From positions 1 through 62,984 of the forward strand of contig VMSU01000229.1 in NCBI GenBank assembly GCA_013792005.1: a stretch of DNA of 62,984 bases, in the 5' to 3' direction. Positions within the stretch are counted from its first letter, which is position 1. Each line of letters opens with the position of its first letter. The notes under the pieces were generated by a model. The model did no database searches. It was not told where the DNA came from and worked only from the letters and a program-made list of their open reading frames with translations. The translations under genes were made by a program, and so were the position numbers. Below, in pieces: positions 1 through 62,984 of this stretch. Origin of the DNA: Desulfobulbaceae bacterium. Its GTDB lineage: Bacteria; Desulfobacterota; Desulfobulbia; Desulfobulbales; VMSU01.

Positions 1-15
1 CCCGTCCTCGGTCGG

Positions 16-825
16 CTACATCCTACCGTAGGTGTTGGTCTGAGTGGCGATAGCCCGCAACCGCCCCGATGAGTTCCCCGAAGTGCCGTGCTGAGCGCCG
101 GATACCTTGTAAGGCTCAAGGTGGCGGTGGATATCTGCGGTCAATTCCACTTGAATCCCTTGACCGCTGCTCTCTAAACCATGAGTGGTGCCGTTATTCA
201 AAGCGATCCAGTCAGCAAAGATCCCATGAGCATTCATCCCCTGAATCAAGAACAAAGCGTCATCAACTGTGGACAGACCCTGATCCCCCTTGATCTCGCC
301 GACCTCGGTCTCAAGCCCTGCCCACGAGGGAATGCACGAACTTAAAGCTATATTGGCCAGGAGGTTTTGATCATCCGGCATATGGGAGGCATCGATAGCG
401 ATAGAGGTGATCCCTGACTCAAAAAGAGTTGGGATTTCGCTTTTGGCAAAGGCTATATCCGACTCCTTCTTAATCCCGTAATGATCGGCATGAACTGCCA
501 CCGGCACCGTAATTCCCATCTCATTACAGGCCGCGTCAATCTGGAGCGCCATGTTCCAATAGTTTGTCGGGCAATACGCCTTGGCCCCGCCCTCGGAACG
601 AGCAATTTCAATGATAATGCAGGCATTGGCCCGCTGAGCGGCCCGCAACACCCCACGGATAACAAAATTATTACGGCCATTGGCCGCTATGGTCATAGCC
701 CCACCCTTAGCGATTAGCGCCCGGTCAATCACCTTGCCGCTGACAATCAATGCCTTGGAATTAGGAAAAAGTTTAACAATATTCGGCGGTCTGCCCACCT
801 GTAACGCCCGTTGAAAATCAGCCAT
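16..825 (-). CDS. Class II fructose-bisphosphate aldolase, C-terminally truncated or frameshifted
   Basis: Likely cleaves fructose-1,6-bisphosphate to two triose phosphates in glycolysis or gluconeogenesis, using a divalent metal in a TIM barrel. Family features visible: HADH near residue 112 (metal His), the acidic stretch LETEVGEIKG near residue 170, and GAQHGTSGNS near residue 243, where the third metal His and phosphate-binding loop fall in class II enzymes. The start is well supported, with AAGGAG seven bases upstream of ATG. The frame stops after TNTYGRM at residue 269. Known enzymes run about 290-430 residues and need one more strand carrying the Asn-x-Asp substrate loop, so the end is missing. 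The break is only about 20 bases from the window edge, so contig-end error or frameshift is as likely as a true truncation. It is the last gene of the minus-strand acetyl-CoA block. Confidence 0.75.
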   Translation of the reverse strand: MADFQRALQVGRPPNIVKLFPNSKALIVSGKVIDRALIAKGGAMTIAANGRNNFVIRGVLRAAQRANACIIIEIARSEGGAKAYCPTNYWNMALQIDAACNEMGITVPVAVHADHYGIKKESDIAFAKSEIPTLFESGITSIAIDASHMPDDQNLLANIALSSCIPSWAGLETEVGEIKGDQGLSTVDDALFLIQGMNAHGIFADWIALNNGTTHGLESSGQGIQVELTADIHRHLEPYKVSGAQHGTSGNSSGRLRAIATQTNTYGRM

Positions 826-1005
826 ATCAAACTCTCCTTAATATAAGTTAATCGGGGAAATAGCCCCCCTCTTCAAGGTGCGAACGATTCATCATCCACA
901 CCTGATGAATCGGCTATAGGGCTTCCACCTCCCAACCTAACGTACAAAAAAAACTACACAAGTCAAAATATTCTCCACACTAGCGACAAAAAGACCGTCC
1001 TACAC
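826..1005. other. Intergenic gap of 180 bases, no feature seen
   Basis: Separates the hydrolase-GNAT gene from the aldolase. I see the aldolase ribosome-binding site at its left end and no convincing hairpin, promoter or repeat. Confidence 0.4.
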
Positions 1006-2916
1006 TCAAAAATCCAGCTGAAAACTATAGACATCATCCTCCAGATGACTGGTCACCATCAGTCCACACCGATTAAACACGGCCTGCATCTTTCTATTCT
1101 CACGTAAAACTTCGGCAGTAAACCCTGCAATCCCGCTCTGTTTGGCAATCACCACCAGGGCATCAAAGAGCAGTCGACCTATTCCTCGCCCCTGCCAATC
1201 ATCACGGACCAAAAAAGCGACCTCGGCACGATTGGTCTTTTCATCCAGGTAATATCTTCCCACCGCAATAATGTCATCACCGTGGGCCTCAGGGATTGTC
1301 ACCACCAACGCGACATTACTTCGATGATCAACATAGACAAAATCAAGAATCTGCTTAGCGCCGAATTGCTTGGTCCTGGTCATGAAACGGTGATACAGGG
1401 TCTCCTGCGAGAGTGAATAGACCAAATCCTTAATCCCCTGCTCATCGGTTGGCAAAATCGGTCGAAGAGAGACCTCGACCCCGCCGGGCAGAACCACACT
1501 CTTCTTCCGTTCACCAGCCGCCACCACAAAACCGGCCTGAACATGGGCATGTTCACCACGAATCAGCTTGGCCTCAATGGCCTCCTGAAACAACTGCTCC
1601 CTGAACTCGGGATGGGCAATGGAGATCAAGGCGAGCGCTCGTTCCTGCACCGTTTTGCCGTGAAGATAAGCAACCCCGAATTCACTGACCACGTAATGGA
1701 CATCACCCCTGGTAATCCCAACACCGGCGCCAGGGCTGAGCCGGGCAACAATACGCGATGTCTGATTCTGCTCATCCAAGGCGGCAATGACCATGATGGC
1801 CTTCCCGCCTGGTGATCGAGCAGCGCCCCGGGCAAAATCTATCTGACCGCCGATGCCGGAATAAAATTTTTCACCAATCGAATCGGTACAGACCTGGCCT
1901 GTCAAATCTATCTCCATGGCCATGTTGATAGCCACCATTCGCTCTAAACGGCAAATAATGGCAGGGTCGTTAACATACTCGGTGGGCCTAAAGGAAAAGA
2001 GCGGGTTACGATCGACAAGGTCATACAACCGGCGAGTTCCCATACAGAATGAAGTGACGAGCTTACCTCGATCCAGAGACTTCTTGCGGCCGGTCAACAC
2101 CCCCGCTTCAACCAGCTTGATGATGCTGTCAGTGATCATCTCGGTATGAAGACCAAGATCGCGCTTATCGAGAAGATGATTCATCACCGCCGGAGGAATC
2201 CGGCCTATCCCTGGAATCCGGCCCATCCCGAACTGGAGGGTATCGCCATCCTGAATCAAAGCGGCGATATGCCGGGCAATGGTATCCGTCGCCGGATGGG
2301 GCGGATTGGACACCCGCTCAAGAAGCGGGACGTCAATCGGCACCAGCACATCAAGATCATTGACATGGAGGAGGCTGTCCCCGTAAGTGTAAGGCATCTG
2401 CTCGTTAACCAGAGCGATGACCTGGGAGGCGTTTTCAGCGGCACTCTTGACAATATCCACTGAAATCCCGAGACTGACCCGTCCCCGTCGATCAGGAGGA
2501 GAAACCTGAATCAGAGCGACGTCGATCGGCATTCTGCCGGAATTGAATAACCCAGGGATATCGGAGAGATGAACCGGGGTATAATCACCAAAACCTTCCT
2601 GGATCTGATCCCTGACATTGTGACCGATAAAAAAACTGTTCACCCGAAAATGATCGGCAAACTGCTTGGCGGCGTACAACGCCTCTCCTTTAGTCAAAAG
2701 ATGAATGATTTCGACATCAAGCAACTCATGGGCCCTGTCAGTCAAAGCCTGCACCAACTCCTGAGGCTCAGCGCAACCAGTGCCAATAAAGATCCGCTGC
2801 CCCGGACGGAAGGATCGCACCGCCTTCTTGGCAGTAGTGATCATGGACCGGTAGGTCTCCTGCCAGTTCGGGTCAAAAAAAGCGTTATCAGTGTTGATCA
2901 TAAAGTCTCTGGTCAT
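1006..2916 (-). CDS. Acetyl-CoA hydrolase/transferase fused to a C-terminal GNAT acetyltransferase
   Basis: Residues 1-470 match the acetyl-CoA hydrolase/4-hydroxybutyrate CoA-transferase family, which moves or releases CoA through a glutamyl-CoA intermediate. The motif GLHTEMITD puts the likely catalytic Glu at residue 259, and SEFGVAYLHGKTVQERA (411-427) is the family's C-terminal signature. Residues 480-636 form a separate GNAT domain with the acetyl-CoA pyrophosphate loop QGRGIG at 575-580. At 636 residues it is about 200 longer than a plain hydrolase, matching a whole added domain. The GNAT part may acetylate lysines of nearby enzymes, as AcuA or Pat do; this is inference from context. 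The ATG at 2916 lies just downstream of a repeat and has no clear ribosome site, so ATG 2901 is an alternative. The gene follows the acyl-CoA synthetase on the same strand. Confidence 0.85.
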   Translation of the reverse strand: MTRDFMINTDNAFFDPNWQETYRSMITTAKKAVRSFRPGQRIFIGTGCAEPQELVQALTDRAHELLDVEIIHLLTKGEALYAAKQFADHFRVNSFFIGHNVRDQIQEGFGDYTPVHLSDIPGLFNSGRMPIDVALIQVSPPDRRGRVSLGISVDIVKSAAENASQVIALVNEQMPYTYGDSLLHVNDLDVLVPIDVPLLERVSNPPHPATDTIARHIAALIQDGDTLQFGMGRIPGIGRIPPAVMNHLLDKRDLGLHTEMITDSIIKLVEAGVLTGRKKSLDRGKLVTSFCMGTRRLYDLVDRNPLFSFRPTEYVNDPAIICRLERMVAINMAMEIDLTGQVCTDSIGEKFYSGIGGQIDFARGAARSPGGKAIMVIAALDEQNQTSRIVARLSPGAGVGITRGDVHYVVSEFGVAYLHGKTVQERALALISIAHPEFREQLFQEAIEAKLIRGEHAHVQAGFVVAAGERKKSVVLPGGVEVSLRPILPTDEQGIKDLVYSLSQETLYHRFMTRTKQFGAKQILDFVYVDHRSNVALVVTIPEAHGDDIIAVGRYYLDEKTNRAEVAFLVRDDWQGRGIGRLLFDALVVIAKQSGIAGFTAEVLRENRKMQAVFNRCGLMVTSHLEDDVYSFQLDF

Positions 2917-2920
2917 AACC

Positions 2921-2960
2921 GCTCAGGTTATCGGTTTACGGTTATCAGTTAACGGTTGAT
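2921..2960. repeat. Family C repeat fragment (C1)
   Basis: Contains CTCAGGTTATCGGTTTACGG followed by GTTATCAGTTAACGG, the terminal sequence shared with copies near 45914, 49335, 56479 and 62221. Only one end is present. It lies immediately upstream of the hydrolase-GNAT start. Confidence 0.65.
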
Positions 2961-2973
2961 GATTTCTATAAAT

Positions 2974-3010
2974 GATGGTCTCGCAAAAAGTCCGGGGATG
3001 CTAAGTCCGA
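2974..3010. repeat. Family D repeat fragment (D1)
   Basis: Begins GATGGTCTCGCAAAAAGTCC, the end sequence of family D, also at 5846-5925 in both orientations and at 12949. Only the left end is present. It lies just beyond the stop of the acyl-CoA synthetase at 3018. Confidence 0.6.
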
Positions 3011-3017
3011 CTGGCTC

Positions 3018-5114
3018 CTAACTCCCTACTCGCAGATTGATCTTGGCATCGACCACCACCGGCTCGGTACCAAATTCGCAGACCAAGAGCGGATTGATCT
3101 CAATCTCTGCGATCTGCGGAAAGTCGGTGGCCAACTGACTGATTTTTTGCAGACAATGGGCAATGCTTGCCATATCGACCCCACCCTCCCCGCGAGTCCT
3201 GACCAGGATCTGGTACGATTTGGTATTTCTCAGCATGGTCATGGCCTCATCAAAGGTGATAGGAGCCAAATTAAAGGCCACATCCTTCATCACCTCCACA
3301 TAGATACCCCCCAGACCGAACATCAGCATCGGCCCAAATTGGGGATCCCGATGCATTCCCATGATCACCTCCGGACCTCGGTCCAACATCTTCTCGATAT
3401 AAATCCCGTCGATCCAGGCATCAGGGGCACGCTGGCTCATCCTGAGCATCATCAGATCAAAACCGTCCCGAATTCCCTGACGATTGGTGATATTGAGTCG
3501 AATCCCACCCATATCGCTCTTATGAACGATATCCGGCGACACGATCTTCATTGCCACCGGATAACCGATTCCCTCGGCATGCTCGATGGCTTCCTCCACG
3601 GTAGTGCTCAGGTGGCCAGGAGGCACCTGAAAATCATAGGCCTTAAGAATGTCCTTAGCCTTGACTTCGGCAATATGCAGACGATTGGTTCGGATCCGGC
3701 GAGAGATGATCCGCTCAACCCGACGCCGATTCACCTTAAAACGAGTAACCACCCGCGGCGGTCGATTGCGCCAGGCCACATACCCAACCATGGCCTTGAG
3801 CACGGCAACCGCTCCTTCTGGCGAATCAAAGGCAGGCACTCCTCCGTGAAACAACAAATCCCGAGTCGCGTTAGTATCACCTCCCAGCACACAGACAGAG
3901 AGAGGCTTCTGACCATGATTGCAGGAGACAATTGCCTGAGCAATGGCAAGGGTCTGATCCGCTGCGCCACGCCTGGCGATAATAACCACCACCGCATCGA
4001 CATGACTGTCATTGACTGCCGCCTCAAGCGCCACCCGGTACCGTTCCGGCCCGGCATCGCCAAGAAGGTCCACTGGATTATAGATAGTGGCTGCATCCGG
4101 CAGTTCGGCCCGGAGAATGCTTGCCGCCGTCGCATCAAGATAACTGATCGCAAGTCCTGCCCGCTCTATGGCATCCACGGCCATAATCCCCGGACCACCG
4201 GCATTGGTCAGCACCATAATCCGCTTCCCCTTAGGCAGAGGCTGTAGACTAAACGAAGTGGCCAGGTCAAAAAGGGCGCTCATACTCTCCGCCCGGATCA
4301 CCCCGGAACGCCGGAACGCGGCGCCATAAGCGGAATCTTGGCCAATCAACGCCCCAGAGTGAGCGGCAACCGCCTTTCGCCCGGACAGGGTAGTTGCAGC
4401 CTTCAACATGATCACCGGCTTACGACTGGTGGCATATTCCGCCGCTTTGACAAAAGCGTCACCGGCATTAATGCTCTCAAGATAGCCGATAATAACCTTG
4501 GTCTGAGGATCGAGGGCCAGAGCTCTGAGCAGATCAATCTCGGACAATTCCGCCTTGTTGCCAAGACTGACCATCTTGGCAAGGCCCAGCCCCACCCCAG
4601 CCAGACGCTCCAGAAAAAGTGCGCAGAGAGAACTGGACTGAGAGATCATCGAAATACCGCCAGGCTCAGGAAATGACTCGGTGTCAAAGGCAAAGAGCGA
4701 ATGAGCAGTATTAATGACGCCAAGACAATTTGGACCTAAGAGTCGCACGTCACGAAGTCGGCACATCTCGGCAATCTGGGTCTCCATTTCAGCCCCAGCC
4801 TCACCCGCTTCCTTAAAACCCACCGACAGCACGATCACCGCTTTAGCCCCGGCGCCAATGGCATCACGGACAGCATCCCGGCACTGAGCGGCAGGAACGG
4901 CGATCAAGGCAAGATCGATCCTCCCTGCAAACTGAGAAATCCCAGGATAGCAGCGGAGCCCAAGCACCTCATCAGCCTTCGGGTTTACCGGCACCACGGT
5001 CCCGGCATACCCTCCCTGAATAATATTAGCCAGCAACCGGTGGCCGAAGGCGCCCTCACTGCGTGATGCGCCGATAACGGCAATGGTCTGAGGTTGAAAC
5101 AGGGCGTCAAGCAT
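3018..5114 (-). CDS. ADP-forming acetate/acyl-CoA synthetase, fused alpha and beta subunits
   Basis: Likely interconverts acyl-CoA, ADP and phosphate with acid, ATP and CoA, conserving energy when run toward acetate. Order of domains: CoA-binding Rossmann fold (1-130, with VIGASR near 13-18), succinyl-CoA-synthetase-like domains (about 150-450) and ATP-grasp (about 475-695). His252 in VAAHSGAL fits the phosphorylated histidine of the family, and VSPDIVHKSD is the ATP-grasp signature. The 698 residues equal a complete single-chain enzyme. No GNAT domain is attached here, unlike Pat proteins; a GNAT domain instead ends the next gene. It follows the CBS-ACT gene by 36 bases, consistent with one transcript. 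Substrate is not determined; acetate is the simplest guess given the acetyl-CoA hydrolase partner. Confidence 0.88.
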   Translation of the reverse strand: MLDALFQPQTIAVIGASRSEGAFGHRLLANIIQGGYAGTVVPVNPKADEVLGLRCYPGISQFAGRIDLALIAVPAAQCRDAVRDAIGAGAKAVIVLSVGFKEAGEAGAEMETQIAEMCRLRDVRLLGPNCLGVINTAHSLFAFDTESFPEPGGISMISQSSSLCALFLERLAGVGLGLAKMVSLGNKAELSEIDLLRALALDPQTKVIIGYLESINAGDAFVKAAEYATSRKPVIMLKAATTLSGRKAVAAHSGALIGQDSAYGAAFRRSGVIRAESMSALFDLATSFSLQPLPKGKRIMVLTNAGGPGIMAVDAIERAGLAISYLDATAASILRAELPDAATIYNPVDLLGDAGPERYRVALEAAVNDSHVDAVVVIIARRGAADQTLAIAQAIVSCNHGQKPLSVCVLGGDTNATRDLLFHGGVPAFDSPEGAVAVLKAMVGYVAWRNRPPRVVTRFKVNRRRVERIISRRIRTNRLHIAEVKAKDILKAYDFQVPPGHLSTTVEEAIEHAEGIGYPVAMKIVSPDIVHKSDMGGIRLNITNRQGIRDGFDLMMLRMSQRAPDAWIDGIYIEKMLDRGPEVIMGMHRDPQFGPMLMFGLGGIYVEVMKDVAFNLAPITFDEAMTMLRNTKSYQILVRTRGEGGVDMASIAHCLQKISQLATDFPQIAEIEINPLLVCEFGTEPVVVDAKINLRVGS

Positions 5115-5150
5115 GGGTAGTTTAATTCCTATTAGTGTAACCGATTAAAT

Positions 5151-5819
5151 TTACAGAGGTTGCTCTGGCAGCATCGGGTCGACAACAAACCCAGCTTCTT
5201 CCAAGGCCCGGTGCACGGCCCGAAGGTTCATAGTATTGACCCGAACCGAGATAGTCTGAGAATGCTGACCAGGGACCATGCTCTTGCTGCGCACCACCCG
5301 GCTGAAATGGATATCATGTTCCTCCAAGGTGTGCACGATCCGGGTTAAAGGCCGGGGCTTGCCATCGTCCTTGACGCCGACCAGGACCGATCCCCGCTCG
5401 CCAAGACCAAAGAGCGTGGTATAGGCCATGATCAGATCACGAACGGAAAAAACTCCAATCACCTTGTGGTGGCTATCGATCACCGGCAAGGCGCCAACCT
5501 TGTGCCGATTAAGAAGGATCAGGGCATCGTCCAAGGTGGCATAGGATGAAAGAGAAACCACATCCTTACTCATGATCTCGCCAACCGGGGACTGACTGAT
5601 TTTCCAAATCTCGTCCTTATGCTGCTTACCGGTATCGACACAGGAGGGGTAGGCCGAACGAATATCACGGTCAGTGACCATGCCAAGGAGACAACCATCA
5701 TCCCCGACAACCGGCAAGTGCCGAAAATGTTTAGTCTCAAGGATTCCCTTCACTTCACCGATGGGAGTCTCAGGCCCGACCGTGACCGGGATCTTGGTCA
5801 TGTAATGTTCAATATACAT
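5151..5819 (-). CDS. AcuB-like protein: two CBS domains and an ACT domain
   Basis: A cytoplasmic regulatory protein. CBS pairs usually bind adenine nucleotides and ACT domains bind small ligands such as amino acids. CBS1 covers about residues 1-58, starting with the typical YMTKIPVTV, CBS2 about 75-135 (IMSKDVVSLSSYATLDDAL), and an ACT-like segment about 140-215. This order and the length of 222 residues match AcuB of Bacillus, encoded between a GNAT acetyltransferase and an HDAC-like deacetylase. The same neighbours occur here: an HDAC-like gene upstream and an acyl-CoA synthetase and GNAT-bearing enzyme downstream. A plausible role is sensing adenylate charge for acetate metabolism; that is inference. 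A strong GAGGAGGAG ribosome site sits just upstream of the ATG. The upstream gap holds a complete family D repeat. Confidence 0.82.
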   Translation of the reverse strand: MYIEHYMTKIPVTVGPETPIGEVKGILETKHFRHLPVVGDDGCLLGMVTDRDIRSAYPSCVDTGKQHKDEIWKISQSPVGEIMSKDVVSLSSYATLDDALILLNRHKVGALPVIDSHHKVIGVFSVRDLIMAYTTLFGLGERGSVLVGVKDDGKPRPLTRIVHTLEEHDIHFSRVVRSKSMVPGQHSQTISVRVNTMNLRAVHRALEEAGFVVDPMLPEQPL

Positions 5820-5845
5820 AGATCTCCTCCTCTTCTTTCATATTT

Positions 5846-5925
5846 GATGGCGTCGCAAAAAGCCCGATCTACTGCGTTGCAGCGCCCTTTTGCTTAGACA
5901 TACCGTGACTTTTTGCGAGACCATC
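5846..5925. repeat. Family D repeat, complete copy with terminal inverted repeats (D2)
   Basis: Eighty bases bounded by GATGGCGTCGCAAAAAGCCC on the left and its near inverse ACTTTTTGCGAGACCATC on the right, so the transcript can fold into one long hairpin. It lies between the AcuC-like and AcuB-like genes, where it could dampen read-through. Related ends occur at 2974 and 12949. Confidence 0.8.
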
Positions 5926-5980
5926 ATATTTAGGCAAAGAAAAATCTTGGGTTACGCTTCGCTATTCCAACCTACAACCA

Positions 5981-6934
5981 TCATTCACCGGCCAACCCGT
6001 CCACATAGGCCTCGGCACTCTGAGCAAGCGACTCAAGGTGATAGCCACCCTCAAGGATTGACACCACCCTGCCATGAAAAAGCTTAGCCCATTGCCGTGT
6101 CATCAGCCCCAAGGTTTTGTATACTCCTGTGGAGTAACAGAGTCCGGACATATCGTCATCCTGATGCCCGTCAAACCCGGCAGCCACCAACAGGGCATCC
6201 GGTCGGAATGACTCTATTGCAGGTCCAATCTTACTCTCGATAACCTCAAGAAGCATGGCATCATTGGCTCCCGGCGGCAGAGGGACATTCAAGGTCGTGC
6301 CCTTGCCAGGTCCATGCCCGCGCTCATCTCCAAAACCAGTGCCTGGAAAGCTGAAGGTCGGGTGCTCGTGGATACTGGCGTAGTAGACCTCCGGATCATG
6401 CTCGAAGGCGCTTTGGATTCCGTTGCCATGATGGGCGTCCCAGTCAATAATAAAAACTTTCCGGCGGCCATAGGCTTGCTGCCAGTAACGGGCGGCAATG
6501 GCAATATTATTCAGCAAGCAGAAGCCCAAGGCCGTGGACCGCTCGGCATGATGCCCCGGCGGCCGGACAGCACAAAAGATCGTCTCTGTCTCACCGCGCT
6601 CCACAAGATCAATGGCAGTAAGACCCGCAGCAGCCGACACCTGCGCCACATCAAAAGAATCGTAACATATCTGGTTATCATTGTGATCAATACTGATATG
6701 CCCGGAGAGACAGGCCTCTTCCAGTCGAAACAGATACGACTCATCGTGGATTGCCAGCAACTCGGCACGACTGATATCTCTTGGCGCAACGACCCGCATC
6801 CCAGCGGCAAAAGGACCTGCCTCAAAACAAGTCCGGATAGCGGCAATCCGCCCCGGCACTTCAGGATGCATCCCGCCACCGGTATCATGGTCGCGATAAC
6901 AAGGATGATCAATCAGGATAAAAGGGTTTGCCAT
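5981..6934 (-). CDS. AcuC-like class II histone deacetylase family protein
   Basis: A zinc-dependent amidohydrolase of the HDAC/acetoin-utilisation family, likely removing acetyl groups from protein lysines or small amines. Visible signatures: RPPGHHAE (active-site His pair), DWDAHHGNG (zinc Asp and His plus charge-relay His), GFDGHQDD (second zinc Asp) and EGGYHLESLA near the C-terminus. The 317 residues fit the family and all catalytic positions are present. It opens the minus-strand run leading to the AcuB-like, acyl-CoA synthetase and hydrolase-GNAT genes, so a role in reversing acetylation of acetyl-CoA enzymes is reasonable. Polyamine deacetylase activity is an alternative the sequence cannot exclude. 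The start ATG at 6934 has GGAAG upstream. Confidence 0.87.
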   Translation of the reverse strand: MANPFILIDHPCYRDHDTGGGMHPEVPGRIAAIRTCFEAGPFAAGMRVVAPRDISRAELLAIHDESYLFRLEEACLSGHISIDHNDNQICYDSFDVAQVSAAAGLTAIDLVERGETETIFCAVRPPGHHAERSTALGFCLLNNIAIAARYWQQAYGRRKVFIIDWDAHHGNGIQSAFEHDPEVYYASIHEHPTFSFPGTGFGDERGHGPGKGTTLNVPLPPGANDAMLLEVIESKIGPAIESFRPDALLVAAGFDGHQDDDMSGLCYSTGVYKTLGLMTRQWAKLFHGRVVSILEGGYHLESLAQSAEAYVDGLAGE

Positions 6935-7105
6935 GGTCAGCCGAACTTCCTTTACTCACGGCAGCTAACGCCGCGAATCGGTTACATTGTGACAAAGGGG
7001 ATATCACCAGAATAAATCCACGGTGGATCCGAGCAGCACATCTCCCAACTACTGAACTAAGGGACTCGGAAATTACCAATTTCCAAGTCCCTAAGCATAA
7101 AATTT

Positions 7106-7259
7106 GTAATCGTTCACCAGAAGCGTTGAACGTGCGGATTTCACCGGACTGTAAACGTTTGCCGGGCACCCCATCTGCTTTGTCAGCGGTCTGCTCATGT
7201 GCAACTAGCACACTTTGCAGACCGCTTTCGCGCATCTGGGGTGCCCGGTGAACGTTTAC
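7106..7259. repeat. Family A bipartite inverted-repeat element (A1)
   Basis: A 154-base copy. The tail (7106-7150) begins GTAATCGTTCACCAGAAGCG. The module (7151-7259) has 23-base inverted ends: GTAAACGTTTGCCGGGCACC pairs with the module's last bases GGTGCCCGGTGAACGTTTAC. Inner arms AGCGGTCTGC and GCAGACCGCT add to the stem. The two outer ends of the whole element are also inverted. Other copies: 11722, 49381, parts at 13052 and 21342. No coding capacity is seen. Confidence 0.88.
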
Positions 7260-7523
7260 TAAAATTTCGCCCAACAATCTCCATAAACTACTCTACGGGA
7301 GAGACTATCCCAATGTCAAGCAAGAGACTGCCGATTTGTGACAACTTAAAATGCCAGGTTCTAGCATTTTGTCAATTACTTTTACAACAAAATTGCGTTG
7401 ACTTTATAACACGACCAAGACATCATAGAAATGAGACCACCTTCATTCACGCCCCTGATCTCACTGATAAAAGGACCACACCGTTCGCCGAGATAACATG
7501 TCAAGAACCTTGAAGGGCAATCA
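7260..7523. other. Intergenic leader of the haem-motif kinase
   Basis: 264 bases between repeat A1 and the kinase start. No hairpin terminator or dyad I would call; the kinase ribosome site GAAGGG is at its right end. Any promoter for the kinase should lie here. Confidence 0.35.
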
Positions 7524-9566
7524 ATGACCTCCACGAACAATAGCGCCCCTGTATCGCATCCAATCCCCATCCGCCAGGGGATGCTGATCCTCCTTGCGGT
7601 CTGGACCGTCATTATCTCCGTCTCTCTCATCTGGACGATGTGTGACTTCCAACAGATGATCATTCAGCTTGCCACCATAGAGGCAAATGCCAGTTTTAAC
7701 AATGACCTCAGTTACCGGCGATGGGCAGCCAAACAGGGCGGCGTTTATGTTGTCCCAAGCGCCTACACCCCTCCCAACCCCCACCTCAGCTTCCTCCCCA
7801 ACCGCGACCTCACGACCACTGCAGGCGTGCACCTGACCTTGGTGAATCCGGCATATATGACCCGCCAGGTCCATGAGATGGCAAAAGAACTGTTCGAGAC
7901 CAAGAGCCACATCACCAGCCTCAATCCAATCAGGCCTGAGAATGGTCCAGACCTCTGGGAACGGCAAGCGCTTGAGTCCTTTGCCAATGGGATCAACGAA
8001 GTATCATCGCAAGACACGACATCCGGCACTCCCTACCTCCGCTTCATGCGCCCCATCATCACCGAAAAGCCATGTCTCAAATGCCACGCACACCAAGGAT
8101 ACAAGACTGGAGATATCCGGGGAGGTATCTCCGTATCAGTACCCATGGGCAAGTATTACGCACTGCGAAAAGAGCGCTTCTCCCGCCTCATATTCTTACA
8201 CCTTATCGTCTATGGTGTCGGCTGGGCCGGACTTGCGCTTGGCACTCGCCGGATACAGGCCAAAATCATCGAAAACGAACGTATCCAAGCAGACCTCAAC
8301 ACCAAAAAAAATAATCTCTCCCTGTTTCGCTCGCTAATAGACCAAGCCAATGACTCACTCTTCATCGTCGATCCAGACACCTCCAGGTTGCTGGATATTA
8401 ACGAAAGGGCTGCCCATGTTCTTGGCTTCAAACAGAGACATCTGTTAACCAAGTCCGTCATGGACATTGATCCGACCTTCCCCGACATCCAAGCATGGAA
8501 CGCCCATGTCCAAGAGATGAAAAACAGAGAGCAAATGACCATAAACAGCCATCACCGTTGCCAGGATGGCACTCTGATGCCAGTAGAGGTCACACTCCGC
8601 TATCTGACCCATGACCAGCAAGACTTTATCATTGCATCGTCCCGTGACATCACTGAACGCAAACTAAAAGAAATTGAACTGGAACAGTACCAAACTCAGC
8701 TTGAGACCATGGTCGAGGAACGCACGGCAGAGCTGCGAGGCAAGACCGTTGATCTGGAAATGAGTCAACAGGAACTGGAATCCGCCAACCTCAAATTACA
8801 AGAACTCGATCGTTTAAAATCCATGTTCATCGCCTCCATGAGCCATGAACTTCGCACGCCGCTTAACTCCATCATTGGCTTTTCGAGCATTCTCCTCGAA
8901 GAGTGGCCCGGACCGCTCAACCCTGAACAGAGAACCAACCAGGCCATCATCCTCAATAACGGCAGGCACCTGCTATCCTTGATCAATGACATCATCGATA
9001 TCTCCAAGATCGAGGCAGGGATGCTCGAATCTCAGGACATGGAATTCGATCTCGATGAATTGATCGCCGAAACCACCATCAATTTCAGTCAAGAAGCTCA
9101 CAACAAAGGCATCTCGCTGAACACCAACCCCTGTGCCTGCCGCCTGCTAACCGACCGACGTCGTCTCTTGCAATGCCTGATAAATCTGGTAAGCAACGCT
9201 GTCAAATTCACTGAACACGGCATGGTTAGCGTTTATGCAAAAAAACTGGCCGACAGCCGTATCGCCATTTCCGTCAATGACACCGGTATCGGTATCTCCA
9301 CGGAAGACCAAGCCCGACTTTTCACCCCCTTCCTGCGCCTAGAACCATCCAACAACAAGTACCCCGGCACCGGTCTCGGCCTGTACTTGAGCCACAAACT
9401 GGCCAACGAAGTGCTTCAAGGCGACCTGACAGTCGTAAGCGCCCTGAACCAGGGCAGCACTTTTACCCTTATTATTCCAACCCGAAGGGCAAGGGGTGAA
9501 GTGGTGAAAAAAATTAGTAACTATCCACCTTCTGACCCAGAAAGATGCCGAAGCCCAGAACCGTAA
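7524..9566 (+). CDS. Membrane sensor histidine kinase with DUF3365-type CxxCH sensor and PAS domain
   Basis: A two-component kinase anchored in the inner membrane. TM1 spans about residues 20-40; an extracytoplasmic domain (43-215) resembles the DUF3365/Tll0287 family and carries PCLKCH at 183-188, a c-type haem attachment motif; TM2 spans about 222-240. A PAS domain (265-378) ends in SRDITERK and a coiled coil leads to HisKA with His441 in SMSHELRTP. The ATPase domain shows the N-box around NLVSNAVKF and GTGLGL near 616. Haem there would suit sensing redox state or a diatomic gas. No receiver is fused; the partner may be encoded next door. Residues 665-680 and the stop codon are encoded by repeat B1, so the C-terminus is repeat-derived. 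Kinase core is similar to that of 13464-15638. Confidence 0.88.
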   Translation: MTSTNNSAPVSHPIPIRQGMLILLAVWTVIISVSLIWTMCDFQQMIIQLATIEANASFNNDLSYRRWAAKQGGVYVVPSAYTPPNPHLSFLPNRDLTTTAGVHLTLVNPAYMTRQVHEMAKELFETKSHITSLNPIRPENGPDLWERQALESFANGINEVSSQDTTSGTPYLRFMRPIITEKPCLKCHAHQGYKTGDIRGGISVSVPMGKYYALRKERFSRLIFLHLIVYGVGWAGLALGTRRIQAKIIENERIQADLNTKKNNLSLFRSLIDQANDSLFIVDPDTSRLLDINERAAHVLGFKQRHLLTKSVMDIDPTFPDIQAWNAHVQEMKNREQMTINSHHRCQDGTLMPVEVTLRYLTHDQQDFIIASSRDITERKLKEIELEQYQTQLETMVEERTAELRGKTVDLEMSQQELESANLKLQELDRLKSMFIASMSHELRTPLNSIIGFSSILLEEWPGPLNPEQRTNQAIILNNGRHLLSLINDIIDISKIEAGMLESQDMEFDLDELIAETTINFSQEAHNKGISLNTNPCACRLLTDRRRLLQCLINLVSNAVKFTEHGMVSVYAKKLADSRIAISVNDTGIGISTEDQARLFTPFLRLEPSNNKYPGTGLGLYLSHKLANEVLQGDLTVVSALNQGSTFTLIIPTRRARGEVVKKISNYPPSDPERCRSPEP

Positions 9567-9669
9567 CTATTCAGCAGTGCCGCAGATGCTAGGCATCGGC
9601 CTGCGATGTGTGCTTTTCGCACATGAACAGGCCGATAACAACGCAGATGTGGCACTGCTGGACAGTTAC
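9517..9669. repeat. Family B bipartite inverted-repeat element (B1), overlapping the kinase 3' end
   Basis: Tail 9517-9562 and module 9563-9669. The module has inverted ends GTAACTATTCAGCAGTGCC and GGCACTGCTGGACAGTTAC plus an inner stem around CGGCCTG. The tail overlaps the last 16 codons and stop of the kinase gene. A nearly identical copy in the opposite orientation is at 57148-57298. Layout equals family A, and both families share a centre close to GGCCTGCTCATGTGC. Confidence 0.88.
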
Positions 9670-9705
9670 AAAAATTAATGAAAATATTGCAAGGAGCGTG
9701 ACCTC

Positions 9706-11706
9706 ATGAAAAAGGTACTGCTGGTTGATGATCGCCCCGAGGATCGAAGACTCCTTCGCTTAATCCTTGAACATCAGAAACTCCAAGTCTCTGAAGCCAC
9801 CGATGGCCTCAATGCCCTGGAACATCTCAAGACAGACACGCCCGATCTGGTGATCTCCGATGCCCTGATGCCAAAGATGGACGGTTTCACCCTGCTCAGG
9901 ACCATGAAGAGCGATCCCGGTTTGAGCACAATCCCCTTTGTCTTCTACTCAGCCACCTACACCAGCAAGGACGAACACGAATTAGCCACCAAACTTGGCG
10001 CCGCCTCGTTCCTGACCAAACCATTAGAGCCGGCAACCTTATGGCGTCAACTCTCTGAGATCATAAAAAAACTAGGCGAGCCCCCTCCTGTCTCCCAGGA
10101 GACAATCAACAATAGCTCCGCATTACTAGAAACATATGCTGCCATGGTCGCGTCCAAGCTTGAACGTAAAGTCCACGAGCTGGAGGCAATTACCACCAAA
10201 TGGGAGCGAACCTTCAACTCCTTGCACGACATCCTCACCCTCCTCGACACTGACATGCGCATTACTCAAGCCAACAATGCGGCAGGAGAGTGCTTCTCCA
10301 CCCAACCTGAAAATCTTATCGGTAAATTCTGTTACGAGGTGTTCAGTGGCTGCAGCGAACCCTGTCCCAACTGCCCCATTGTTCTTTCCATTCAAGATCG
10401 GCAACCTCACTCCGGCATAATCACTCACAAGGCTCTCGGCAAAATTTTCTCTGTCAGCTCAGCCCCGGTTATTGGCAACAATAACGCTATTGAATACATC
10501 ATCCATGTCGCAAGGGACATCACTATCCAAAAACGTCTGGAGGAAGACCTGTTTCAAAGCCACAAGATGGAAGCCATGGGTACCTTGGCCGGCGGCATCG
10601 CCCACGACTTCAACAATATCCTTGGCGCTATCCTCGGCTACGCAGAACTGACCCAGCAAAAACTTCTGGGTGGAGGGGAACGCCCCTTAGCAGAAATTAA
10701 TGGGGTGATTGAAGCGGCCTTGCGGGCCAGAGAGCTGGTGTCACAGATCCTCAACTTCAGCCGCAAGGGCGGCACCCAGCAACTCGGGCCGATGAACCCC
10801 TCGCCAATGATCAAGGAGGCCTTGAAGTTCCTTCGCGTCTCCTTGCCAACGACCATGGCCATAGTCGACAAGATCAATTCCCAATCCGGGGTCATCCTCG
10901 CCGACCCCACCAAGATCCATCAGATCGTAATCAACCTCTGCACCAATGCCTTCCAATCCTTGCCCGATGAAAAGGGAACCATTACCATCACCCTGGAGCG
11001 CAGGGAATTGACCCGCAAAGACCTTGCCGCTCACCCGCGACTCACCCCTGGACCCTACCTCGAATTGACGGTTCAGGACACCGGCGCAGGGATAGCAGCA
11101 GACACCCTGCCTCATATTTTCGAGCCCTACTTTACCACCAAAGCGCGTGGCAGAGGGACGGGACTCGGCTTAGCTGTAGTCTATGGCATCGTTGACGCCT
11201 TAGGCGGAATAATCACTGTGGAAAGTGAGCCCGGCCACGGCACAACCTTCCGAATCTATTTCCAGGCCCTGCCTGATTCAAAAAATAAATCCATCAGCCA
11301 AGCTGCCAAACCCACCAGCCCGTCTCTCCCAACTTGCAATGCCCGAATCATGGTGGTAGATGACGACCCCATGATCGTGACCATGCTCCATAGCATCCTG
11401 GAACGACTCGGCCACCACGTGACACCCTTTCTCTCCAGCCTGGACGCCCTGACCGCCTTCACCTCCACCCCCAATGATTTCGACCTGTTGATCACCGACC
11501 AGACCATGCCGGGCTTGACCGGAGCCGAACTAACTGTAAGGGTTCGCGCCCTTCGGCCAAAACTACCGATCATTCTGTGTACCGGATTCAGCAACGTGCT
11601 GTCAGAAGATCAGGCAAAAGCCCTCGGCATCACCAGTTATCTGACCAAACCCATCACCATCAATACCTTAAGCGACACCGTGCAAGAGGCGCTCTCTATG
11701 GGCTGA
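9706..11706 (+). CDS. Hybrid histidine kinase: receiver, PAS, kinase, receiver
   Basis: A soluble phosphorelay protein with no transmembrane segment. Receiver 1 (1-120) has phosphoacceptor Asp52 in VISDALMP and Lys105. A PAS domain (about 165-275) holds a cysteine group, Cys209, Cys216, Cys220 and Cys223, ending in EPCPNCP, a pattern seen in some proteobacterial PAS domains and possibly metal-binding. The kinase core has His300 in GGIAHDFNN (NtrB-like HisKA) and ATP-binding motifs NLCTNAF, DTGAGI and GTGLGL. Receiver 2 (547-660) has Asp598 in LLITDQTMP and Lys648. It lies 36 bases after repeat B1 and on the same strand as the CxxCH kinase, so its first receiver may accept phosphate from it; that is inference. 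Start ATG preceded by AAGGAG. Confidence 0.9.
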   Translation: MKKVLLVDDRPEDRRLLRLILEHQKLQVSEATDGLNALEHLKTDTPDLVISDALMPKMDGFTLLRTMKSDPGLSTIPFVFYSATYTSKDEHELATKLGAASFLTKPLEPATLWRQLSEIIKKLGEPPPVSQETINNSSALLETYAAMVASKLERKVHELEAITTKWERTFNSLHDILTLLDTDMRITQANNAAGECFSTQPENLIGKFCYEVFSGCSEPCPNCPIVLSIQDRQPHSGIITHKALGKIFSVSSAPVIGNNNAIEYIIHVARDITIQKRLEEDLFQSHKMEAMGTLAGGIAHDFNNILGAILGYAELTQQKLLGGGERPLAEINGVIEAALRARELVSQILNFSRKGGTQQLGPMNPSPMIKEALKFLRVSLPTTMAIVDKINSQSGVILADPTKIHQIVINLCTNAFQSLPDEKGTITITLERRELTRKDLAAHPRLTPGPYLELTVQDTGAGIAADTLPHIFEPYFTTKARGRGTGLGLAVVYGIVDALGGIITVESEPGHGTTFRIYFQALPDSKNKSISQAAKPTSPSLPTCNARIMVVDDDPMIVTMLHSILERLGHHVTPFLSSLDALTAFTSTPNDFDLLITDQTMPGLTGAELTVRVRALRPKLPIILCTGFSNVLSEDQAKALGITSYLTKPITINTLSDTVQEALSMG

Positions 11707-11721
11707 GCATCAAACACTTGT

Positions 11722-11953
11722 GTAAACGTTCACCGGGCACCCCATCTGCTTCGCAGTCTCACAAACTCGCTTAGCTGTTAACGGCCTGCTCATGTGCAAC
11801 TAGCACATTTCGCAGACCGCTTTATTGACCGACGAAGCGGGTCAATATAAATCGCGCAGGTAAGTGACCGTAGGGAGACTCCGGCTGGAGCACCCGGCAA
11901 ACGTTTACAGTCCGGTGAAATCAGCACGTTCAACGCTTCTGGTGAACAATTAC
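11722..11953. repeat. Family A element, enlarged variant (A2)
   Basis: Opposite orientation to A1. Module 11722-11908 is about 80 bases longer than other copies, with extra sequence near 11755-11780 and 11825-11885; the tail 11909-11953 ends CTTCTGGTGAACAATTAC. Begins 15 bases after the hybrid kinase stop. Part of its extra sequence (CGCAGTCTCACAAACTCGC) recurs inverted in the fragment at 13052-13108, so that variant has also dispersed. Confidence 0.82.
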
Positions 11954-11973
11954 ACACTTGTAAGGAAACTGCC

Positions 11974-12100
11974 TTGAGTTGACGGTGACCAGTTACCGGT
12001 GAACGTTTACAAAAAATCATGGTCTGCGATGAGGTCACCGTCAGCTATCAACCGTAAACCGATGCCTTCAGTCATTACCGGGTGGGGATGATTAACCATT
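11974..12100. repeat. Degenerate family C copy containing a family A fragment (C2)
   Basis: Left part TTGAGTTGACGGTGACCAG and right part ATCAACCGTAAACCGATGCC match family C ends, while GGTGAACGTTTAC in between matches a family A end. Reads as an old composite in the pyrF leader. Confidence 0.55.
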
Positions 12101-12218
12101 AACCACAAGGTTGAGACTGGCAATTTCCGCCAGAGTTTGGTATCTCTCACTGAGATTTCAATACCCGACAAAAAACCACACGCCGAAACCCAGCAAAGCC
12201 GCCATCAGCGAGACCACA

Positions 12219-12950
12219 ATGAAAAATATCCCCTTACGGGACAGGATTATCCTGGCCCTTGATGTTCCCGACCCAGAAACCGCAAAAAAACTGGTTCTAG
12301 CCACCGAATCAAAACTCGGCTTCTATAAAGTCGGGCTCCAACTGTTCATGGCGGACTGGTTTCACACCGTAGATTGGATTGTTGACCGCGGCCACAAGGT
12401 AATGGTTGACCTTAAATTTTTCGACATCCCCGAGACCGTCCACCTGGCAGTCAAACAACTTATGGCCCGCCGAGTCTCTTTAGCCACGGTTCATGGCAAC
12501 GATGCCATTGTCAAGGCCGCCATGGATGCTACTCGCGACAAAAACGCAGACGAAAGCCTGAAAATCCTGGCAGTTACCGTATTGACCAGCTTCGGAGAAG
12601 ACGACCTGCGGGCCATGGGCATGACCCAAAGCATCGAGGATCTCGTCTATTTTCGCGCCAAAAGGGCATTGGATCTGGGATGTGACGGGGTGGTTTCCTC
12701 GGGCCTCGAGGCTGAACGACTACGTAAGCAGTTAGGAGAAAAGCTCCTGATTGTCACCCCAGGCATCAGGCCAGGGGCCAACATCGCAGAGAACGACGAT
12801 CAGAAACGGGTGATGAGCGCGGGTCAAGCCATTGCCGCCGGCGCCGATTATGTTGTCGTAGGACGACCAATCTCCAAGGCAGAAGATCCTGATCAAGTCA
12901 TCACCACCCTCCAGGAAGAGATCCAGCAGGTAGTCGAAAGTCACAGTTGA
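12219..12950 (+). CDS. pyrF: Orotidine-5'-phosphate decarboxylase
   Basis: Final step of UMP synthesis: decarboxylates OMP to UMP. The 243-residue TIM barrel has the catalytic block VMVDLKFFDIPETV (Asp-x-Lys-x-x-Asp-Ile-Pro), an early LALDVP with the substrate-contact Asp, HGND near residue 95, and a phosphate-binding TPGIRPGA near 185 with VVGRPI near 215. The frame is open 108 bases further upstream, but that part lies next to repeat C2 and shows no family match; the ATG at 12219 gives the normal N-terminus (MKNIPLRDRIILALDVP). Its TGA stop overlaps the first two bases of repeat D3. No other pyrimidine gene is nearby. Confidence 0.95.
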   Translation: MKNIPLRDRIILALDVPDPETAKKLVLATESKLGFYKVGLQLFMADWFHTVDWIVDRGHKVMVDLKFFDIPETVHLAVKQLMARRVSLATVHGNDAIVKAAMDATRDKNADESLKILAVTVLTSFGEDDLRAMGMTQSIEDLVYFRAKRALDLGCDGVVSSGLEAERLRKQLGEKLLIVTPGIRPGANIAENDDQKRVMSAGQAIAAGADYVVVGRPISKAEDPDQVITTLQEEIQQVVESHS

Positions 12951-13050
12951 TGGCGTCGCAAAAAGTCCGATCTACTGCGTCCCCGTCCAACACCAGCGGG
13001 GATTGAACTAAATTACGTGGCGGTTTTGCTCGTTCGGCATACCATAATAT
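12949..13050. repeat. Family D left half (D3) joined to other repeat sequence
   Basis: Begins GATGGCGTCGCAAAAAGTCC, the family D end, overlapping the pyrF stop codon. The matching right end is absent; the sequence instead runs into a family A fragment at 13052. Confidence 0.65.
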
Positions 13051-13051
13051 G

Positions 13052-13108
13052 ACAGCTAAGCGAGTTTGCGAGACTGCGAAGCAGATGGAGTGCCCGGTGA
13101 ACGTTTAC
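13052..13108. repeat. Family A module fragment (A5)
   Basis: Close inverse of the first 57 bases of A2, ending TGCCCGGTGAACGTTTAC. Its last bases provide the TAA stop of the receiver gene at 13105-13467. Confidence 0.75.
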
Positions 13109-13467
13109 TGCAGATACGCGAAAATCTCTGCCATGATCATCACCGGATCAATGGGTTTTTCGATATGGGCGTTGCACCCTGCCTGTAGAAAACGCTCCCG
13201 ATCACCAGTCATGGCATGGGCCGTAACCGCAAGGATCGGCACCTTGGCGCACGCTTCAGACTGGCGTATCCGCCTGGTTGCCTCCACTCCATCAATTCCA
13301 GGCAACTTGATATCCATCACAATAAGATCAGGCCGCTCGCGCACCGCAAGATCGACCCCTTCCTCCCCTGTTCTTGCCTGAAGGATACGGCACCCCATCT
13401 TCTTGATAATGCAGGCCATCAGATACAAATTCGCTTCGTTATCATCAACCACCATGACTGTCTTCAT
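13105..13467 (-). CDS. Single-domain response regulator (CheY/DivK type)
   Basis: A 120-residue stand-alone receiver with all conserved positions: acidic pair in VVDDNE (residues 8-9), phosphoacceptor Asp in IVMDIKLPG near residue 51, Thr/Ala in VTAHAM near 82, and Lys in IEKPID near 104. With no output domain it works by protein contact, as DivK and CheY do. Its start overlaps the stop of the upstream CHASE2 kinase by four bases (ATGA type), so the two are translationally coupled and very likely form a pair. The stop codon TAA is provided by the inverted end of repeat fragment A5. Confidence 0.92.
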   Translation of the reverse strand: MKTVMVVDDNEANLYLMACIIKKMGCRILQARTGEEGVDLAVRERPDLIVMDIKLPGIDGVEATRRIRQSEACAKVPILAVTAHAMTGDRERFLQAGCNAHIEKPIDPVMIMAEIFAYLQ

Positions 13468-15638
13468 CCCCTCTCCTCAGTTTCCTTGACTGGCAGACTT
13501 AAGGTAAAAATACTCCCCTTACCAAATTTGCTCTCCACCACAATAGTCCCTCCCAGAAGATCCGACAATTTTTTCGACAAATAAAGCCCGAGACCTGTAC
13601 CTTCATGTTTCACCTCTCCATCCGTAGAGATCTGACTGAAAGACTGAAAGAGTTTACCCATGTCCTCCTGCCTGATCCCCACCCCGGTGTCACAAACCGC
13701 AACCGCAACCTGTTGCCGAACCGAACTGAGGGTAACGGATACGGACCCGGACTCAGTAAGCTTGACAGCGTTACCAATCAAATTGACCAAAATCTGCCGC
13801 ACCCGGCAAATATCACTGTGAATCATAAACTGGGACGGCCCCTCGAAGATCAGACGTAGCGACTTCTGGTCCGCCGTAACCTGAAAAGTAGCAAAAACCT
13901 CACGCACGGTCTGAGCCAAGTCAAAATCATCCCAACGAATATCAATCTTACCGGCCTCAATTTTACTTAAATCAATAATATCGTTGATCAGATCAAGCAA
14001 ATGCAGCGAACTTGACTTGACCATAGCCAGCTGCTTTTTCTGCTCTTCATTCAAATCCCCGGCAAGTCCCATGATCAAGATGCTGGTAAAGCCAATAATT
14101 GAGTTAAGCGGCGTGCGAAGTTCATGACTCATGGAGGCGATGAACATGGATTTCAGCCGATCAACCTCCGCCAACTTGAGGTTGACTAACTCTAATTCAA
14201 CCTTTTCCTCCGCCACCCCTTCGATCAGCTCATGGGCCTGGCGCAACTCACAATTACGTTGCCGAACCTTACGGGCCTCGATCCCATACTTCAAGAGAAT
14301 CACGCCCGTCAAGACCACAAGCGGCGTCATCATCGGCAAGAGAGGCGACACAAAAAGCCCCTTTACCATCAACAACTCGCGACAGATCCAATAACTCCCG
14401 ACACTTGCCACTGCCACCATGATCCCTGATACCACGGCCCCTGTCCGGCTGAGAAACAGGCTGCTCAACACCCCCAACACAGCAATGACCACCAATTCTG
14501 TACCACGAGCCCAGCCTGGCTGGGAGATAAAAGCGCCCGACAGAAGAGTATCAATGATATTGGCATGCACCTCCAAGGCAGAGAGGGACCGCCCATACTG
14601 CACCTGATGAATATCACCCAAGGCCTTGGCCCAAGCGCCAACCACGACGATTTTGCCAGAGAGAGAGGGCAGTCCGGCTGCTCCACTCAACACTGCCTTG
14701 GCAGAAATATAGGGAAAGGGGGCATCGCGAGGACGAAAGTTGATATTAAGATTCCCTTGCCTATCTAAAGGGATAGCCCGTTCTTCCCATTGCAGGATAG
14801 TTTCCCCCATATCCTGCCGCAGACAGAACGTTCGCTCCGGGGATGACAATAAAGCCGCACCCAGGGCCAAAGAAGGATAATAGTGACTCCCCTGCCGAAT
14901 CAATATCGGCGCCCGTCGAAGAATGCCGTCAATATCATGCCTGATATTGGTAAATCCTTCAACCGCTACGGCGGTCAGCGCCGGAATGCTGCGAAGCACT
15001 CCAGTCGGCTCGGGCCATACTCCTTCCCCAACCCGACCCACCACCACCAACTTAGCGGGGACATTAGGGGAACCGGTCTCCTGATAGGATGATTTTTCTG
15101 AAAAATCAAAGTAACACCCAATAATGGCAGGTCCCTTTTTAAGTGCTGCGGCCAGCGCCTGTGAATTACTGTCCGGAGTTGCCCCTGAGGGGCCAGCCGC
15201 TCCTACCACACCAAAATCCCGCTGCCGTTCGGCCATGATGACGTCAGGTGAAGTACGATCCGCCTCCGGCATCAGGACATCAAGGGCGATGACCTCCGCT
15301 CCCAATTGATGAATCCTCTCCAGCAGGCGGGCCACGCGATACCGTGGCCATGGCCATTGACCATAAGCGGCCAGGCTCTCCTCATCGATACCCACAATGA
15401 CCGTGGCATCGTGCCGCGACGAAGAAGGGCGATCACTGAGCATATGATCGTAAAGACGCAGCTCGGCCTGGCGTATCCACACAGGTGAAACTGCCAGAAG
15501 AGAGAACATACAGAGAGTCAACAGAAATCCAGCGGCAATCAACAGGCCGCCACCATCCCAAAGAGGCAACAACAACGGACGGATCGAAGATGAAGATGCC
15601 TCTGACTCTGAATCTGACATGACCGGCCTAACGGGCAA
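13464..15638 (-). CDS. CHASE2-domain sensor histidine kinase
   Basis: An inner-membrane kinase sensing an extracytoplasmic signal. One TM (about 30-50), a CHASE2 domain (about 55-370, with VIVGIDEESLAAYGQWPWPR), then three closely spaced TMs (about 380-450), a coiled coil (455-490), HisKA with His505 in ASMSHELRTPLN, and an ATPase domain with NLIGNAVKL, VCDTGVGI and GTGLGLYLS. The three TMs after CHASE2 are typical of the family. HisKA and linker are very close to those of the CxxCH kinase at 7524, which suggests paralogy. It overlaps the OmpA lipoprotein gene by 11 bases upstream and the receiver gene by four bases downstream. ATG at 15620 is an alternative start. Confidence 0.9.
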   Translation of the reverse strand: MPVRPVMSDSESEASSSSIRPLLLPLWDGGGLLIAAGFLLTLCMFSLLAVSPVWIRQAELRLYDHMLSDRPSSSRHDATVIVGIDEESLAAYGQWPWPRYRVARLLERIHQLGAEVIALDVLMPEADRTSPDVIMAERQRDFGVVGAAGPSGATPDSNSQALAAALKKGPAIIGCYFDFSEKSSYQETGSPNVPAKLVVVGRVGEGVWPEPTGVLRSIPALTAVAVEGFTNIRHDIDGILRRAPILIRQGSHYYPSLALGAALLSSPERTFCLRQDMGETILQWEERAIPLDRQGNLNINFRPRDAPFPYISAKAVLSGAAGLPSLSGKIVVVGAWAKALGDIHQVQYGRSLSALEVHANIIDTLLSGAFISQPGWARGTELVVIAVLGVLSSLFLSRTGAVVSGIMVAVASVGSYWICRELLMVKGLFVSPLLPMMTPLVVLTGVILLKYGIEARKVRQRNCELRQAHELIEGVAEEKVELELVNLKLAEVDRLKSMFIASMSHELRTPLNSIIGFTSILIMGLAGDLNEEQKKQLAMVKSSSLHLLDLINDIIDLSKIEAGKIDIRWDDFDLAQTVREVFATFQVTADQKSLRLIFEGPSQFMIHSDICRVRQILVNLIGNAVKLTESGSVSVTLSSVRQQVAVAVCDTGVGIRQEDMGKLFQSFSQISTDGEVKHEGTGLGLYLSKKLSDLLGGTIVVESKFGKGSIFTLSLPVKETEERG

Positions 15639-16233
15639 TGACCTCTACCCGACGATTTCTGGGCTCAGCAACCCCGTCCGGCACCAGAATCAGAGGATTC
15701 CCCTTACCGTGAGAAGATACCTCCACGATCGAGGAATCAACCCCATCTGCCACCAGCAGATCCTTAACCCGGGTAGCACGCTCCAGGGAGATAGCGTCAT
15801 TAATCTGAATCGAGCCCACCGAATCACTATGACCGCTGATTCTAACGCTGATGGCGCCTCGCCGCTTGATCGCCGCCACAATATCGGCAATCGCGGACTG
15901 AGACTCGGCGGCAAGAGCTGCGCCGCCGGTCTCAAAGAGAAGAGTAAATTTTTCCGACGGCAGCGGCTCCACCCCCAGCGCCTCACCGAAGGTCGTTTCA
16001 ATGTACTTAGGATCCGCCGTAGCCACCGGCGAAGGAGGGGCCGACTTGCCGGCAAGATGGGTCACATCCCTTGCTTTTTCAAGACGCTGCGCCCCGCCTT
16101 CGGTGATCACCTCCGCCTTGCCGACATGACCGTCAGGATCAGCCACAAGGACAACAGCATGTTTGGTTGCACAGCCGGTAAGCACCGACAACATAAGCAT
16201 CATGGCCAGCAGGCCGCCTGTAAGGTATCGCAT
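15628..16233 (-). CDS. OmpA-family lipoprotein
   Basis: A secreted lipoprotein with signal peptide and lipobox LTGC (Cys21), a low-complexity linker, and a C-terminal OmpA/MotB peptidoglycan-binding domain (about residues 95-201). Domain signs: ISGHSDSVGS, LSLERA-type helix ISLERATRVKDLL, and final NRRVEV. It probably ties the outer membrane to the wall. It is followed with an 11-base overlap by the CHASE2 kinase and preceded 31 bases by a FecR-domain gene, so the three look like one operon. FecR, OmpA and CHASE2 proteins recur together in bacterial genomes, to my knowledge. Confidence 0.87.
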   Translation of the reverse strand: MRYLTGGLLAMMLMLSVLTGCATKHAVVLVADPDGHVGKAEVITEGGAQRLEKARDVTHLAGKSAPPSPVATADPKYIETTFGEALGVEPLPSEKFTLLFETGGAALAAESQSAIADIVAAIKRRGAISVRISGHSDSVGSIQINDAISLERATRVKDLLVADGVDSSIVEVSSHGKGNPLILVPDGVAEPRNRRVEVIAR

Positions 16234-16264
16234 GGAGAGTCTCCTTTAGGATTCGGGTAACGGG

Positions 16265-16711
16265 TTATTCCCTAACATCAACCAGAAGTTTTGTCCCACG
16301 TACAGCTATAGTGCCATCGGGAATTTCCAAACGCACAGCCTCTGGGGCAAGTTTAGCCATTATTCCGGAAATATAAGAAAATGTGCCTTTCAGCATCCGC
16401 AACACCAGAGAGAATCTGCCCTCTTTAGGGAAAAAGTCGCACTCCGTGATGATGAATTCACTCTCAGCCCCCATTGAGATGGTGGTATCATCCTCCAAAA
16501 CGACACCCATCGCGCTGCCTTTGGCCGTTTGGATCAGGTCACCACGATACACCTCCCCGCCTGGGGCAGCAGCCAGCGCCTGACCGCCACGCTGAATGGT
16601 AGCCGACCCCTTCAAAGTCTGAATCAGGCCGATCCTAACGCCAGTCTCTGCGTAGGCCTGAGGAGCATAAAAGAAAATAACCAACAACAGACCACAAAGT
16701 TTTACCTTCAT
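16265..16711 (-). CDS. Secreted FecR-domain protein
   Basis: A 148-residue periplasmic protein with a signal peptide (MKVKLCGLLLVIFFYAPQAYA) followed by a FecR-like beta domain: GSATIQRGGQALAA, YRGDLIQTAKGSAMGVVLED and the typical IAVRGTKLLV end. Unlike classical FecR it has no membrane segment and no anti-sigma portion, so it is not a ferric-citrate regulator; such free FecR domains are often envelope sensors. The ATG at 16711 is chosen over 16726 because AAAGGGGGGG lies at proper distance only for it. First gene of the FecR-OmpA-CHASE2-receiver unit; probably helps deliver an envelope signal to the kinase. Confidence 0.82.
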   Translation of the reverse strand: MKVKLCGLLLVIFFYAPQAYAETGVRIGLIQTLKGSATIQRGGQALAAAPGGEVYRGDLIQTAKGSAMGVVLEDDTTISMGAESEFIITECDFFPKEGRFSLVLRMLKGTFSYISGIMAKLAPEAVRLEIPDGTIAVRGTKLLVDVRE

Positions 16712-16768
16712 ATCCCCCCCTTTCATTAAAAAAACAATCCCTTGAACAGAATTAACGTTGCTAAACCA

Positions 16769-17941
16769 TCATCCTTTGATCACCGCCAAAGGTCGTAACT
16801 CGACAATAACTTCAATCAAATCAAGCTGATTATCAATCACCTCATCAATATCTTTATAGGCCCCTGCCGCCTCCTCCAGATCCGAGGTATGACGGATGGC
16901 ATGGATGATCCCCTGGTCCTCCAGCCGTTTCTGCTCCTGCTGAAGGTCCAACTGACGCTGGGCCTGCTTCCGACCCATCTTCCTCCCTGCACCATGAGCA
17001 CACGAGGCAAAGCTTTCCGCGTTACCCAAACCCTTGACGATATAACTTGGCGTCCCTTGTGAACCGGGAATGATCCCGACTTCACCGGGGAGAGCGCTGG
17101 TTGCCCCCTTACGATGAACCACAACACGCTTGGAAAAATGCTCTTCCTCTGCTGCGTAATTATGGGCAATATTAATCAATGGTTCAAAAGTAATCGGCAC
17201 CAGCACTGCGGCCAAGGCATCCTTAATCCTCTCCATCATCAGTTGCCGGTTGGCATAGGCAAAATCGACGCAATAGCGCATCTCTTTCAAATACGTCTGA
17301 CCCGGCTTGCTATCCAGTGGCAGAAAATCAAGCTGCCACTTAGGAGGGATTTGAGAGCCCCATTTTCGGTTCAACTCCCCAGCCAGCTTATTGTAATAGT
17401 GAGCCACCTTGAAGCCCAGATTCCGGCTGCCGGAATGGACCATCAACCAGATATGACCATCGCTGCCCTTCTGGATCTCGATAAAATGATTCCCCCCGCC
17501 CAAGGTGCCTAACTGCCGCAGAGCGCTCCGGTACTCCTGGGAGATGATCGGCATATCATCCACTGTGTACCCTTTGGTCTTCGGCATCAGGGCCGGGTCC
17601 TGCCCCTCTTTGTGATGCGCGAAACCAAGTGGGACGGAACTCCGAATCAAACTGAGCACCGCGCGTAATTTCTCGGTGGAGATATTAGTCAATGAAGTCC
17701 TGACCGCACACATCCCACAACCGATATCAACTCCCACCGCATTGGGGATCACAGTTCCCTCGGTCGCCATCACACCGCCAATTGGCATTCCATACCCTAA
17801 GTGGGCATCAGGCATAATCGCCACATGCCGAAAGACAAAGGGAAGATTAGCCAAGTTTCTGGCCTGCTCAAGGGCACCGGCTTCAATATCATCCAACCAA
17901 AGTTTGATCGGATGTTTCTCTGTTTTAATGGTTTTTTTCAT
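16769..17941 (-). CDS. rtcB: RtcB-family RNA ligase
   Basis: Joins RNA 2',3'-cyclic or 3'-phosphate ends to 5'-OH ends using GTP and Mn2+, for tRNA or RNA repair. Manganese ligands and guanylation site are visible: VDIGCGM (Asp and Cys), GGGNHF, MVHSGSR, AHNYA, and the guanylylated His in CAHGAGRKMGR. Length of 390 residues fits. Start: ATG at 17941 with GGGG just upstream; GTG at 17953 and ATG at 17947 are in frame. No archease or RtcA gene lies beside it and no RtcR-type regulator is seen, so it appears as a single gene. Transcribed away from ftsE. Confidence 0.93.
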   Translation of the reverse strand: MKKTIKTEKHPIKLWLDDIEAGALEQARNLANLPFVFRHVAIMPDAHLGYGMPIGGVMATEGTVIPNAVGVDIGCGMCAVRTSLTNISTEKLRAVLSLIRSSVPLGFAHHKEGQDPALMPKTKGYTVDDMPIISQEYRSALRQLGTLGGGNHFIEIQKGSDGHIWLMVHSGSRNLGFKVAHYYNKLAGELNRKWGSQIPPKWQLDFLPLDSKPGQTYLKEMRYCVDFAYANRQLMMERIKDALAAVLVPITFEPLINIAHNYAAEEEHFSKRVVVHRKGATSALPGEVGIIPGSQGTPSYIVKGLGNAESFASCAHGAGRKMGRKQAQRQLDLQQEQKRLEDQGIIHAIRHTSDLEEAAGAYKDIDEVIDNQLDLIEVIVELRPLAVIKG

Positions 17942-17953
17942 ACTCATCCCCAC

Positions 17954-18362
17954 TTCATCTCTAAGTCAGATGTCGTCACATCGCCCCAGAGAGAGAAATA
18001 ATGTTGTATTTCATCATTCCCGCAGGTTTTGGAAGAAATCCGGCCAGATGCAAGCCACTCCAGAGAAAATTATGGGCCAGCAAAAAGACACTGACACCTC
18101 TTTATTCCCTCACTATAAAAAGTCTACTTCACCTAATGATACGTTACAAGTGTTTCCTTAACCGCCCCCTGCGCCATCACAACTTGGTGGCACAATCGGG
18201 TCGAGAGGATCGCGCAGTAGATTTATATCTTGGTCAGGCAGTCCTCCAAACCAGAAATAATTGCTAAATGTAGCCGGTTATCAGTTTACGCCACACGTTG
18301 GACAGGGTATGGTAGTAAAATTATTATCATATTGATGTTCCCTCTCTCCACCAGCAGACGAC
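17954..18362. other. Divergent intergenic region between rtcB and ftsE
   Basis: About 410 bases. Holds a short family C-like remnant (CGGTTATCAGTTTACG near 18272). No other repeat, hairpin or gene; promoters for rtcB and ftsE should be here but I see no clear consensus box. Confidence 0.35.
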
Positions 18363-19103
18363 ATGGAACGAATTCTCCCGCAATCACCAATTATCGATTT
18401 CTCCAAAGTCAGCAAAATCTACCCGCCTGACGTCATCGCTCTCCGCAACGTTTCGTTCACGGTTCAGCCCGGAGAGACCCTGTTTATTACCGGCATGAGC
18501 GGCGCGGGCAAAAGCAGCATGCTCAAGTTGATCTCAGCCATTGAACGCCCCAGCCAGGGTGTGATTCTCGTCGCTGGCCACGATCTCGACAAGATCTCCC
18601 CCTCCCAACTTCAAAACCTCCGGCGGCAGATGGGGGTCTCGTTTCAAGATTTCAAGCTCCTCCCAAAACAGTCAGTAGCCGACAATATCGCCATGCCCTT
18701 GGAGGTCACCTACACCCCCAAGAAGACCATCCGCGACCGGGTCAACTACCTGTTGGACTCCCTGAACCTCTCTGCAAAACGAGATGTCCGACTCGAAAAA
18801 CTATCACGCGGGGAACAACAACGGGTAGCCATCGCCCGTGCCGCTGCCAATTACCCACCGCTTCTGCTGGCGGATGAGCCAACTGGTAACCTTGACCAAA
18901 CGACCACCAAACTGGTGATGGATCTTTTTGACCAACTACGCCGGGCCGGAACCACACTGGTCATTGCGACTCATGACCACTCTCTCTATCAAAACACCAA
19001 TCACCATGTTCTCGAGTTAACTCAGGGCAGAATCAAATCATCCCCCCCTGTTAACCACCCAGCCTCTGCCACGCTGAAACCAACTCCACTGAACAGACCC
19101 TAA
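18363..19103 (+). CDS. ftsE: Cell-division ATP-binding protein FtsE
   Basis: ATPase of the FtsEX complex, which controls septal peptidoglycan hydrolases from the divisome. Walker A GMSGAGKSS near residue 45, Q-loop FQDFKLLP, signature LSRGEQQRVAIARA and Walker B LLLADEPTGNLD. The signature has Arg where most have Gly (LSRGE), a minor variant also seen in some FtsE. At 246 residues it is slightly longer than the usual 220-230, mostly a C-terminal tail. Followed 9 bases later by ftsX and then by an EnvC-like gene. Confidence 0.92.
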   Translation: MERILPQSPIIDFSKVSKIYPPDVIALRNVSFTVQPGETLFITGMSGAGKSSMLKLISAIERPSQGVILVAGHDLDKISPSQLQNLRRQMGVSFQDFKLLPKQSVADNIAMPLEVTYTPKKTIRDRVNYLLDSLNLSAKRDVRLEKLSRGEQQRVAIARAAANYPPLLLADEPTGNLDQTTTKLVMDLFDQLRRAGTTLVIATHDHSLYQNTNHHVLELTQGRIKSSPPVNHPASATLKPTPLNRP

Positions 19104-19112
19104 GCATAAGTC

Positions 19113-19997
19113 ATGAAGACCCGTTCGATCATCAGCCAAACCGTCCGCAACCTCAGCCAGACCTTCGGTTCGCAAATCATGACCATGGCAACTGTCAGCC
19201 TGTCGGTGCTGATCTTCTCTTTCTTCTTCCTGGTGTTTATCAACCTGCAAAAGACAGGCATCCAGCTTGGAGAGTTCATCAAGATTATCGTCTATCTCGA
19301 AGAAGAACCCACCGCCACAGAAAAACCACTGATCGAAAAACAAATCAGAAGTTTTACTCCGGTTAATTCAGTAGTTTTCAAATCACGAACAGAGGCCTTC
19401 GAGCAGTTAGGTCGACACCTTGGAGCAGACCGTGACCTACTTGCCGATCTCACACCCGATTTCCTCCCGCCGTCCATCGAAGTCCACCCTTCACGAAGCT
19501 TAACAGCGCTGACCCAGATCAAAGAGTTTTCAGACTTTCTGGCAACCCTGCCCAAAGCCAAGAAGGTCCAATACGGCAGAGAGTGGATTGAACGGCTGGC
19601 AAGCTTAACCCAACTGGTCCGCTTGATCGTGTATCTCAGCGGCGGACTCTTGGTCCTTACCTCAACCTTCATGGTTTCAAGCACCATCCGGCTTACGGTG
19701 GTAACCAGACAGGCCGAACTCGAAATTCTGCGCCTGCTGGGCGCTGACTCGGCTTACATCAAGACCCCGCTTTTTTTGGAAGGACTCCTCCAAGGAGCGC
19801 TTGGCTCAGGTGTCGGACTCTTGTGCCTATACGGACTATTCTCCTGGGTCCAAGATCACTTCCATGGCCAAACCGCCCTTAACATGATCACCTTCTCCTT
19901 TCTCCCTGGAGAAGCTGTCGCTTTGATTTTTGTGGTCAGTATCATCCTCTGCACCCTGGGTAGCCTTATCTCAATCCGCAAATTCCTGCGTATCTGA
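19113..19997 (+). CDS. ftsX: Cell-division permease-like protein FtsX
   Basis: Membrane partner of FtsE that carries the ATPase stroke across the membrane to a periplasmic hydrolase or activator. The 294 residues show a first TM (about 23-45), a periplasmic loop (about 50-165) with the typical ECD features (IIVYLEEEP, FKSRTEAFEQLG), and three more TMs (about 170-192, 220-245, 260-285). No transport function is expected. Stop TGA and the ATG of the downstream gene overlap by one base, so ftsE-ftsX-envC form one tightly coupled operon. Confidence 0.92.
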   Translation: MKTRSIISQTVRNLSQTFGSQIMTMATVSLSVLIFSFFFLVFINLQKTGIQLGEFIKIIVYLEEEPTATEKPLIEKQIRSFTPVNSVVFKSRTEAFEQLGRHLGADRDLLADLTPDFLPPSIEVHPSRSLTALTQIKEFSDFLATLPKAKKVQYGREWIERLASLTQLVRLIVYLSGGLLVLTSTFMVSSTIRLTVVTRQAELEILRLLGADSAYIKTPLFLEGLLQGALGSGVGLLCLYGLFSWVQDHFHGQTALNMITFSFLPGEAVALIFVVSIILCTLGSLISIRKFLRI

Positions 19998-21241
19998 TGC
20001 CGATGCACCTCGCCTGCCCCGGATCGAAGATCCGTAATTTCCTCATTGTCGCTATCGGGACTCTTGCCCTAATCCCGCCAATCCCGGCGCTAGCCGAGCA
20101 AAATAGACCATCCAGTAATGATCGCCTGAGACAGGTTGAAGAACAACTCGACTCCCACCACGAAAAAATCAAAGAATCACACATCAAAGCCTTAAATCTT
20201 GAACAAGAGATGCATCGCATCGACAGCCAGATCGCCAAAGGGCAAAAGAATCTTCAAGAGTTACAGGAAAAATCGAGGCGACAAGAAGAAGCCATCAGCA
20301 ACAAGGAAGATGAAATCAACCTGATAGTGGCCGAAAAAGATGTTCGAGCCGCTCACATCAAGAAACGACTCGCTGGGCTTTACCAGTCTGGCGAAGTAGG
20401 TATTATCAATGCGTTATTCTCGGCTTCAGATCTTGGCGATTTACTGAACCTACAGGAATACGTCCAAGCGCTATTCAAATACGACAAGCAGGTAACTGAC
20501 GAATTCAAGCGTCAAATCGAGCTGTTGGCTCAAGCCAAAGAGGCCTTGGCCAAGGCCAAGGCCGACCTGGAAGCTCTCATCACCCAAGCCGAAGAAGGAG
20601 AAAAGTCCCTGCGTGCCAGCCGTGAGGAACGGGACCAACTGCTAGCACAAGTTCGCACGGAAGTAGAACTCCACCGCCAGGCCACTCAAGCGCTCCAGGA
20701 CGCCGCAACCAAACTGACCACGACCATTGAACAGGAACGGGCTCGCGAACTTAAGGCTGCCCGGCAGAAAAAGTCCCGGCAATTGCCTAAAACCAAGCCC
20801 ACCCGACCAGTGAACACTGGATTCCTAGCCGACAAGGGCCGAATGCCTCCTCCGGCAATCGGCCAGATCACCAGAGTATTCGGCCCCTACCAAGACCCTT
20901 TCGGCAACGGACTTCGCTCCGACGGCATTGACATTGATGTGCCGCCAGGAACCCCGGTCACGGCTATGCACAGCGGTCGAGTTATCTTCGCCGACACCAT
21001 GCCCGGATACGGCAACCTGATCATCATCGACCACGACTCCCAATACTACACCCTGACCTCCGGCTTGGCCTCACTAAGCAGGGCCAAGGATGACATCGTC
21101 AGCACCGGTGATGTCATCGGCGTCTTTGACCAGGCTCCTGGACTGATCACCCCCGGTCTCCACGTAGAGATCCGCCACGGTTCCACCCCGGAAGATCCGC
21201 TCCCCTGGCTCGACACCAGCCAACTTGAGATAGTCCGATGA
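19997..21241 (+). CDS. EnvC-like murein hydrolase activator, coiled coil plus degenerate LytM domain
   Basis: A periplasmic protein with signal peptide (hydrophobic about 13-33, ending PALA), a long coiled coil (about 40-255) and a C-terminal M23/LytM-type domain (about 290-410). The domain seems to lack metal ligands: the usual H-x-x-x-D strand reads RSDGIDID without the His, and the HLH strand reads LHVEIRH, with only part of the motif. That is as in E. coli EnvC, which activates amidases rather than cutting peptidoglycan. Encoded directly after ftsX with a one-base overlap, matching the known FtsEX-EnvC partnership. No amidase gene is in the window. Confidence 0.88.
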   Translation: MPMHLACPGSKIRNFLIVAIGTLALIPPIPALAEQNRPSSNDRLRQVEEQLDSHHEKIKESHIKALNLEQEMHRIDSQIAKGQKNLQELQEKSRRQEEAISNKEDEINLIVAEKDVRAAHIKKRLAGLYQSGEVGIINALFSASDLGDLLNLQEYVQALFKYDKQVTDEFKRQIELLAQAKEALAKAKADLEALITQAEEGEKSLRASREERDQLLAQVRTEVELHRQATQALQDAATKLTTTIEQERARELKAARQKKSRQLPKTKPTRPVNTGFLADKGRMPPPAIGQITRVFGPYQDPFGNGLRSDGIDIDVPPGTPVTAMHSGRVIFADTMPGYGNLIIIDHDSQYYTLTSGLASLSRAKDDIVSTGDVIGVFDQAPGLITPGLHVEIRHGSTPEDPLPWLDTSQLEIVR

Positions 21242-21341
21242 GCCCAAAGAAATTCATAAGCAGCCTGTTCTTTTTCAGGCATCATAATTACGTATTAATG
21301 ATGATCCAGTTGTTCACAGCAAGAGAGCGTGGTATGATAAA

Positions 21342-21461
21342 AATGTGGACGTTTACAGTTCCGGGGGTACCTGTAGTTTCATAATCGTTCACCAGAAGCG
21401 TTGAACGTGCGGATTTCACCAGACTGTAAACGTTTACCGGGCGCCCCTGGTGAACGGTTGC
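21342..21461. repeat. Family A deleted copy (A4)
   Basis: Carries the tail (21381-21425, ATAATCGTTCACCAGAAGCG onward) and the module end GTAAACGTTTACCGGGCGCC, but the module interior is missing. A further module-end piece, GGACGTTTACAG, sits at 21343. Lies between envC and ctpA. Confidence 0.72.
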
Positions 21462-21567
21462 ATAAAATTACGGCAATCAGGGCGCCAAAGCACCTCCACC
21501 TGCCACGGACCCGTCAGAAGCCTAAGTCTCAAACAACACACCCCTGCCATTAATGATAAAGGATACC

Positions 21568-22902
21568 ATGTCAAACCATACAACCCGTTCCCTCTCGCTA
21601 CATCGTAAACTTCTTGTGCTTGGCGTAGCCATGCTGTGTCTCAGCGCATCCTTAAGTCAGGCCAAAGAACAGGATACCTACAAAAGCCTCGAAACTTTTG
21701 CCAATGTCCTCAGTATCCTGGAGAATAATTATGTCGAGGAGATCAAAACCGACGAGGTGGTCCAGGGCGCCATCAAAGGGATGCTTGATGTCCTTGATCC
21801 CCACTCCTCCTACATGAAGCCTGAGAGCTTCAAAGACTTGCAGATAGAGACCAAGGGAAGCTTCAGTGGCATCGGTATCGAAATCACCCAAAAGGACGGG
21901 GCGCTGGTTGTGGTCTCGCCTATCGAGGGCACCCCGGCCTTTAAAAAAGGGATACAAGCCGGTGACCGGATCATCAAGATAGATAGTCAATTTACCAAGG
22001 ATATGAGCCTTATTGAGGCCGTCGAATTACTCCGAGGACCAAAAGGCAGTGCGGTTACCATCGCTATCCTCCGCAAAGGCTGGACAGAACTGCAGGAAAT
22101 TACCCTCACCCGCGACGATATCCCTATCTACAGCGTCAAGACCAAACTCCTGGAGCCAGGCTATACCTATATCCGAATCACCAATTTCCAGGCCAAAACC
22201 ACCTCAGACCTCCGGACCGAACTCAACAAGATGATAGAGAAAGGGCCAATCTTGGGGCTTGTCCTCGATCTCAGGAATAACCCAGGGGGCTTATTGGACC
22301 AGGCGGTCAATGTCTCCGACCTCTTCCTCGATTCGGGCCTGATCGTATACACCAAGGGTCGGCTCTCGGAACAAAGCATGGAATATAAGGCCCACTCCGG
22401 CGGCCCACACTATGATTTCCCTATGATCGTACTAGTCAACGGAGGCAGCGCCTCGGCATCAGAGATCGTGGCCGGCGCCCTCCAGGACCACAAAAGGGCC
22501 TTGATCTTAGGGGAACAAACCTTTGGCAAAGGCTCGGTACAAACCATCTTCCCTTTAAACAACGGGGCAGGACTCAGGGTCACCACCGCCCGCTACTACA
22601 CCCCGAACGGAACGTCGATCCAAGCCAAAGGAATCACCCCGAACCTGGTCATCCCCCTCCAGACTGTTAGCGACGAAAACAATAGCATCCTTCCATCAGG
22701 CATGATCAAGGAAAAGGACTTGAGTCACCACATCAAAAACGGCAATGAGCTACAGGGCGAAGACAAAAAAGAGAAGGACCCCAAAAACGACAAGAAGGAA
22801 AAAGATACTGAGGAAGATACGCGGATGAAGGATGACAATCAATTACAGACCTCCCTCATGCTGTTAAAAGGAGAGAGCATTTTTGGCCTGCTGAAAAAAT
22901 AA
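21568..22902 (+). CDS. C-terminal processing peptidase, S41 family
   Basis: A periplasmic serine protease of the CtpA/Prc family that trims or degrades envelope proteins. Signal peptide (about 13-33), N-terminal helical segment, PDZ domain (about 85-165, SFSGIGIEI), and S41 catalytic domain with the nucleophile Ser in NGGSASASEI and general-base Lys in FGKGSVQT. LRNNPGGLL is the typical family strand. The C-terminal 70 residues are charged (KKEKDPKNDKKEKD). Start at ATG 21568 because AAAGGA sits 5 bases upstream, where ATG 21553 has none. In many Gram-negatives this gene follows the EnvC gene, as here, apart from the repeat in between; roles in controlling wall hydrolases are known for the family. 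Confidence 0.93.
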   Translation: MSNHTTRSLSLHRKLLVLGVAMLCLSASLSQAKEQDTYKSLETFANVLSILENNYVEEIKTDEVVQGAIKGMLDVLDPHSSYMKPESFKDLQIETKGSFSGIGIEITQKDGALVVVSPIEGTPAFKKGIQAGDRIIKIDSQFTKDMSLIEAVELLRGPKGSAVTIAILRKGWTELQEITLTRDDIPIYSVKTKLLEPGYTYIRITNFQAKTTSDLRTELNKMIEKGPILGLVLDLRNNPGGLLDQAVNVSDLFLDSGLIVYTKGRLSEQSMEYKAHSGGPHYDFPMIVLVNGGSASASEIVAGALQDHKRALILGEQTFGKGSVQTIFPLNNGAGLRVTTARYYTPNGTSIQAKGITPNLVIPLQTVSDENNSILPSGMIKEKDLSHHIKNGNELQGEDKKEKDPKNDKKEKDTEEDTRMKDDNQLQTSLMLLKGESIFGLLKK

Positions 22903-23137
22903 CCTGATCCAGGGCCAATGAGTCCTAACCTTTTTTTGACGCCTCATGTTGCTGCTTGGTATAGGTATGATGGAGGGGTATATGGAGGGGTATCCGGAGG
23001 ACGCTATTCCTCGTTTGAGTCGAGACAGTAATGATACCCGCACTATTTGAGAAACGAGAGTGTTTTTGAGAGGGAAAAATTGTCTTCGGAATTGATCTCG
23101 AGGAATAACTGATTAGCTGGTGCAGCGCATGTCCCAG

Positions 23138-23198
23138 TCCTTCCTGATACCGTTGTTTGGTGAATCGAAACACCAGTATCAGGAAGGAAGGTTTTTTT
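23138..23198 (+). terminator. Candidate rho-independent terminator
   Basis: Inverted arms CTTCCTGATAC and GTATCAGGAAG with inner pairing GTTT/AAAC, then a run of seven T at 23192. About 240 bases beyond the ctpA stop. The gap between them (22903-23137) shows nothing I can name. Confidence 0.65.
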
Positions 23199-23273
23199 AG
23201 TGGATAGCTTTTAATCTATCCGTAGTTTGTCCAGCTGTTTTCAGATTGAATATCCAGGTTGAAAATTCAGATC

Positions 23274-23747
23274 TTAAGATCTCGAAGTCTGCATGGCCAA
23301 TAAGCTCTCGACCTGCTGAGGGGTCAGGTAATTCCTTTTTATGGCAACCTGCCCAAACTTACTGCCAGTTTCACCATTCTGGCAGAAAAGAATTTGCGCC
23401 GTGTCTTCAAGGGTTAACCATCTCTGTGCTCGTGCGAGTTCGCCAATCCGGCTGATTTTAGCCGTATTTTCATGGGCGTTAACATCAATTTCATTCTCAA
23501 GAAGTTCGCCAACCGTTCCTTCAGCTTTCTGAACGTCATAAAACTCCCTTTTCAGATTAATAATCCAGGCGGGGATGGAAATGGCAAAGAAAATTACTGC
23601 AGCAATAAGAACCTTCTGCCAGACATATCCCTCAACGCTGACACCAAATGGATAGGCTAACATTGCGAAGTAGAACATTGACATCACGATACACAACGCT
23701 GTCTTCTTCTCTGCACTTAACTTTTGGGTTGTTTTGTTAGTGTTCAT
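23274..23747 (-). CDS. Small inner-membrane protein of unknown function
   Basis: I do not recognise a named family. 157 residues: two TMs (about 17-37 and 45-64), then a charged cytoplasmic part ending in FGQVAIKRNYLTPQQVESLL, which resembles the short helical repeats found in N-terminal regions of GspE/PilB-like proteins and some deltaproteobacterial proteins. The start is well supported by AAGGAGGTGCG before ATG. It is a single gene on the minus strand, convergent with ctpA over the terminator at 23138-23198. Confidence 0.7.
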   Translation of the reverse strand: MNTNKTTQKLSAEKKTALCIVMSMFYFAMLAYPFGVSVEGYVWQKVLIAAVIFFAISIPAWIINLKREFYDVQKAEGTVGELLENEIDVNAHENTAKISRIGELARAQRWLTLEDTAQILFCQNGETGSKFGQVAIKRNYLTPQQVESLLAMQTSRS

Positions 23748-24150
23748 GGCGCACCTCCTTAGGTTTGCTTGGTTCCTTTTCCCATCTTTAGGATCCCTTC
23801 TTTATTGTCTCTTGCCTATTAACATAGCAATCATGATGCCAAGCATAGAATAAAAAGTATTTGGGCAGAATAAATCCTGATTGCCATGCAGTGGCAATCC
23901 ATTGGGAAAAAGACTTACTCTTCTATGAACGTTATCATCGCCATGGCGGGAAACCCTACGAGACAGCCATCTTCCCAGGTTTGCTGCCTTCACAGAAATA
24001 ACAACAATGTCATTGAATATAATTGAGTGGAAAAAAGCAAAAAATTCACCTCAGCTAATGCAGCAGCAGAAATTACCTGCTGGGAACAGTAAAACATACC
24101 GTTGATTGTTTTGCAAAAGAGGCCAGAATCAACGGAATGGTTAATTAATA
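23748..24150. other. Intergenic region, nothing recognised
   Basis: About 400 bases between the small membrane protein and the inverted repeat near the dehydrogenase end. A 63-codon frame exists on the minus strand but lacks a ribosome site and any family look. No repeat family found. Confidence 0.35.
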
Positions 24151-24187
24151 TTGCAATAATGCAATTTAAAGCGTTGCATTATTGCAT
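24151..24187. repeat. Nested inverted repeat of TTGCA/TGCAA boxes
   Basis: Arms TGCAATAATGCAA (24152-24164) and TTGCATTATTGCA (24174-24186) are perfect inverses around a 9-base loop, and each arm is itself a near palindrome TTGCA-N4-TGCAA. Could be a hairpin after the dehydrogenase or a double operator. Confidence 0.7.
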
Positions 24188-24236
24188 ACCTGCAACCTGT
24201 AACAAAAAACCAACCCCCACTAGCGCAACCAGACCC

Positions 24237-25280
24237 CTATTTGAGGCTTGCCATATCAATGACGAACCTGTAGCGCACATCACTTTTGATCACTCGCTCG
24301 TAAGCCTCATTGACTTTTTGGATCGGGATCACCTCAACATCAGAAAACACACTATGTTCAGCACAAAAATCAAGCATCTCCTGGGTCTCACGAATTCCAC
24401 CAATGAGTGACCCTGCAAGATGCCTTCGCTGCATGACCAGTGGCGCGGCAGAAAGGGGAATAGGATCGGGTATGCCAACCAGAACCATTGTCCTGTCACG
24501 TTTCAACAGTTCAAGGTAAGCGTTGTAGTCATGCTGAGCCGACACCGTGTCCAAGATAAAATCAAATTTTTTTGAATTTTCCTTAAATGCTATAGGATTA
24601 CTGGTAACAACAAAATCATCTGCGCCAAGGGCTCTGGCATCAGCTTTTTTATTGGCAGAATGGCTGAGAACAGTGACCGTAGCCCCCATCGCCTTAGCTA
24701 TTTTTACTCCTATGTGACCAAGTCCACCGAGTCCCACAATGGCAACTTGGTCTCCAGTCTTGATAGCGTATTGTCTTAGAGGAGAATATGTGGTGATCCC
24801 AGCACAGAGGAGAGGAGCAACACGTTCAAGTGGCATTCCTGGTGGAATACGCAGGACGTAATCTTCATTCACCGTAATACGAGTCGAGTAACCACCATAC
24901 GTTGGGGTCTTGCCATCACGTTCATAACAATTATAAGTAAAACTCGTCCCGTGCTCACAGAATTGCTCTTCACCCTCCCTGCAGGCATCACATTCGCGAC
25001 AAGAATCAACGAAGCATCCCACCCCTACTCTATCACCCACCTGCCACCTATTAACCTGGGTACCCACCTTGGCTACTTTTCCCACAATTTCATGGCCTGG
25101 AACCATCGGAAAAATAGATCCACCCCATTCATCTCTGGCTTGATGAATATCAGAATGGCAAATACCACAGTAGAGAATGTCGATCAAAACATCGTGTGGA
25201 CCAGGTTCTCGACGCTCAATGGCATGAGGAATCAGGGCTGATTTTGCTGTCATGGCGGCATACGATGAAATGGTGTGCAT
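24237..25280 (-). CDS. Zinc-dependent NAD(P)-linked alcohol dehydrogenase (YahK/CAD-like)
   Basis: A cytosolic medium-chain dehydrogenase that likely reduces aldehydes to alcohols, usually with NADPH in this subfamily. Catalytic zinc: Cys in YCGICHSD and His in VPGHEIVG; structural zinc: four Cys in CFVDSCRECDACREGEEQFC-type loop. Rossmann motif GLGGLGHIGVK near residue 180. 347 residues, full length. No cofactor specificity is claimed from sequence beyond the subfamily. The AAGGAGG ribosome site precedes ATG. A dyad CCAGG-N10-CCTGG type (25334-25353) lies about 55 bases upstream. Single gene, transcribed away from the metalloprotease. Confidence 0.92.
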   Translation of the reverse strand: MHTISSYAAMTAKSALIPHAIERREPGPHDVLIDILYCGICHSDIHQARDEWGGSIFPMVPGHEIVGKVAKVGTQVNRWQVGDRVGVGCFVDSCRECDACREGEEQFCEHGTSFTYNCYERDGKTPTYGGYSTRITVNEDYVLRIPPGMPLERVAPLLCAGITTYSPLRQYAIKTGDQVAIVGLGGLGHIGVKIAKAMGATVTVLSHSANKKADARALGADDFVVTSNPIAFKENSKKFDFILDTVSAQHDYNAYLELLKRDRTMVLVGIPDPIPLSAAPLVMQRRHLAGSLIGGIRETQEMLDFCAEHSVFSDVEVIPIQKVNEAYERVIKSDVRYRFVIDMASLK

Positions 25281-25333
25281 GTTGAACCTCCTTGGTTAAA
25301 TGACATAATTACTGAGTATCATATTTTCAGCCC

Positions 25334-25353
25334 ACCAGGCCAATTGACACCTG
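25334..25353. promoter_or_regulatory. Imperfect dyad upstream of the alcohol dehydrogenase
   Basis: CCAGGCCAATTGACACCTGG has inverted CCAG/CTGG ends and a central CAATTG palindrome. Its distance of about 55-75 bases from the start codon suits an operator or activator site. No regulator gene is adjacent. Confidence 0.3.
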
Positions 25354-25447
25354 GACCCGAACAACCTCTTTTCTTTCTGTTATCGACTACCTAACTCCCT
25401 ACACTGCACGACATGTCCTTGTTCCAAACATGATAACCCGAAAAAAA

Positions 25448-25476
25448 TTGACTTCCACACAGTGTTCTGATATTTT
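25448..25476 (+). promoter_or_regulatory. Candidate sigma-70 promoter upstream of the metalloprotease
   Basis: TTGACT at 25448, 17-base spacer, TATTTT at 25471. It would give a leader of about 360 bases before the metalloprotease. An AT-rich repeat ATTATAAT-AAA-ATTATAAT lies just downstream at 25485-25503. Confidence 0.35.
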
Positions 25477-25845
25477 TTTATGGTATTATAATAAAATTAT
25501 AATTAGTTTTTCAAGAGTATAAATAGAGGTTAGTCAAATTGAACTAACGTTATTTTTCTTCATACAACTCTTTCATTTCTCTAAAAGACAGATCCAGGGT
25601 TAACCTGGATGAGCTCAACACCACTCACTTGTCATTGACTGGGAAACCATCCATGCACAAAACATCCCATCCTACACCTCAAACCACCACCAGGACATGA
25701 CACACAGGCTCTGAGTATAATAACAGAAGACGACATCTTAAGAAATTGTCCAGAGAATTATCCGTCTATGAAGACAGAGACAACAGACAGACAAGGCTTA
25801 ATCATCACCCATTACAGTATCCCCAAAGGTAAGGGAGGAAAGGGT

Positions 25846-28800
25846 ATGAAAAAAACACCCATAATCGGTATCCTGTCACTATTATTCCATTTGATCCTAT
25901 TAGCAGAGGGGTTCGCAGCAACAAAAATTTATCTGCCCAATGCCATGCAGATACAGGCTCAAGCCAAACAGGTCCAAACTCTTTCGATCCAGAGCCTGGA
26001 ATCCACACTTGGACTGACCCCGCAAGAAGGATTGCAACTCCTGGGGCAAAGAACAGACGAAAGCGGTATCACCCACAGCCGGTATCGTCAACTATTCAAC
26101 GGCATCCCTATTTGGGGCCATCATATCATCGTCGTCAGAAATGTAGCTGACCAAGTCATCAGCATCCATGGGACTAAAGTGGCGGAAATCGCCGCTGACC
26201 TCACAAGTCCATCCCTGGCGCCTTCTACCTTGACCTCCCAAGCCGCCTTGGAACAAATGAAACAACGACATATCGCCAACAGTTCATCACCGGGCCTGTC
26301 GTGGATATTTAAGAATGAAGTCAACAAAACCGTAATCTCCCTCGACGGGGACAATCTGGCTCGCATCTGCTACCTAATCTCTTTTGTTGCTGATACAGAG
26401 ATGGGTGGACACCCATCGCGTCCTGTCATCCTCCTTAATGCCGCAACCGGCGAGATCATCTCAGAATTTGACGGATTGACCCATGCCAACGGAACCGGTC
26501 CTGGCGGTAATGAAAAAATAGGCTTGTATCATTACGGGCAGGAATTTCCCCCTCTTGAAGTCTTCGCTGTCGGGGGGCAGTGCACGATGAACATCGCCAA
26601 GGTCAAAACAGTCAACCTGAATCACAACTCTTCTGGCTCAACAGCCTATACATACGCCTGCTATGAAAACACCTTCAAGACTATCAATGGCGCTTACTCA
26701 CCCATCAATGACGCTCACTTCATGGCAACCACAGTGCATGACATGTACAAAAACTGGTTCAAGATCACGCCGCTCAACTTCCAGATCGTGATAGGGGTCC
26801 ATTACAGCAACAACTATGACAATGCCTTCTGGGATGGCTCTTCAGTCTCTATTGGCGATGGATGGTATAATTACTACCCGCTGGTTGGCCTGAATGTAAT
26901 ATCCCATGAGATCAGCCATGGTTTCACTGAACAACATTCCGATCTGATATATTCCGGAGAGTCGGGTGGGATCAATGAGGCCTTTTCCGATATAGCCGGC
27001 GAAGCGGCCGAATTTTACTTAAAGGGGACCAACGATTTTTTGGTGGCCAATGATATTCGCAAGGGCCCCGGAGCGTTGCGTTACATGGATAATCCACCAG
27101 AAGACGGCAAGTCCATCGACAGCGCCAATGCCTATGTAAACGAGATGAATGTCCATTACAGCAGTGGTGTTTTTAACAAGGCCTTTTATCTGCTGGCCAC
27201 CACTCCTGGCTGGGACACCCGCAAGGCATTTGCGGTTTTCGTCAAGGCCAACCAAGACTACTGGGAGCCCAGCACCAATTTTTTTCAAGGTGCCGAGGGA
27301 GTTCGGGACGCGGCCATCAGTCTCGGATACTCCTCCAAGGATGTCCAAAATGCCTTTGCTGCTGTTGACATTTACATCGATGTCCCACAGGGGTTGAATG
27401 CTGTTTTTTCGACCTACACGGACCAGTTGACGGTTAATTTTACCGATGCCAGCACCTGCTCAAACTGCACCATTGTTGACTGGCAATGGGATTTTGGCGA
27501 TGGCCAAACCTCTGCCGATCAAAATCCGTCCCACACCTATGGGACGGAAGGGAGTTACACTGCCACCCTAACCGTGACCGATAGTGTCGGCGGAACAGCC
27601 AGCGTAAGCAATATCGTCCAGGCAGGAATGGTACTGGACTATTGCGAAACCGGAGGCTATAAACAATCCTATGAATGGATCAAGACGTTGACGGTGGAGA
27701 ACTTTACCCACTCCTCTGGCCCCAGCGGTTATTCTGATTTCGCTTCAGAGGTCATCGAATTACAAAAAGATACCACAACTGAGGTGAACCTGACCCCTGG
27801 TTTTTCCTCTGCCGCATTTAAGGAATACTGGCGCATTTGGGCGGATTTAAACCGTGACGGGGATTTTGAGGATGTTGGGGAGAAGTTGTTCGAAGGCAAC
27901 GGCACCGGGGCGGTCAAAGGCACTATCACCATCCCGATTGCCGCAATTGACGGAGCAACCCGACTGCGGACAGGGATGAAATATGGTGGATACCCTGAAC
28001 CTTGCGGCAATTTCAACTACGGTGAGGTGGAAGACTATACCTTATTCATCGGGACAGGCAACCCGACGCCGCAGGCAGCGTTCAGCTATTCCGTAAGCGG
28101 ACTGACTGTGAGCTTTACCGATTCAAGCATCAACCCAGCTGGCAACATTGAGAGCTGGCACTGGGATTTTGGTGACGGCGACCAGTCCAGCGAGCAGCAT
28201 CCCCAGCACACCTATGCCTCTCCCGGCACCTACCAGGTCACCCTGACAATAACCGACAGTAGCGGGCTGACAGGCAGTGAAGACCAATCGCTGACCCTGT
28301 CCGGCCCGAGTGCGAACTTCCATTCCGCAGCGGCCAAGTTGACCGTGACCTTCACCGACCAGAGCACGGCCCCTACCAGCACCATCGTTGACTGGCACTG
28401 GGATTTTGGTGATGGCGGCCAATCATTCGAGCAACATCCAGTCTACCCCTATGCGGCTACCGGCACCTTCACAGTGACCCTGACAGTGACGGATAAGTAC
28501 GGACTGACTGACAGCGTCGCCAAACTGGTGACCGTGAGTGACAAGGCGACCTACTGTTCCAGCATGGGCAACAGTCAGAGCTTTGAATGGATCACCCAGG
28601 TCACGGTAGGAGCCTATGCCAAAAATTCCGGCGCTGCCGGGTATTCTGACTTCACAAATCAAATCTTCACGGTGCAAAAGGAAATTCCGACAACGTTGTC
28701 TCTAACCCAGGGATTTACCGGTACACCATATAAAGAATTCTGGCGGGTTTGGGCCGATTTGAATCAGGATGGCGATTTCGACGATGCTGACGAATTATTG

Positions 28801-29637
28801 TTTCATGGCACAGGAGGGACAGTAGTCAACAGCACAATCACCCTCCCACCAACAGTAGCGGTCGGCACCACCAGACTGCGGGTATCAATGCGATACGGCT
28901 TGTATCCCAGTTCGTGCGGCACCTTCTCCTACGGTGAGGTGGAAGATTACACCCTCCAGATCAGTAGTAGTAACATCGGACCACAGACTGCCTTCAGCCA
29001 CACGGTTGAGGGGCTCACAGCCAGCTTCACTGATATGAGCAGCGGCGATATTGTCGAACGACACTGGGATTTTGGCGACGTCAGCCAATCCAGTGACCAA
29101 CATCCGATTCATACCTATGTGATCGCAGGCACCTATGCCGTGACCCTGACGGTGACCGATGGCAATGGCCTGACAGGCTCCGCAACCCAGTTAGTCACGG
29201 TGGGCGAAGGAGGATTAAATTACTGTGAGACCAAGGGAAACACCCAAACCTATGAGTGGATCGCTCAAGTGGAGGCGGGACTGCAGACCAAAACGTCAGG
29301 TCCAGGCGGGTATTCGAATTTCACGGAGCTGATAATCAATATCCAGAAGGGGGCATCCATGACGATTAAAATGACACCTGGTTTTGCCAATTCTCCTTTT
29401 TCTGAATACTGGCGTCTCTGGGCAGACTTAAACCATGACGGCGATTTTAACGATTCAGGTGAGCTGCTGTTCGAAGGCACAGGCAAGGCTTCGGTCATTG
29501 GCATGATCACGATCCCGGCCGATGCCATCACAGGGGCCACGCGCCTTCGAACTGCCATGCGCTACAACAACTATCCACCGGCATGCGGCACCTTTAACTA
29601 CGGCGAGGTCGAGGACTATACTCTCAACATCCAATAA
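25846..29637 (+). CDS. Secreted M4-type (thermolysin-like) metalloprotease with PKD and GEVED repeats
   Basis: 1263 residues. Signal peptide (hydrophobic about 6-25), an FTP/PepSY-like propeptide (about 30-215), then the M4 catalytic domain (about 220-515) with HEISH at 354-358, the zinc Glu in GINEAFSD (Glu378) and the transition-state His in VHYSSG (His437). The C-terminal half holds four PKD domains, each with a WDFGD core, and three GEVED domains each ending GEVEDYTL, in the order PKD, GEVED, PKD, PKD, GEVED, PKD, GEVED. Such domains bind surfaces, collagen or sugars, so the enzyme probably degrades extracellular protein. The ATG at 25846 has AGGGAGGAAAGGG before it and begins a proper signal peptide; the frame opens 26 codons earlier without either. 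No inhibitor or secretion gene is adjacent. Confidence 0.92.
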   Translation: MKKTPIIGILSLLFHLILLAEGFAATKIYLPNAMQIQAQAKQVQTLSIQSLESTLGLTPQEGLQLLGQRTDESGITHSRYRQLFNGIPIWGHHIIVVRNVADQVISIHGTKVAEIAADLTSPSLAPSTLTSQAALEQMKQRHIANSSSPGLSWIFKNEVNKTVISLDGDNLARICYLISFVADTEMGGHPSRPVILLNAATGEIISEFDGLTHANGTGPGGNEKIGLYHYGQEFPPLEVFAVGGQCTMNIAKVKTVNLNHNSSGSTAYTYACYENTFKTINGAYSPINDAHFMATTVHDMYKNWFKITPLNFQIVIGVHYSNNYDNAFWDGSSVSIGDGWYNYYPLVGLNVISHEISHGFTEQHSDLIYSGESGGINEAFSDIAGEAAEFYLKGTNDFLVANDIRKGPGALRYMDNPPEDGKSIDSANAYVNEMNVHYSSGVFNKAFYLLATTPGWDTRKAFAVFVKANQDYWEPSTNFFQGAEGVRDAAISLGYSSKDVQNAFAAVDIYIDVPQGLNAVFSTYTDQLTVNFTDASTCSNCTIVDWQWDFGDGQTSADQNPSHTYGTEGSYTATLTVTDSVGGTASVSNIVQAGMVLDYCETGGYKQSYEWIKTLTVENFTHSSGPSGYSDFASEVIELQKDTTTEVNLTPGFSSAAFKEYWRIWADLNRDGDFEDVGEKLFEGNGTGAVKGTITIPIAAIDGATRLRTGMKYGGYPEPCGNFNYGEVEDYTLFIGTGNPTPQAAFSYSVSGLTVSFTDSSINPAGNIESWHWDFGDGDQSSEQHPQHTYASPGTYQVTLTITDSSGLTGSEDQSLTLSGPSANFHSAAAKLTVTFTDQSTAPTSTIVDWHWDFGDGGQSFEQHPVYPYAATGTFTVTLTVTDKYGLTDSVAKLVTVSDKATYCSSMGNSQSFEWITQVTVGAYAKNSGAAGYSDFTNQIFTVQKEIPTTLSLTQGFTGTPYKEFWRVWADLNQDGDFDDADELLFHGTGGTVVNSTITLPPTVAVGTTRLRVSMRYGLYPSSCGTFSYGEVEDYTLQISSSNIGPQTAFSHTVEGLTASFTDMSSGDIVERHWDFGDVSQSSDQHPIHTYVIAGTYAVTLTVTDGNGLTGSATQLVTVGEGGLNYCETKGNTQTYEWIAQVEAGLQTKTSGPGGYSNFTELIINIQKGASMTIKMTPGFANSPFSEYWRLWADLNHDGDFNDSGELLFEGTGKASVIGMITIPADAITGATRLRTAMRYNNYPPACGTFNYGEVEDYTLNIQ

Positions 29638-29878
29638 GAGGGGCATCAAATGCACGGTGTCGACGGCTGATAAACTCATCGTTTTCTGCCACGAGCTGAT
29701 AACCAGGCCAGAGGACGACATTTCAAACTGACGTGCAATCAGATTGACTCAACACTGCCGGAACATTATTGATTGAGATGGTCAAGTAAAGATAAACAAC
29801 CTTACAAAACCAACTCCGACCAACCTCTGATCGAAGATCAAATCACCGCCGTTGCACAGTATTGGTTCCAGCCCCGCC

Positions 29879-30535
29879 CTAAGCTTGCGGAGCGTTGGGG
29901 GCAATTTTTATTTCCACTCTGCGGTTCATCTGACGACCTGACTCGGTGTCATTGGTAGCGATTGGCTTAGACTCACCAAAGGCTTGAACCTCGATTCGAC
30001 TCGGAACTATCCCCCTGTCGATGAAAAGCGATTTGACGGACTCAGCCCTACGTTGAGAAAGCTCCATGTTAGCTGAGTCAGAGCCGCGAGAATCGGTATG
30101 ACCTTCAATCATAACGACAGTGTCTGGGTAATTTTGCAGAACATTGGCGATTCGGTCAATTTCTGAGTAGAGTCCAGATCGAACTGCCGATGAATTAGTA
30201 TCAAAGGTTACATCTCCCTTAAGGCTGATAGCCAACAAATCACCTTGACGCTGAATTGTAGCCGCTTCCGATTGGCCGATTGCCTGCCGCATATCCCTCT
30301 CCTGGTTGTCCATCATGCGGCCATAACCTGCCCCACCCAGTCCACCGATAGCTGCGCCGATAGCTGCGCCAACCAGGGTTGCCTTGGTGTCTCTGCCTGC
30401 CAGTTGGCCAACACCTGCTCCAACTGCGGCCCCGCCCGCAGCCCCGTACATGCCACCTTTCTGTGTATTGGTTTGAGGCACGCAACCAGAAAAGAGCAGC
30501 GTTAATCCAACTGAAATAATGATCGTTTTTTTCAC
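29879..30535 (-). CDS. OmpA-family lipoprotein with glycine-zipper segment (YiaD-like)
   Basis: Signal peptide with lipobox FSGC (Cys18), a glycine-rich zipper region (about 27-72, GAAGGAAVGAGVG and GAAIGAAIGGLGGAG) likely to associate with membrane, and an OmpA peptidoglycan-binding domain (about 100-218) with EGHTDSRGS, LSQRRAESVKSLF and final NRRVEIKI. 218 residues, full length. Probably anchors outer membrane to wall. It is convergent with the metalloprotease and stands alone. Distinct from the lipoprotein at 15628, which has no glycine zipper. Confidence 0.9.
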   Translation of the reverse strand: MKKTIIISVGLTLLFSGCVPQTNTQKGGMYGAAGGAAVGAGVGQLAGRDTKATLVGAAIGAAIGGLGGAGYGRMMDNQERDMRQAIGQSEAATIQRQGDLLAISLKGDVTFDTNSSAVRSGLYSEIDRIANVLQNYPDTVVMIEGHTDSRGSDSANMELSQRRAESVKSLFIDRGIVPSRIEVQAFGESKPIATNDTESGRQMNRRVEIKIAPNAPQA

Positions 30536-31049
30536 TTGTCTACCTCATTATGTTTTTGGTGTCCGCCGCAAAGACCAGCACAATCACCAGGTCTATGCAA
30601 CGCACGATATTGATCCTTTTAGTGATGTCAAAAATAGCATCTGTTAAAAAGGTCGAAATTACGACAACCAGTGATACCTCTGTATCAGTCTAGATAGCTG
30701 TCGATTAAAGCAACGTTAATTCGAACTCGTTGCAAAAGTCAATAACTTTCCTAGTAATTAACTCAGTCGATACCCTGATTCTACAAAAGATCGACTATTT
30801 ATCCTGCACTCGACATGCACCGTCCATATAGAATACTGAGCAAGGTGAGTATCAATTACCCTCATGAGATACTATAGCGTCAATTCAACGCTCCGCCAGC
30901 ACCCACCAATTAAATCTGCAGACTTAACAAAATGGCAGCACACCCCAAATCATAAAGCAACTTCACATAATGCAACTAATCGAAAACATGCTCCATTACG
31001 AGTGGAGACAGCTGCTCTACATAAAATAAGCGGGAAATGCACAAGAACA
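30536..31049. other. Intergenic region, nothing recognised
   Basis: About 510 bases, AT-rich in its middle. A 66-codon plus-strand frame (30864-31064) lacks a ribosome site. No repeat family copy or clear terminator seen. Confidence 0.35.
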
Positions 31050-31556
31050 CTACCACGAAAGTAGTGAGCCCAGTGATCTAACAGCGCCAGTCATCCTGGC
31101 AAGCTGTTGAGCTGAGATACCCAACAGGGTCTGAGAGTTACTATCCGCTCCTTTTTCTAGCAGATAGGCAACAATATCGCGATGTCCGAACATCGCAGCA
31201 AACATCAGCGGAGTTTTACCGCCACCGTTATCGGCATTAACATTTGCCCCGGCTTCAACCAGTATTCTTGCCAGAGCAAGATTTCCCTTGAAGGCGACAC
31301 CTCCCAAGGGTGTCTGTCCGTGGTCATTGCGGCGCTCAAGGTCCGAACCAAACTCCATAAGAATCCGGGTCGTCTCTTCATGTCCGTGATAGGCAGCGAG
31401 CATCAACAGAGTGTTCCCCCTGCCATCACTTAAGTTTACCGGCATACCTGCCTGTAGCATGCCTATCAGCAGTTCCGTGTCGCCTGACCGGGCGCTTTCC
31501 AGAGCAAGGGACTGCAGCTCGATATAGCGTTTTTCTTCTGATTCGCTGAGAAGCAT
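31050..31556 (-). CDS. Ankyrin-repeat protein linked to catalase
   Basis: 168 residues with four ankyrin repeats: DGRGNTLLMLAAYHGHEE, NDHGQTPLGGVAFKGNLA, NGGGKTPLMFAAMFGHRD and a shorter last one. No signal peptide in the start chosen. It follows the catalase gene by 73 bases on the same strand. In Pseudomonas aeruginosa the ankyrin protein AnkB, encoded beside katB, is needed for full catalase activity, and ankyrin genes accompany catalase genes elsewhere; the same pairing here suggests a catalase-support role. Cellular location is uncertain. A hairpin in the gap may set the ratio of the two products. Confidence 0.87.
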   Translation of the reverse strand: MLLSESEEKRYIELQSLALESARSGDTELLIGMLQAGMPVNLSDGRGNTLLMLAAYHGHEETTRILMEFGSDLERRNDHGQTPLGGVAFKGNLALARILVEAGANVNADNGGGKTPLMFAAMFGHRDIVAYLLEKGADSNSQTLLGISAQQLARMTGAVRSLGSLLSW

Positions 31557-31584
31557 AATGTTTCAAAGATATCTTTCTTATCGC

Positions 31585-31617
31585 AAGCGGCCCATAGATT
31601 TCCCCCATGAGCCGCTT
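31585..31617 (-). promoter_or_regulatory. Hairpin between catalase and ankyrin genes
   Basis: Arms AAGCGGC and GCCGCTT with extra pairing CAT/ATG inside. No T run follows on the minus strand, so it is more likely an mRNA-stability or partial stop signal than a full terminator. Confidence 0.4.
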
Positions 31618-31629
31618 GGCATCATCCTC

Positions 31630-33087
31630 TTATGTGCCTGGATTCCAGTTAACTCCCAAAGCTGCAGCGACTCCTGCAGCATACGCTGGATTCGCCTTAT
31701 GAAAATGTCCTAACTGGCGAGTGACTATCTCCAAAGGCACTCCGGCCATTGCCTCGGCCAAGTTACCGAAGAGCTGTGCTTTTTGCTCAGTGCTCATCAG
31801 CTTGAATAACGCGCCTGGCTGAGAATAATCTTCATTACCCTCACGGTGATTATAGTGATCAGCATCGCCTGAAATTTTCAGTGGTGGTTCAAGAAAACTC
31901 TGATCCTCCATCGGTCCGTCAAAACTATTGGGTTCGTAGTAGGCATCCGGACCACCTGGGGCGTCAAATCGCATGGAGCCGTCCATGTGGTAGGTGTGCA
32001 CCTGATTTAAAGGACGATTCACCGGCAGCAACTCGTAGTGAGTACCGACCCGATAGCGATGGGCGTCGGCATATGAAAATACCCTGGCCTGAAGCATCTT
32101 GTCCGGAGACCAGCTTATGCCAGGCACGATATTGGAAGGACTGAACGAAGATTGTTCTACCTCGGCAAAATAATTCTCCGGATTACGATTTAACTCAAGA
32201 ATGCCCACATCGATAGCCGGGTAATCCTGATGGGGCCAAACTTTAGTCAAATCGAAGGGGTTGAGGTGGTAAGTCTCAGCTTCTTTCTCAGGCATGATCT
32301 GTACTTGGACTTTCCAACGAGGATAATTTTTCCCCTCAATGGACTCATACAAATCACGCTGGTTACTTTCCCGGTCCTTGGCGACAATGGATTCAGCCTC
32401 CTGGTTGGTTACACATTGAATCCCTTGCTCGGTCTTAAAATGGAACTTCACCCAGAAACGCTCCCCAGCCGCATTGATCAAGCTGTAAGTATGCGACCCG
32501 TACCCATTAATATGGCGATAACTTTTAGGTAAACCGCGATCGGAAAAAAGGATGGTAACCTGATGAAGACTTTCCGGGGAAAGCGACCAGAAATCCCACA
32601 TGGCAGTCGCACTACGCATGTTAGTACGGGGGTGACGTTTCTGAGTATGGATAAAATCCGGGAACTTAAGTGGGTCCCGGACAAAGAAAACCGGGGTATT
32701 GTTACCCACCAAATCCCAATTCCCTTCCTCTGTATAAAACTTTAAGGCAAAGCCTCGTACATCACGCTCCGCATCTGCTGCACCACGTTCTCCGGCAACA
32801 GTCGAAAAACGGAGAAACACCGGGGTTTCCTTCCCCTTTTGGGAGAAAAGCTTGGCCTTAGTATACTTGCTGAGGTCATTGGTGATCGTAAGTGTGCCAT
32901 AGGCCCCTGAGCCTTTGGCATGAACTACCCGCTCCGGCACACGCTCCCGGTTTTGATGGGCAAGCTTTTCGATTAACTGATAATCCTGAAGCAGCAGGGG
33001 GCCGCGAGCGCCTGCGCTGAGCGAGTTCTGATTATCAGCAACGGGATTGCCGCCACTAGTGGTCATTACGGTTTTACTTTTTGCCAT
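31630..33087 (-). CDS. Monofunctional haem catalase
   Basis: Breaks hydrogen peroxide down to water and oxygen. 485 residues, small-subunit (clade 3 type) length. Essential catalytic His in [12 protein letters not shown] (His56), the distal Asn in [14 protein letters not shown], and the proximal haem Tyr in [12 protein letters not shown]. No signal peptide, so cytoplasmic. Start: ATG at 33087 has AAGGAGG directly upstream; the open frame begins 15 codons earlier at 33132 without one. It lies 180 bases downstream of a Fur-family regulator gene and ahead of the ankyrin gene, all minus strand. Two short dyads in its leader may be operator sites. For a likely anaerobe this is an oxygen-stress gene. 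Confidence 0.95.
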
Positions 33088-33130
33088 TATGAACCTCCTT
33101 TTTTTTATTATGACAAATTCGTCATTACTC

Positions 33131-33161
33131 ATTTAATAAAATGATCATATCAGATGATATA
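33131..33161 (-). promoter_or_regulatory. Candidate operator dyads upstream of catalase
   Basis: CATTTAATAAAATG (33131-33144) and ATATCAGATGATAT (33148-33161) are AT-rich inverted repeats 45-75 bases ahead of the catalase start. They could bind the adjacent Fur-family regulator, though neither is a close match to the 7-1-7 box at 33746. Confidence 0.4.
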
Positions 33162-33269
33162 GATTAACATCAACAGCAAAGTATGGTTTATCTACTAGGA
33201 AATCAACATAATTTAAATAACTATATCAGAATATTTCTTACTCTAAAGACAAAAAAAATTCTCGCCCCT

Positions 33270-33725
33270 TTACGGAGGAGTTAGGGTACACTTTCCACAA
33301 ACCCCGTGCACAGTGATATTCTTCTTCTCAATCCATCCCCAATCTTTGACAGTTTCAGGCAGTGGATCTTCATCAAATGAATTCCATCTAAAATCAGTGA
33401 TAGTCCCACATTTTCTACAAATAGCGTGATGGTGTCGGTCCATCTCGACTTCATAACGGGCCTGGCTCTCAACCGTTTCAACTTTGGAAATAAGCTGATA
33501 TTTCTCCAATGTTGCTAACGTTCGATACACTGTATCAAGGGAGAGAAAGGCAAGCCTCTTCTGCAGCCTCTTGTGGAGTGATTCCGCAGATGGATGATCC
33601 TCTGCAGAGGCAAGTTCTCGAAATATTTCCAGCCGCTGATGGGTAAGTTTGAGACCAGCGCCCCGACAGGCCTGCTCAAAATCAAGTATTTTTTTATCAA
33701 GGTTAGCCCGTCTTTGTTTTTTCAA
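33270..33725 (-). CDS. Fur/PerR-family metal-dependent repressor
   Basis: 151 residues with a winged-helix N-terminus (GLKLTHQRLEIFREL, then LSLDTVYRTLATLEKYQLI as recognition helix) and a metal-binding dimerisation domain: HHHAICRKCG and a second CGKC (Cys103, 106, 143, 146) for structural zinc. Placement beside catalase suggests PerR, a peroxide sensor. However, at the position of PerR Asp85 I align Glu92 (ARYEVEM), which is the Fur-type residue; that changes peroxide response in studied PerR. Start is a TTG at 33725, with GAGGG eight bases upstream. A 7-1-7 inverted box at 33746-33760 suggests it regulates itself. Confidence 0.88.
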   Translation of the reverse strand: MKKQRRANLDKKILDFEQACRGAGLKLTHQRLEIFRELASAEDHPSAESLHKRLQKRLAFLSLDTVYRTLATLEKYQLISKVETVESQARYEVEMDRHHHAICRKCGTITDFRWNSFDEDPLPETVKDWGWIEKKNITVHGVCGKCTLTPP

Positions 33726-33745
33726 GATTGATCCCTCATGCTAAT

Positions 33746-33760
33746 TAGGAATAATTCTTA
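33746..33760. promoter_or_regulatory. Fur/PerR-like box upstream of the regulator gene
   Basis: TAGGAAT-A-ATTCTTA, a 7-1-7 inverted repeat with one mismatched pair, close to the consensus TTATAAT-N-ATTATAA of PerR/Fur-type boxes. It lies 21-35 bases ahead of the regulator start, a good place for autorepression. Confidence 0.6.
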
Positions 33761-33814
33761 CACCTAACATATAGCTGATTATGATGATGGTCAAGCCCTT
33801 TTTAAAACTGGGAA

Positions 33815-36800
33815 TCAAGTTTGGTATTGCTTGTCCCCAACAACCTCCCTCCCCTTCCATAATTTGTAAATGGCAGGATACACCAAAAGCTCCAAGGCAA
33901 AAGAAGTAATCAGTCCGCCGATCATAGGAGCGGCAATCCGCTTCATGACATCAGATCCAGCCGATGTCGACCACATAATCGGTAAAAGTCCCATGAAAGC
34001 CGCGGCAACGGTCATCATTTTGGGCCGAGCCCGTTTCACCGCCCCGTGAAGAATGGCCTCATCCAGGTCGGCCATAGTTTTCAAAGCACCCTTGGCCTTG
34101 GCATCGTTATAGGAGAGATCGAGGAACAGGAGCATAAACACCCCTGTTTCCGCATCCAGACCCAGCAGGGCTATCATCCCTACCCAGGCAGCAATGGAAA
34201 CGTTATAATCCAGAAAATAGAAGAGCCAAATAGCTCCGATAGTCGAAAAGGGAACGGCAAGCATCACCACCGAGGCCTTAAAAGCGCTCTTGGTATTGAT
34301 GTACAGCAACACAAAAATCAAGGCCAGCGTCAGAGGAACCACGACCTGCAGTCTCTCTCGTACCCTGATCATATTCTCGTATTGCCCACTCCACTGCAGG
34401 ACATAGCCTGGCTCAAGCTCCAACTTATCAGCCACCGCCTGCTTAGCTTCCTCAACGTAACTGCCCACATCACGACCGGCTATATCGACATAGACATAAC
34501 CGGAGAGAAAACCATTCTCGTTACGAATCATCGCCGGGCCGGTAACCAGACGGATCTCAGCGAGATGAGCCAATGGCACCTGAATGATCCCATTCTCACC
34601 AGTAGCCGCCACCAGCACCCGCCCCAACCGGTCGGTATCCTCACGCAATTCGCGCGGGTAACGAATATTGACCGGATATCGCTCCCGACCCTCTACCGTG
34701 GTAGTTATATTCTCGCCACCAATAGCAGTCAGAATCACCCGTTGGACCTCATCAATGCTAAGTCCGTACCGGGCAATCTGATCACGCCGCAGATCAAAAT
34801 CCACGAAATATCCGCCGGTCACCCGCTCGGCAAAAACACTTCGAGTACCAGAAACCTCCCGCACAATACTCTCCAATTGTTCGCCTATGCGTTGAATGGC
34901 GTTGAGGTCGGAGCCATAGATTTTAATCCCGACCGGAGTCCTGATCCCGGTTGAGAGCATATCGATACGAGCCTTAATCGGCATAGTCCAAGCGTTGGTA
35001 ACCCCAGGAATACGTAATGTCTTGTCCATTTCGGCAACCAACTCATCCCACGAGATATGATCCGGCCATACAGTGCGAAATACGGCTTTAAGCCAGTCAG
35101 GCGCCCACTCCGAGTACCAACGTTCCTTACCGCGCCACTCACGCTCAGGTTTCAGGATGACCGTAGTCTCCATCATCGAAAATGGCGCGGGGTCAGTCGA
35201 GGTGTCAGCCCGACCGGCTTTACCAAACACCCTCTCGACTTCAGGAAATCCTTTTAGAAGCTTGTCTTGGGTCGTCATCAATTCTTGAGCCGCAGCCACA
35301 GAAATTCCAGGCAGCGTAGTTGGCATATAGAGGATCGCCCCTTCATTCAATGGCGGCATGAACTCACTGCCAAGCTTAAAATATACAGGCAGACTGATAA
35401 GAACCAGAGCAAAAGCAGCAGCTATCACCCCCTTGGGGTGTCGAAGGACGAAACGACAAGCCGGATAATAGACCCGAAAAATGGCCCGACTGATCGGATG
35501 CCGCTCTTCGGAAAAATAGGTGCCCACCAAAAAAGTTGAGGCTATTTTGGCTAGGAAACGCGGTTTAAAAACAAAAGGATCAATACGGGCAAAAAGCATT
35601 CTGAGGGCTGGGTCAAGAGTAATAGCGAGAATCGCAGCCAAAGCCATCGCCAAAGTCTTGGAATAGGCCAGAGGTTTAAAGAGACGTCCCTCCTGATCTA
35701 CCAGGACGAAGACCGGCAGGAAGGAGACGGCAATGATGAGCAAAGAGAAAAAAACTGATGGCCCAACCTCCATCAGGGCCGCGAGACGCACACTGTGAAA
35801 ATCGCCTTTTCGCCCGCCTTCCTGCCAATGGTGGATACGGTTATAAGCGTTTTCCACTTCGACTATCGCTCCATCCACCAATACCCCAATTGAAATGGCA
35901 ATGCCAGCAAGACTCATGATATTGACTGTCACCCCCATAAGATAGAGCGGTATAAAAGAGAGCAAAACCGATATCGGGATGGTAACGATTGGTACCAGGG
36001 CTGACGGGAAATGCCACAGAAATACGAGAATCACCAGGGAGACGATGATCATTTCCATAATCAATTCGTGCTTCAGGGTACCAAGGGCCCGTTGAATGAG
36101 ATCGGAACGGTCATAGGTGGTGACGAACTCAACCCCTTTGGGCATGGAATACTCAAGATCCTTGATCTTGGCCTTGACCCGGTTAATGACATTCAAGGCA
36201 TTTTCCCCATGGCGCATCACCACCACTCCACCCACATGGTCCCCAAGACCATCGAGGTCGGAGACACCCCGACGGATTTCAGGCCCCAGCTCCACCCTGG
36301 CGATATCCTTAAGTAAAACCGGCACGCCTCCCTCTCCGGTCTTGACCACGATGGTGTCAAAATCGGCAATGTTCCTGGCATACCCTCTGACCCGAACCAT
36401 ATACTCGGTTCCGGCAAACTCGAGCAGTCTCCCGCCAACCTCGTTGTTCGACTTACGCACTGCCTCCATCACCATATCCAGTGACAATCCGTAAGCGACT
36501 AGACGGTTAGGATCTACCGTGATCTGATACTGTTTCTGAAATCCACCAATGGAAGCCACTTCTGCCACGCCCGACACCGACTGAATGGCATAGCGCAAAG
36601 TCCAGTCCTGATATGAACGTAACTCATCAAGCGAATGCGTTCCGGACTTATCGACCAGTGCATATTGAAACACCCATCCAACACCAGTAGCATCTGGCCC
36701 AATCTCGGTCTGCACCCCCTGGGGCAACCGAGATTGGATTTTAGAAAGATATTCCAGAACCCGAGACCGAGCCCAGTAGATATCAGTGCCGTCCTCAAAA

Positions 36801-37129
36801 ATTACGTAGACGTATGAAAAACCAAAATCGGAAAAACCCCGAATCGCCTTAACATGAGGGGCACCAAGCAATGAAGAAACAATCGGATATGTCACTTGAT
36901 CTTCGATGATATCAGGCGAACGGTCCCACCGTGAATAAATGATAACCTGAGTATCTGAGAGATCAGGCAGGGCATCGAGACGAATGACCTTAAGGGTATA
37001 AACCGACACTACCATCAGTGAGACCACCGCCAGAATGGTCATGATCGGATTATTGGCGCAAGCTTTAATAATGCGCTGGATCAAGGAGAGCCTGCCCGAC
37101 TCACCTGCCTCGGAAGCATGAGGAAGCAT
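33815..37129 (-). CDS. cusA: Heavy-metal efflux RND pump, CusA-type
   Basis: Proton-driven inner-membrane pump of the HME-RND class, probably exporting Cu(I) or Ag(I). 1104 residues with TM1 near 27-47, a central TM block (about 355-515) and a C-terminal block (about 905-1090). The acidic proton path shows as GVLVDGAIVEVEN (Asp419, Glu424, Glu426). Methionines at LYMPTTLPG (Met602), SMMETT (Met652/653) and ARIDMLSTG (Met723) match, from memory, the E. coli CusA copper-binding triad, favouring Cu/Ag over Co/Zn/Cd. Start ATG directly follows the adaptor gene stop (TAA then ATG), so translation is coupled. No CusF chaperone or CopZ is seen nearby. Confidence 0.93.
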   Translation of the reverse strand: MLPHASEAGESGRLSLIQRIIKACANNPIMTILAVVSLMVVSVYTLKVIRLDALPDLSDTQVIIYSRWDRSPDIIEDQVTYPIVSSLLGAPHVKAIRGFSDFGFSYVYVIFEDGTDIYWARSRVLEYLSKIQSRLPQGVQTEIGPDATGVGWVFQYALVDKSGTHSLDELRSYQDWTLRYAIQSVSGVAEVASIGGFQKQYQITVDPNRLVAYGLSLDMVMEAVRKSNNEVGGRLLEFAGTEYMVRVRGYARNIADFDTIVVKTGEGGVPVLLKDIARVELGPEIRRGVSDLDGLGDHVGGVVVMRHGENALNVINRVKAKIKDLEYSMPKGVEFVTTYDRSDLIQRALGTLKHELIMEMIIVSLVILVFLWHFPSALVPIVTIPISVLLSFIPLYLMGVTVNIMSLAGIAISIGVLVDGAIVEVENAYNRIHHWQEGGRKGDFHSVRLAALMEVGPSVFFSLLIIAVSFLPVFVLVDQEGRLFKPLAYSKTLAMALAAILAITLDPALRMLFARIDPFVFKPRFLAKIASTFLVGTYFSEERHPISRAIFRVYYPACRFVLRHPKGVIAAAFALVLISLPVYFKLGSEFMPPLNEGAILYMPTTLPGISVAAAQELMTTQDKLLKGFPEVERVFGKAGRADTSTDPAPFSMMETTVILKPEREWRGKERWYSEWAPDWLKAVFRTVWPDHISWDELVAEMDKTLRIPGVTNAWTMPIKARIDMLSTGIRTPVGIKIYGSDLNAIQRIGEQLESIVREVSGTRSVFAERVTGGYFVDFDLRRDQIARYGLSIDEVQRVILTAIGGENITTTVEGRERYPVNIRYPRELREDTDRLGRVLVAATGENGIIQVPLAHLAEIRLVTGPAMIRNENGFLSGYVYVDIAGRDVGSYVEEAKQAVADKLELEPGYVLQWSGQYENMIRVRERLQVVVPLTLALIFVLLYINTKSAFKASVVMLAVPFSTIGAIWLFYFLDYNVSIAAWVGMIALLGLDAETGVFMLLFLDLSYNDAKAKGALKTMADLDEAILHGAVKRARPKMMTVAAAFMGLLPIMWSTSAGSDVMKRIAAPMIGGLITSFALELLVYPAIYKLWKGREVVGDKQYQT

Positions 37130-38653
37130 TTACTTCCCCCCTCCGCCTGTCATCTTATTCAAAGCGGCTCGCAACTTTGACTCCGAATCCAGGAGAAAAT
37201 TGGCCTTGACCACCACATTGTCACCAACCTTGACCCCGCCCAGAATTTGAATCTTCCCGCCTCCTCTCACCCCGCTTTTGACTTGGCGTGGCTCAAAGGA
37301 GCCTTGCGCAGTTTCTACAAAAACCACCTGACGAACTCCGGAATCGATAATTGCCGAATCAGGGATCGTCACGCCAGTGCCCTTGGCAAGGGCTAAGGTA
37401 ACATCAACGTACATCTGCGGTTTCAACTTTAAGTCTGGATTAGGAAAATTAAACCGGACCTTAAGTGTCCGGCTATCCGAGGATAGATAAGGAAAAACAT
37501 AGGCCACGGAACCCTTCAATTCGACCCCCGGTTCATAGGCCAGGGTCAGGATAGCCTCTTGGCCAAGGTGTACTGCGGAAGCCTCGTACTCATAGAGGTC
37601 GGCTTCTATCCAGACCTGGGAAAGGTCAGTGATGGTAAACAGTTCCAAGCCCGGCTCAATCTGTTGGCCCTCATAGATCCCCTTTGAGGTAACAAAGCCA
37701 GATACCGGCGCATCCAGGGTCACAGTCCGCTGCACAGCGCCGGTCCTTTCCAGCTCATCAATAACCTTCTCAGGCACATCGAAAAGCTCCAGCCGCTTGC
37801 GAGCAGACAACAAGAGATTCTTCCCCAAAGTCTTAACATCGGGACTGGATGACGAAGTAAACTTGACTGCCGCTGCCCTTGCGGCCAAAAACTCCTCCTG
37901 GGAAGCTAACAACTCAGGAGAATAAATGGACAGCAACGGCTGATCCATAGTGACGATCTGACCAGTGAAGTTGGTATATAAGGTCTCAATCCACCCATCA
38001 ACCTTGGTATGAACGTGACGGATGCGAGTTTCATCAGGGACCACAATCCCCACCGTCCGCACTGAACGAGCCACGACTTCATTTGTTGCCTTTGCCGTCT
38101 GCACTCCTGTCAACCGAAGCGCGTCCTCACCTAACCTGATAGTAGCCATCCCTTCCACCGGCGGGGCAGAAGGATCAAATTCGTCTGAGTAGACAGGAAT
38201 ATAATCCATGCCCATTTCATCTTTATCCGGTGTGTGTGAGGTAATTGTCGGGTCCATGGGGTTACGATAAAAAAGAATAGTGCGCCCTTCGCTTGATTTA
38301 GACTTGGAATCAGAAGAATCTCCAAACAGATCGTCAAGATCATCCTTGACCGGAACAACAACCTTGGATTCCCGAGCCGACTCTTCATTCTCAATCTTTA
38401 CCAGATCCATACCGCAAATCGGGCAAGACCCCGGCTTGTTATCAACAATCGCAGGATGCATGGGACAGATATATTTAACATCAGCTTGGCTTAATTCCGA
38501 GTGGTCATGTCCGGTCTGAAAGAACTCCCTGCCGACATAAGCAAACCCAGCAAGTAGCATGATTACAAGGACGACAGCCAAAGTCAGTCTGGTCCGGGTG
38601 AAAAGATGACGCTTATTTGGAGGCGGCGTGGGCAACTCGGGAAATTCGTGCAT
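37130..38653 (-). CDS. cusB: CusB-type periplasmic adaptor with heavy-metal-binding domain
   Basis: Membrane-fusion protein linking the RND pump to the outer-membrane channel. One N-terminal membrane anchor (about 22-43), then a heavy-metal-binding domain YICPMHPAIVDNKPGSCPIC near residue 86-105 with the HxxMxLV-type tail CGMDLVKIE, a CusB-specific segment (FYRNPMDPTI, DEMGMDYIPVY, Met-rich), lipoyl/barrel-sandwich, coiled-coil hairpin and beta-barrel domains. 507 residues. The built-in metal-binding domain may replace the separate CusF chaperone. Followed without gap by cusA; preceded by two TolC-like genes on the same strand. Confidence 0.92.
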   Translation of the reverse strand: MHEFPELPTPPPNKRHLFTRTRLTLAVVLVIMLLAGFAYVGREFFQTGHDHSELSQADVKYICPMHPAIVDNKPGSCPICGMDLVKIENEESARESKVVVPVKDDLDDLFGDSSDSKSKSSEGRTILFYRNPMDPTITSHTPDKDEMGMDYIPVYSDEFDPSAPPVEGMATIRLGEDALRLTGVQTAKATNEVVARSVRTVGIVVPDETRIRHVHTKVDGWIETLYTNFTGQIVTMDQPLLSIYSPELLASQEEFLAARAAAVKFTSSSSPDVKTLGKNLLLSARKRLELFDVPEKVIDELERTGAVQRTVTLDAPVSGFVTSKGIYEGQQIEPGLELFTITDLSQVWIEADLYEYEASAVHLGQEAILTLAYEPGVELKGSVAYVFPYLSSDSRTLKVRFNFPNPDLKLKPQMYVDVTLALAKGTGVTIPDSAIIDSGVRQVVFVETAQGSFEPRQVKSGVRGGGKIQILGGVKVGDNVVVKANFLLDSESKLRAALNKMTGGGGK

Positions 38654-38723
38654 GGTTTTTCCTTTAAATTAAAGCAGTAGGACACAATGGTTCCTACCGC
38701 TCGTATTACTCTCCCCTGAGAGT

Positions 38724-40301
38724 CTAATCTTTCTTCGCCGAATCCACCAAGCTGACTCCCACGGCAGCATCAAGCTCGGCTTGAGATCTCAAGATATCGG
38801 CCTTTGCTCGTGCCAGTCCAAGTCGAGCAGAAAGCCAGGCATTGGCTGATTCGATAAACTCAGAAAATGATACCCGGCCAGCGGCATACGCCTGACTTGT
38901 AGTGTCAAAACCCGCTTGGGCGAGTGTGGTGATTCTCTCCCTATATAATGCCTCCTGACGCCAAGCCTTGTCCATACGATACCACGTTTCCCTAACCCCC
39001 AGCAGTGTCGCTGCCCGTTCGGCCTCAACATCCTTGGTTAACACCTGAATCTGCTCTCGTGCCTGACGGAGATAGGCATCATCAGCCGCATACCACGGTG
39101 TTTTTGGCAAAACAGCGCCGACTCCAGGCTCTGATGAAACCGGACCAGCTTCTGACTCTTCCATGACAGTCGTATTACCAACCGATGAAATGGCATCCGC
39201 CTCAATTAATGATCGATTTGGAGTGAAACCCGGATAAATCATGGTTTCTGCCATCTCAACCATTCGCTCAGTCTTGCCAACCATGGCCTGCTTGGCCTTA
39301 ATCTCCTGCCGCCGTTCTAGAGCCAATGAATAGAGCGCTTCAAGACCAACAGGGCGAGAGCCCTTGTCTCGAGAGGCAGGACTACCAATCTTTATCCTTT
39401 CAGGCAGAGATAAAACGGCACGAATTACCATCTCGACATTGCCATGCTCCTCAATCAAGGAAGTCAGTTCCTCCTTAATCTGTTCCAGTTCAATCCCTAC
39501 CTTCAACACCGAATCAAACCCAGTGTCTCCCGACTGATAGCGGGTCGATAACGCCTGTTGCTGATTGGCAATAAGACGTAATTGGGAGCGAGTAATCTCC
39601 TGAGCATCACGAAGATACAACAACTCGGCATATGCCGTGCGCGCAGCGGTCACCGCATCCCGGCGAGCAATTTCCAACTCTTCCCTAGCCACCCTTGCCT
39701 CTTGGCCGACAATCTCACCCTTCAACGCCAAGACACCGGGAAAAGGAAACTTTAGCGTCACAGGATCGGGATTGGTCATTCCTCCCACACCGGTCATGAC
39801 ACTCTTCGTAAGCGCTGCATAGCGTCTGAGAATGGTATCAAGATGTTCGGCCTGACTGTACCCGGCAAGCACCCCCTTGAACTGGCTCTCTCTTGCGCGA
39901 ACAGCAGGGCTGCGGAGCAAGACCAATGTTTCGAGAGTTTCCAGGGTAAATCCGTCTGCCAAAGCCTTTCCTGCAGCATCGTTATCCTCAACTGCCGTCT
40001 GTAACCGTGTCACCATGGAGTGCTCTGGAACGAGAAACACTGATCCTTGATCCGGGTGGTCCATGGAGTTACGCCACCGCTCTTCCTCTTTTCTGAGTTC
40101 GGCGCGCTGAGCCTGGAATGCCTCATCACTCAGATCGATGGCTGCAGTTGTTGTCGCCACCCCCTGTGGCTCCATCTGCGAAGCGACAACCGGCGGAGGC
40201 TGGTAGCTGTCCAATTCGGTCATCAGAGCACGATAGCCAGCTTGAGCCTCCACGGCAAAGGCTGTCCCAATCATCAAACCGCTGATCACAAGCAATCTCA
40301 T
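38724..40301 (-). CDS. TolC-family outer-membrane efflux protein (first of two)
   Basis: 525 residues, signal peptide (about 1-22, ending VEAQA), then long alpha-helical hairpins typical of the outer-membrane efflux family. Family look: repeated coiled stretches with Ala, Gln and Arg (REEERW..., ITTLAQAGFDTTSQAYAAG, VSFSEFIESANAWLSARLGLARAKADILR). No lipobox Cys, unlike E. coli CusC. Directly upstream of cusB and overlapped by four bases (ATGA) with the second TolC-like gene. Having two channels for one pump is unusual; this one is nearer to cusAB and the likelier partner. Confidence 0.85.
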   Translation of the reverse strand: MRLLVISGLMIGTAFAVEAQAGYRALMTELDSYQPPPVVASQMEPQGVATTTAAIDLSDEAFQAQRAELRKEEERWRNSMDHPDQGSVFLVPEHSMVTRLQTAVEDNDAAGKALADGFTLETLETLVLLRSPAVRARESQFKGVLAGYSQAEHLDTILRRYAALTKSVMTGVGGMTNPDPVTLKFPFPGVLALKGEIVGQEARVAREELEIARRDAVTAARTAYAELLYLRDAQEITRSQLRLIANQQQALSTRYQSGDTGFDSVLKVGIELEQIKEELTSLIEEHGNVEMVIRAVLSLPERIKIGSPASRDKGSRPVGLEALYSLALERRQEIKAKQAMVGKTERMVEMAETMIYPGFTPNRSLIEADAISSVGNTTVMEESEAGPVSSEPGVGAVLPKTPWYAADDAYLRQAREQIQVLTKDVEAERAATLLGVRETWYRMDKAWRQEALYRERITTLAQAGFDTTSQAYAAGRVSFSEFIESANAWLSARLGLARAKADILRSQAELDAAVGVSLVDSAKKD

Positions 40302-41701
40302 TGCCCGCCCTCGCTTGGTCCTTCAATGGCGCCGGTCGACGATTCGCGCACTGTCAAGGACAGTCCGGCGAGGCTTTCCAGTCGGGTTAAATATTTACCA
40401 TAATCGGCCTTGGAGCGAGCCAGCGCCAGTTGAAAATTATACCAGGCGCCCACGGTCTCAAGATAATCGGCAAAACTGCCCTGGCCCTTAGAAAACCAGG
40501 TATCAGCCATCTGCATGGACCGGACGGCCTGAGGCAAGAGATCCTGCTGGTAGAGAGTCACCAGCCGCTCGGCATTCTGCAACCGGAAGAAGGTATCTCG
40601 AATTTCTGCCCTGGACTCATTAATCTGAAGGCGTTGCTTCGCTCGCATGGTATCGACATCGGCCTGGGCGCCCTCAACCCTGCCGGAATTCTTACCTATC
40701 CATATCGGCAACATCAGCCCTGCCTGGACTGCGACCTGTCGGGCCTGATTCAACTCTCCATACGAAAGCCCCAGTTTAAATTGAGGCCATGTCTGATAAC
40801 GGGCAAGGTCACGCAAGGACTGGGCCTTCTCGACATTAGCGGAAGCAACCTTTATCTCCTCAAGATTCATTTCCGCCAGTTGATAGATCTCTTCTAATGA
40901 ATAACGGAGAGGATACAAGGGGAGGTCGGCAAGGTCGCCAAAAGGAGCATCAGGATTACGATCGATGATCGCATTAAGACGGGTTTGTTCGGTCCTGGTC
41001 AGCTCTTCCAGCAGAAGGACATCATACTGAACCTGGCCTGATTGGGCCTGAGCCTTCATCACATCGACAATTGATGCACGGCTTGAAGCCGCCGCTGTCT
41101 CTCCAGCCTTGCGGAGCTGATCGAGCACGTCCCGGTTAGCCATAGCCAGCCGCTGCGCCTCCCGAAGATACAGAAGTTCATGATACGATTCGCGGATTCG
41201 AGAGGAGATGTCTCGAACTGCGCTATCCAGCAGCAATCGGGCAATCCCTGCCTCAACAGTTGCCACGTGTCCTGATTTAGTCAACTGGCCGGGCAAAGGC
41301 AAGGGCTGGGTCAGAGTAACCTTCCAGTCGTCAGGCTGAGTTTGATCCCCGAAGGTCTCCTCCATGTACATCCCCTCCACCATCAACTCAGGATCGGCAA
41401 GGGCGGTTTCAACCCGATACTTCTCTGTGGCAGCTCGCCACTCGAAGCGGGCGGCCACGATCTCAGGACTTCTTTGATAGGCGAAAGAGATTAGGTCCGG
41501 CAGAGTGAGACTGGTTGCCAGGCGCTGCTCAAGCTCACCCAACTCGGCACTGGCTGCCATGGAGACTGAGCCCTCTTCAGCCCACGATAGCGGAGTCCAG
41601 AGGGTCAACAGCAAGAAAAGAAGACCGATTGACAACCCCTCTATCATAGACACCACAAATCTTTGGATTCTCACCGGCCAGACATTAACCACGTCAATCA
41701 C
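40298..41701 (-). CDS. TolC-family outer-membrane efflux protein (second of two)
   Basis: 467 residues. A hydrophobic stretch ending LSWAEEG acts as signal peptide; after it come the typical helical repeats (LPDLISFAYQRSPEIVAARFEW, SSRIRESYHELLYLREAQRLA, FSKGQGSFADYLETVGAWY). The GTG at 41701 overlaps the phosphorylase stop; GTG 41674 or ATG 41647 would give a shorter, more normal leader, so the start is uncertain. Overlaps the next TolC-like gene by four bases. The two share layout but their sequences differ clearly, so they are not a recent duplicate. Confidence 0.83.
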   Translation of the reverse strand: MIDVVNVWPVRIQRFVVSMIEGLSIGLLFLLLTLWTPLSWAEEGSVSMAASAELGELEQRLATSLTLPDLISFAYQRSPEIVAARFEWRAATEKYRVETALADPELMVEGMYMEETFGDQTQPDDWKVTLTQPLPLPGQLTKSGHVATVEAGIARLLLDSAVRDISSRIRESYHELLYLREAQRLAMANRDVLDQLRKAGETAAASSRASIVDVMKAQAQSGQVQYDVLLLEELTRTEQTRLNAIIDRNPDAPFGDLADLPLYPLRYSLEEIYQLAEMNLEEIKVASANVEKAQSLRDLARYQTWPQFKLGLSYGELNQARQVAVQAGLMLPIWIGKNSGRVEGAQADVDTMRAKQRLQINESRAEIRDTFFRLQNAERLVTLYQQDLLPQAVRSMQMADTWFSKGQGSFADYLETVGAWYNFQLALARSKADYGKYLTRLESLAGLSLTVRESSTGAIEGPSEGGQ

Positions 41702-44234
41702 TATCCGCGCTGCACCGCACTGCCTGATCCTTAACAGCAGGCAGTGGGCAACTTATCGGGATACCCCAAATATCATCGGCATACTCTCGTATCGTACGAT
41801 CACTGGAAAACTTACCCATTCGCGCCACATTCAGTATCGCCATCCGGGTCCAGTTTTTCTGATCCTGATAAGCCTGTCCCACCTCATCCTGACAGCGGAG
41901 ATAGTCTTCGAGGTCAAGCAGATTCAGGTAGGGATCACGATTAATGTCAAGAATATCATCAACAATGGGCAGGAAAAGCTGCTTGTTGCCTTCACTGAAA
42001 CAACCTCCGCGAACAGCATCAATAATCTGCTTAATATCGTTGTTCTGCTCATAAATCTGATATGGGGTACGTCGGGGAGAGCGTTTTTCCCACTCTACCG
42101 CCTCGGCGGTAAGACCGAAGAGAAAGAAATTCTCTGCACCGACTTCTTCACGAATCTCGATATTCGCTCCATCCAGGGTACCAATGGTCAATGCCCCGTT
42201 CAGAGAAAATTTCATGTTCCCGGTACCCGAAGCCTCGGTGCCGGCAGTGGAAATCTGCTCCGAAAGATCTGCCGACGGAATGATCTTTTCTGCAAGGGAA
42301 ACCCCATAATTCGGGATAAAAGCCACCTTGAGCCGATCACCAACCCTGGGATCGTTGTTAATTACCGCTGCCACCGAATTAATAAACTTGATAATCAGCT
42401 TGGCCTTCCAATAACTCGGCGCGGCCTTTCCAGCAAAGATGACCGTCCGTGGAGTTAGGGTCGTATCCGGGTCGATAACGATCCTCTGGTAGAGGTTAAT
42501 GACATGGAGAATATTCAAGAGCTGACGTTTATACTCATGGATACGCTTCACCTGGACGTCAAATAATGAATTAGGATTGACAACCAAACCGCATTCACTC
42601 TTGATGACCTTGGCTAATCGCATTTTGTTGTGGAATTTAGCCTGCTGAAATTTTTTCTGGAAGACTGCATTGTCAGCGAATGGTTCGAGACGGCGTAGCT
42701 GATCAAGGTCAGTAATCCATCCATCTCCGATTGTCTCGGTAATCAAAGTCGATAGGCCAACGTTACACTTAAGCAACCAGCGACGTGGCGTTATCCCGTT
42801 AGTCTTATTGTTGATTCGATCAGGATAAAACTCATCAAAATCCTTAAACAACCTAGTCCGCAAGAGGTGGGTGTGCAGGGCGGCGACACCGTTCACCGAA
42901 TGGCTGCCAACAATGGCAAGATTGGCCATCCTCACTCGTTTAGGCGGACCCTCATCGATCAAGGACATTGACCGCAGTTTAGAGTCATTCCCCGGATAAC
43001 GTTGCTTGACCTGATCAAGAAATCGTTGATTGATCTCATAGATGATCTCCATATGCCGGGGCAAGATCCTGCCAAGCATTTCAACAGACCAGGTCTCCAA
43101 GGCCTCCGGCATCAAGGTATGGTTGGTGTAGGCAAAAGTCTTTACCGTGATATCCCAGGCCTTTTCCCAACCCAGACCGTATTCGTCAAGCAGGAGTCGC
43201 ATCAACTCGGGGATGGCAATAGCGGGATGGGTGTCATTGAGCTGAACGACAACCAGATCGGGAAATCGATTAAACTCCTTGTTATGCTTGGTGTAACGGC
43301 GGAAAATATCCTGAAAGGTGGCTGCCACAAAGAAATACTGCTGTTTCAAACGCAGTTCCCGACCGGCGCTGGCCTCATCAGGAGGATAGAGCAGTTTGGA
43401 GATGGTCTCGGAGGTGACCTTATGCTCTACAGCTCCGATATAATCGCCTCGCCCAAAGAATGACAAGTCAAGTTCACGGGAGGCCTTGGCCCGCCAGAGA
43501 CGCATATTGATGACATTATCATTACGATACCCTGGAATCAGGACATCACAGGCAGTGGCCATTACCATTTCGGTATCGACCCACTCCGAACGGAACCGCC
43601 CTTTGTCGTCGACTGTAGTATTAACTTTACCGTAAAAATTGACAGGGTGCAGGGGGAGACTGCGCTCAAATTGCCAAGGAGAACCAAAACGCATCCAATT
43701 ATCCGGGCTTTCCATTTGAAAGCCATCGATAATCTTCTGGTGAAACAATCCGAACTCGTAATTAATTCCGTAACCGTAGGCCGGGATATTCATGGTGGCA
43801 ACCGAGTCCATAAAGCAGGCAGCCAGACGACCCAACCCGCCATTGCCAAGCGCGGCATCCTCTTCCTCTTCCCGTATTTCGTCAAGATCATACCCCATCT
43901 CGCGGCAGACCTCTTCGACCTTCTCATCAAATCCCATATTGATCAGGCTATTCCCCAAAGAACGCCCGATCAAAAACTCAAGGGAGAGGTAATAAACCCT
44001 TTTCTGATTCTTGACGTAATAGCTCTTCTGGGTGCCAATCCACTTTTCCATCATGAAGTCACGGATAGTATAGGCCATGGCCTTGTAGGTATCAAAGGCG
44101 CCAGTTCGGTCGGGATCCCGGCCCTGAAAACTGATCAGATGATTCAAGATGGTTTTTTTTATGCCAGGAACATCCTTGGGGTTGAACAGAGAAGTAAATG
44201 GGTCTTCATTTTTGACCGGGAGAGATTTCTTCAT
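41694..44234 (-). CDS. glgP: Glycogen/alpha-glucan phosphorylase
   Basis: Releases glucose-1-phosphate from glycogen or maltodextrin ends using PLP. 846 residues, full length. PLP-binding Lys675 in SGTGNMKFSLNG; other family blocks include GNGGLGRLAACFMDS, YGINYEFGLFHQKI and RIHEYKRQLLN. The start ATG is preceded by AAGGTG. Its stop overlaps the GTG proposed for the second TolC gene by eight bases, but a functional link with metal efflux is not obvious. No glycogen synthase or branching gene lies in the window. The 160-base gap to the nucleotidyltransferase upstream shows nothing special. Confidence 0.95.
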   Translation of the reverse strand: MKKSLPVKNEDPFTSLFNPKDVPGIKKTILNHLISFQGRDPDRTGAFDTYKAMAYTIRDFMMEKWIGTQKSYYVKNQKRVYYLSLEFLIGRSLGNSLINMGFDEKVEEVCREMGYDLDEIREEEEDAALGNGGLGRLAACFMDSVATMNIPAYGYGINYEFGLFHQKIIDGFQMESPDNWMRFGSPWQFERSLPLHPVNFYGKVNTTVDDKGRFRSEWVDTEMVMATACDVLIPGYRNDNVINMRLWRAKASRELDLSFFGRGDYIGAVEHKVTSETISKLLYPPDEASAGRELRLKQQYFFVAATFQDIFRRYTKHNKEFNRFPDLVVVQLNDTHPAIAIPELMRLLLDEYGLGWEKAWDITVKTFAYTNHTLMPEALETWSVEMLGRILPRHMEIIYEINQRFLDQVKQRYPGNDSKLRSMSLIDEGPPKRVRMANLAIVGSHSVNGVAALHTHLLRTRLFKDFDEFYPDRINNKTNGITPRRWLLKCNVGLSTLITETIGDGWITDLDQLRRLEPFADNAVFQKKFQQAKFHNKMRLAKVIKSECGLVVNPNSLFDVQVKRIHEYKRQLLNILHVINLYQRIVIDPDTTLTPRTVIFAGKAAPSYWKAKLIIKFINSVAAVINNDPRVGDRLKVAFIPNYGVSLAEKIIPSADLSEQISTAGTEASGTGNMKFSLNGALTIGTLDGANIEIREEVGAENFFLFGLTAEAVEWEKRSPRRTPYQIYEQNNDIKQIIDAVRGGCFSEGNKQLFLPIVDDILDINRDPYLNLLDLEDYLRCQDEVGQAYQDQKNWTRMAILNVARMGKFSSDRTIREYADDIWGIPISCPLPAVKDQAVRCSADSD

Positions 44235-44396
44235 AAAGGCACCTTGAAAAGAGTAGAGATCTTTGCGGTCTTCACACCATTAAATCAGCAGACACCTTAG
44301 CTCTGCACAAATAAATGGCGAAATCCGATAAACATTATCAGTCTGCCACAACCAAATCATTTAGGTCAAGAGAAATAGAGGGATAACTCATCTCCG

Positions 44397-45905
44397 TTAC
44401 AGAGATTTTTCTTCCTGACAGCAATAATCACGCACCCAATCCAAGGCCTCGGCCCGAGTCATCTCCGGGGTAACAACCCGTACTTCAAGAAGCCCGTCGA
44501 GAATCCTTTTAAAAACAGGGCCAGGTGTAAGGTTGAACTCTTGAATCAGATCATCCCCCGTCAACAGCGGGGCAGCGATTAAAGGCTTGATCTGTCCTTG
44601 GTAGGCGGAAAAGACTGTGTCAAAAAGCGCCGCCACCCCTTCTTCCATCCCCATCGGCTTACCAGGCCCCTGACCGGCCAGACTGTCGGCCATGACCAAT
44701 ATAAAGAGTCCAACAAGATCGTCACCGGCAGCCTTGCCGAGTTTGAGGATGGCCTTAGGCGTGACGCCTGTCCGTATCTGGGCGTTCTGAAGATGAAAAG
44801 GCCACATGTGCTGCTTTATCATCTGACCAATTCGCCGAGTATCTTCATTACTCAGCCGAAGACGGCGAGCGATATTTAAAAACAACCCAACTCCCACCTC
44901 GTCGTGATTATAAAAGGTAATCCTACCCTCTTTATCGTCAGAGGTGATCGTCTTGCCAAGGTCATGAAAAAGGGCGGCATAGTAGAGACGAATTTTCTGC
45001 CGTGGCTCTTGCAGATAAAGCATCATTTCATCGGTTAAACTGTGGAAGAAATTTTCAGGAGAGCGGACAATTAACTCTATCTGCCGGAGTGTCTCCAGGC
45101 TGTGACCAAAGACATCTAGGTGGTGACTTGATGGTTGCTCCAAACCGATAGCGGATTGAAGCTCAGGCAAAATATGAAACAGGAGTCCGGTCTCGGCCAT
45201 GCCGGAGATGGACTGATAGGCCAAATTACTAGTCAAGAGCAGATCGAACTCAGCCGCAATCCGTTCGCCGCTAACCTGACGGATCAAATGGGCCTGCCGG
45301 ATAACCGCTTCGCTCGTATCCTGATCGACGCACCAGTTCAACGCCGCCTGAAATCGATAGGCCCGTATCATCCGCAGAGGATCGGCACTGAAGGCTTGCG
45401 GGTAGGCCTGTCGAATCAGTTTGCCGTCAATATCAGCGAGACCATCAAGAGGATCAATAATCCGCCCATTGTCGGCAAATGTCTGACTATTACAGTCAAA
45501 AGCCACTGCCAGCGCGTTAACGCTGAAATCACGAAGGGAGAGATCGGCCTCAATAGAGGTGGTTCCTTCTCGAAACTGACTGACATCAAGATTAAACGCG
45601 CCTCGCACCACCCTGGCCACTCCTTCTGCTGTAGACAGAGGAACAAAGGCCGCTCCCAGGAACGCTGCCAGTTCACGGGCATAATCCAAGGCACCAGAGG
45701 CAATAGTCAAATCCAAGTCCGCCGGGACACGACCAAGTACCCAGTCTCGCACCGCACCACCACTGAAATACACCGGAAGTGCCCGGCGACGCCCGACAAC
45801 AGCTACGGCACGAACAATATCAGTCGGCAGTGCGGCAAGAGCAGTACCGGGCAAGAACCGAATCTTTACTTGACTTTCCTCCTGAGAAAATGACATAGTC
45901 TTCAT
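44397..45905 (-). CDS. tRNA nucleotidyltransferase/poly(A) polymerase family with HD domain
   Basis: Class II nucleotidyltransferase. Head: GGAVRDWVLGRVPADLDL (GG-x-x-R-D and the metal-binding D-x-D) near residues 45-62, RRFT-type region LSLRDFSVNALA near 125, and the nucleotide-recognition helix DPLRMIRAYRF near 195. The C-terminal half has an HD phosphohydrolase-like domain with FGHSLETL and ALFHDLGKT. In deltaproteobacteria the CCA-adding work can be split between enzymes, so CCA-adding, A-adding or poly(A) activity cannot be chosen. 502 residues. Start ATG 45905 lies against repeat C4 and has no good ribosome site; ATG 45896 is an alternative. Confidence 0.85.
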   Translation of the reverse strand: MKTMSFSQEESQVKIRFLPGTALAALPTDIVRAVAVVGRRRALPVYFSGGAVRDWVLGRVPADLDLTIASGALDYARELAAFLGAAFVPLSTAEGVARVVRGAFNLDVSQFREGTTSIEADLSLRDFSVNALAVAFDCNSQTFADNGRIIDPLDGLADIDGKLIRQAYPQAFSADPLRMIRAYRFQAALNWCVDQDTSEAVIRQAHLIRQVSGERIAAEFDLLLTSNLAYQSISGMAETGLLFHILPELQSAIGLEQPSSHHLDVFGHSLETLRQIELIVRSPENFFHSLTDEMMLYLQEPRQKIRLYYAALFHDLGKTITSDDKEGRITFYNHDEVGVGLFLNIARRLRLSNEDTRRIGQMIKQHMWPFHLQNAQIRTGVTPKAILKLGKAAGDDLVGLFILVMADSLAGQGPGKPMGMEEGVAALFDTVFSAYQGQIKPLIAAPLLTGDDLIQEFNLTPGPVFKRILDGLLEVRVVTPEMTRAEALDWVRDYCCQEEKSL

Positions 45906-45913
45906 GTAACAGC

Positions 45914-46037
45914 TACTCAGGTTAACGGTTATCAGTTATCGGTTTACGGTTACGATAAGTCATGATGTCAGTGAGTACTCAGCCAGAGGCAGGATCACTC
46001 ACCCTCAACTGTCAACTACAAACCGACAACCTGAGTA
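45914..46037. repeat. Family C repeat, complete copy (C4)
   Basis: 124 bases with perfect 10-base inverted ends, TACTCAGGTT and AACCTGAGTA, and internal GGTTAACGGTTATCAGTTAT and CAACTGTCAACTACAAACCG stretches of the family. It sits between the divergent nucleotidyltransferase and ParB-like genes and overlaps the first codons of the longest ParB-like frame. Confidence 0.85.
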
Positions 46038-46084
46038 CACTTCCTTCACCCTTCAGGCTAATCCCCACGCTGTCTGCAAACCAA

Positions 46085-47038
46085 ATGAAATCACTTCCTA
46101 TCCAACGCGTCCCTATTTCCCTGATCGACCGCAACGATCACACCTTCAGCCTCATGCCCTTTGATGACCCGCCCAGCAAGGAACTAACCAAGCACATCGT
46201 CCACAGCGGCATTCTTCACCCCCCGATTCTTAAACAAACCGAATCAGGGAACTTCCTGATCGTCTCGGGAAGGAAACGGCTCAGGATCATCGGTGATCTG
46301 CTCAAGCTTGCCGCCTGCGACTGCCTGATTGTGCCGGTTGAATTTGATCCTCTTGCCACCCTGGCCCTGGCCCTGAACGAAACTCTTCTCAGCGGACCTG
46401 TCAACCCGCTAACCAAAGCAGTTTTTTTCAGCAAGGCTATAGCCCTCTGCCCACCAGAAGAAGCGGCTCGACGCTTTCTGCCCCTTTTCGGCCTTGCCCC
46501 GCACCCATACCACCTCCAGCAAATTGTGGGAATCGCCACCCTTGAGCAACCCCTGGCCTTGGCGCTCCATCAGGGCAGACTCGAGGAAAAAACCGCCATA
46601 GCCATGACCGGACTCTCCTTCCGCGACAGATTCGCCATTTTTGACTTGATCGACACTCTGCACCTCAGTGTCAGCAGCCAACGTAAACTCATCATCATCT
46701 GCCAGGATCTGGCAAAACGTCATGACACCTCAATCCACGACATCCTGGCAGCTCAAGAGTTGAGAGAAATTATCGACCACCCGGAAGCCAACGCGCCACA
46801 AAAAACTACGCAGGCAATGCAATATCTCACCAGAAAGCATGCCCCGAACTTGGCAGCGGCAGAAAAGGAGTTTTCACAATTGACCAAACGATTGAACCTG
46901 CCAAAAGGAGCTAGTCTCAGCCATTCACCATCCTATGAAAAAGACGAACTCACTCTCAGTCTGACTTTTGCAAACCAAGAGGCGCTATTGGCGGCCTGGC
47001 CAGCTCTTTTAGAATCATTAATTATGAAATATAAATAA
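46085..47038 (+). CDS. ParB-like nuclease-fold protein, no ParA partner
   Basis: 317 residues from the ATG at 46085. N-terminus resembles the ParB/Srx CTP-binding fold (LPIQRVPISLIDRND, then LTKHIVHSGILHPPIL, GNFLIVSGRKRLRI), followed by a helical middle that could hold the DNA-binding helices (LALHQGRLEEKTAIAMTGLS). The normal ParB G-E-R-R-box reads GRKRLR, a variant. No parA or parS-like palindrome is near. The frame opens 41 codons earlier at 45962, but most of that is repeat C4, so those residues would be repeat-derived. Could be a chromosome-segregation relative or a separate CTPase regulator; function not assigned. Confidence 0.75.
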   Translation: MKSLPIQRVPISLIDRNDHTFSLMPFDDPPSKELTKHIVHSGILHPPILKQTESGNFLIVSGRKRLRIIGDLLKLAACDCLIVPVEFDPLATLALALNETLLSGPVNPLTKAVFFSKAIALCPPEEAARRFLPLFGLAPHPYHLQQIVGIATLEQPLALALHQGRLEEKTAIAMTGLSFRDRFAIFDLIDTLHLSVSSQRKLIIICQDLAKRHDTSIHDILAAQELREIIDHPEANAPQKTTQAMQYLTRKHAPNLAAAEKEFSQLTKRLNLPKGASLSHSPSYEKDELTLSLTFANQEALLAAWPALLESLIMKYK

Positions 47039-47065
47039 AAAAAATCGCTTTGACTTCTATCATTT

Positions 47066-49219
47066 CTACTTTAGCTTTATTAAGCTTGCGGGTAAGCGGA
47101 TGATAAAAGTGGCTCCTTGACCAAGCGCCCCCCGTGCCACAATCTCTCCACCATGGCGGGCCACGATTTTTTGGCAGGTCGTGAGCCCCATGCCGGTTCC
47201 CTCATATTCCCGCCGACTGTGCAGCCGTTCCAGCGGCTTAAAGATCCGCTCGGCATCACGGGGATCAAAACCAATACCGTTGTCCTGAATCAGGATCTCG
47301 TAAAAATCCTCATCATCAGCCACCCCACCCCTAAGCACCACCCTAGGCGAGGCGCCAGGCTTGCTATATTTCAGGGCATTGGCAATAATGTTTTGAAACA
47401 ATTGGCGCATCTGTACCCGGTCCCCGCCCATTCTTCCCAGATCTCCAATCTCAATCAAGGCTTTACTTTCCATAATCCGCCCCTCAAGATCCTGGAGGAC
47501 CTCTCGTACTAAATCATTGAGATCGATCTCTTCATAGGACTGGCCTCCGGACGTCACTTGAGACAATGACAAAAAGCCATCAACCAGCTGGCGCATATGT
47601 TCCGCTGCGGCTTTAATACGCGACAGATACTCCTTCCCCTTTTCATTGAAACAGTGAGCGTACTTATTGCCCAAGCGCTCAGTGAAAGCCCCGATCAGCA
47701 TCAACGGCTCCTTTAATTCATGGGATGCCACATGGGCAAATTGATCAAGTTCCTGATTTGATGCAGAAAGCCGGGCCGTCAACTCCACCAGGGCCTGCTC
47801 AGTATGGCGGCGGACCTTAATCTCCTGTTTTAGTTTTTGGTTGACGCTCAGCAACTCGGAGGTCCGCTCGTCGACCAATTCCGCCAGACGGAAATGATGG
47901 CGCTCCAACTCGGCCTCCGCCATCTTCAAGGCCGTAATGTCTGATGAGATGCCATTGGCATACCAACGACCATTCTTAAATTCCACATAGTTGGCCCGTT
48001 CATGAATCCAGACCCAGTTCCCATCCTCCCTCAGAAAACGATATTTCACATCATACAACCCAATCTCATCGCCTCCCTCCTCTGTTGCGTCATCTAATTG
48101 CGAGCAAAACGAACGGCGTAGTGCCACACCATCAGGTAAAGAGGCATCAAAAAATCGATAATAGGCATGGCGAACCAGATCGCTGTCATTAGGATGAATG
48201 GCTCTCCGGCGGATCGAAGGGTCACCCTGCAGGGTTTCGGCGGAATAGCCATAAATACGAAACGAATTAGGGCTGACATAGACGAAATCCCCATCCTGAT
48301 CAGCACGCCAGGTAACATCCGGCATGGTTTCAATCAAACACCGGTAGTGCCGATCGCGCTCGCATAATGCCCGTTCAGCCTCTAACCTAGCTGTAATATC
48401 CTGAATAATAACAATCCCGCCCACTGCCTCGCGATTAATATCACCAAGAAAAGTACCAGTGACAATTATACTGCGCGACTCTCCCTGAATCGTAATATCA
48501 ACCTCAAGATCAACCCCTCCACCCTTGCCATGCAGCACCTCGTGAAGGTCACAGGCTAAGCGAAACTCGTCTCCTAAGACCTGATAGCAGTCTTCACCGA
48601 TATGGTCTCTGCCAGTAACCATGAAGAATCGATCAAAGGCCTTGTTGGTTTCGAGCAGGTGAAGGTCCTGATCCACAATAAAAGCGGGCTCAGCCATTCT
48701 CTTGAAGATGGAAGAATATCGACGGCGCTCTTGCAAGACATAACGATTCGCCTCTCGCAGCTTGCGATGAAAAAACACTGTTTCCAGACGAACTGACTCA
48801 ACCACAACTCCGCGCAGGAAATGCTCGTGATAGGAATCATAAACCGCTGACGATACCCCAGTTGCCGAAAGGTCATCGTCTTGGCTAGAGTGCCCCAGCA
48901 GAGTGGGAACCTGGCAGGCAATAGTAATGGCGTGACCGCAATCAAGCCCCACCCCCCGGACCAAACGGGCAAAATAACGGCCCGTATTCAGAGCCGACAA
49001 CTTCAGCGCTTGGGGCAACATTGGGTGATTGTGGCAAAGAGCAATGTCTTTGACTAAGGAAGAAAGCAGAGAAACAAATAGATTAGCGGGAGGATCGCAG
49101 GCAGGGCCTACCTCCTTACGAACTCTGCCGACAAGTTCCTTGCTGACTGCAGCAAGCCTGGCAGAGGAGAGGGGAATGGATCGTTTTGAGTCAGGACAAG
49201 TCATCACTCTCCTTGACAA
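47066..49219 (-). CDS. Soluble sensor histidine kinase with two PAS domains
   Basis: 717 residues, no transmembrane segment. An N-terminal helical domain (about 1-155) I do not recognise, PAS1 (about 165-278, ending IIQDITARLE), PAS2/PAC (about 285-435, WRADQDGDFVYVSPNSF and WIHERANYVEF), a coiled coil, HisKA with His500 in VASHELKEPL, and an ATPase domain with NIIANALKY, DNGIGFD and GTGMGL. The E-L-K-E-P variant and the core are like phytochrome-type kinases, but no bilin-binding GAF domain is seen. ATG at 49204 is an alternative start. Convergent with the ParB-like gene; no receiver gene is adjacent. Confidence 0.88.
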   Translation of the reverse strand: MSRRVMTCPDSKRSIPLSSARLAAVSKELVGRVRKEVGPACDPPANLFVSLLSSLVKDIALCHNHPMLPQALKLSALNTGRYFARLVRGVGLDCGHAITIACQVPTLLGHSSQDDDLSATGVSSAVYDSYHEHFLRGVVVESVRLETVFFHRKLREANRYVLQERRRYSSIFKRMAEPAFIVDQDLHLLETNKAFDRFFMVTGRDHIGEDCYQVLGDEFRLACDLHEVLHGKGGGVDLEVDITIQGESRSIIVTGTFLGDINREAVGGIVIIQDITARLEAERALCERDRHYRCLIETMPDVTWRADQDGDFVYVSPNSFRIYGYSAETLQGDPSIRRRAIHPNDSDLVRHAYYRFFDASLPDGVALRRSFCSQLDDATEEGGDEIGLYDVKYRFLREDGNWVWIHERANYVEFKNGRWYANGISSDITALKMAEAELERHHFRLAELVDERTSELLSVNQKLKQEIKVRRHTEQALVELTARLSASNQELDQFAHVASHELKEPLMLIGAFTERLGNKYAHCFNEKGKEYLSRIKAAAEHMRQLVDGFLSLSQVTSGGQSYEEIDLNDLVREVLQDLEGRIMESKALIEIGDLGRMGGDRVQMRQLFQNIIANALKYSKPGASPRVVLRGGVADDEDFYEILIQDNGIGFDPRDAERIFKPLERLHSRREYEGTGMGLTTCQKIVARHGGEIVARGALGQGATFIIRLPASLIKLK

Positions 49220-49334
49220 TCAGCACCGGCTACAATCCTTTTGGACTCAGGAAATTCTAATACATCTGGATCGAGCGTAGGCTTACGCGCCCCCTAAATG
49301 ACCGGGACATATACAACTGTAACAATAAGTTGAC

Positions 49335-49380
49335 TACTCAGGTTAACGGTAATCAGTTATCGGTTTGCGGTTAAAAGAAT
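49335..49380. repeat. Family C copy, left part, interrupted by A3 (C5 left)
   Basis: TACTCAGGTTAACGGTAATC onward matches the family C end; stops exactly where family A copy A3 begins. The rest resumes at 49535. Confidence 0.82.
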
Positions 49381-49534
49381 GTAAACGTTCACAGGACACC
49401 CCGTCTGCTTTGTTAGCGGCCTGCTCATGTGCAACTAGCACACTTCGCAGACCGCTTTCGCGCATCTGGGGCACCCGGTAAACGTTTACAGTCCGGTGAA
49501 ATCCGCACGTTCAACGCTTCTGGTGAACGATTAC
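49381..49534. repeat. Family A bipartite inverted-repeat element (A3), inserted in a family C copy
   Basis: Module 49381-49489 (GTAAACGTTCACAGGACACC to ACCCGGTAAACGTTTAC) and tail 49490-49534 ending TTCTGGTGAACGATTAC. 154 bases, as A1 but opposite orientation. Flanked on both sides by the halves of family C copy C5. No clear target duplication. Confidence 0.9.
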
Positions 49535-49625
49535 CAATCATACATCACGTAGATACATGATGTCAGTGCGTACTCCGCCATTGGTAGGGTTCGTTAACCG
49601 TCAACTGTCAACCGTAAACTGATAC
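49535..49625. repeat. Family C copy, right part (C5 right)
   Basis: Continues family C after the insertion: CATGATGTCAGTGCGTACTC, as in C4, and GTTAACCGTCAACTGTCAAC to the end near GTAAACTGATACC. Confidence 0.78.
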
Positions 49626-49675
49626 CTTAAACAATTACTGTTCATAACAAAACGCTCAAAACTGCCCTACCATAA

Positions 49676-51067
49676 TCACACAGCTCCTGATGGTCCGGTA
49701 CTCCCATAATCCTTCCGTTGTCGTTCCTTCAACAGGATACGAAGCGAGGTGGAGTCCAGACCCAGCTCCGAGCGGAACTGGTTGACCAGAAAGCGGTAAT
49801 ACGAAAAATGCACCCCTTTCGGGTAATTGACATAGACGGCAAAGGTCGGTGGCCGTGTCGCAACCTGAGTAGTATAATAGAACTTCAATCGTCGCCCCTG
49901 ATGCAAGGCCGGGGGATGGGCTTCAACCGCCTTCTGTAGCACACGGTTCAAACGACCGGTCGTTACCTTGGTCGAGAACTGCTTGTAAATGGTATCAATC
50001 AGGCCAAAAATCTTCATCACGCCTTGACCCGTCAGGGCCGACAGGGTAACGGTTGGCGCATAACCAATAAAACGGGTGGCCATCTCAATTTCAGTACGCA
50101 GATTTTTTTGCCGCTTCGGGTCGTTTTTCAACATATCCCATTTATTAAGGACTACGAGGCAGGCCCTGCCCCGTTCAACGGAATAGCCAATGACCTTGGT
50201 ATCCTGCTCAGTGATACCTTCTTCGGCATCGATCAGGATCAAAACGATATCGCAGTCCTCCATTGAGCGCAAGGCCCGCATCACCGAGAACTTCTCGATC
50301 TTGGCCGAAACCTTGCCCTTGCGCCTGATCCCGGCAGTATCGATCAGGAGGTATTGTTGCCCATGACGCTCAAGGAGAGTATCCACAGAATCCCGGGTCG
50401 TGCCGGGAACGTCGGATACCACCATCCGTTCTTCGCCGAGCAGACGGTTAACCAAGGAGGATTTACCAACGTTGGGCCGACCGATAAAGGCAAGTCGGAT
50501 AGCGTCCGGCTTTAATTCATCTGGTTCCGGAACTGGCTCCTCAATCCAACTCACCATTTCGGTGAGGAAATCATTTAAACCATAGCCATGAGCGGCAGAA
50601 ACCGGCCAGAGATGCGGAACTCCCAGGGAATAAAAAGACGAAAGCCGGTCATTCTCCTGAGAATAATCGTCAATCTTATTGACCACAAAGAACAGAGGCT
50701 TCTCAGTTTTACGCAACTGAGCCGTCAACTCGTAGTCATCAGGAGTCAGTCCCTCTTTTCCATCCATAATCAGGACGATGATATCAGCGTCTGCTATTGC
50801 CTGCCAGCTCTGTTCGCGGATCAGGGCGGAAATTTTGACTTCAGAAGCATCATGGCCCGAGGCAGCAGGATCAAACTCAATGCCGCCGGTATCAACCAAA
50901 ATAAACATCTTACCATCAAAGACTACCCGCTCAAAATGACGGTCTCTCGTTACCCCAGGCGCCGAATCAATAATCGCTTTATTCTGCCGAGCTAAGCGAT
51001 TAAAAAGTGACGATTTCCCAACATTTGGTCGTCCCACCAAAGCTACAATGTGCAATTTATTGTTCAT
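49676..51067 (-). CDS. der: Ribosome-assembly GTPase Der (EngA)
   Basis: Two G domains in tandem and a KH-like C-terminal domain act in 50S ribosome maturation. Domain 1: GRPNVGKSSLF, DTGGIEF, NKID; domain 2: GRPNVGKSSLV, DTAGIRRKG, NKWD; the KH-like part is about 350-463. Length 463 fits. Its start overlaps the end of the AmgK-like gene by 11 bases, so it is last in the lpxD-to-der minus-strand operon. The gap to the repeat block at 49535 is about 50 bases. Confidence 0.97.
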   Translation of the reverse strand: MNNKLHIVALVGRPNVGKSSLFNRLARQNKAIIDSAPGVTRDRHFERVVFDGKMFILVDTGGIEFDPAASGHDASEVKISALIREQSWQAIADADIIVLIMDGKEGLTPDDYELTAQLRKTEKPLFFVVNKIDDYSQENDRLSSFYSLGVPHLWPVSAAHGYGLNDFLTEMVSWIEEPVPEPDELKPDAIRLAFIGRPNVGKSSLVNRLLGEERMVVSDVPGTTRDSVDTLLERHGQQYLLIDTAGIRRKGKVSAKIEKFSVMRALRSMEDCDIVLILIDAEEGITEQDTKVIGYSVERGRACLVVLNKWDMLKNDPKRQKNLRTEIEMATRFIGYAPTVTLSALTGQGVMKIFGLIDTIYKQFSTKVTTGRLNRVLQKAVEAHPPALHQGRRLKFYYTTQVATRPPTFAVYVNYPKGVHFSYYRFLVNQFRSELGLDSTSLRILLKERQRKDYGSTGPSGAV

Positions 51068-52100
51068 AATACGCCATATTATCGTTTTGCCTCTCAGCGA
51101 CTATCCGGCTGACAAGATCCAGAAGTACTGGATAATCGCCTGCCAGAGTCCCGGCCAGCAGCACAAACAGACGACGCAGGGCAGGATCAATGTAATTTCT
51201 AAAAAATGCCTTGCCCCGTTCCTGGGTTAAAAAGGCATAAGCGCCAAGGACCTGCAGATTACGCTGCAGGGCCACTTGATGATAGTCATCCATAAAACGT
51301 ATGGGGTCAAGAGAAATGTGCGAACCAGCCCGGTGCAGATAGAGTTCGATCAACTCCTGTTTTGTCTCATCGTCAAGGAGGACGTAGGGATCGTTCAACA
51401 GAGAAGCCAGATCATAAGCCAAGGGACCGAAGCGTGCCCCCTGATAATCAATGATACGAATCTTCCCATTAACAACCATAAGGTTTCGCGACTGGTAATC
51501 ACGATGAATGATCCCATTGTACGGACACTGGCTGATTCGCTCGGCCAAGAGAGCAAACTCCTGGTCAAGACCATCAGGCAACAGATTCATCCCCATAAAC
51601 TTACGACAAAATTCACGGGAAAAATAATTCGACTCACGGGTAATCATCAGCTCACGGTCATAGAAGACACTATCCCAGCACCACTCCGACTGAAATCCTT
51701 CTCGCGACAAGCATTGGAAATCCGCCAGGGCCACGACCGCCTGCTGAAAAAAATCAAAAATATCCGCATCACCGTCATGAAAAGCATGAAAAAGCAGCCG
51801 ATCACCCAAATCTTCAAACAGGATAGCGCCACTCTCCTGGTCATAGGTGAAAATCCTTGGCACCGGGACCCCTACATGAGCAAGATGAGTGCCGATCATA
51901 TAAGCGGCATGAGCTTCGGCCCGCGCCCGAACCAGAGTCGGAGAAGAAAAGGCAGCAAGATAGGAGGCGTTTCCACAGATAATCCGGTAGAACGGCCGAT
52001 CAGAACCATCTCCGGCAAGAGGTGCATAAGTCTCTGGTTCCGAATCTATTCCAGCTTGACGAAGCAAGGTGTCGATTATAGCGCGATATTTCTGATCCAT
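51057..52100 (-). CDS. amgK: AmgK-like aminoglycoside-phosphotransferase-fold sugar kinase
   Basis: Likely phosphorylates the anomeric position of recycled MurNAc (or GlcNAc), giving the substrate for the MurU-like protein encoded next to it. APH/choline-kinase fold: IIHRDYQSRNLMV (catalytic Asp and Asn) near residue 205 and IIDYQGARFGPLAYDLASLL (metal Asp) near 225. 347 residues from the ATG at 52100, chosen as the N-terminus (MDQKYRAIIDTLL) fits the family; the frame extends upstream into the murU end. The pair amgK-murU defines the fosfomycin-resistant recycling route known from Pseudomonas. Named by context plus family fold. Confidence 0.82.
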   Translation of the reverse strand: MDQKYRAIIDTLLRQAGIDSEPETYAPLAGDGSDRPFYRIICGNASYLAAFSSPTLVRARAEAHAAYMIGTHLAHVGVPVPRIFTYDQESGAILFEDLGDRLLFHAFHDGDADIFDFFQQAVVALADFQCLSREGFQSEWCWDSVFYDRELMITRESNYFSREFCRKFMGMNLLPDGLDQEFALLAERISQCPYNGIIHRDYQSRNLMVVNGKIRIIDYQGARFGPLAYDLASLLNDPYVLLDDETKQELIELYLHRAGSHISLDPIRFMDDYHQVALQRNLQVLGAYAFLTQERGKAFFRNYIDPALRRLFVLLAGTLAGDYPVLLDLVSRIVAERQNDNMAYYEQ

Positions 52101-52171
52101 TATCCTGGGAAGGGCCGCAACTTTTCGTTCCGCACACTGTCGGTCAATCGTATCATTAAAAGCTCTATGTC

Positions 52172-53047
52172 CTACGCCGTCACTAGGCAGTCCGTGAGAC
52201 TCGAACCCGGGGCGATAACTGCGCCATCCCAAACCACCACCCTGGCAAGACTCGCTCCGTCGCCTATAATGACCCTGTCTCCAATATATCCCCAGTCCTC
52301 AAGTTTCACACCCTGCCCGATATCGACATTCTCTCCCAGCATAAAAGATGGGAGATGATCGTTCAAGAGGAACTGGTGAAGCCCTAGATAATCGTTCAAA
52401 GTACCAATATCTTGCCAAAAATGACCAGTGACTGTCATGGCTTTGATCATCCCGCCGGCCTGGAGATGCTCCTGATATCGGTCGATAATTGAATAAAAAC
52501 ACGAGAGAGGAATGTCATCGAGCACAATGGGATCAACAACATGAATACCGGTAAAAGCAAGGCGATGTGCTGCAGCACCACTCTCTACTGTTAACGGACC
52601 ATTGGCAAACCCCAAAACTTGGCCATTTCTTACCGCAACTTTATTGAATCGGGGGTGATCCTGCATGACCATGGTAATTGGACATCTGTTCTGACCGTGC
52701 CGAACCATGACCGCCTCATAGTCAATATCGTGATAGATATCAGCGTTGGTAATCAACACCGGCTCATTGTCAAAGTGATTACGGGCCATCCTTAAGCCCC
52801 CACCGGTACCCAGCTCGATAAGCTCACGTTGAAGAATGATATCCGGCTGATCCGCCAGAATGGCCATAAGCTGATCGGCCAGATGAAAAGCGTTAACAAT
52901 GATTGGCCCGAAGCCTGCAGAACGCAGTTGGCCAATAATACGAAGGATCAGCGGCTGCCCCAGGACAGGGAAAAGAGGTTTAGGCCGGAGCAAGGAATAG
53001 GGCCTTAACCGTGTCCCCAATCCGGCGGCCAAGACCATGGCCTTCAT
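52172..53047 (-). CDS. murU: MurU-like sugar-1-phosphate nucleotidyltransferase
   Basis: Likely converts MurNAc-1-phosphate and UTP to UDP-MurNAc in peptidoglycan recycling. 291 residues. N-terminal signature MVLAAGLGTRLRPYS with RPKPLFPV, metal Asp in ITNADIYHD, a substrate block near FTGIHV and WQDIGT, and a short left-handed beta-helix tail (about 245-290) longer than in Pseudomonas MurU. The tail could mean a different sugar, for example GlcNAc-1P or a hexose-1P. Overlaps lpxI by four bases (ATGA). Starts the recycling pair with the AmgK-like gene. Confidence 0.84.
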   Translation of the reverse strand: MKAMVLAAGLGTRLRPYSLLRPKPLFPVLGQPLILRIIGQLRSAGFGPIIVNAFHLADQLMAILADQPDIILQRELIELGTGGGLRMARNHFDNEPVLITNADIYHDIDYEAVMVRHGQNRCPITMVMQDHPRFNKVAVRNGQVLGFANGPLTVESGAAAHRLAFTGIHVVDPIVLDDIPLSCFYSIIDRYQEHLQAGGMIKAMTVTGHFWQDIGTLNDYLGLHQFLLNDHLPSFMLGENVDIGQGVKLEDWGYIGDRVIIGDGASLARVVVWDGAVIAPGSSLTDCLVTA

Positions 53048-53886
53048 GAGAACTCCAGAGTCGGCCCCTCGGCGCCTTCGACTAACCCGACAATGACGAT
53101 TCCAGCCTTATTGGCCTTCATCAGGACCTCGTCACGGTCAAAGAGCAAGGACTGGCCAGCTTCAACCGCCAGCACCGCGGCCTGCGCTTCAATCATACTG
53201 TCAATGGTCTTTGGGCCGGTGGCAGGCAGATCGAACCGGAAGTCCTGATCCGGTTTTTTCATTTTAACCACCACCGCCTTGCCGCGACCCAAAGCCCCGC
53301 CCCGTTTAATGGCGGCATCTGTGCCCTCAATGGCTTCAACAGCCAACACCGTGCTGTCACGCACCACAACGCACTGGCCGATATCAAGTCGCCCGATCTC
53401 TCTGCCGACCCGCCAACCGAAACGGATATCGTCCATCTGAGCAGATGAAGGCTTTTTTTTAGTCAAAATTCCGCACGGGAAGAGTAACTCTCTGAGATAC
53501 AAGGTAGACTCGACGACCCGAATCCCCTCCTCCTCCAGCGCCGTGGCAATAGCTCGAAGGATAGAGTCATCATGTTTGATATCAATTTTATTCCAGAGGG
53601 TCAGTCCTTTCAAGTCCGGCATGACATCTGAAAAAATTCGAGTTTTGGTGATCGTACCCAAAAAGGCGGCCTCACTTACTCCGTGAGTCTTGAAAAATTT
53701 AATAATCTTCCCGAGTTGACCAAGCTTGACCCAACAAAAGATATCGGCGATGACTTCAAGTGCGGAATCGGTCTCATTACGATGACCAACTACAACAACT
53801 TCTCGCCCTCTCGCTTTAGCGGCCTGAGCAAAAAGCAGCGGGAACTGGCCCCCACCGGCGATGATTCCTATCCGATCACTCGGCAT
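53044..53886 (-). CDS. lpxI: UDP-2,3-diacylglucosamine pyrophosphatase LpxI
   Basis: Hydrolyses UDP-2,3-diacylglucosamine to lipid X and UMP in lipid A synthesis, the role of LpxH in E. coli. 280 residues with LpxI family blocks: IGIIAGGGQFPLLFAQAAK at the start, LGTITKTRIFSD, DIRFGWRVGREIG, and the C-terminal catalytic part VEAIEGTDAAIKRGG with DLPATGPKTI. The ATG at 53886 overlaps the lpxA stop by 11 bases and gives the normal N-terminus; the frame is open seven codons upstream. Sits directly after lpxA, as in other LpxI-using genomes. Confidence 0.94.
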   Translation of the reverse strand: MPSDRIGIIAGGGQFPLLFAQAAKARGREVVVVGHRNETDSALEVIADIFCWVKLGQLGKIIKFFKTHGVSEAAFLGTITKTRIFSDVMPDLKGLTLWNKIDIKHDDSILRAIATALEEEGIRVVESTLYLRELLFPCGILTKKKPSSAQMDDIRFGWRVGREIGRLDIGQCVVVRDSTVLAVEAIEGTDAAIKRGGALGRGKAVVVKMKKPDQDFRFDLPATGPKTIDSMIEAQAAVLAVEAGQSLLFDRDEVLMKANKAGIVIVGLVEGAEGPTLEFS

Positions 53887-54673
53887 CAAACTTGCGCACC
53901 ACACCAAAACGGTTAGGCGCCTTCATAAAGGTAACCAGCTCAACCACCAACCGGCACTCAGAGAACTCGGCCAAAACTATGTCCAGGGCCTCGCTCAGCA
54001 CCAACTCGGTTCGAAAAATCGAGACAAAAGCTTTGGCTAAGGCGGCAATATCCTCGGCAGCATAACCGCTGCGCCGTAAACCAATTTTATTGATTCCAGT
54101 AATTCGCAGATAATCACGAATACCAGAAGCAATAACAAAGGGAGGAACATCCTTACTGATCCCTGACATACCGCCAATATAAGAATGAGCCCCAACCCGG
54201 CTGAACTGGTGAATTGCCACCATCCCGCCGAGATTGACATGATCACCGACTGAAACATGACCGCCCAATGTCCCGCCATTCGCCATAATAACATGGTTTC
54301 CAACTATGCAGTCATGGGCAATATGGCAATAGGCCATGATCATATTGCTATTACCTACAGTGGTTACTCCCCGGCCAGTGACTGTCCCCCGATGAATGGA
54401 GACGTACTCGCGGATCTGATTATCATCACCAATAACAAGTTCTGTCTCTTCACCATTGTACTTTAAGTCCTGCGGCGGCGCTCCGATACTGGCGAAAGAG
54501 TGAATACTATTTCGCTTACCAATGGTAGCGGAGCCTGAGATGACTGCGTGAGCGCCTACTTCCGTACCGTCTCCGATAACTACGCCCTTTTCAATAATGG
54601 CATATGGACCAACGGTTACCGAAGCGCCCAATTCTGCGCCTGGATCAACAATTGCGGATGGATGAATAGTCAT
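53876..54673 (-). CDS. lpxA: UDP-N-acetylglucosamine acyltransferase LpxA
   Basis: First step of lipid A synthesis: moves a 3-hydroxyacyl chain from ACP to UDP-GlcNAc. 265 residues of left-handed beta-helix hexapeptide repeats and a C-terminal helical part. Catalytic His in YCHIAHDCIVG; LGGHVSVGDHVNLGG and the end IRDYLRITGINKIGLRR are typical. ATG 54673 begins MTIHPSAIVDPGAELG, the normal start; an open frame upstream (to 54781) is not part of the protein. About 200 bases separate it from fabZ, the only large gap in the operon. Confidence 0.96.
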   Translation of the reverse strand: MTIHPSAIVDPGAELGASVTVGPYAIIEKGVVIGDGTEVGAHAVISGSATIGKRNSIHSFASIGAPPQDLKYNGEETELVIGDDNQIREYVSIHRGTVTGRGVTTVGNSNMIMAYCHIAHDCIVGNHVIMANGGTLGGHVSVGDHVNLGGMVAIHQFSRVGAHSYIGGMSGISKDVPPFVIASGIRDYLRITGINKIGLRRSGYAAEDIAALAKAFVSIFRTELVLSEALDIVLAEFSECRLVVELVTFMKAPNRFGVVRKFDAE

Positions 54674-54871
54674 AATAGTAGAAAAATCTGTGCCAGTATG
54701 AGAGCTTTTTTCAAGCTCGATCGTAGCAATAAAGGACAATAGAAAAGTTAACCCCATCAAATGAAAAAGGATAAAAAGCACAAAGTCTCATCCATTCAAC
54801 TCTTCATGGGACTAACAGCACAAAAAATCACCGGTGGTCTTCCTACACGCACCGCCGGCACTACTTTTGGT
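54674..54871. other. Gap within the lpx operon
   Basis: 198 bases between fabZ and lpxA on the minus strand. No repeat family copy or strong hairpin; possible second promoter for lpxA, but no convincing boxes. Confidence 0.3.
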
Positions 54872-55318
54872 TCAGCCGAATGTTGCCATGAGTATCGCCT
54901 CAGCCACCAGTTTTCCATCCACAAAAGCCTTCCCTTCCATATTCCACAAGCTCAGCTTCCGCTTGATGGTCCTGACCTCAAAGATCAATTGGTCACCCGG
55001 GCTTACCTTTTGACGGAAACGGACTTTATCAAGACCGGCAAAATAGACAAGTTTGGTGCCGACATAATCCTTCATGGTCGTATAGGCCAAAATCGCCGCA
55101 CTCTGAGCCATTCCCTCCAGGATCAAAACCCCCGGCATTACGGGCAGCACCGGAAAATGCCCCTGAAAGAACGGTTCATTGATGGTGACGTTCTTTAGTG
55201 ATTTAATCTTCTCCCCAGTGACCACTTCCAACACCCGATCGACCATCACAAAAGGATAGCGATGCGGCAACAATCTCAAAATTTCTACAATATCAAAAGA
55301 TTCAATCTCTGAAGTCAT
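54872..55318 (-). CDS. fabZ: 3-hydroxyacyl-ACP dehydratase FabZ
   Basis: Dehydrates 3-hydroxyacyl-ACP in fatty-acid elongation. 148 residues with catalytic His in LPHRYPFVMVD and Glu in ILEGMAQ, plus GHFPVLPVMPG. Start ATG 55318 has GGAGAAG just ahead; the frame reaches 55411 upstream without family match. Lies between lpxD and lpxA as in many Gram-negatives, balancing fatty acid and lipid A supply. Confidence 0.96.
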   Translation of the reverse strand: MTSEIESFDIVEILRLLPHRYPFVMVDRVLEVVTGEKIKSLKNVTINEPFFQGHFPVLPVMPGVLILEGMAQSAAILAYTTMKDYVGTKLVYFAGLDKVRFRQKVSPGDQLIFEVRTIKRKLSLWNMEGKAFVDGKLVAEAILMATFG

Positions 55319-55411
55319 ATCTTCTCCTATTCGATAATCCACGCTGGCAACTGACCAAGAAGGACAGCCTCTGCCAACCGGCAACTGGTCGTTGTCAACC
55401 TGAGTCGTCAC

Positions 55412-56434
55412 CTATTTTTCCATCAGATCAGCAACCTGCTTCTTTAAAGCACGGACGTCCCTTACCAAGTCCGGCAGCTTGGTCATCAAAGACGAGATGC
55501 GCAACCAAAGGGGATGGGCAATGGCAGGAAATCCAGATACAACCGACTTTTCCGGGATGTCGGCATGAATACCGGCCCTGGCGGCAGCCATCACCCGATC
55601 ACCAATCCGAACATGGCCAGCGACACCCGCCTGTCCTCCCAGGACTACACCAGTGCCCAGGATACTTGACCCGGAAATCCCAACCTGAGAAACTAAAATA
55701 GAATCCTCACCAACAACGACATTGTGCGCCACCTGGACCAGATTATCAATTTTAGCTCCGCGCTTGACCCAAGTCCTGCCAAAAGTCGCACGGTCAATAG
55801 AAACATTGGAACCGATTTCGACATCGTCATCAATCTGCACGATTCCTACCTGAGGGCGCTTGACATGGCGCCCCAGATGATCGGTAGCATAACCAAAACC
55901 GTCACTGCCAATCACTGTCCCGGCATGGATCATAACCCGGCAGCCGATAAGGGTACCATCACCAACCGTCACATTGGGCTTCAAGGTCGTATCATTACCG
56001 ATTACCACGTCATCGCCAATCACAACACCAGGTCCGATGGTCACCCGTTCCCCTAAGACGACACGAGCACCGATCACCACCATCGGCCCCACGGAAACTA
56101 CCCGAGAGAGACGGCAATCGTTACCGATAACAGCCTTGGGATCAATCCCCGTAGCCTCAAAGGGGCGTGATAGAAAAAGTGTGTGGATCCTGGCAATGGC
56201 CAGATATGGGTCCTTTACCTGAATGACGGGCAAAGGATAGGCAGTTGTGGAGAGAGGAACCACTGCTGCTGTGGCCTTGCTGGCAGCGAGAAGATCACGT
56301 TTTTTTTCGTGACTCAGGAAAGTAATCTCTCCACTTCGGGCCGATTCCAGATCCGCAACACCCGCTACCGTTATCGTGCCATCCCCATAAAGCATTCCGC
56401 CGACTAACTCGACTAATTCCGCTAGGGTCTTCAT
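55412..56434 (-). CDS. lpxD: UDP-3-O-(3-hydroxyacyl)glucosamine N-acyltransferase LpxD
   Basis: Third step of lipid A synthesis. 340 residues: N-terminal uridine-binding domain (1-100), hexapeptide beta-helix (about 105-315) and a C-terminal helix (LMTKLPDLVRDVRALKKQVA). Catalytic His in QVAHNVVVGED; GSDGFGYATD is a family motif. First gene of the lpxD-fabZ-lpxA-lpxI-murU-amgK-der operon. ATG preceded by GGGGGGAGC. Confidence 0.96.
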   Translation of the reverse strand: MKTLAELVELVGGMLYGDGTITVAGVADLESARSGEITFLSHEKKRDLLAASKATAAVVPLSTTAYPLPVIQVKDPYLAIARIHTLFLSRPFEATGIDPKAVIGNDCRLSRVVSVGPMVVIGARVVLGERVTIGPGVVIGDDVVIGNDTTLKPNVTVGDGTLIGCRVMIHAGTVIGSDGFGYATDHLGRHVKRPQVGIVQIDDDVEIGSNVSIDRATFGRTWVKRGAKIDNLVQVAHNVVVGEDSILVSQVGISGSSILGTGVVLGGQAGVAGHVRIGDRVMAAARAGIHADIPEKSVVSGFPAIAHPLWLRISSLMTKLPDLVRDVRALKKQVADLMEK

Positions 56435-56478
56435 TTTTTAAGCTCCCCCCAGTCAAAAACACAATGTCTTTCGTACCT

Positions 56479-56629
56479 GCTCAGGTTGTCGGTTTACGGT
56501 TGACAGTTGACGGTGAATAGTTCCTACCAATAGTTGAGCACACTCTGACCCTGAGTATCATGCGATGATTTATGACTAACCATGATTCTCTTAACCGTAA
56601 ACCGATAACTGATTACCGTTACCCTGTGT
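56479..56629. repeat. Family C repeat, long copy (C6)
   Basis: 151 bases with inverted ends CTCAGGTTGTCGGTTTACGG and AACCGTAAACCGATAACTG to CCCTGTG. Nearly the same sequence as C7 at 62221, including the centre GAGTATCATGCGATGATTTA. Lies upstream of lpxD, between it and the IHF-like gene. Confidence 0.87.
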
Positions 56630-56710
56630 CGTTACTATCTCTCTTTCATAATCACATGACACATCTTTCAAATTCGCTGGCTTTTACCATAAAAGACGAC
56701 ACTGCAGAAC

Positions 56711-56752
56711 AAAAAAAAATCGGACAGACCGGTAATCCGAATCTGTCCGATT
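56711..56752 (-). terminator. Rho-independent terminator of the IHF-like gene
   Basis: Perfect arms AATCGGACAGA and TCTGTCCGATT (11 bases) around a 13-base loop, followed on the minus strand by nine T (A run at 56711-56719). It lies about 50 bases after the IHF-like stop. Confidence 0.88.
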
Positions 56753-56805
56753 GCGGCATCAATAAAAAAAGCTGCCACAGTGTCCTAAATTAGGTCAACA
56801 GTTGA

Positions 56806-57093
56806 TCACTCGTCACTGTTAAGTCGGGCGCGCAACAGTCCGGAGGGTTTAAAGGTAACTACCCGACGGGCATCTAACATTAAAGCGTCCCCAGTCTGGG
56901 GGTTCCGCCCTCGACGGGCTTTTTTTTCTTTAACATTGAACTTGCCAAAACCGCTCAGCAGCAAATCCTGACCATTCTCCATGCACCGTTTTGAAAGACG
57001 TAAAAAAACTTCCACCACATCGGTGGCTTGCGCCTTACTTAAGTCATGGGTTTCGTATACCTTATGCACCAAATCAGCCTTTGTGAGTGTCAT
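56806..57093 (-). CDS. ihfA: IHF alpha-type DNA-bending protein
   Basis: 95 residues of the HU/IHF family. LSGFGKFNVKEKKARRGRNP is the IHF-type beta-arm region, and ARRVVTFKPS follows E. coli IhfA closely; start MTLTKADLV. IHF alpha is favoured over HU by the N-terminal and tail similarity, but a heterodimer partner is not in the window. ATG preceded by GGAGGTAATTGA. It could bend DNA at promoters and, possibly, bind repeats such as those around it; that last point is inference. Transcribed with a clear terminator behind it. Confidence 0.82.
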   Translation of the reverse strand: MTLTKADLVHKVYETHDLSKAQATDVVEVFLRLSKRCMENGQDLLLSGFGKFNVKEKKARRGRNPQTGDALMLDARRVVTFKPSGLLRARLNSDE

Positions 57094-57147
57094 GTCTCAA
57101 TTACCTCCATCAAATAAGTGTATGTCTACCAAATGAATATCTTATTG

Positions 57148-57298
57148 AACTGTCCAGCAGTGCCACATCTGCGTTGTTATCGGCCTGCTCATGTGCGAAA
57201 AGCACACATCGCAAGCCGATGCCTAGCATCTGCGGCACTGCTGAACAGTTACGGTTCTGGGCTTCGGCACCTTTCTGGGTCAGAAGGTGAATAGTTAC
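57148..57298. repeat. Family B bipartite inverted-repeat element (B2)
   Basis: Near-identical inverse of B1 (9517-9669): module about 57148-57252 and tail 57253-57298 ending CAGAAGGTGAATAGTTAC. Its tail ends four bases from the enolase stop codon. Confidence 0.9.
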
Positions 57299-57301
57299 AT
57301 C

Positions 57302-58603
<1,302 letters not shown>

Positions 58604-58620
58604 TCAATAATAAAATCAGA

Positions 58621-59832
58621 TCAACCGCCGACTGCTCCAGCCATAGAGAAGATCGGCAGATACATGGCAACAACCAAGCCACCGATCATCCCACCCAAAA
58701 CAACCATCATCAGAGGCTCAATCGCGGCAGTAAGATTCTCAACTGCCTGATCCACCTCATCATCATAAAAATCGGCAATTTTCTCCAACATGACATCAAG
58801 AGCACCGGTAGACTCACCAACATTGATCATCTGCACCACCATGCTGGGAAAAACTGCAGTTTCCTCCAACGGTTCAGCAAGAGGACGCCCCTCCTTGATG
58901 GCATCAGTCACCCGAAAAACCGCCGTCTCAATCACCTTATTGCCAGCAGTCTTGGCAACCACATTCAACGCTTCCAGAATTGGCACACCACTGGCCATCA
59001 TAGTACTGAGAGTTCGGGTAAATTTAGCAACCGCCACCCGTCGCATCAATGGTCCGATAATAGGAAACACCAAAAGCAACCTATCAATCTGCATCTTCCC
59101 TTTTTCGGTCTTGTTAATCTTTTTCACCGACCAAATAACAGCAAAAAATCCTCCGATCATGAAATGAAAATTACCTTTGGCAAATTCGCTCATATCGACA
59201 ACCATCTGGGTTGGTACAGGCAGGGCCGAATTAAAGTCCGCAAACATCTTTTGAAAGACCGGCACCACGAAGATCAGCATCACCGCCATTACCACAAAGG
59301 AGATGCACAAGCAGATAACAGGATAGGTCATAGCCCCCTTCACTTTCTTGACCAGGGCCATATTCTTTTCCATATAGGCGGCCAAACGAGACAAAATAGT
59401 GTCCAGGATACCACCGACCTCTCCGGCATCGATCATATTACAATAGAGATTATCAAACACATCCGGATGTTTTTTCATTGCCTCAGCAATGGTACTACCA
59501 CTCTCTACGTCTGTTCTCACCGCCAGCAAGACCTTTTTAAAGGTGACGTTTTCCTGTTGTTTGGTCAAAATTTCTAGACTCTGAACCAACGGCAATCCAG
59601 CATCAATCATGGTTGAAAGCTGACGGGTAAATATTACGACATCTTTACCCGTAACTTTGGGCTGCAAAAAGGAAAGTTCTGCAAAAAGATCCTTGGGAGC
59701 CTCCTTGACCATAGAAGGCGTAATCCGCATCTTCTTAAGTAACGACTGAGCTGAGGCAAGGTTAACGGCCTCAATCTTGCCTTTCCGTTTTTCACCGTAG
59801 GAGTTAATTCCCTTGTATACAAAGTATGGCAC
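58621..59832 (-). CDS. pilC: Type IV pilus/type II secretion platform protein (PilC/GspF)
   Basis: Inner-membrane platform that passes the motor ATPase action to pilin assembly. 403 residues, an N-terminal DUF-type segment (MPYFVYKGINSYGEKRKGKIEA), two GspF domains (about 70-195 and 275-395) and three TMs (about 170-195, 220-240, 375-397). FTRQLSTMIDAGLPLVQSL and FTRTLSTMMASGVPILEAL are the twin motifs. PilC is favoured over GspF by length and opening. Start is GTG at 59832 with GGAGAGAG upstream. No other pilus gene in the window, so pilB/pilT must be elsewhere. Confidence 0.92.
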   Translation of the reverse strand: MPYFVYKGINSYGEKRKGKIEAVNLASAQSLLKKMRITPSMVKEAPKDLFAELSFLQPKVTGKDVVIFTRQLSTMIDAGLPLVQSLEILTKQQENVTFKKVLLAVRTDVESGSTIAEAMKKHPDVFDNLYCNMIDAGEVGGILDTILSRLAAYMEKNMALVKKVKGAMTYPVICLCISFVVMAVMLIFVVPVFQKMFADFNSALPVPTQMVVDMSEFAKGNFHFMIGGFFAVIWSVKKINKTEKGKMQIDRLLLVFPIIGPLMRRVAVAKFTRTLSTMMASGVPILEALNVVAKTAGNKVIETAVFRVTDAIKEGRPLAEPLEETAVFPSMVVQMINVGESTGALDVMLEKIADFYDDEVDQAVENLTAAIEPLMMVVLGGMIGGLVVAMYLPIFSMAGAVGG

Positions 59833-59950
59833 TAACTCTCTCCAATGCTCAATAAATTAAGTAATCACACCGGGCAGTTCGCTATTTCAGACGCCTCGAG
59901 TGTATCGTATTTTTGTGTAAAAACAAGATTAAGGAATATATATTTTTTTA

Positions 59951-59979
59951 TTGACGCATCTTGGCATGTTGTCTATATA
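59951..59979 (+). promoter_or_regulatory. Strong sigma-70 promoter for the PxxKW gene
   Basis: TTGACG at 59951, 17-base spacer, TATATA at 59974. Near-consensus; a leader of about 130 bases runs to the PxxKW start. The leader is AT-rich with no clear structure. Confidence 0.6.
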
Positions 59980-60117
59980 GATAGGTTCTTTTTTTGCACA
60001 TCGAAGAAAAATATCGCTGATTCAGACAAAAATTGAATAACGTAAGAGTATTACACCCCTTAGCTTAGCACAACAATACAAAATTTCCCTACTATTTTAT
60101 TCAAGGAGACTATTCAT

Positions 60118-60366
60118 ATGGCTATAGCAAATACCCAAATTTACACCACTGGCATATTTAACCCAATTATCGAAAAATGTGACGGCTGTGATCGTGTTAT
60201 TGAGGTTGAAACCCAGAAATACTGCAAGACCTATTCAGCGCCTTCTGCAAAATGGAAGCTGGGGATTTGTAATTTCGCCTCTCACGTCAAGCCTGAGTTC
60301 CTGGCTTCCAATGTTAAGGTTAACCCTATCAAGGCTTCCAAACGGGCAATGGGAAAGAAAAAATAG
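60118..60366 (+). CDS. PxxKW-family cysteine-rich protein
   Basis: An 82-residue cytoplasmic protein of the small PxxKW family, found mainly in Desulfobacterota to my knowledge; function unknown. Visible: CDGCDR (Cys21, Cys24), Cys35, Cys50, the name motif PSAKW near residue 43 and a conserved tail VNPIKASKRAMGKKK. Four cysteines could bind zinc or an Fe-S cluster. Ribosome site AAGGAG before ATG and a near-consensus promoter at 59951 suggest good expression. Downstream is the palindromic terminator at 60377-60445. Confidence 0.87.
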   Translation: MAIANTQIYTTGIFNPIIEKCDGCDRVIEVETQKYCKTYSAPSAKWKLGICNFASHVKPEFLASNVKVNPIKASKRAMGKKK

Positions 60367-60376
60367 TTTCACTTCA

Positions 60377-60445
60377 CAAGCAGTGGAAGGACAAAAAAAA
60401 GGGCGCTGAAATTCAGCGCCCTTTTTTTTGTCCTTCCACTGCTTG
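60377..60445. terminator. 69-base perfect palindrome acting as a bidirectional terminator
   Basis: Two 34-base arms (60377-60410 and 60412-60445), exact inverses around one base. The core AGGGCGCTGAA/TTCAGCGCCCT flanked by A and T runs is a good terminator both ways. The outer 15 bases (CAAGCAGTGGAAGGA) are also exactly mirrored. It ends the PxxKW transcript and overlaps the last codons of the gene at 60413-60979. Confidence 0.9.
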
Positions 60446-60979
60446 CGGATATAACTGAGCCAAAATCTTTTCATCAATCAAAATTTCCTGAAACCGTTTA
60501 TAGGCGCTAACAAAATGAACAGGAGTAGTGTTATCAGCGATCATTTTTCTGGCAGCCCGTTCCAGGAGATGGTCACCGCACTCATTTACCGCTTGAAATA
60601 CTCTATCGAGCAAAAGTAACCCTTTCTTCTCATAGGGGGGAGGCGCTTTTTGCAATACAAGAATTGCATCCTCCACAGAAAGTTTACAAATTAATGCAAG
60701 TAAATCCGGGATATCATAGATCTCAGCACAACGAATCATTAATACCTTAATCTCTCTACCTAATCCTGCAAAAATCTTATACAGACCATCATCTCCATCC
60801 ATCTCGTTTCGGCTTGCATGTCCAGACAACAACAAATGGAGATAAGGCGCCATCTCGGCATCAGTAAGCACACCCCGCCGAAACTGCAGAACTAACCACT
60901 CCACCTGACTCTCCGGACTATGAGCCACAAACGGCAAAGCCTCGGACATCACTTTTTTAATAAAACTCATGATTGTCAT
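60413..60979 (-). CDS. Hypothetical protein, soluble and helical
   Basis: 188 residues, no signal peptide or TM, no family recognised. Mostly helix with the patterns VEWLVLQFRRGVLTDAEM, YDIPDLLALICKLSVEDAIL and FQAVNECGDHLLERAARKMI. The last ten residues (QAVEGQKKGR) and the stop codon are read from the right arm and centre of the palindrome at 60377-60445, so its native end may have been replaced. ATG 60967 is an alternative start. Convergent with the PxxKW gene. Confidence 0.65.
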   Translation of the reverse strand: MTIMSFIKKVMSEALPFVAHSPESQVEWLVLQFRRGVLTDAEMAPYLHLLLSGHASRNEMDGDDGLYKIFAGLGREIKVLMIRCAEIYDIPDLLALICKLSVEDAILVLQKAPPPYEKKGLLLLDRVFQAVNECGDHLLERAARKMIADNTTPVHFVSAYKRFQEILIDEKILAQLYPQAVEGQKKGR

Positions 60980-61147
60980 TAAAGCTGGTTACCCTAGGTA
61001 ATTTTCTGTTAAACAAAATATCTGCAAATAATTTCATTTGACCCTGACGCTGAAGACCGATAGTATTTTCTTGTAACATCAGGTATCTTTAACACATTCG
61101 AAATGTTATGCTCCTCACAGTAAAATACGATACAAAAATATACTTCC

Positions 61148-62059
61148 ATGAAAAAAACTCCCCGATCAATCCCCACCAAGCGACACTTCCCGACACTCAC
61201 CATCCTGGCGATCATAGTTGGCGCTATCATCTTGCTCTTACTCAAGAACTCTTACTTCGACAACAAAAAAACCATCGTTAATACCCCAGAGCAGACTTCG
61301 ACCACCACCACGAGTCTCCCTCCCGTGCTACCGCAATCTTTGGCGTCAGACCTCCCTAACCCTCCTCTGGCAGAACCTCTTCCACCGTCACCAGAGATAG
61401 AAATTACTCCGAAAATCACCGTGTGCCAAGATGCCTCGGCAACGCTACAGACACTATTTAAACACCTTGAGCAGCAACAGTATATCAAAGCCTATGTAGA
61501 AAATGAACCAGTGGATGCGGAACTTTACCGTATTATTGCTAAGATTCTTAACACCCCCCCTACAAATTCCAATGAAACAGCCGATCTCCTTTCGGTAATC
61601 AGAAACAGCTCCCACTTATTCCGTGTGCTTGGCCGCAAAGATCTTTCTTTCCTAAAAGACATTATTACTAATGAGCATCCTTCTATCGAACAACACTTCG
61701 CGTCACTGTACGCATGGTCAACAATGGATAAGACCTGCCGGGACTCATCTGCAATTAAACTTGAGTTCCCCCTGACAAAAACTTATGAATATGCGGCATT
61801 TTTCCTTAATACTCTCGGTGGCCAATCGTATCTCTCAAGAAGAGACTCCACCATTCGCACTCTTACTAAATACTACTGTGTATTAATTGTCGATCAAGCT
61901 GCCAGCCAATCAATAAACACCTACAACATCAACCTTGCCTATCATCTTGATTCAGTCATTAACGATTTGAAAAACAGTACATTCCTCGAAAACCAAAACA
62001 CATACCTGACCACTCTCGAACATATCAAGAAAACATTATACAGCAAACGAAAGCTATAG
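61148..62059 (+). CDS. Hypothetical single-pass membrane protein
   Basis: 303 residues: short basic N-terminus, TM (about 15-35), a Pro/Ser/Thr-rich linker (about 45-85), then a helical extracytoplasmic domain with two cysteines (in TVCQDASA and DKTCRDSS) and tyrosine-rich parts. The N-terminus could be an uncleaved anchor. No family recognised. Codon use is AT-richer than the rest of the window. No ribosome site stronger than weak AATATACTTCC is seen. It stands alone between the unknown minus-strand gene and the repeat at 62221. Confidence 0.6.
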   Translation: MKKTPRSIPTKRHFPTLTILAIIVGAIILLLLKNSYFDNKKTIVNTPEQTSTTTTSLPPVLPQSLASDLPNPPLAEPLPPSPEIEITPKITVCQDASATLQTLFKHLEQQQYIKAYVENEPVDAELYRIIAKILNTPPTNSNETADLLSVIRNSSHLFRVLGRKDLSFLKDIITNEHPSIEQHFASLYAWSTMDKTCRDSSAIKLEFPLTKTYEYAAFFLNTLGGQSYLSRRDSTIRTLTKYYCVLIVDQAASQSINTYNINLAYHLDSVINDLKNSTFLENQNTYLTTLEHIKKTLYSKRKL

Positions 62060-62220
62060 TTATGGCCAATTACACCAACCTCTAACAAATCAAAAAAAAC
62101 GTAACTGCTCAGCTTCCCAACCGGGATGCCGCCGGTATTTATTATGAAAGATACAAATCGTCAGAAAAATGTATCGATTTCATTTAGATATAGATATCGA
62201 CAAATGATTTGTAACTTAGA

Positions 62221-62369
62221 AGGTTATTGGTTTATGGTTGACAGTTGACGGCGATTGGGTCCTGCCAATGGCTGAGGACACACTGACATTGAGTATCATG
62301 CGATGATTTATAACTAACCATGATTCTTTTAACCGTAAACCGATAACTGATTACCGTTAACCTGTGTAG
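62221..62369. repeat. Family C repeat, long copy (C7)
   Basis: Near-identical in order to C6 (56479-56629): GGTTGACAGTTGACGGCGAT, GAGTATCATGCGATGATTTA, TTAACCGTAAACCGATAACTG and final AACCTGTGTAGTT. Inverted ends remain visible. Confidence 0.87.
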
Positions 62370-62895
62370 TTAAAAAAACAAACTATTCTCCTGAAAATTC
62401 CCCATCCAAGATACGACTTTGTATCATTCAAACCAAGAAACTCCATCTTCATAACTAGCACTTCTTGACCCTTCTTATTTATCGCAGGTTGGGTTAATCC
62501 CACATCCGACATCAACGCTATCTCTGCACAGAGAGGCTAATTTAGCATAGCCCAACCGGACCAATGACTGACGGAAAACGCACAGCCCATGGTGCTTGCG
62601 AAATCCCCCCTCACCCAGTGCCAGCCCCCCACATTTGAGCATTACCACCCATACCCTAAGTTGCAAAACCCAAGAAGAAAATAATTAATTTTTTTCTTTT
62701 CCCCGTAAAGCTCTCTAACACTGGGCATTCGCAATTGGTCTTAACACTTACTACTACATTGAAGGCATAAATATTGCCTAATAAAACAAATTTTAACAAA
62801 ACCCATAACACAAAATATTCTTCCTCAATCACTCAAGTGCAAAATGCCACGACAAAAACTCTGGCTATTTGCTCAAAATGCTGAACGAGACCGCC
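62370..62895. other. Leader region of the last gene, with a possible structured element
   Basis: About 525 bases, AT-rich toward the right. Holds a foldable element at 62487-62557: GGTTGGGTTA pairs with TAGCCCAACC, with TCTCTGCACAGAGA as an inner palindrome. No known riboswitch recognised. Confidence 0.35.
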
Positions 62896-62984
62896 ATGAA
62901 AAAGCTCTTTGCAACCACAGTTATCTTGTTATCCATCCTCAGCGGTCTTGCTCAGGCCTCTGTCACAGACGCCCCGCACAACGA
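62896..62984 (+). CDS. Secreted protein, N-terminal fragment cut by the window end
   Basis: ATG at 62896 begins a signal peptide (MKKLFATTVILLSILSGLA, cleavage likely after QA) followed by SVTDAPHN before the window ends. An in-frame ATG at 62878 is possible. Product cannot be told from 29 residues. Confidence 0.6.
   Translation, partial: MKKLFATTVILLSILSGLAQASVTDAPHN

Follow-up and report, generated by a model that had tools for sequence, protein, structure and literature searches.

The der–histidine kinase spacer and its nested repeats

The window, i.e., the whole stretch of 62,984 nucleotides analysed here, is contig C229 of a 4.0-Mb draft genome in 252 contigs, and a search with its der gene returned Desulfobulbaceae and other deltaproteobacterial MAGs as the nearest named relatives. 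The der gene, encoding the GTPase EngA, and a PAS/histidine kinase gene are separated by a 456-bp spacer in which a family C element is interrupted by a complete family A element (Table 1); the names A, B and C are labels of the present scan. A scan of the window against Rfam gave no match. The der–kinase gene order is conserved in the same-genus genome G002 (kinase 58% identical), the spacer of which is ~95 bp long and lacks both A and C, the divergence being too great for base-by-base placement of the target.

Table 1. Positions of the genes and repeat elements in the window
Feature	Position	Strand	Evidence or remark
PAS/histidine kinase gene	47066..49219	-	borders the nest-holding spacer on one side
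der (EngA) GTPase gene	49676..51067	-	borders the nest-holding spacer on the other side
Family A MITE-like element, 154 bp	49381..49534	+	consensus and copy comparison, end duplications in the family, hairpin
Family A 45-bp tail, internal end to outer right end	49490..49534	+	
Left piece of interrupted C	49329..49380	+	degenerate terminal repeat GTTGACTACTCAGG
Right piece of the same interrupted C	49535..49638	+	terminates in AATTAC
Family A copy (L029)	7106..7259	-	exact 8-bp duplication TAAAATTT
Long family A copy, 232 bp	11722..11953	+	exact 8-bp duplication ACACTTGT
Family B element, 153 bp, A-like architecture	9517..9669	+	exact 8-bp duplication AAAAATTA
Uninterrupted C, 163 bp	56473..56635	-	8-bp flanks with 2 mismatches
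Uninterrupted C, used as reference	62208..62373	-	compared with the interrupted copy

The nested A copy opens with the left end GTAAACGTTCACA, continues with an imperfect hairpin (z −4.36) up to an internal end at ~49489 and closes with the tail and the right end GGTGAACGATTAC. It differs from the 154-bp consensus at 4 positions and is 91–97% alike to eleven other full copies of the same length class, with E values from 3e-70 to 1e-56 that exclude a chance resemblance.

The sequence to its left corresponds to positions 4–51 of the C consensus at 96% and that to its right to positions 61–163 at 77%; when the two flanks are joined by script they match 38 other distinct C copies across the join, and this in-register alignment shows a single C copy split in two. 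The contrast between a conserved left and a divergent right part is a subfamily trait, being the same in the C copies L064 and L072. Thus, the sequence-only reading was right that a complete 154-base A interrupts C and in placing the interruption between 49380 and 49535, while the limits it had assigned to C were too narrow.

The interrupted C has 156 bases versus the 163 of the consensus and about 6–7 bp are missing at the join, in agreement with the earlier statement that little sequence had been lost; in the register of the closest subfamily (L064, L072) the loss amounts to ~6 bp, CATGGT. The earlier observation that an obvious target duplication is lacking also stands: the 14-base flanks of the nested A share no 8-mer better than 4/8, as is typical of random pairs, and an ordinary insertion would have left ~14 bp more than are present at the join. 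When the middle of the interrupted C was searched genome-wide (20-mer, ≤3 mismatches) the sole match was the locus itself, and no closer uninterrupted relative emerged. The ends of this host copy are degenerate and its own duplication is not visible, both features being consistent with its age.

The nest is therefore real and of an ordinary kind, an A element lying inside an older C element of a different family, with the 8-base footprint missing in this instance. It supports the reading that C was already in place when A inserted and so supplies a relative date, C before A.

Copies, target duplications and tails of the three families

Family A has at least 48 matches in its own genome, 40 of the 132 candidates of a first look having been scored, and the 41 fetched loci together with the window yielded 46 distinct A-like intervals. 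Both outer ends are recognisable within two substitutions in 32 copies, here termed end-intact, loci having no recognisable outer pair being set aside; an 8-bp target duplication is exact in 24 of these, carries one mismatch in 4 and is absent in 4, namely the nested copy (L001), L002, L015 and L193. With 28 of the 32 end-intact copies duplicating 8 bp exactly or with one mismatch, the absence characterises this individual copy and not family A, and the former suggestion that it may mean an unusual mechanism finds no support where the family is concerned. The duplications flank the outer ends of units of 153–235 bp, so that the tail is part of the mobile unit, as had been claimed.

As expected for MITEs, families A (154/183 bp) and C (163 bp) are short, have no transposase gene, are present in many copies and display terminal inverted repeats and target duplications, the nested A itself having inverted ends and no duplication. 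Slow decay of the duplication was considered and rejected: the nested A is young (4/154 differences) and copies at 12–18% divergence keep theirs (L018, 12%, and L029, 18%, both exact), while L002, with 0 differences from the consensus, has none. Discrete loss, recombination or atypical insertion could instead account for its absence.

Family C is 163 bp long with ends GTAACTRCWCAGGTT, the short inverted ends of A and C alike starting with GTAA, and has 85 matches genome-wide (conserved 34-mer, ≤3 mismatches). After removal of one spurious row (window 15473), 24 distinct copies with recognised ends were scored for 8-bp duplications, of which 11 are exact, 2 have one mismatch, 5 have two and 6 have five or more. 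One C copy, L065 (G000:C183, about 12.0–12.2 kb), is split by a further, unrelated element of 90 bp, which has GGGAC ends together with a TTAG (or TTA) repeat; C copies thus serve as targets in the ordinary way. A 31-bp relic of this type of element occurs at 7061–7091 of the window.

Family B has the same architecture as A, with an end, a tail of 45–46 bp, an internal end, a hairpin and an end. Of 22 stretches sampled, two from the window (one of them listed in Table 1) and 20 fetched, 12 bear outer-end duplications with no more than one mismatch: eight exact at 153 bp, three with one mismatch at 151–153 bp and one exact at 282 bp. An additional B copy, L257 (G000:C183:11306–11412), is tail-less, only 107 bp long and flanked by an exact 8-bp duplication, suggesting that transposition can also make use of the internal end; the remaining nine stretches show no duplication within one mismatch or no scorable pair, some of them lying at contig ends. 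A clean parallel to the nest is found in the same der–kinase spacer of the same-genus genome G003 (L163), where a B-type element of 154 bp, its ends of the GTAACTATCCAGC type, is located inside another repeat and flanked by the exact duplication GCCATCGG; in G001 (L164), a second same-genus genome, the site is empty and GCCATCGG is single.

IS66-type ends and the probable mobilising enzyme

The IS66 transposase domain PF03050 has no match in the draft genome that carries the nest, so that the enzyme is inferred; the domain is present in 12 of 28 related genomes. No autonomous IS66 element sharing these ends was found in that draft either, the nearest being L228 (positions 1240–3653) in G006, a genome of the same bacterial family. 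L228 is an intact IS66-family element of 2414 bp with 16-bp perfect ends GTAACTGTTCAGGTCA, a pair of a kind that none of 500 resampled sequences yields, and with an exact 8-bp duplication; it codes for an IS66 transposase (PF03050/NF033517) and a DruA-domain protein. The DruA-domain gene lies beside that of the transposase, and G006 has three other DruA matches; DruA (PF14236) was discarded as a possible partner, having no match in the genome of the nest.

GTAA ends with exact 8-bp duplications occur at three IS66 loci of this bacterial order, L216 and L227 (both GTAAGCG) and L228. According to PMC11946415, IS66 elements are characterised by GTAAGCG ends and by repeats of 8 bp, and Paracoccus IS66 elements are listed with 8 bp in PMC3281130; GTAA termini and 8-bp target duplications are found in both the A and C families. 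Counted by eye, the C end GTAACTGCTCAGGT agrees with that of L228 at 13 of 14 positions, the B end GTAACTGTTCAGC at 12 of 13 and the A end at only 9 of 13. Taken together, the GTAA ends, the 8-bp duplications and the end matches to L228 make mobilisation of the IS66 type likely in the case of B and C, and plausible in that of A. That some other transposase likewise generating 8-bp duplications moves these families is rather unlikely: it would fit the lack of the IS66 DDE domain in the genome and the weak terminal match of A, whereas the end sequences and duplication length named as IS66 traits in PMC11946415, the three loci of the order and the close agreement of the C and B ends with L228 all speak for an IS66 enzyme.

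With IS66 family insertion sequences A, B and C share the GTAA start and the 8-bp duplications, as well as, for C and B, the resemblance to the ends of L228; unlike these, they are mostly 107–282 bp long and code for no transposase. They resemble bacterial MITEs such as MITEPsy1, which was also found inside an insertion sequence (PMC3189936), in being short, gene-less, repeated in many copies and nested, with terminal inverted repeats and target duplications. They differ from MITEPsy1 by 8-bp instead of 4-bp duplications and by their GTAA ends, and A and B by a third, internal end followed by a ~45-bp tail. A, B and C may thus be regarded as IS66-type miniature families of a known kind, for which no published name or description was found in the available text of the literature on IS66-type MITEs, IS66 end sequences and IS66 combined with DruA/DUF4338. 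With this probable assignment, the Desulfobulbaceae-related genome is seen to contain several miniature families of IS66 type that reshape its gene spacers.

Possible origins of the nest

It is highly probable that the nest arose when a non-autonomous IS66-type miniature element, A, inserted into an older C within the der–histidine kinase spacer. An IS66-family transposase acting in trans would have carried A into C from elsewhere and, during insertion or later, ~14 bp would have been lost at one edge, comprising one 8-bp duplication and 6 bp of C; alternatively, two A copies might have recombined, leaving no duplication. What weighs against this explanation is that the nested A has no duplication in spite of its youth, that the draft lacks the IS66 transposase domain, that the A ends match those of L228 only partially and that the genomes compared include no near strain in which precisely this site is empty.

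The alternative that A and C are a single composite repeat moving together was put to the test that the sequence-only reading had proposed, namely whether A and C are always joined in this way, and it fails. Besides their junction at the nest, such a repeat could be suspected from L002, which adjoins a C-like remnant missing its end, and from L005 and L014, where A is inserted 10–12 bp outside a C end, an arrangement possibly above chance and seen in these two cases only; the A copies of L196 and at 11722 are farther from C. However, only 1 of the 46 A-like intervals, the nest itself, has C on both sides and one more abuts the remnant, C has 85 matches genome-wide, A and C have separate 8-bp duplications, and in L005 and L014 A stands beside C with a duplication of its own (exact and with one mismatch, respectively). 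A and C being mostly apart, a composite is exceedingly improbable. Insertion of A into C is expected ~1.1 times by chance from 46 A and 85 C of 163 bp with 13.9% of non-coding sequence, a window value taken as typical of the genome, so that the nesting alone is about what copy number predicts.

Flanks from different places would have been brought together if two A copies had undergone homologous recombination or if the assembly were chimeric at the 154-bp repeat, and the identity of A copies (up to 97%), the fragmented draft, the unequal similarity of the two C pieces to the consensus and the duplication-less L002 with C at one side only would all be accommodated. Yet the two flanks both belong to C, share one orientation and are in register (position 51, then 61), the inequality recurs in the L064/L072 subfamily and inspection by eye of the other fetched copies without a duplication revealed no reciprocal flank, which makes this origin quite improbable. 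An atypical, deletion-making insertion, leaving no duplication and removing ~6 bp of target, fares only slightly better and is still unlikely: the two A copies joined to C are duplication-less and close to the consensus (4 and 0 differences), but these are two cases only, L002 retains just one side of C, and the great majority of end-intact A copies do have a duplication. A speculative extension, for which we would claim little probability, is that A and B are three-ended (outer end, ~45-bp tail, internal end, hairpin, outer end), that the transposase is able to act at the outer end as well as at the internal one and that insertion of such an element into the GTAA-ended C may proceed without duplication, generating a deletion. 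The end-and-tail architecture offers testable material on the choice of ends by IS66-type transposases.

A further repeat family, TTGATGGCGTCGCAAAAAG, is present in gene spacers at 5838–5877 and 12941–12980 of the window and in L092 and L155, its occurrences extending over this genome and related MAGs.
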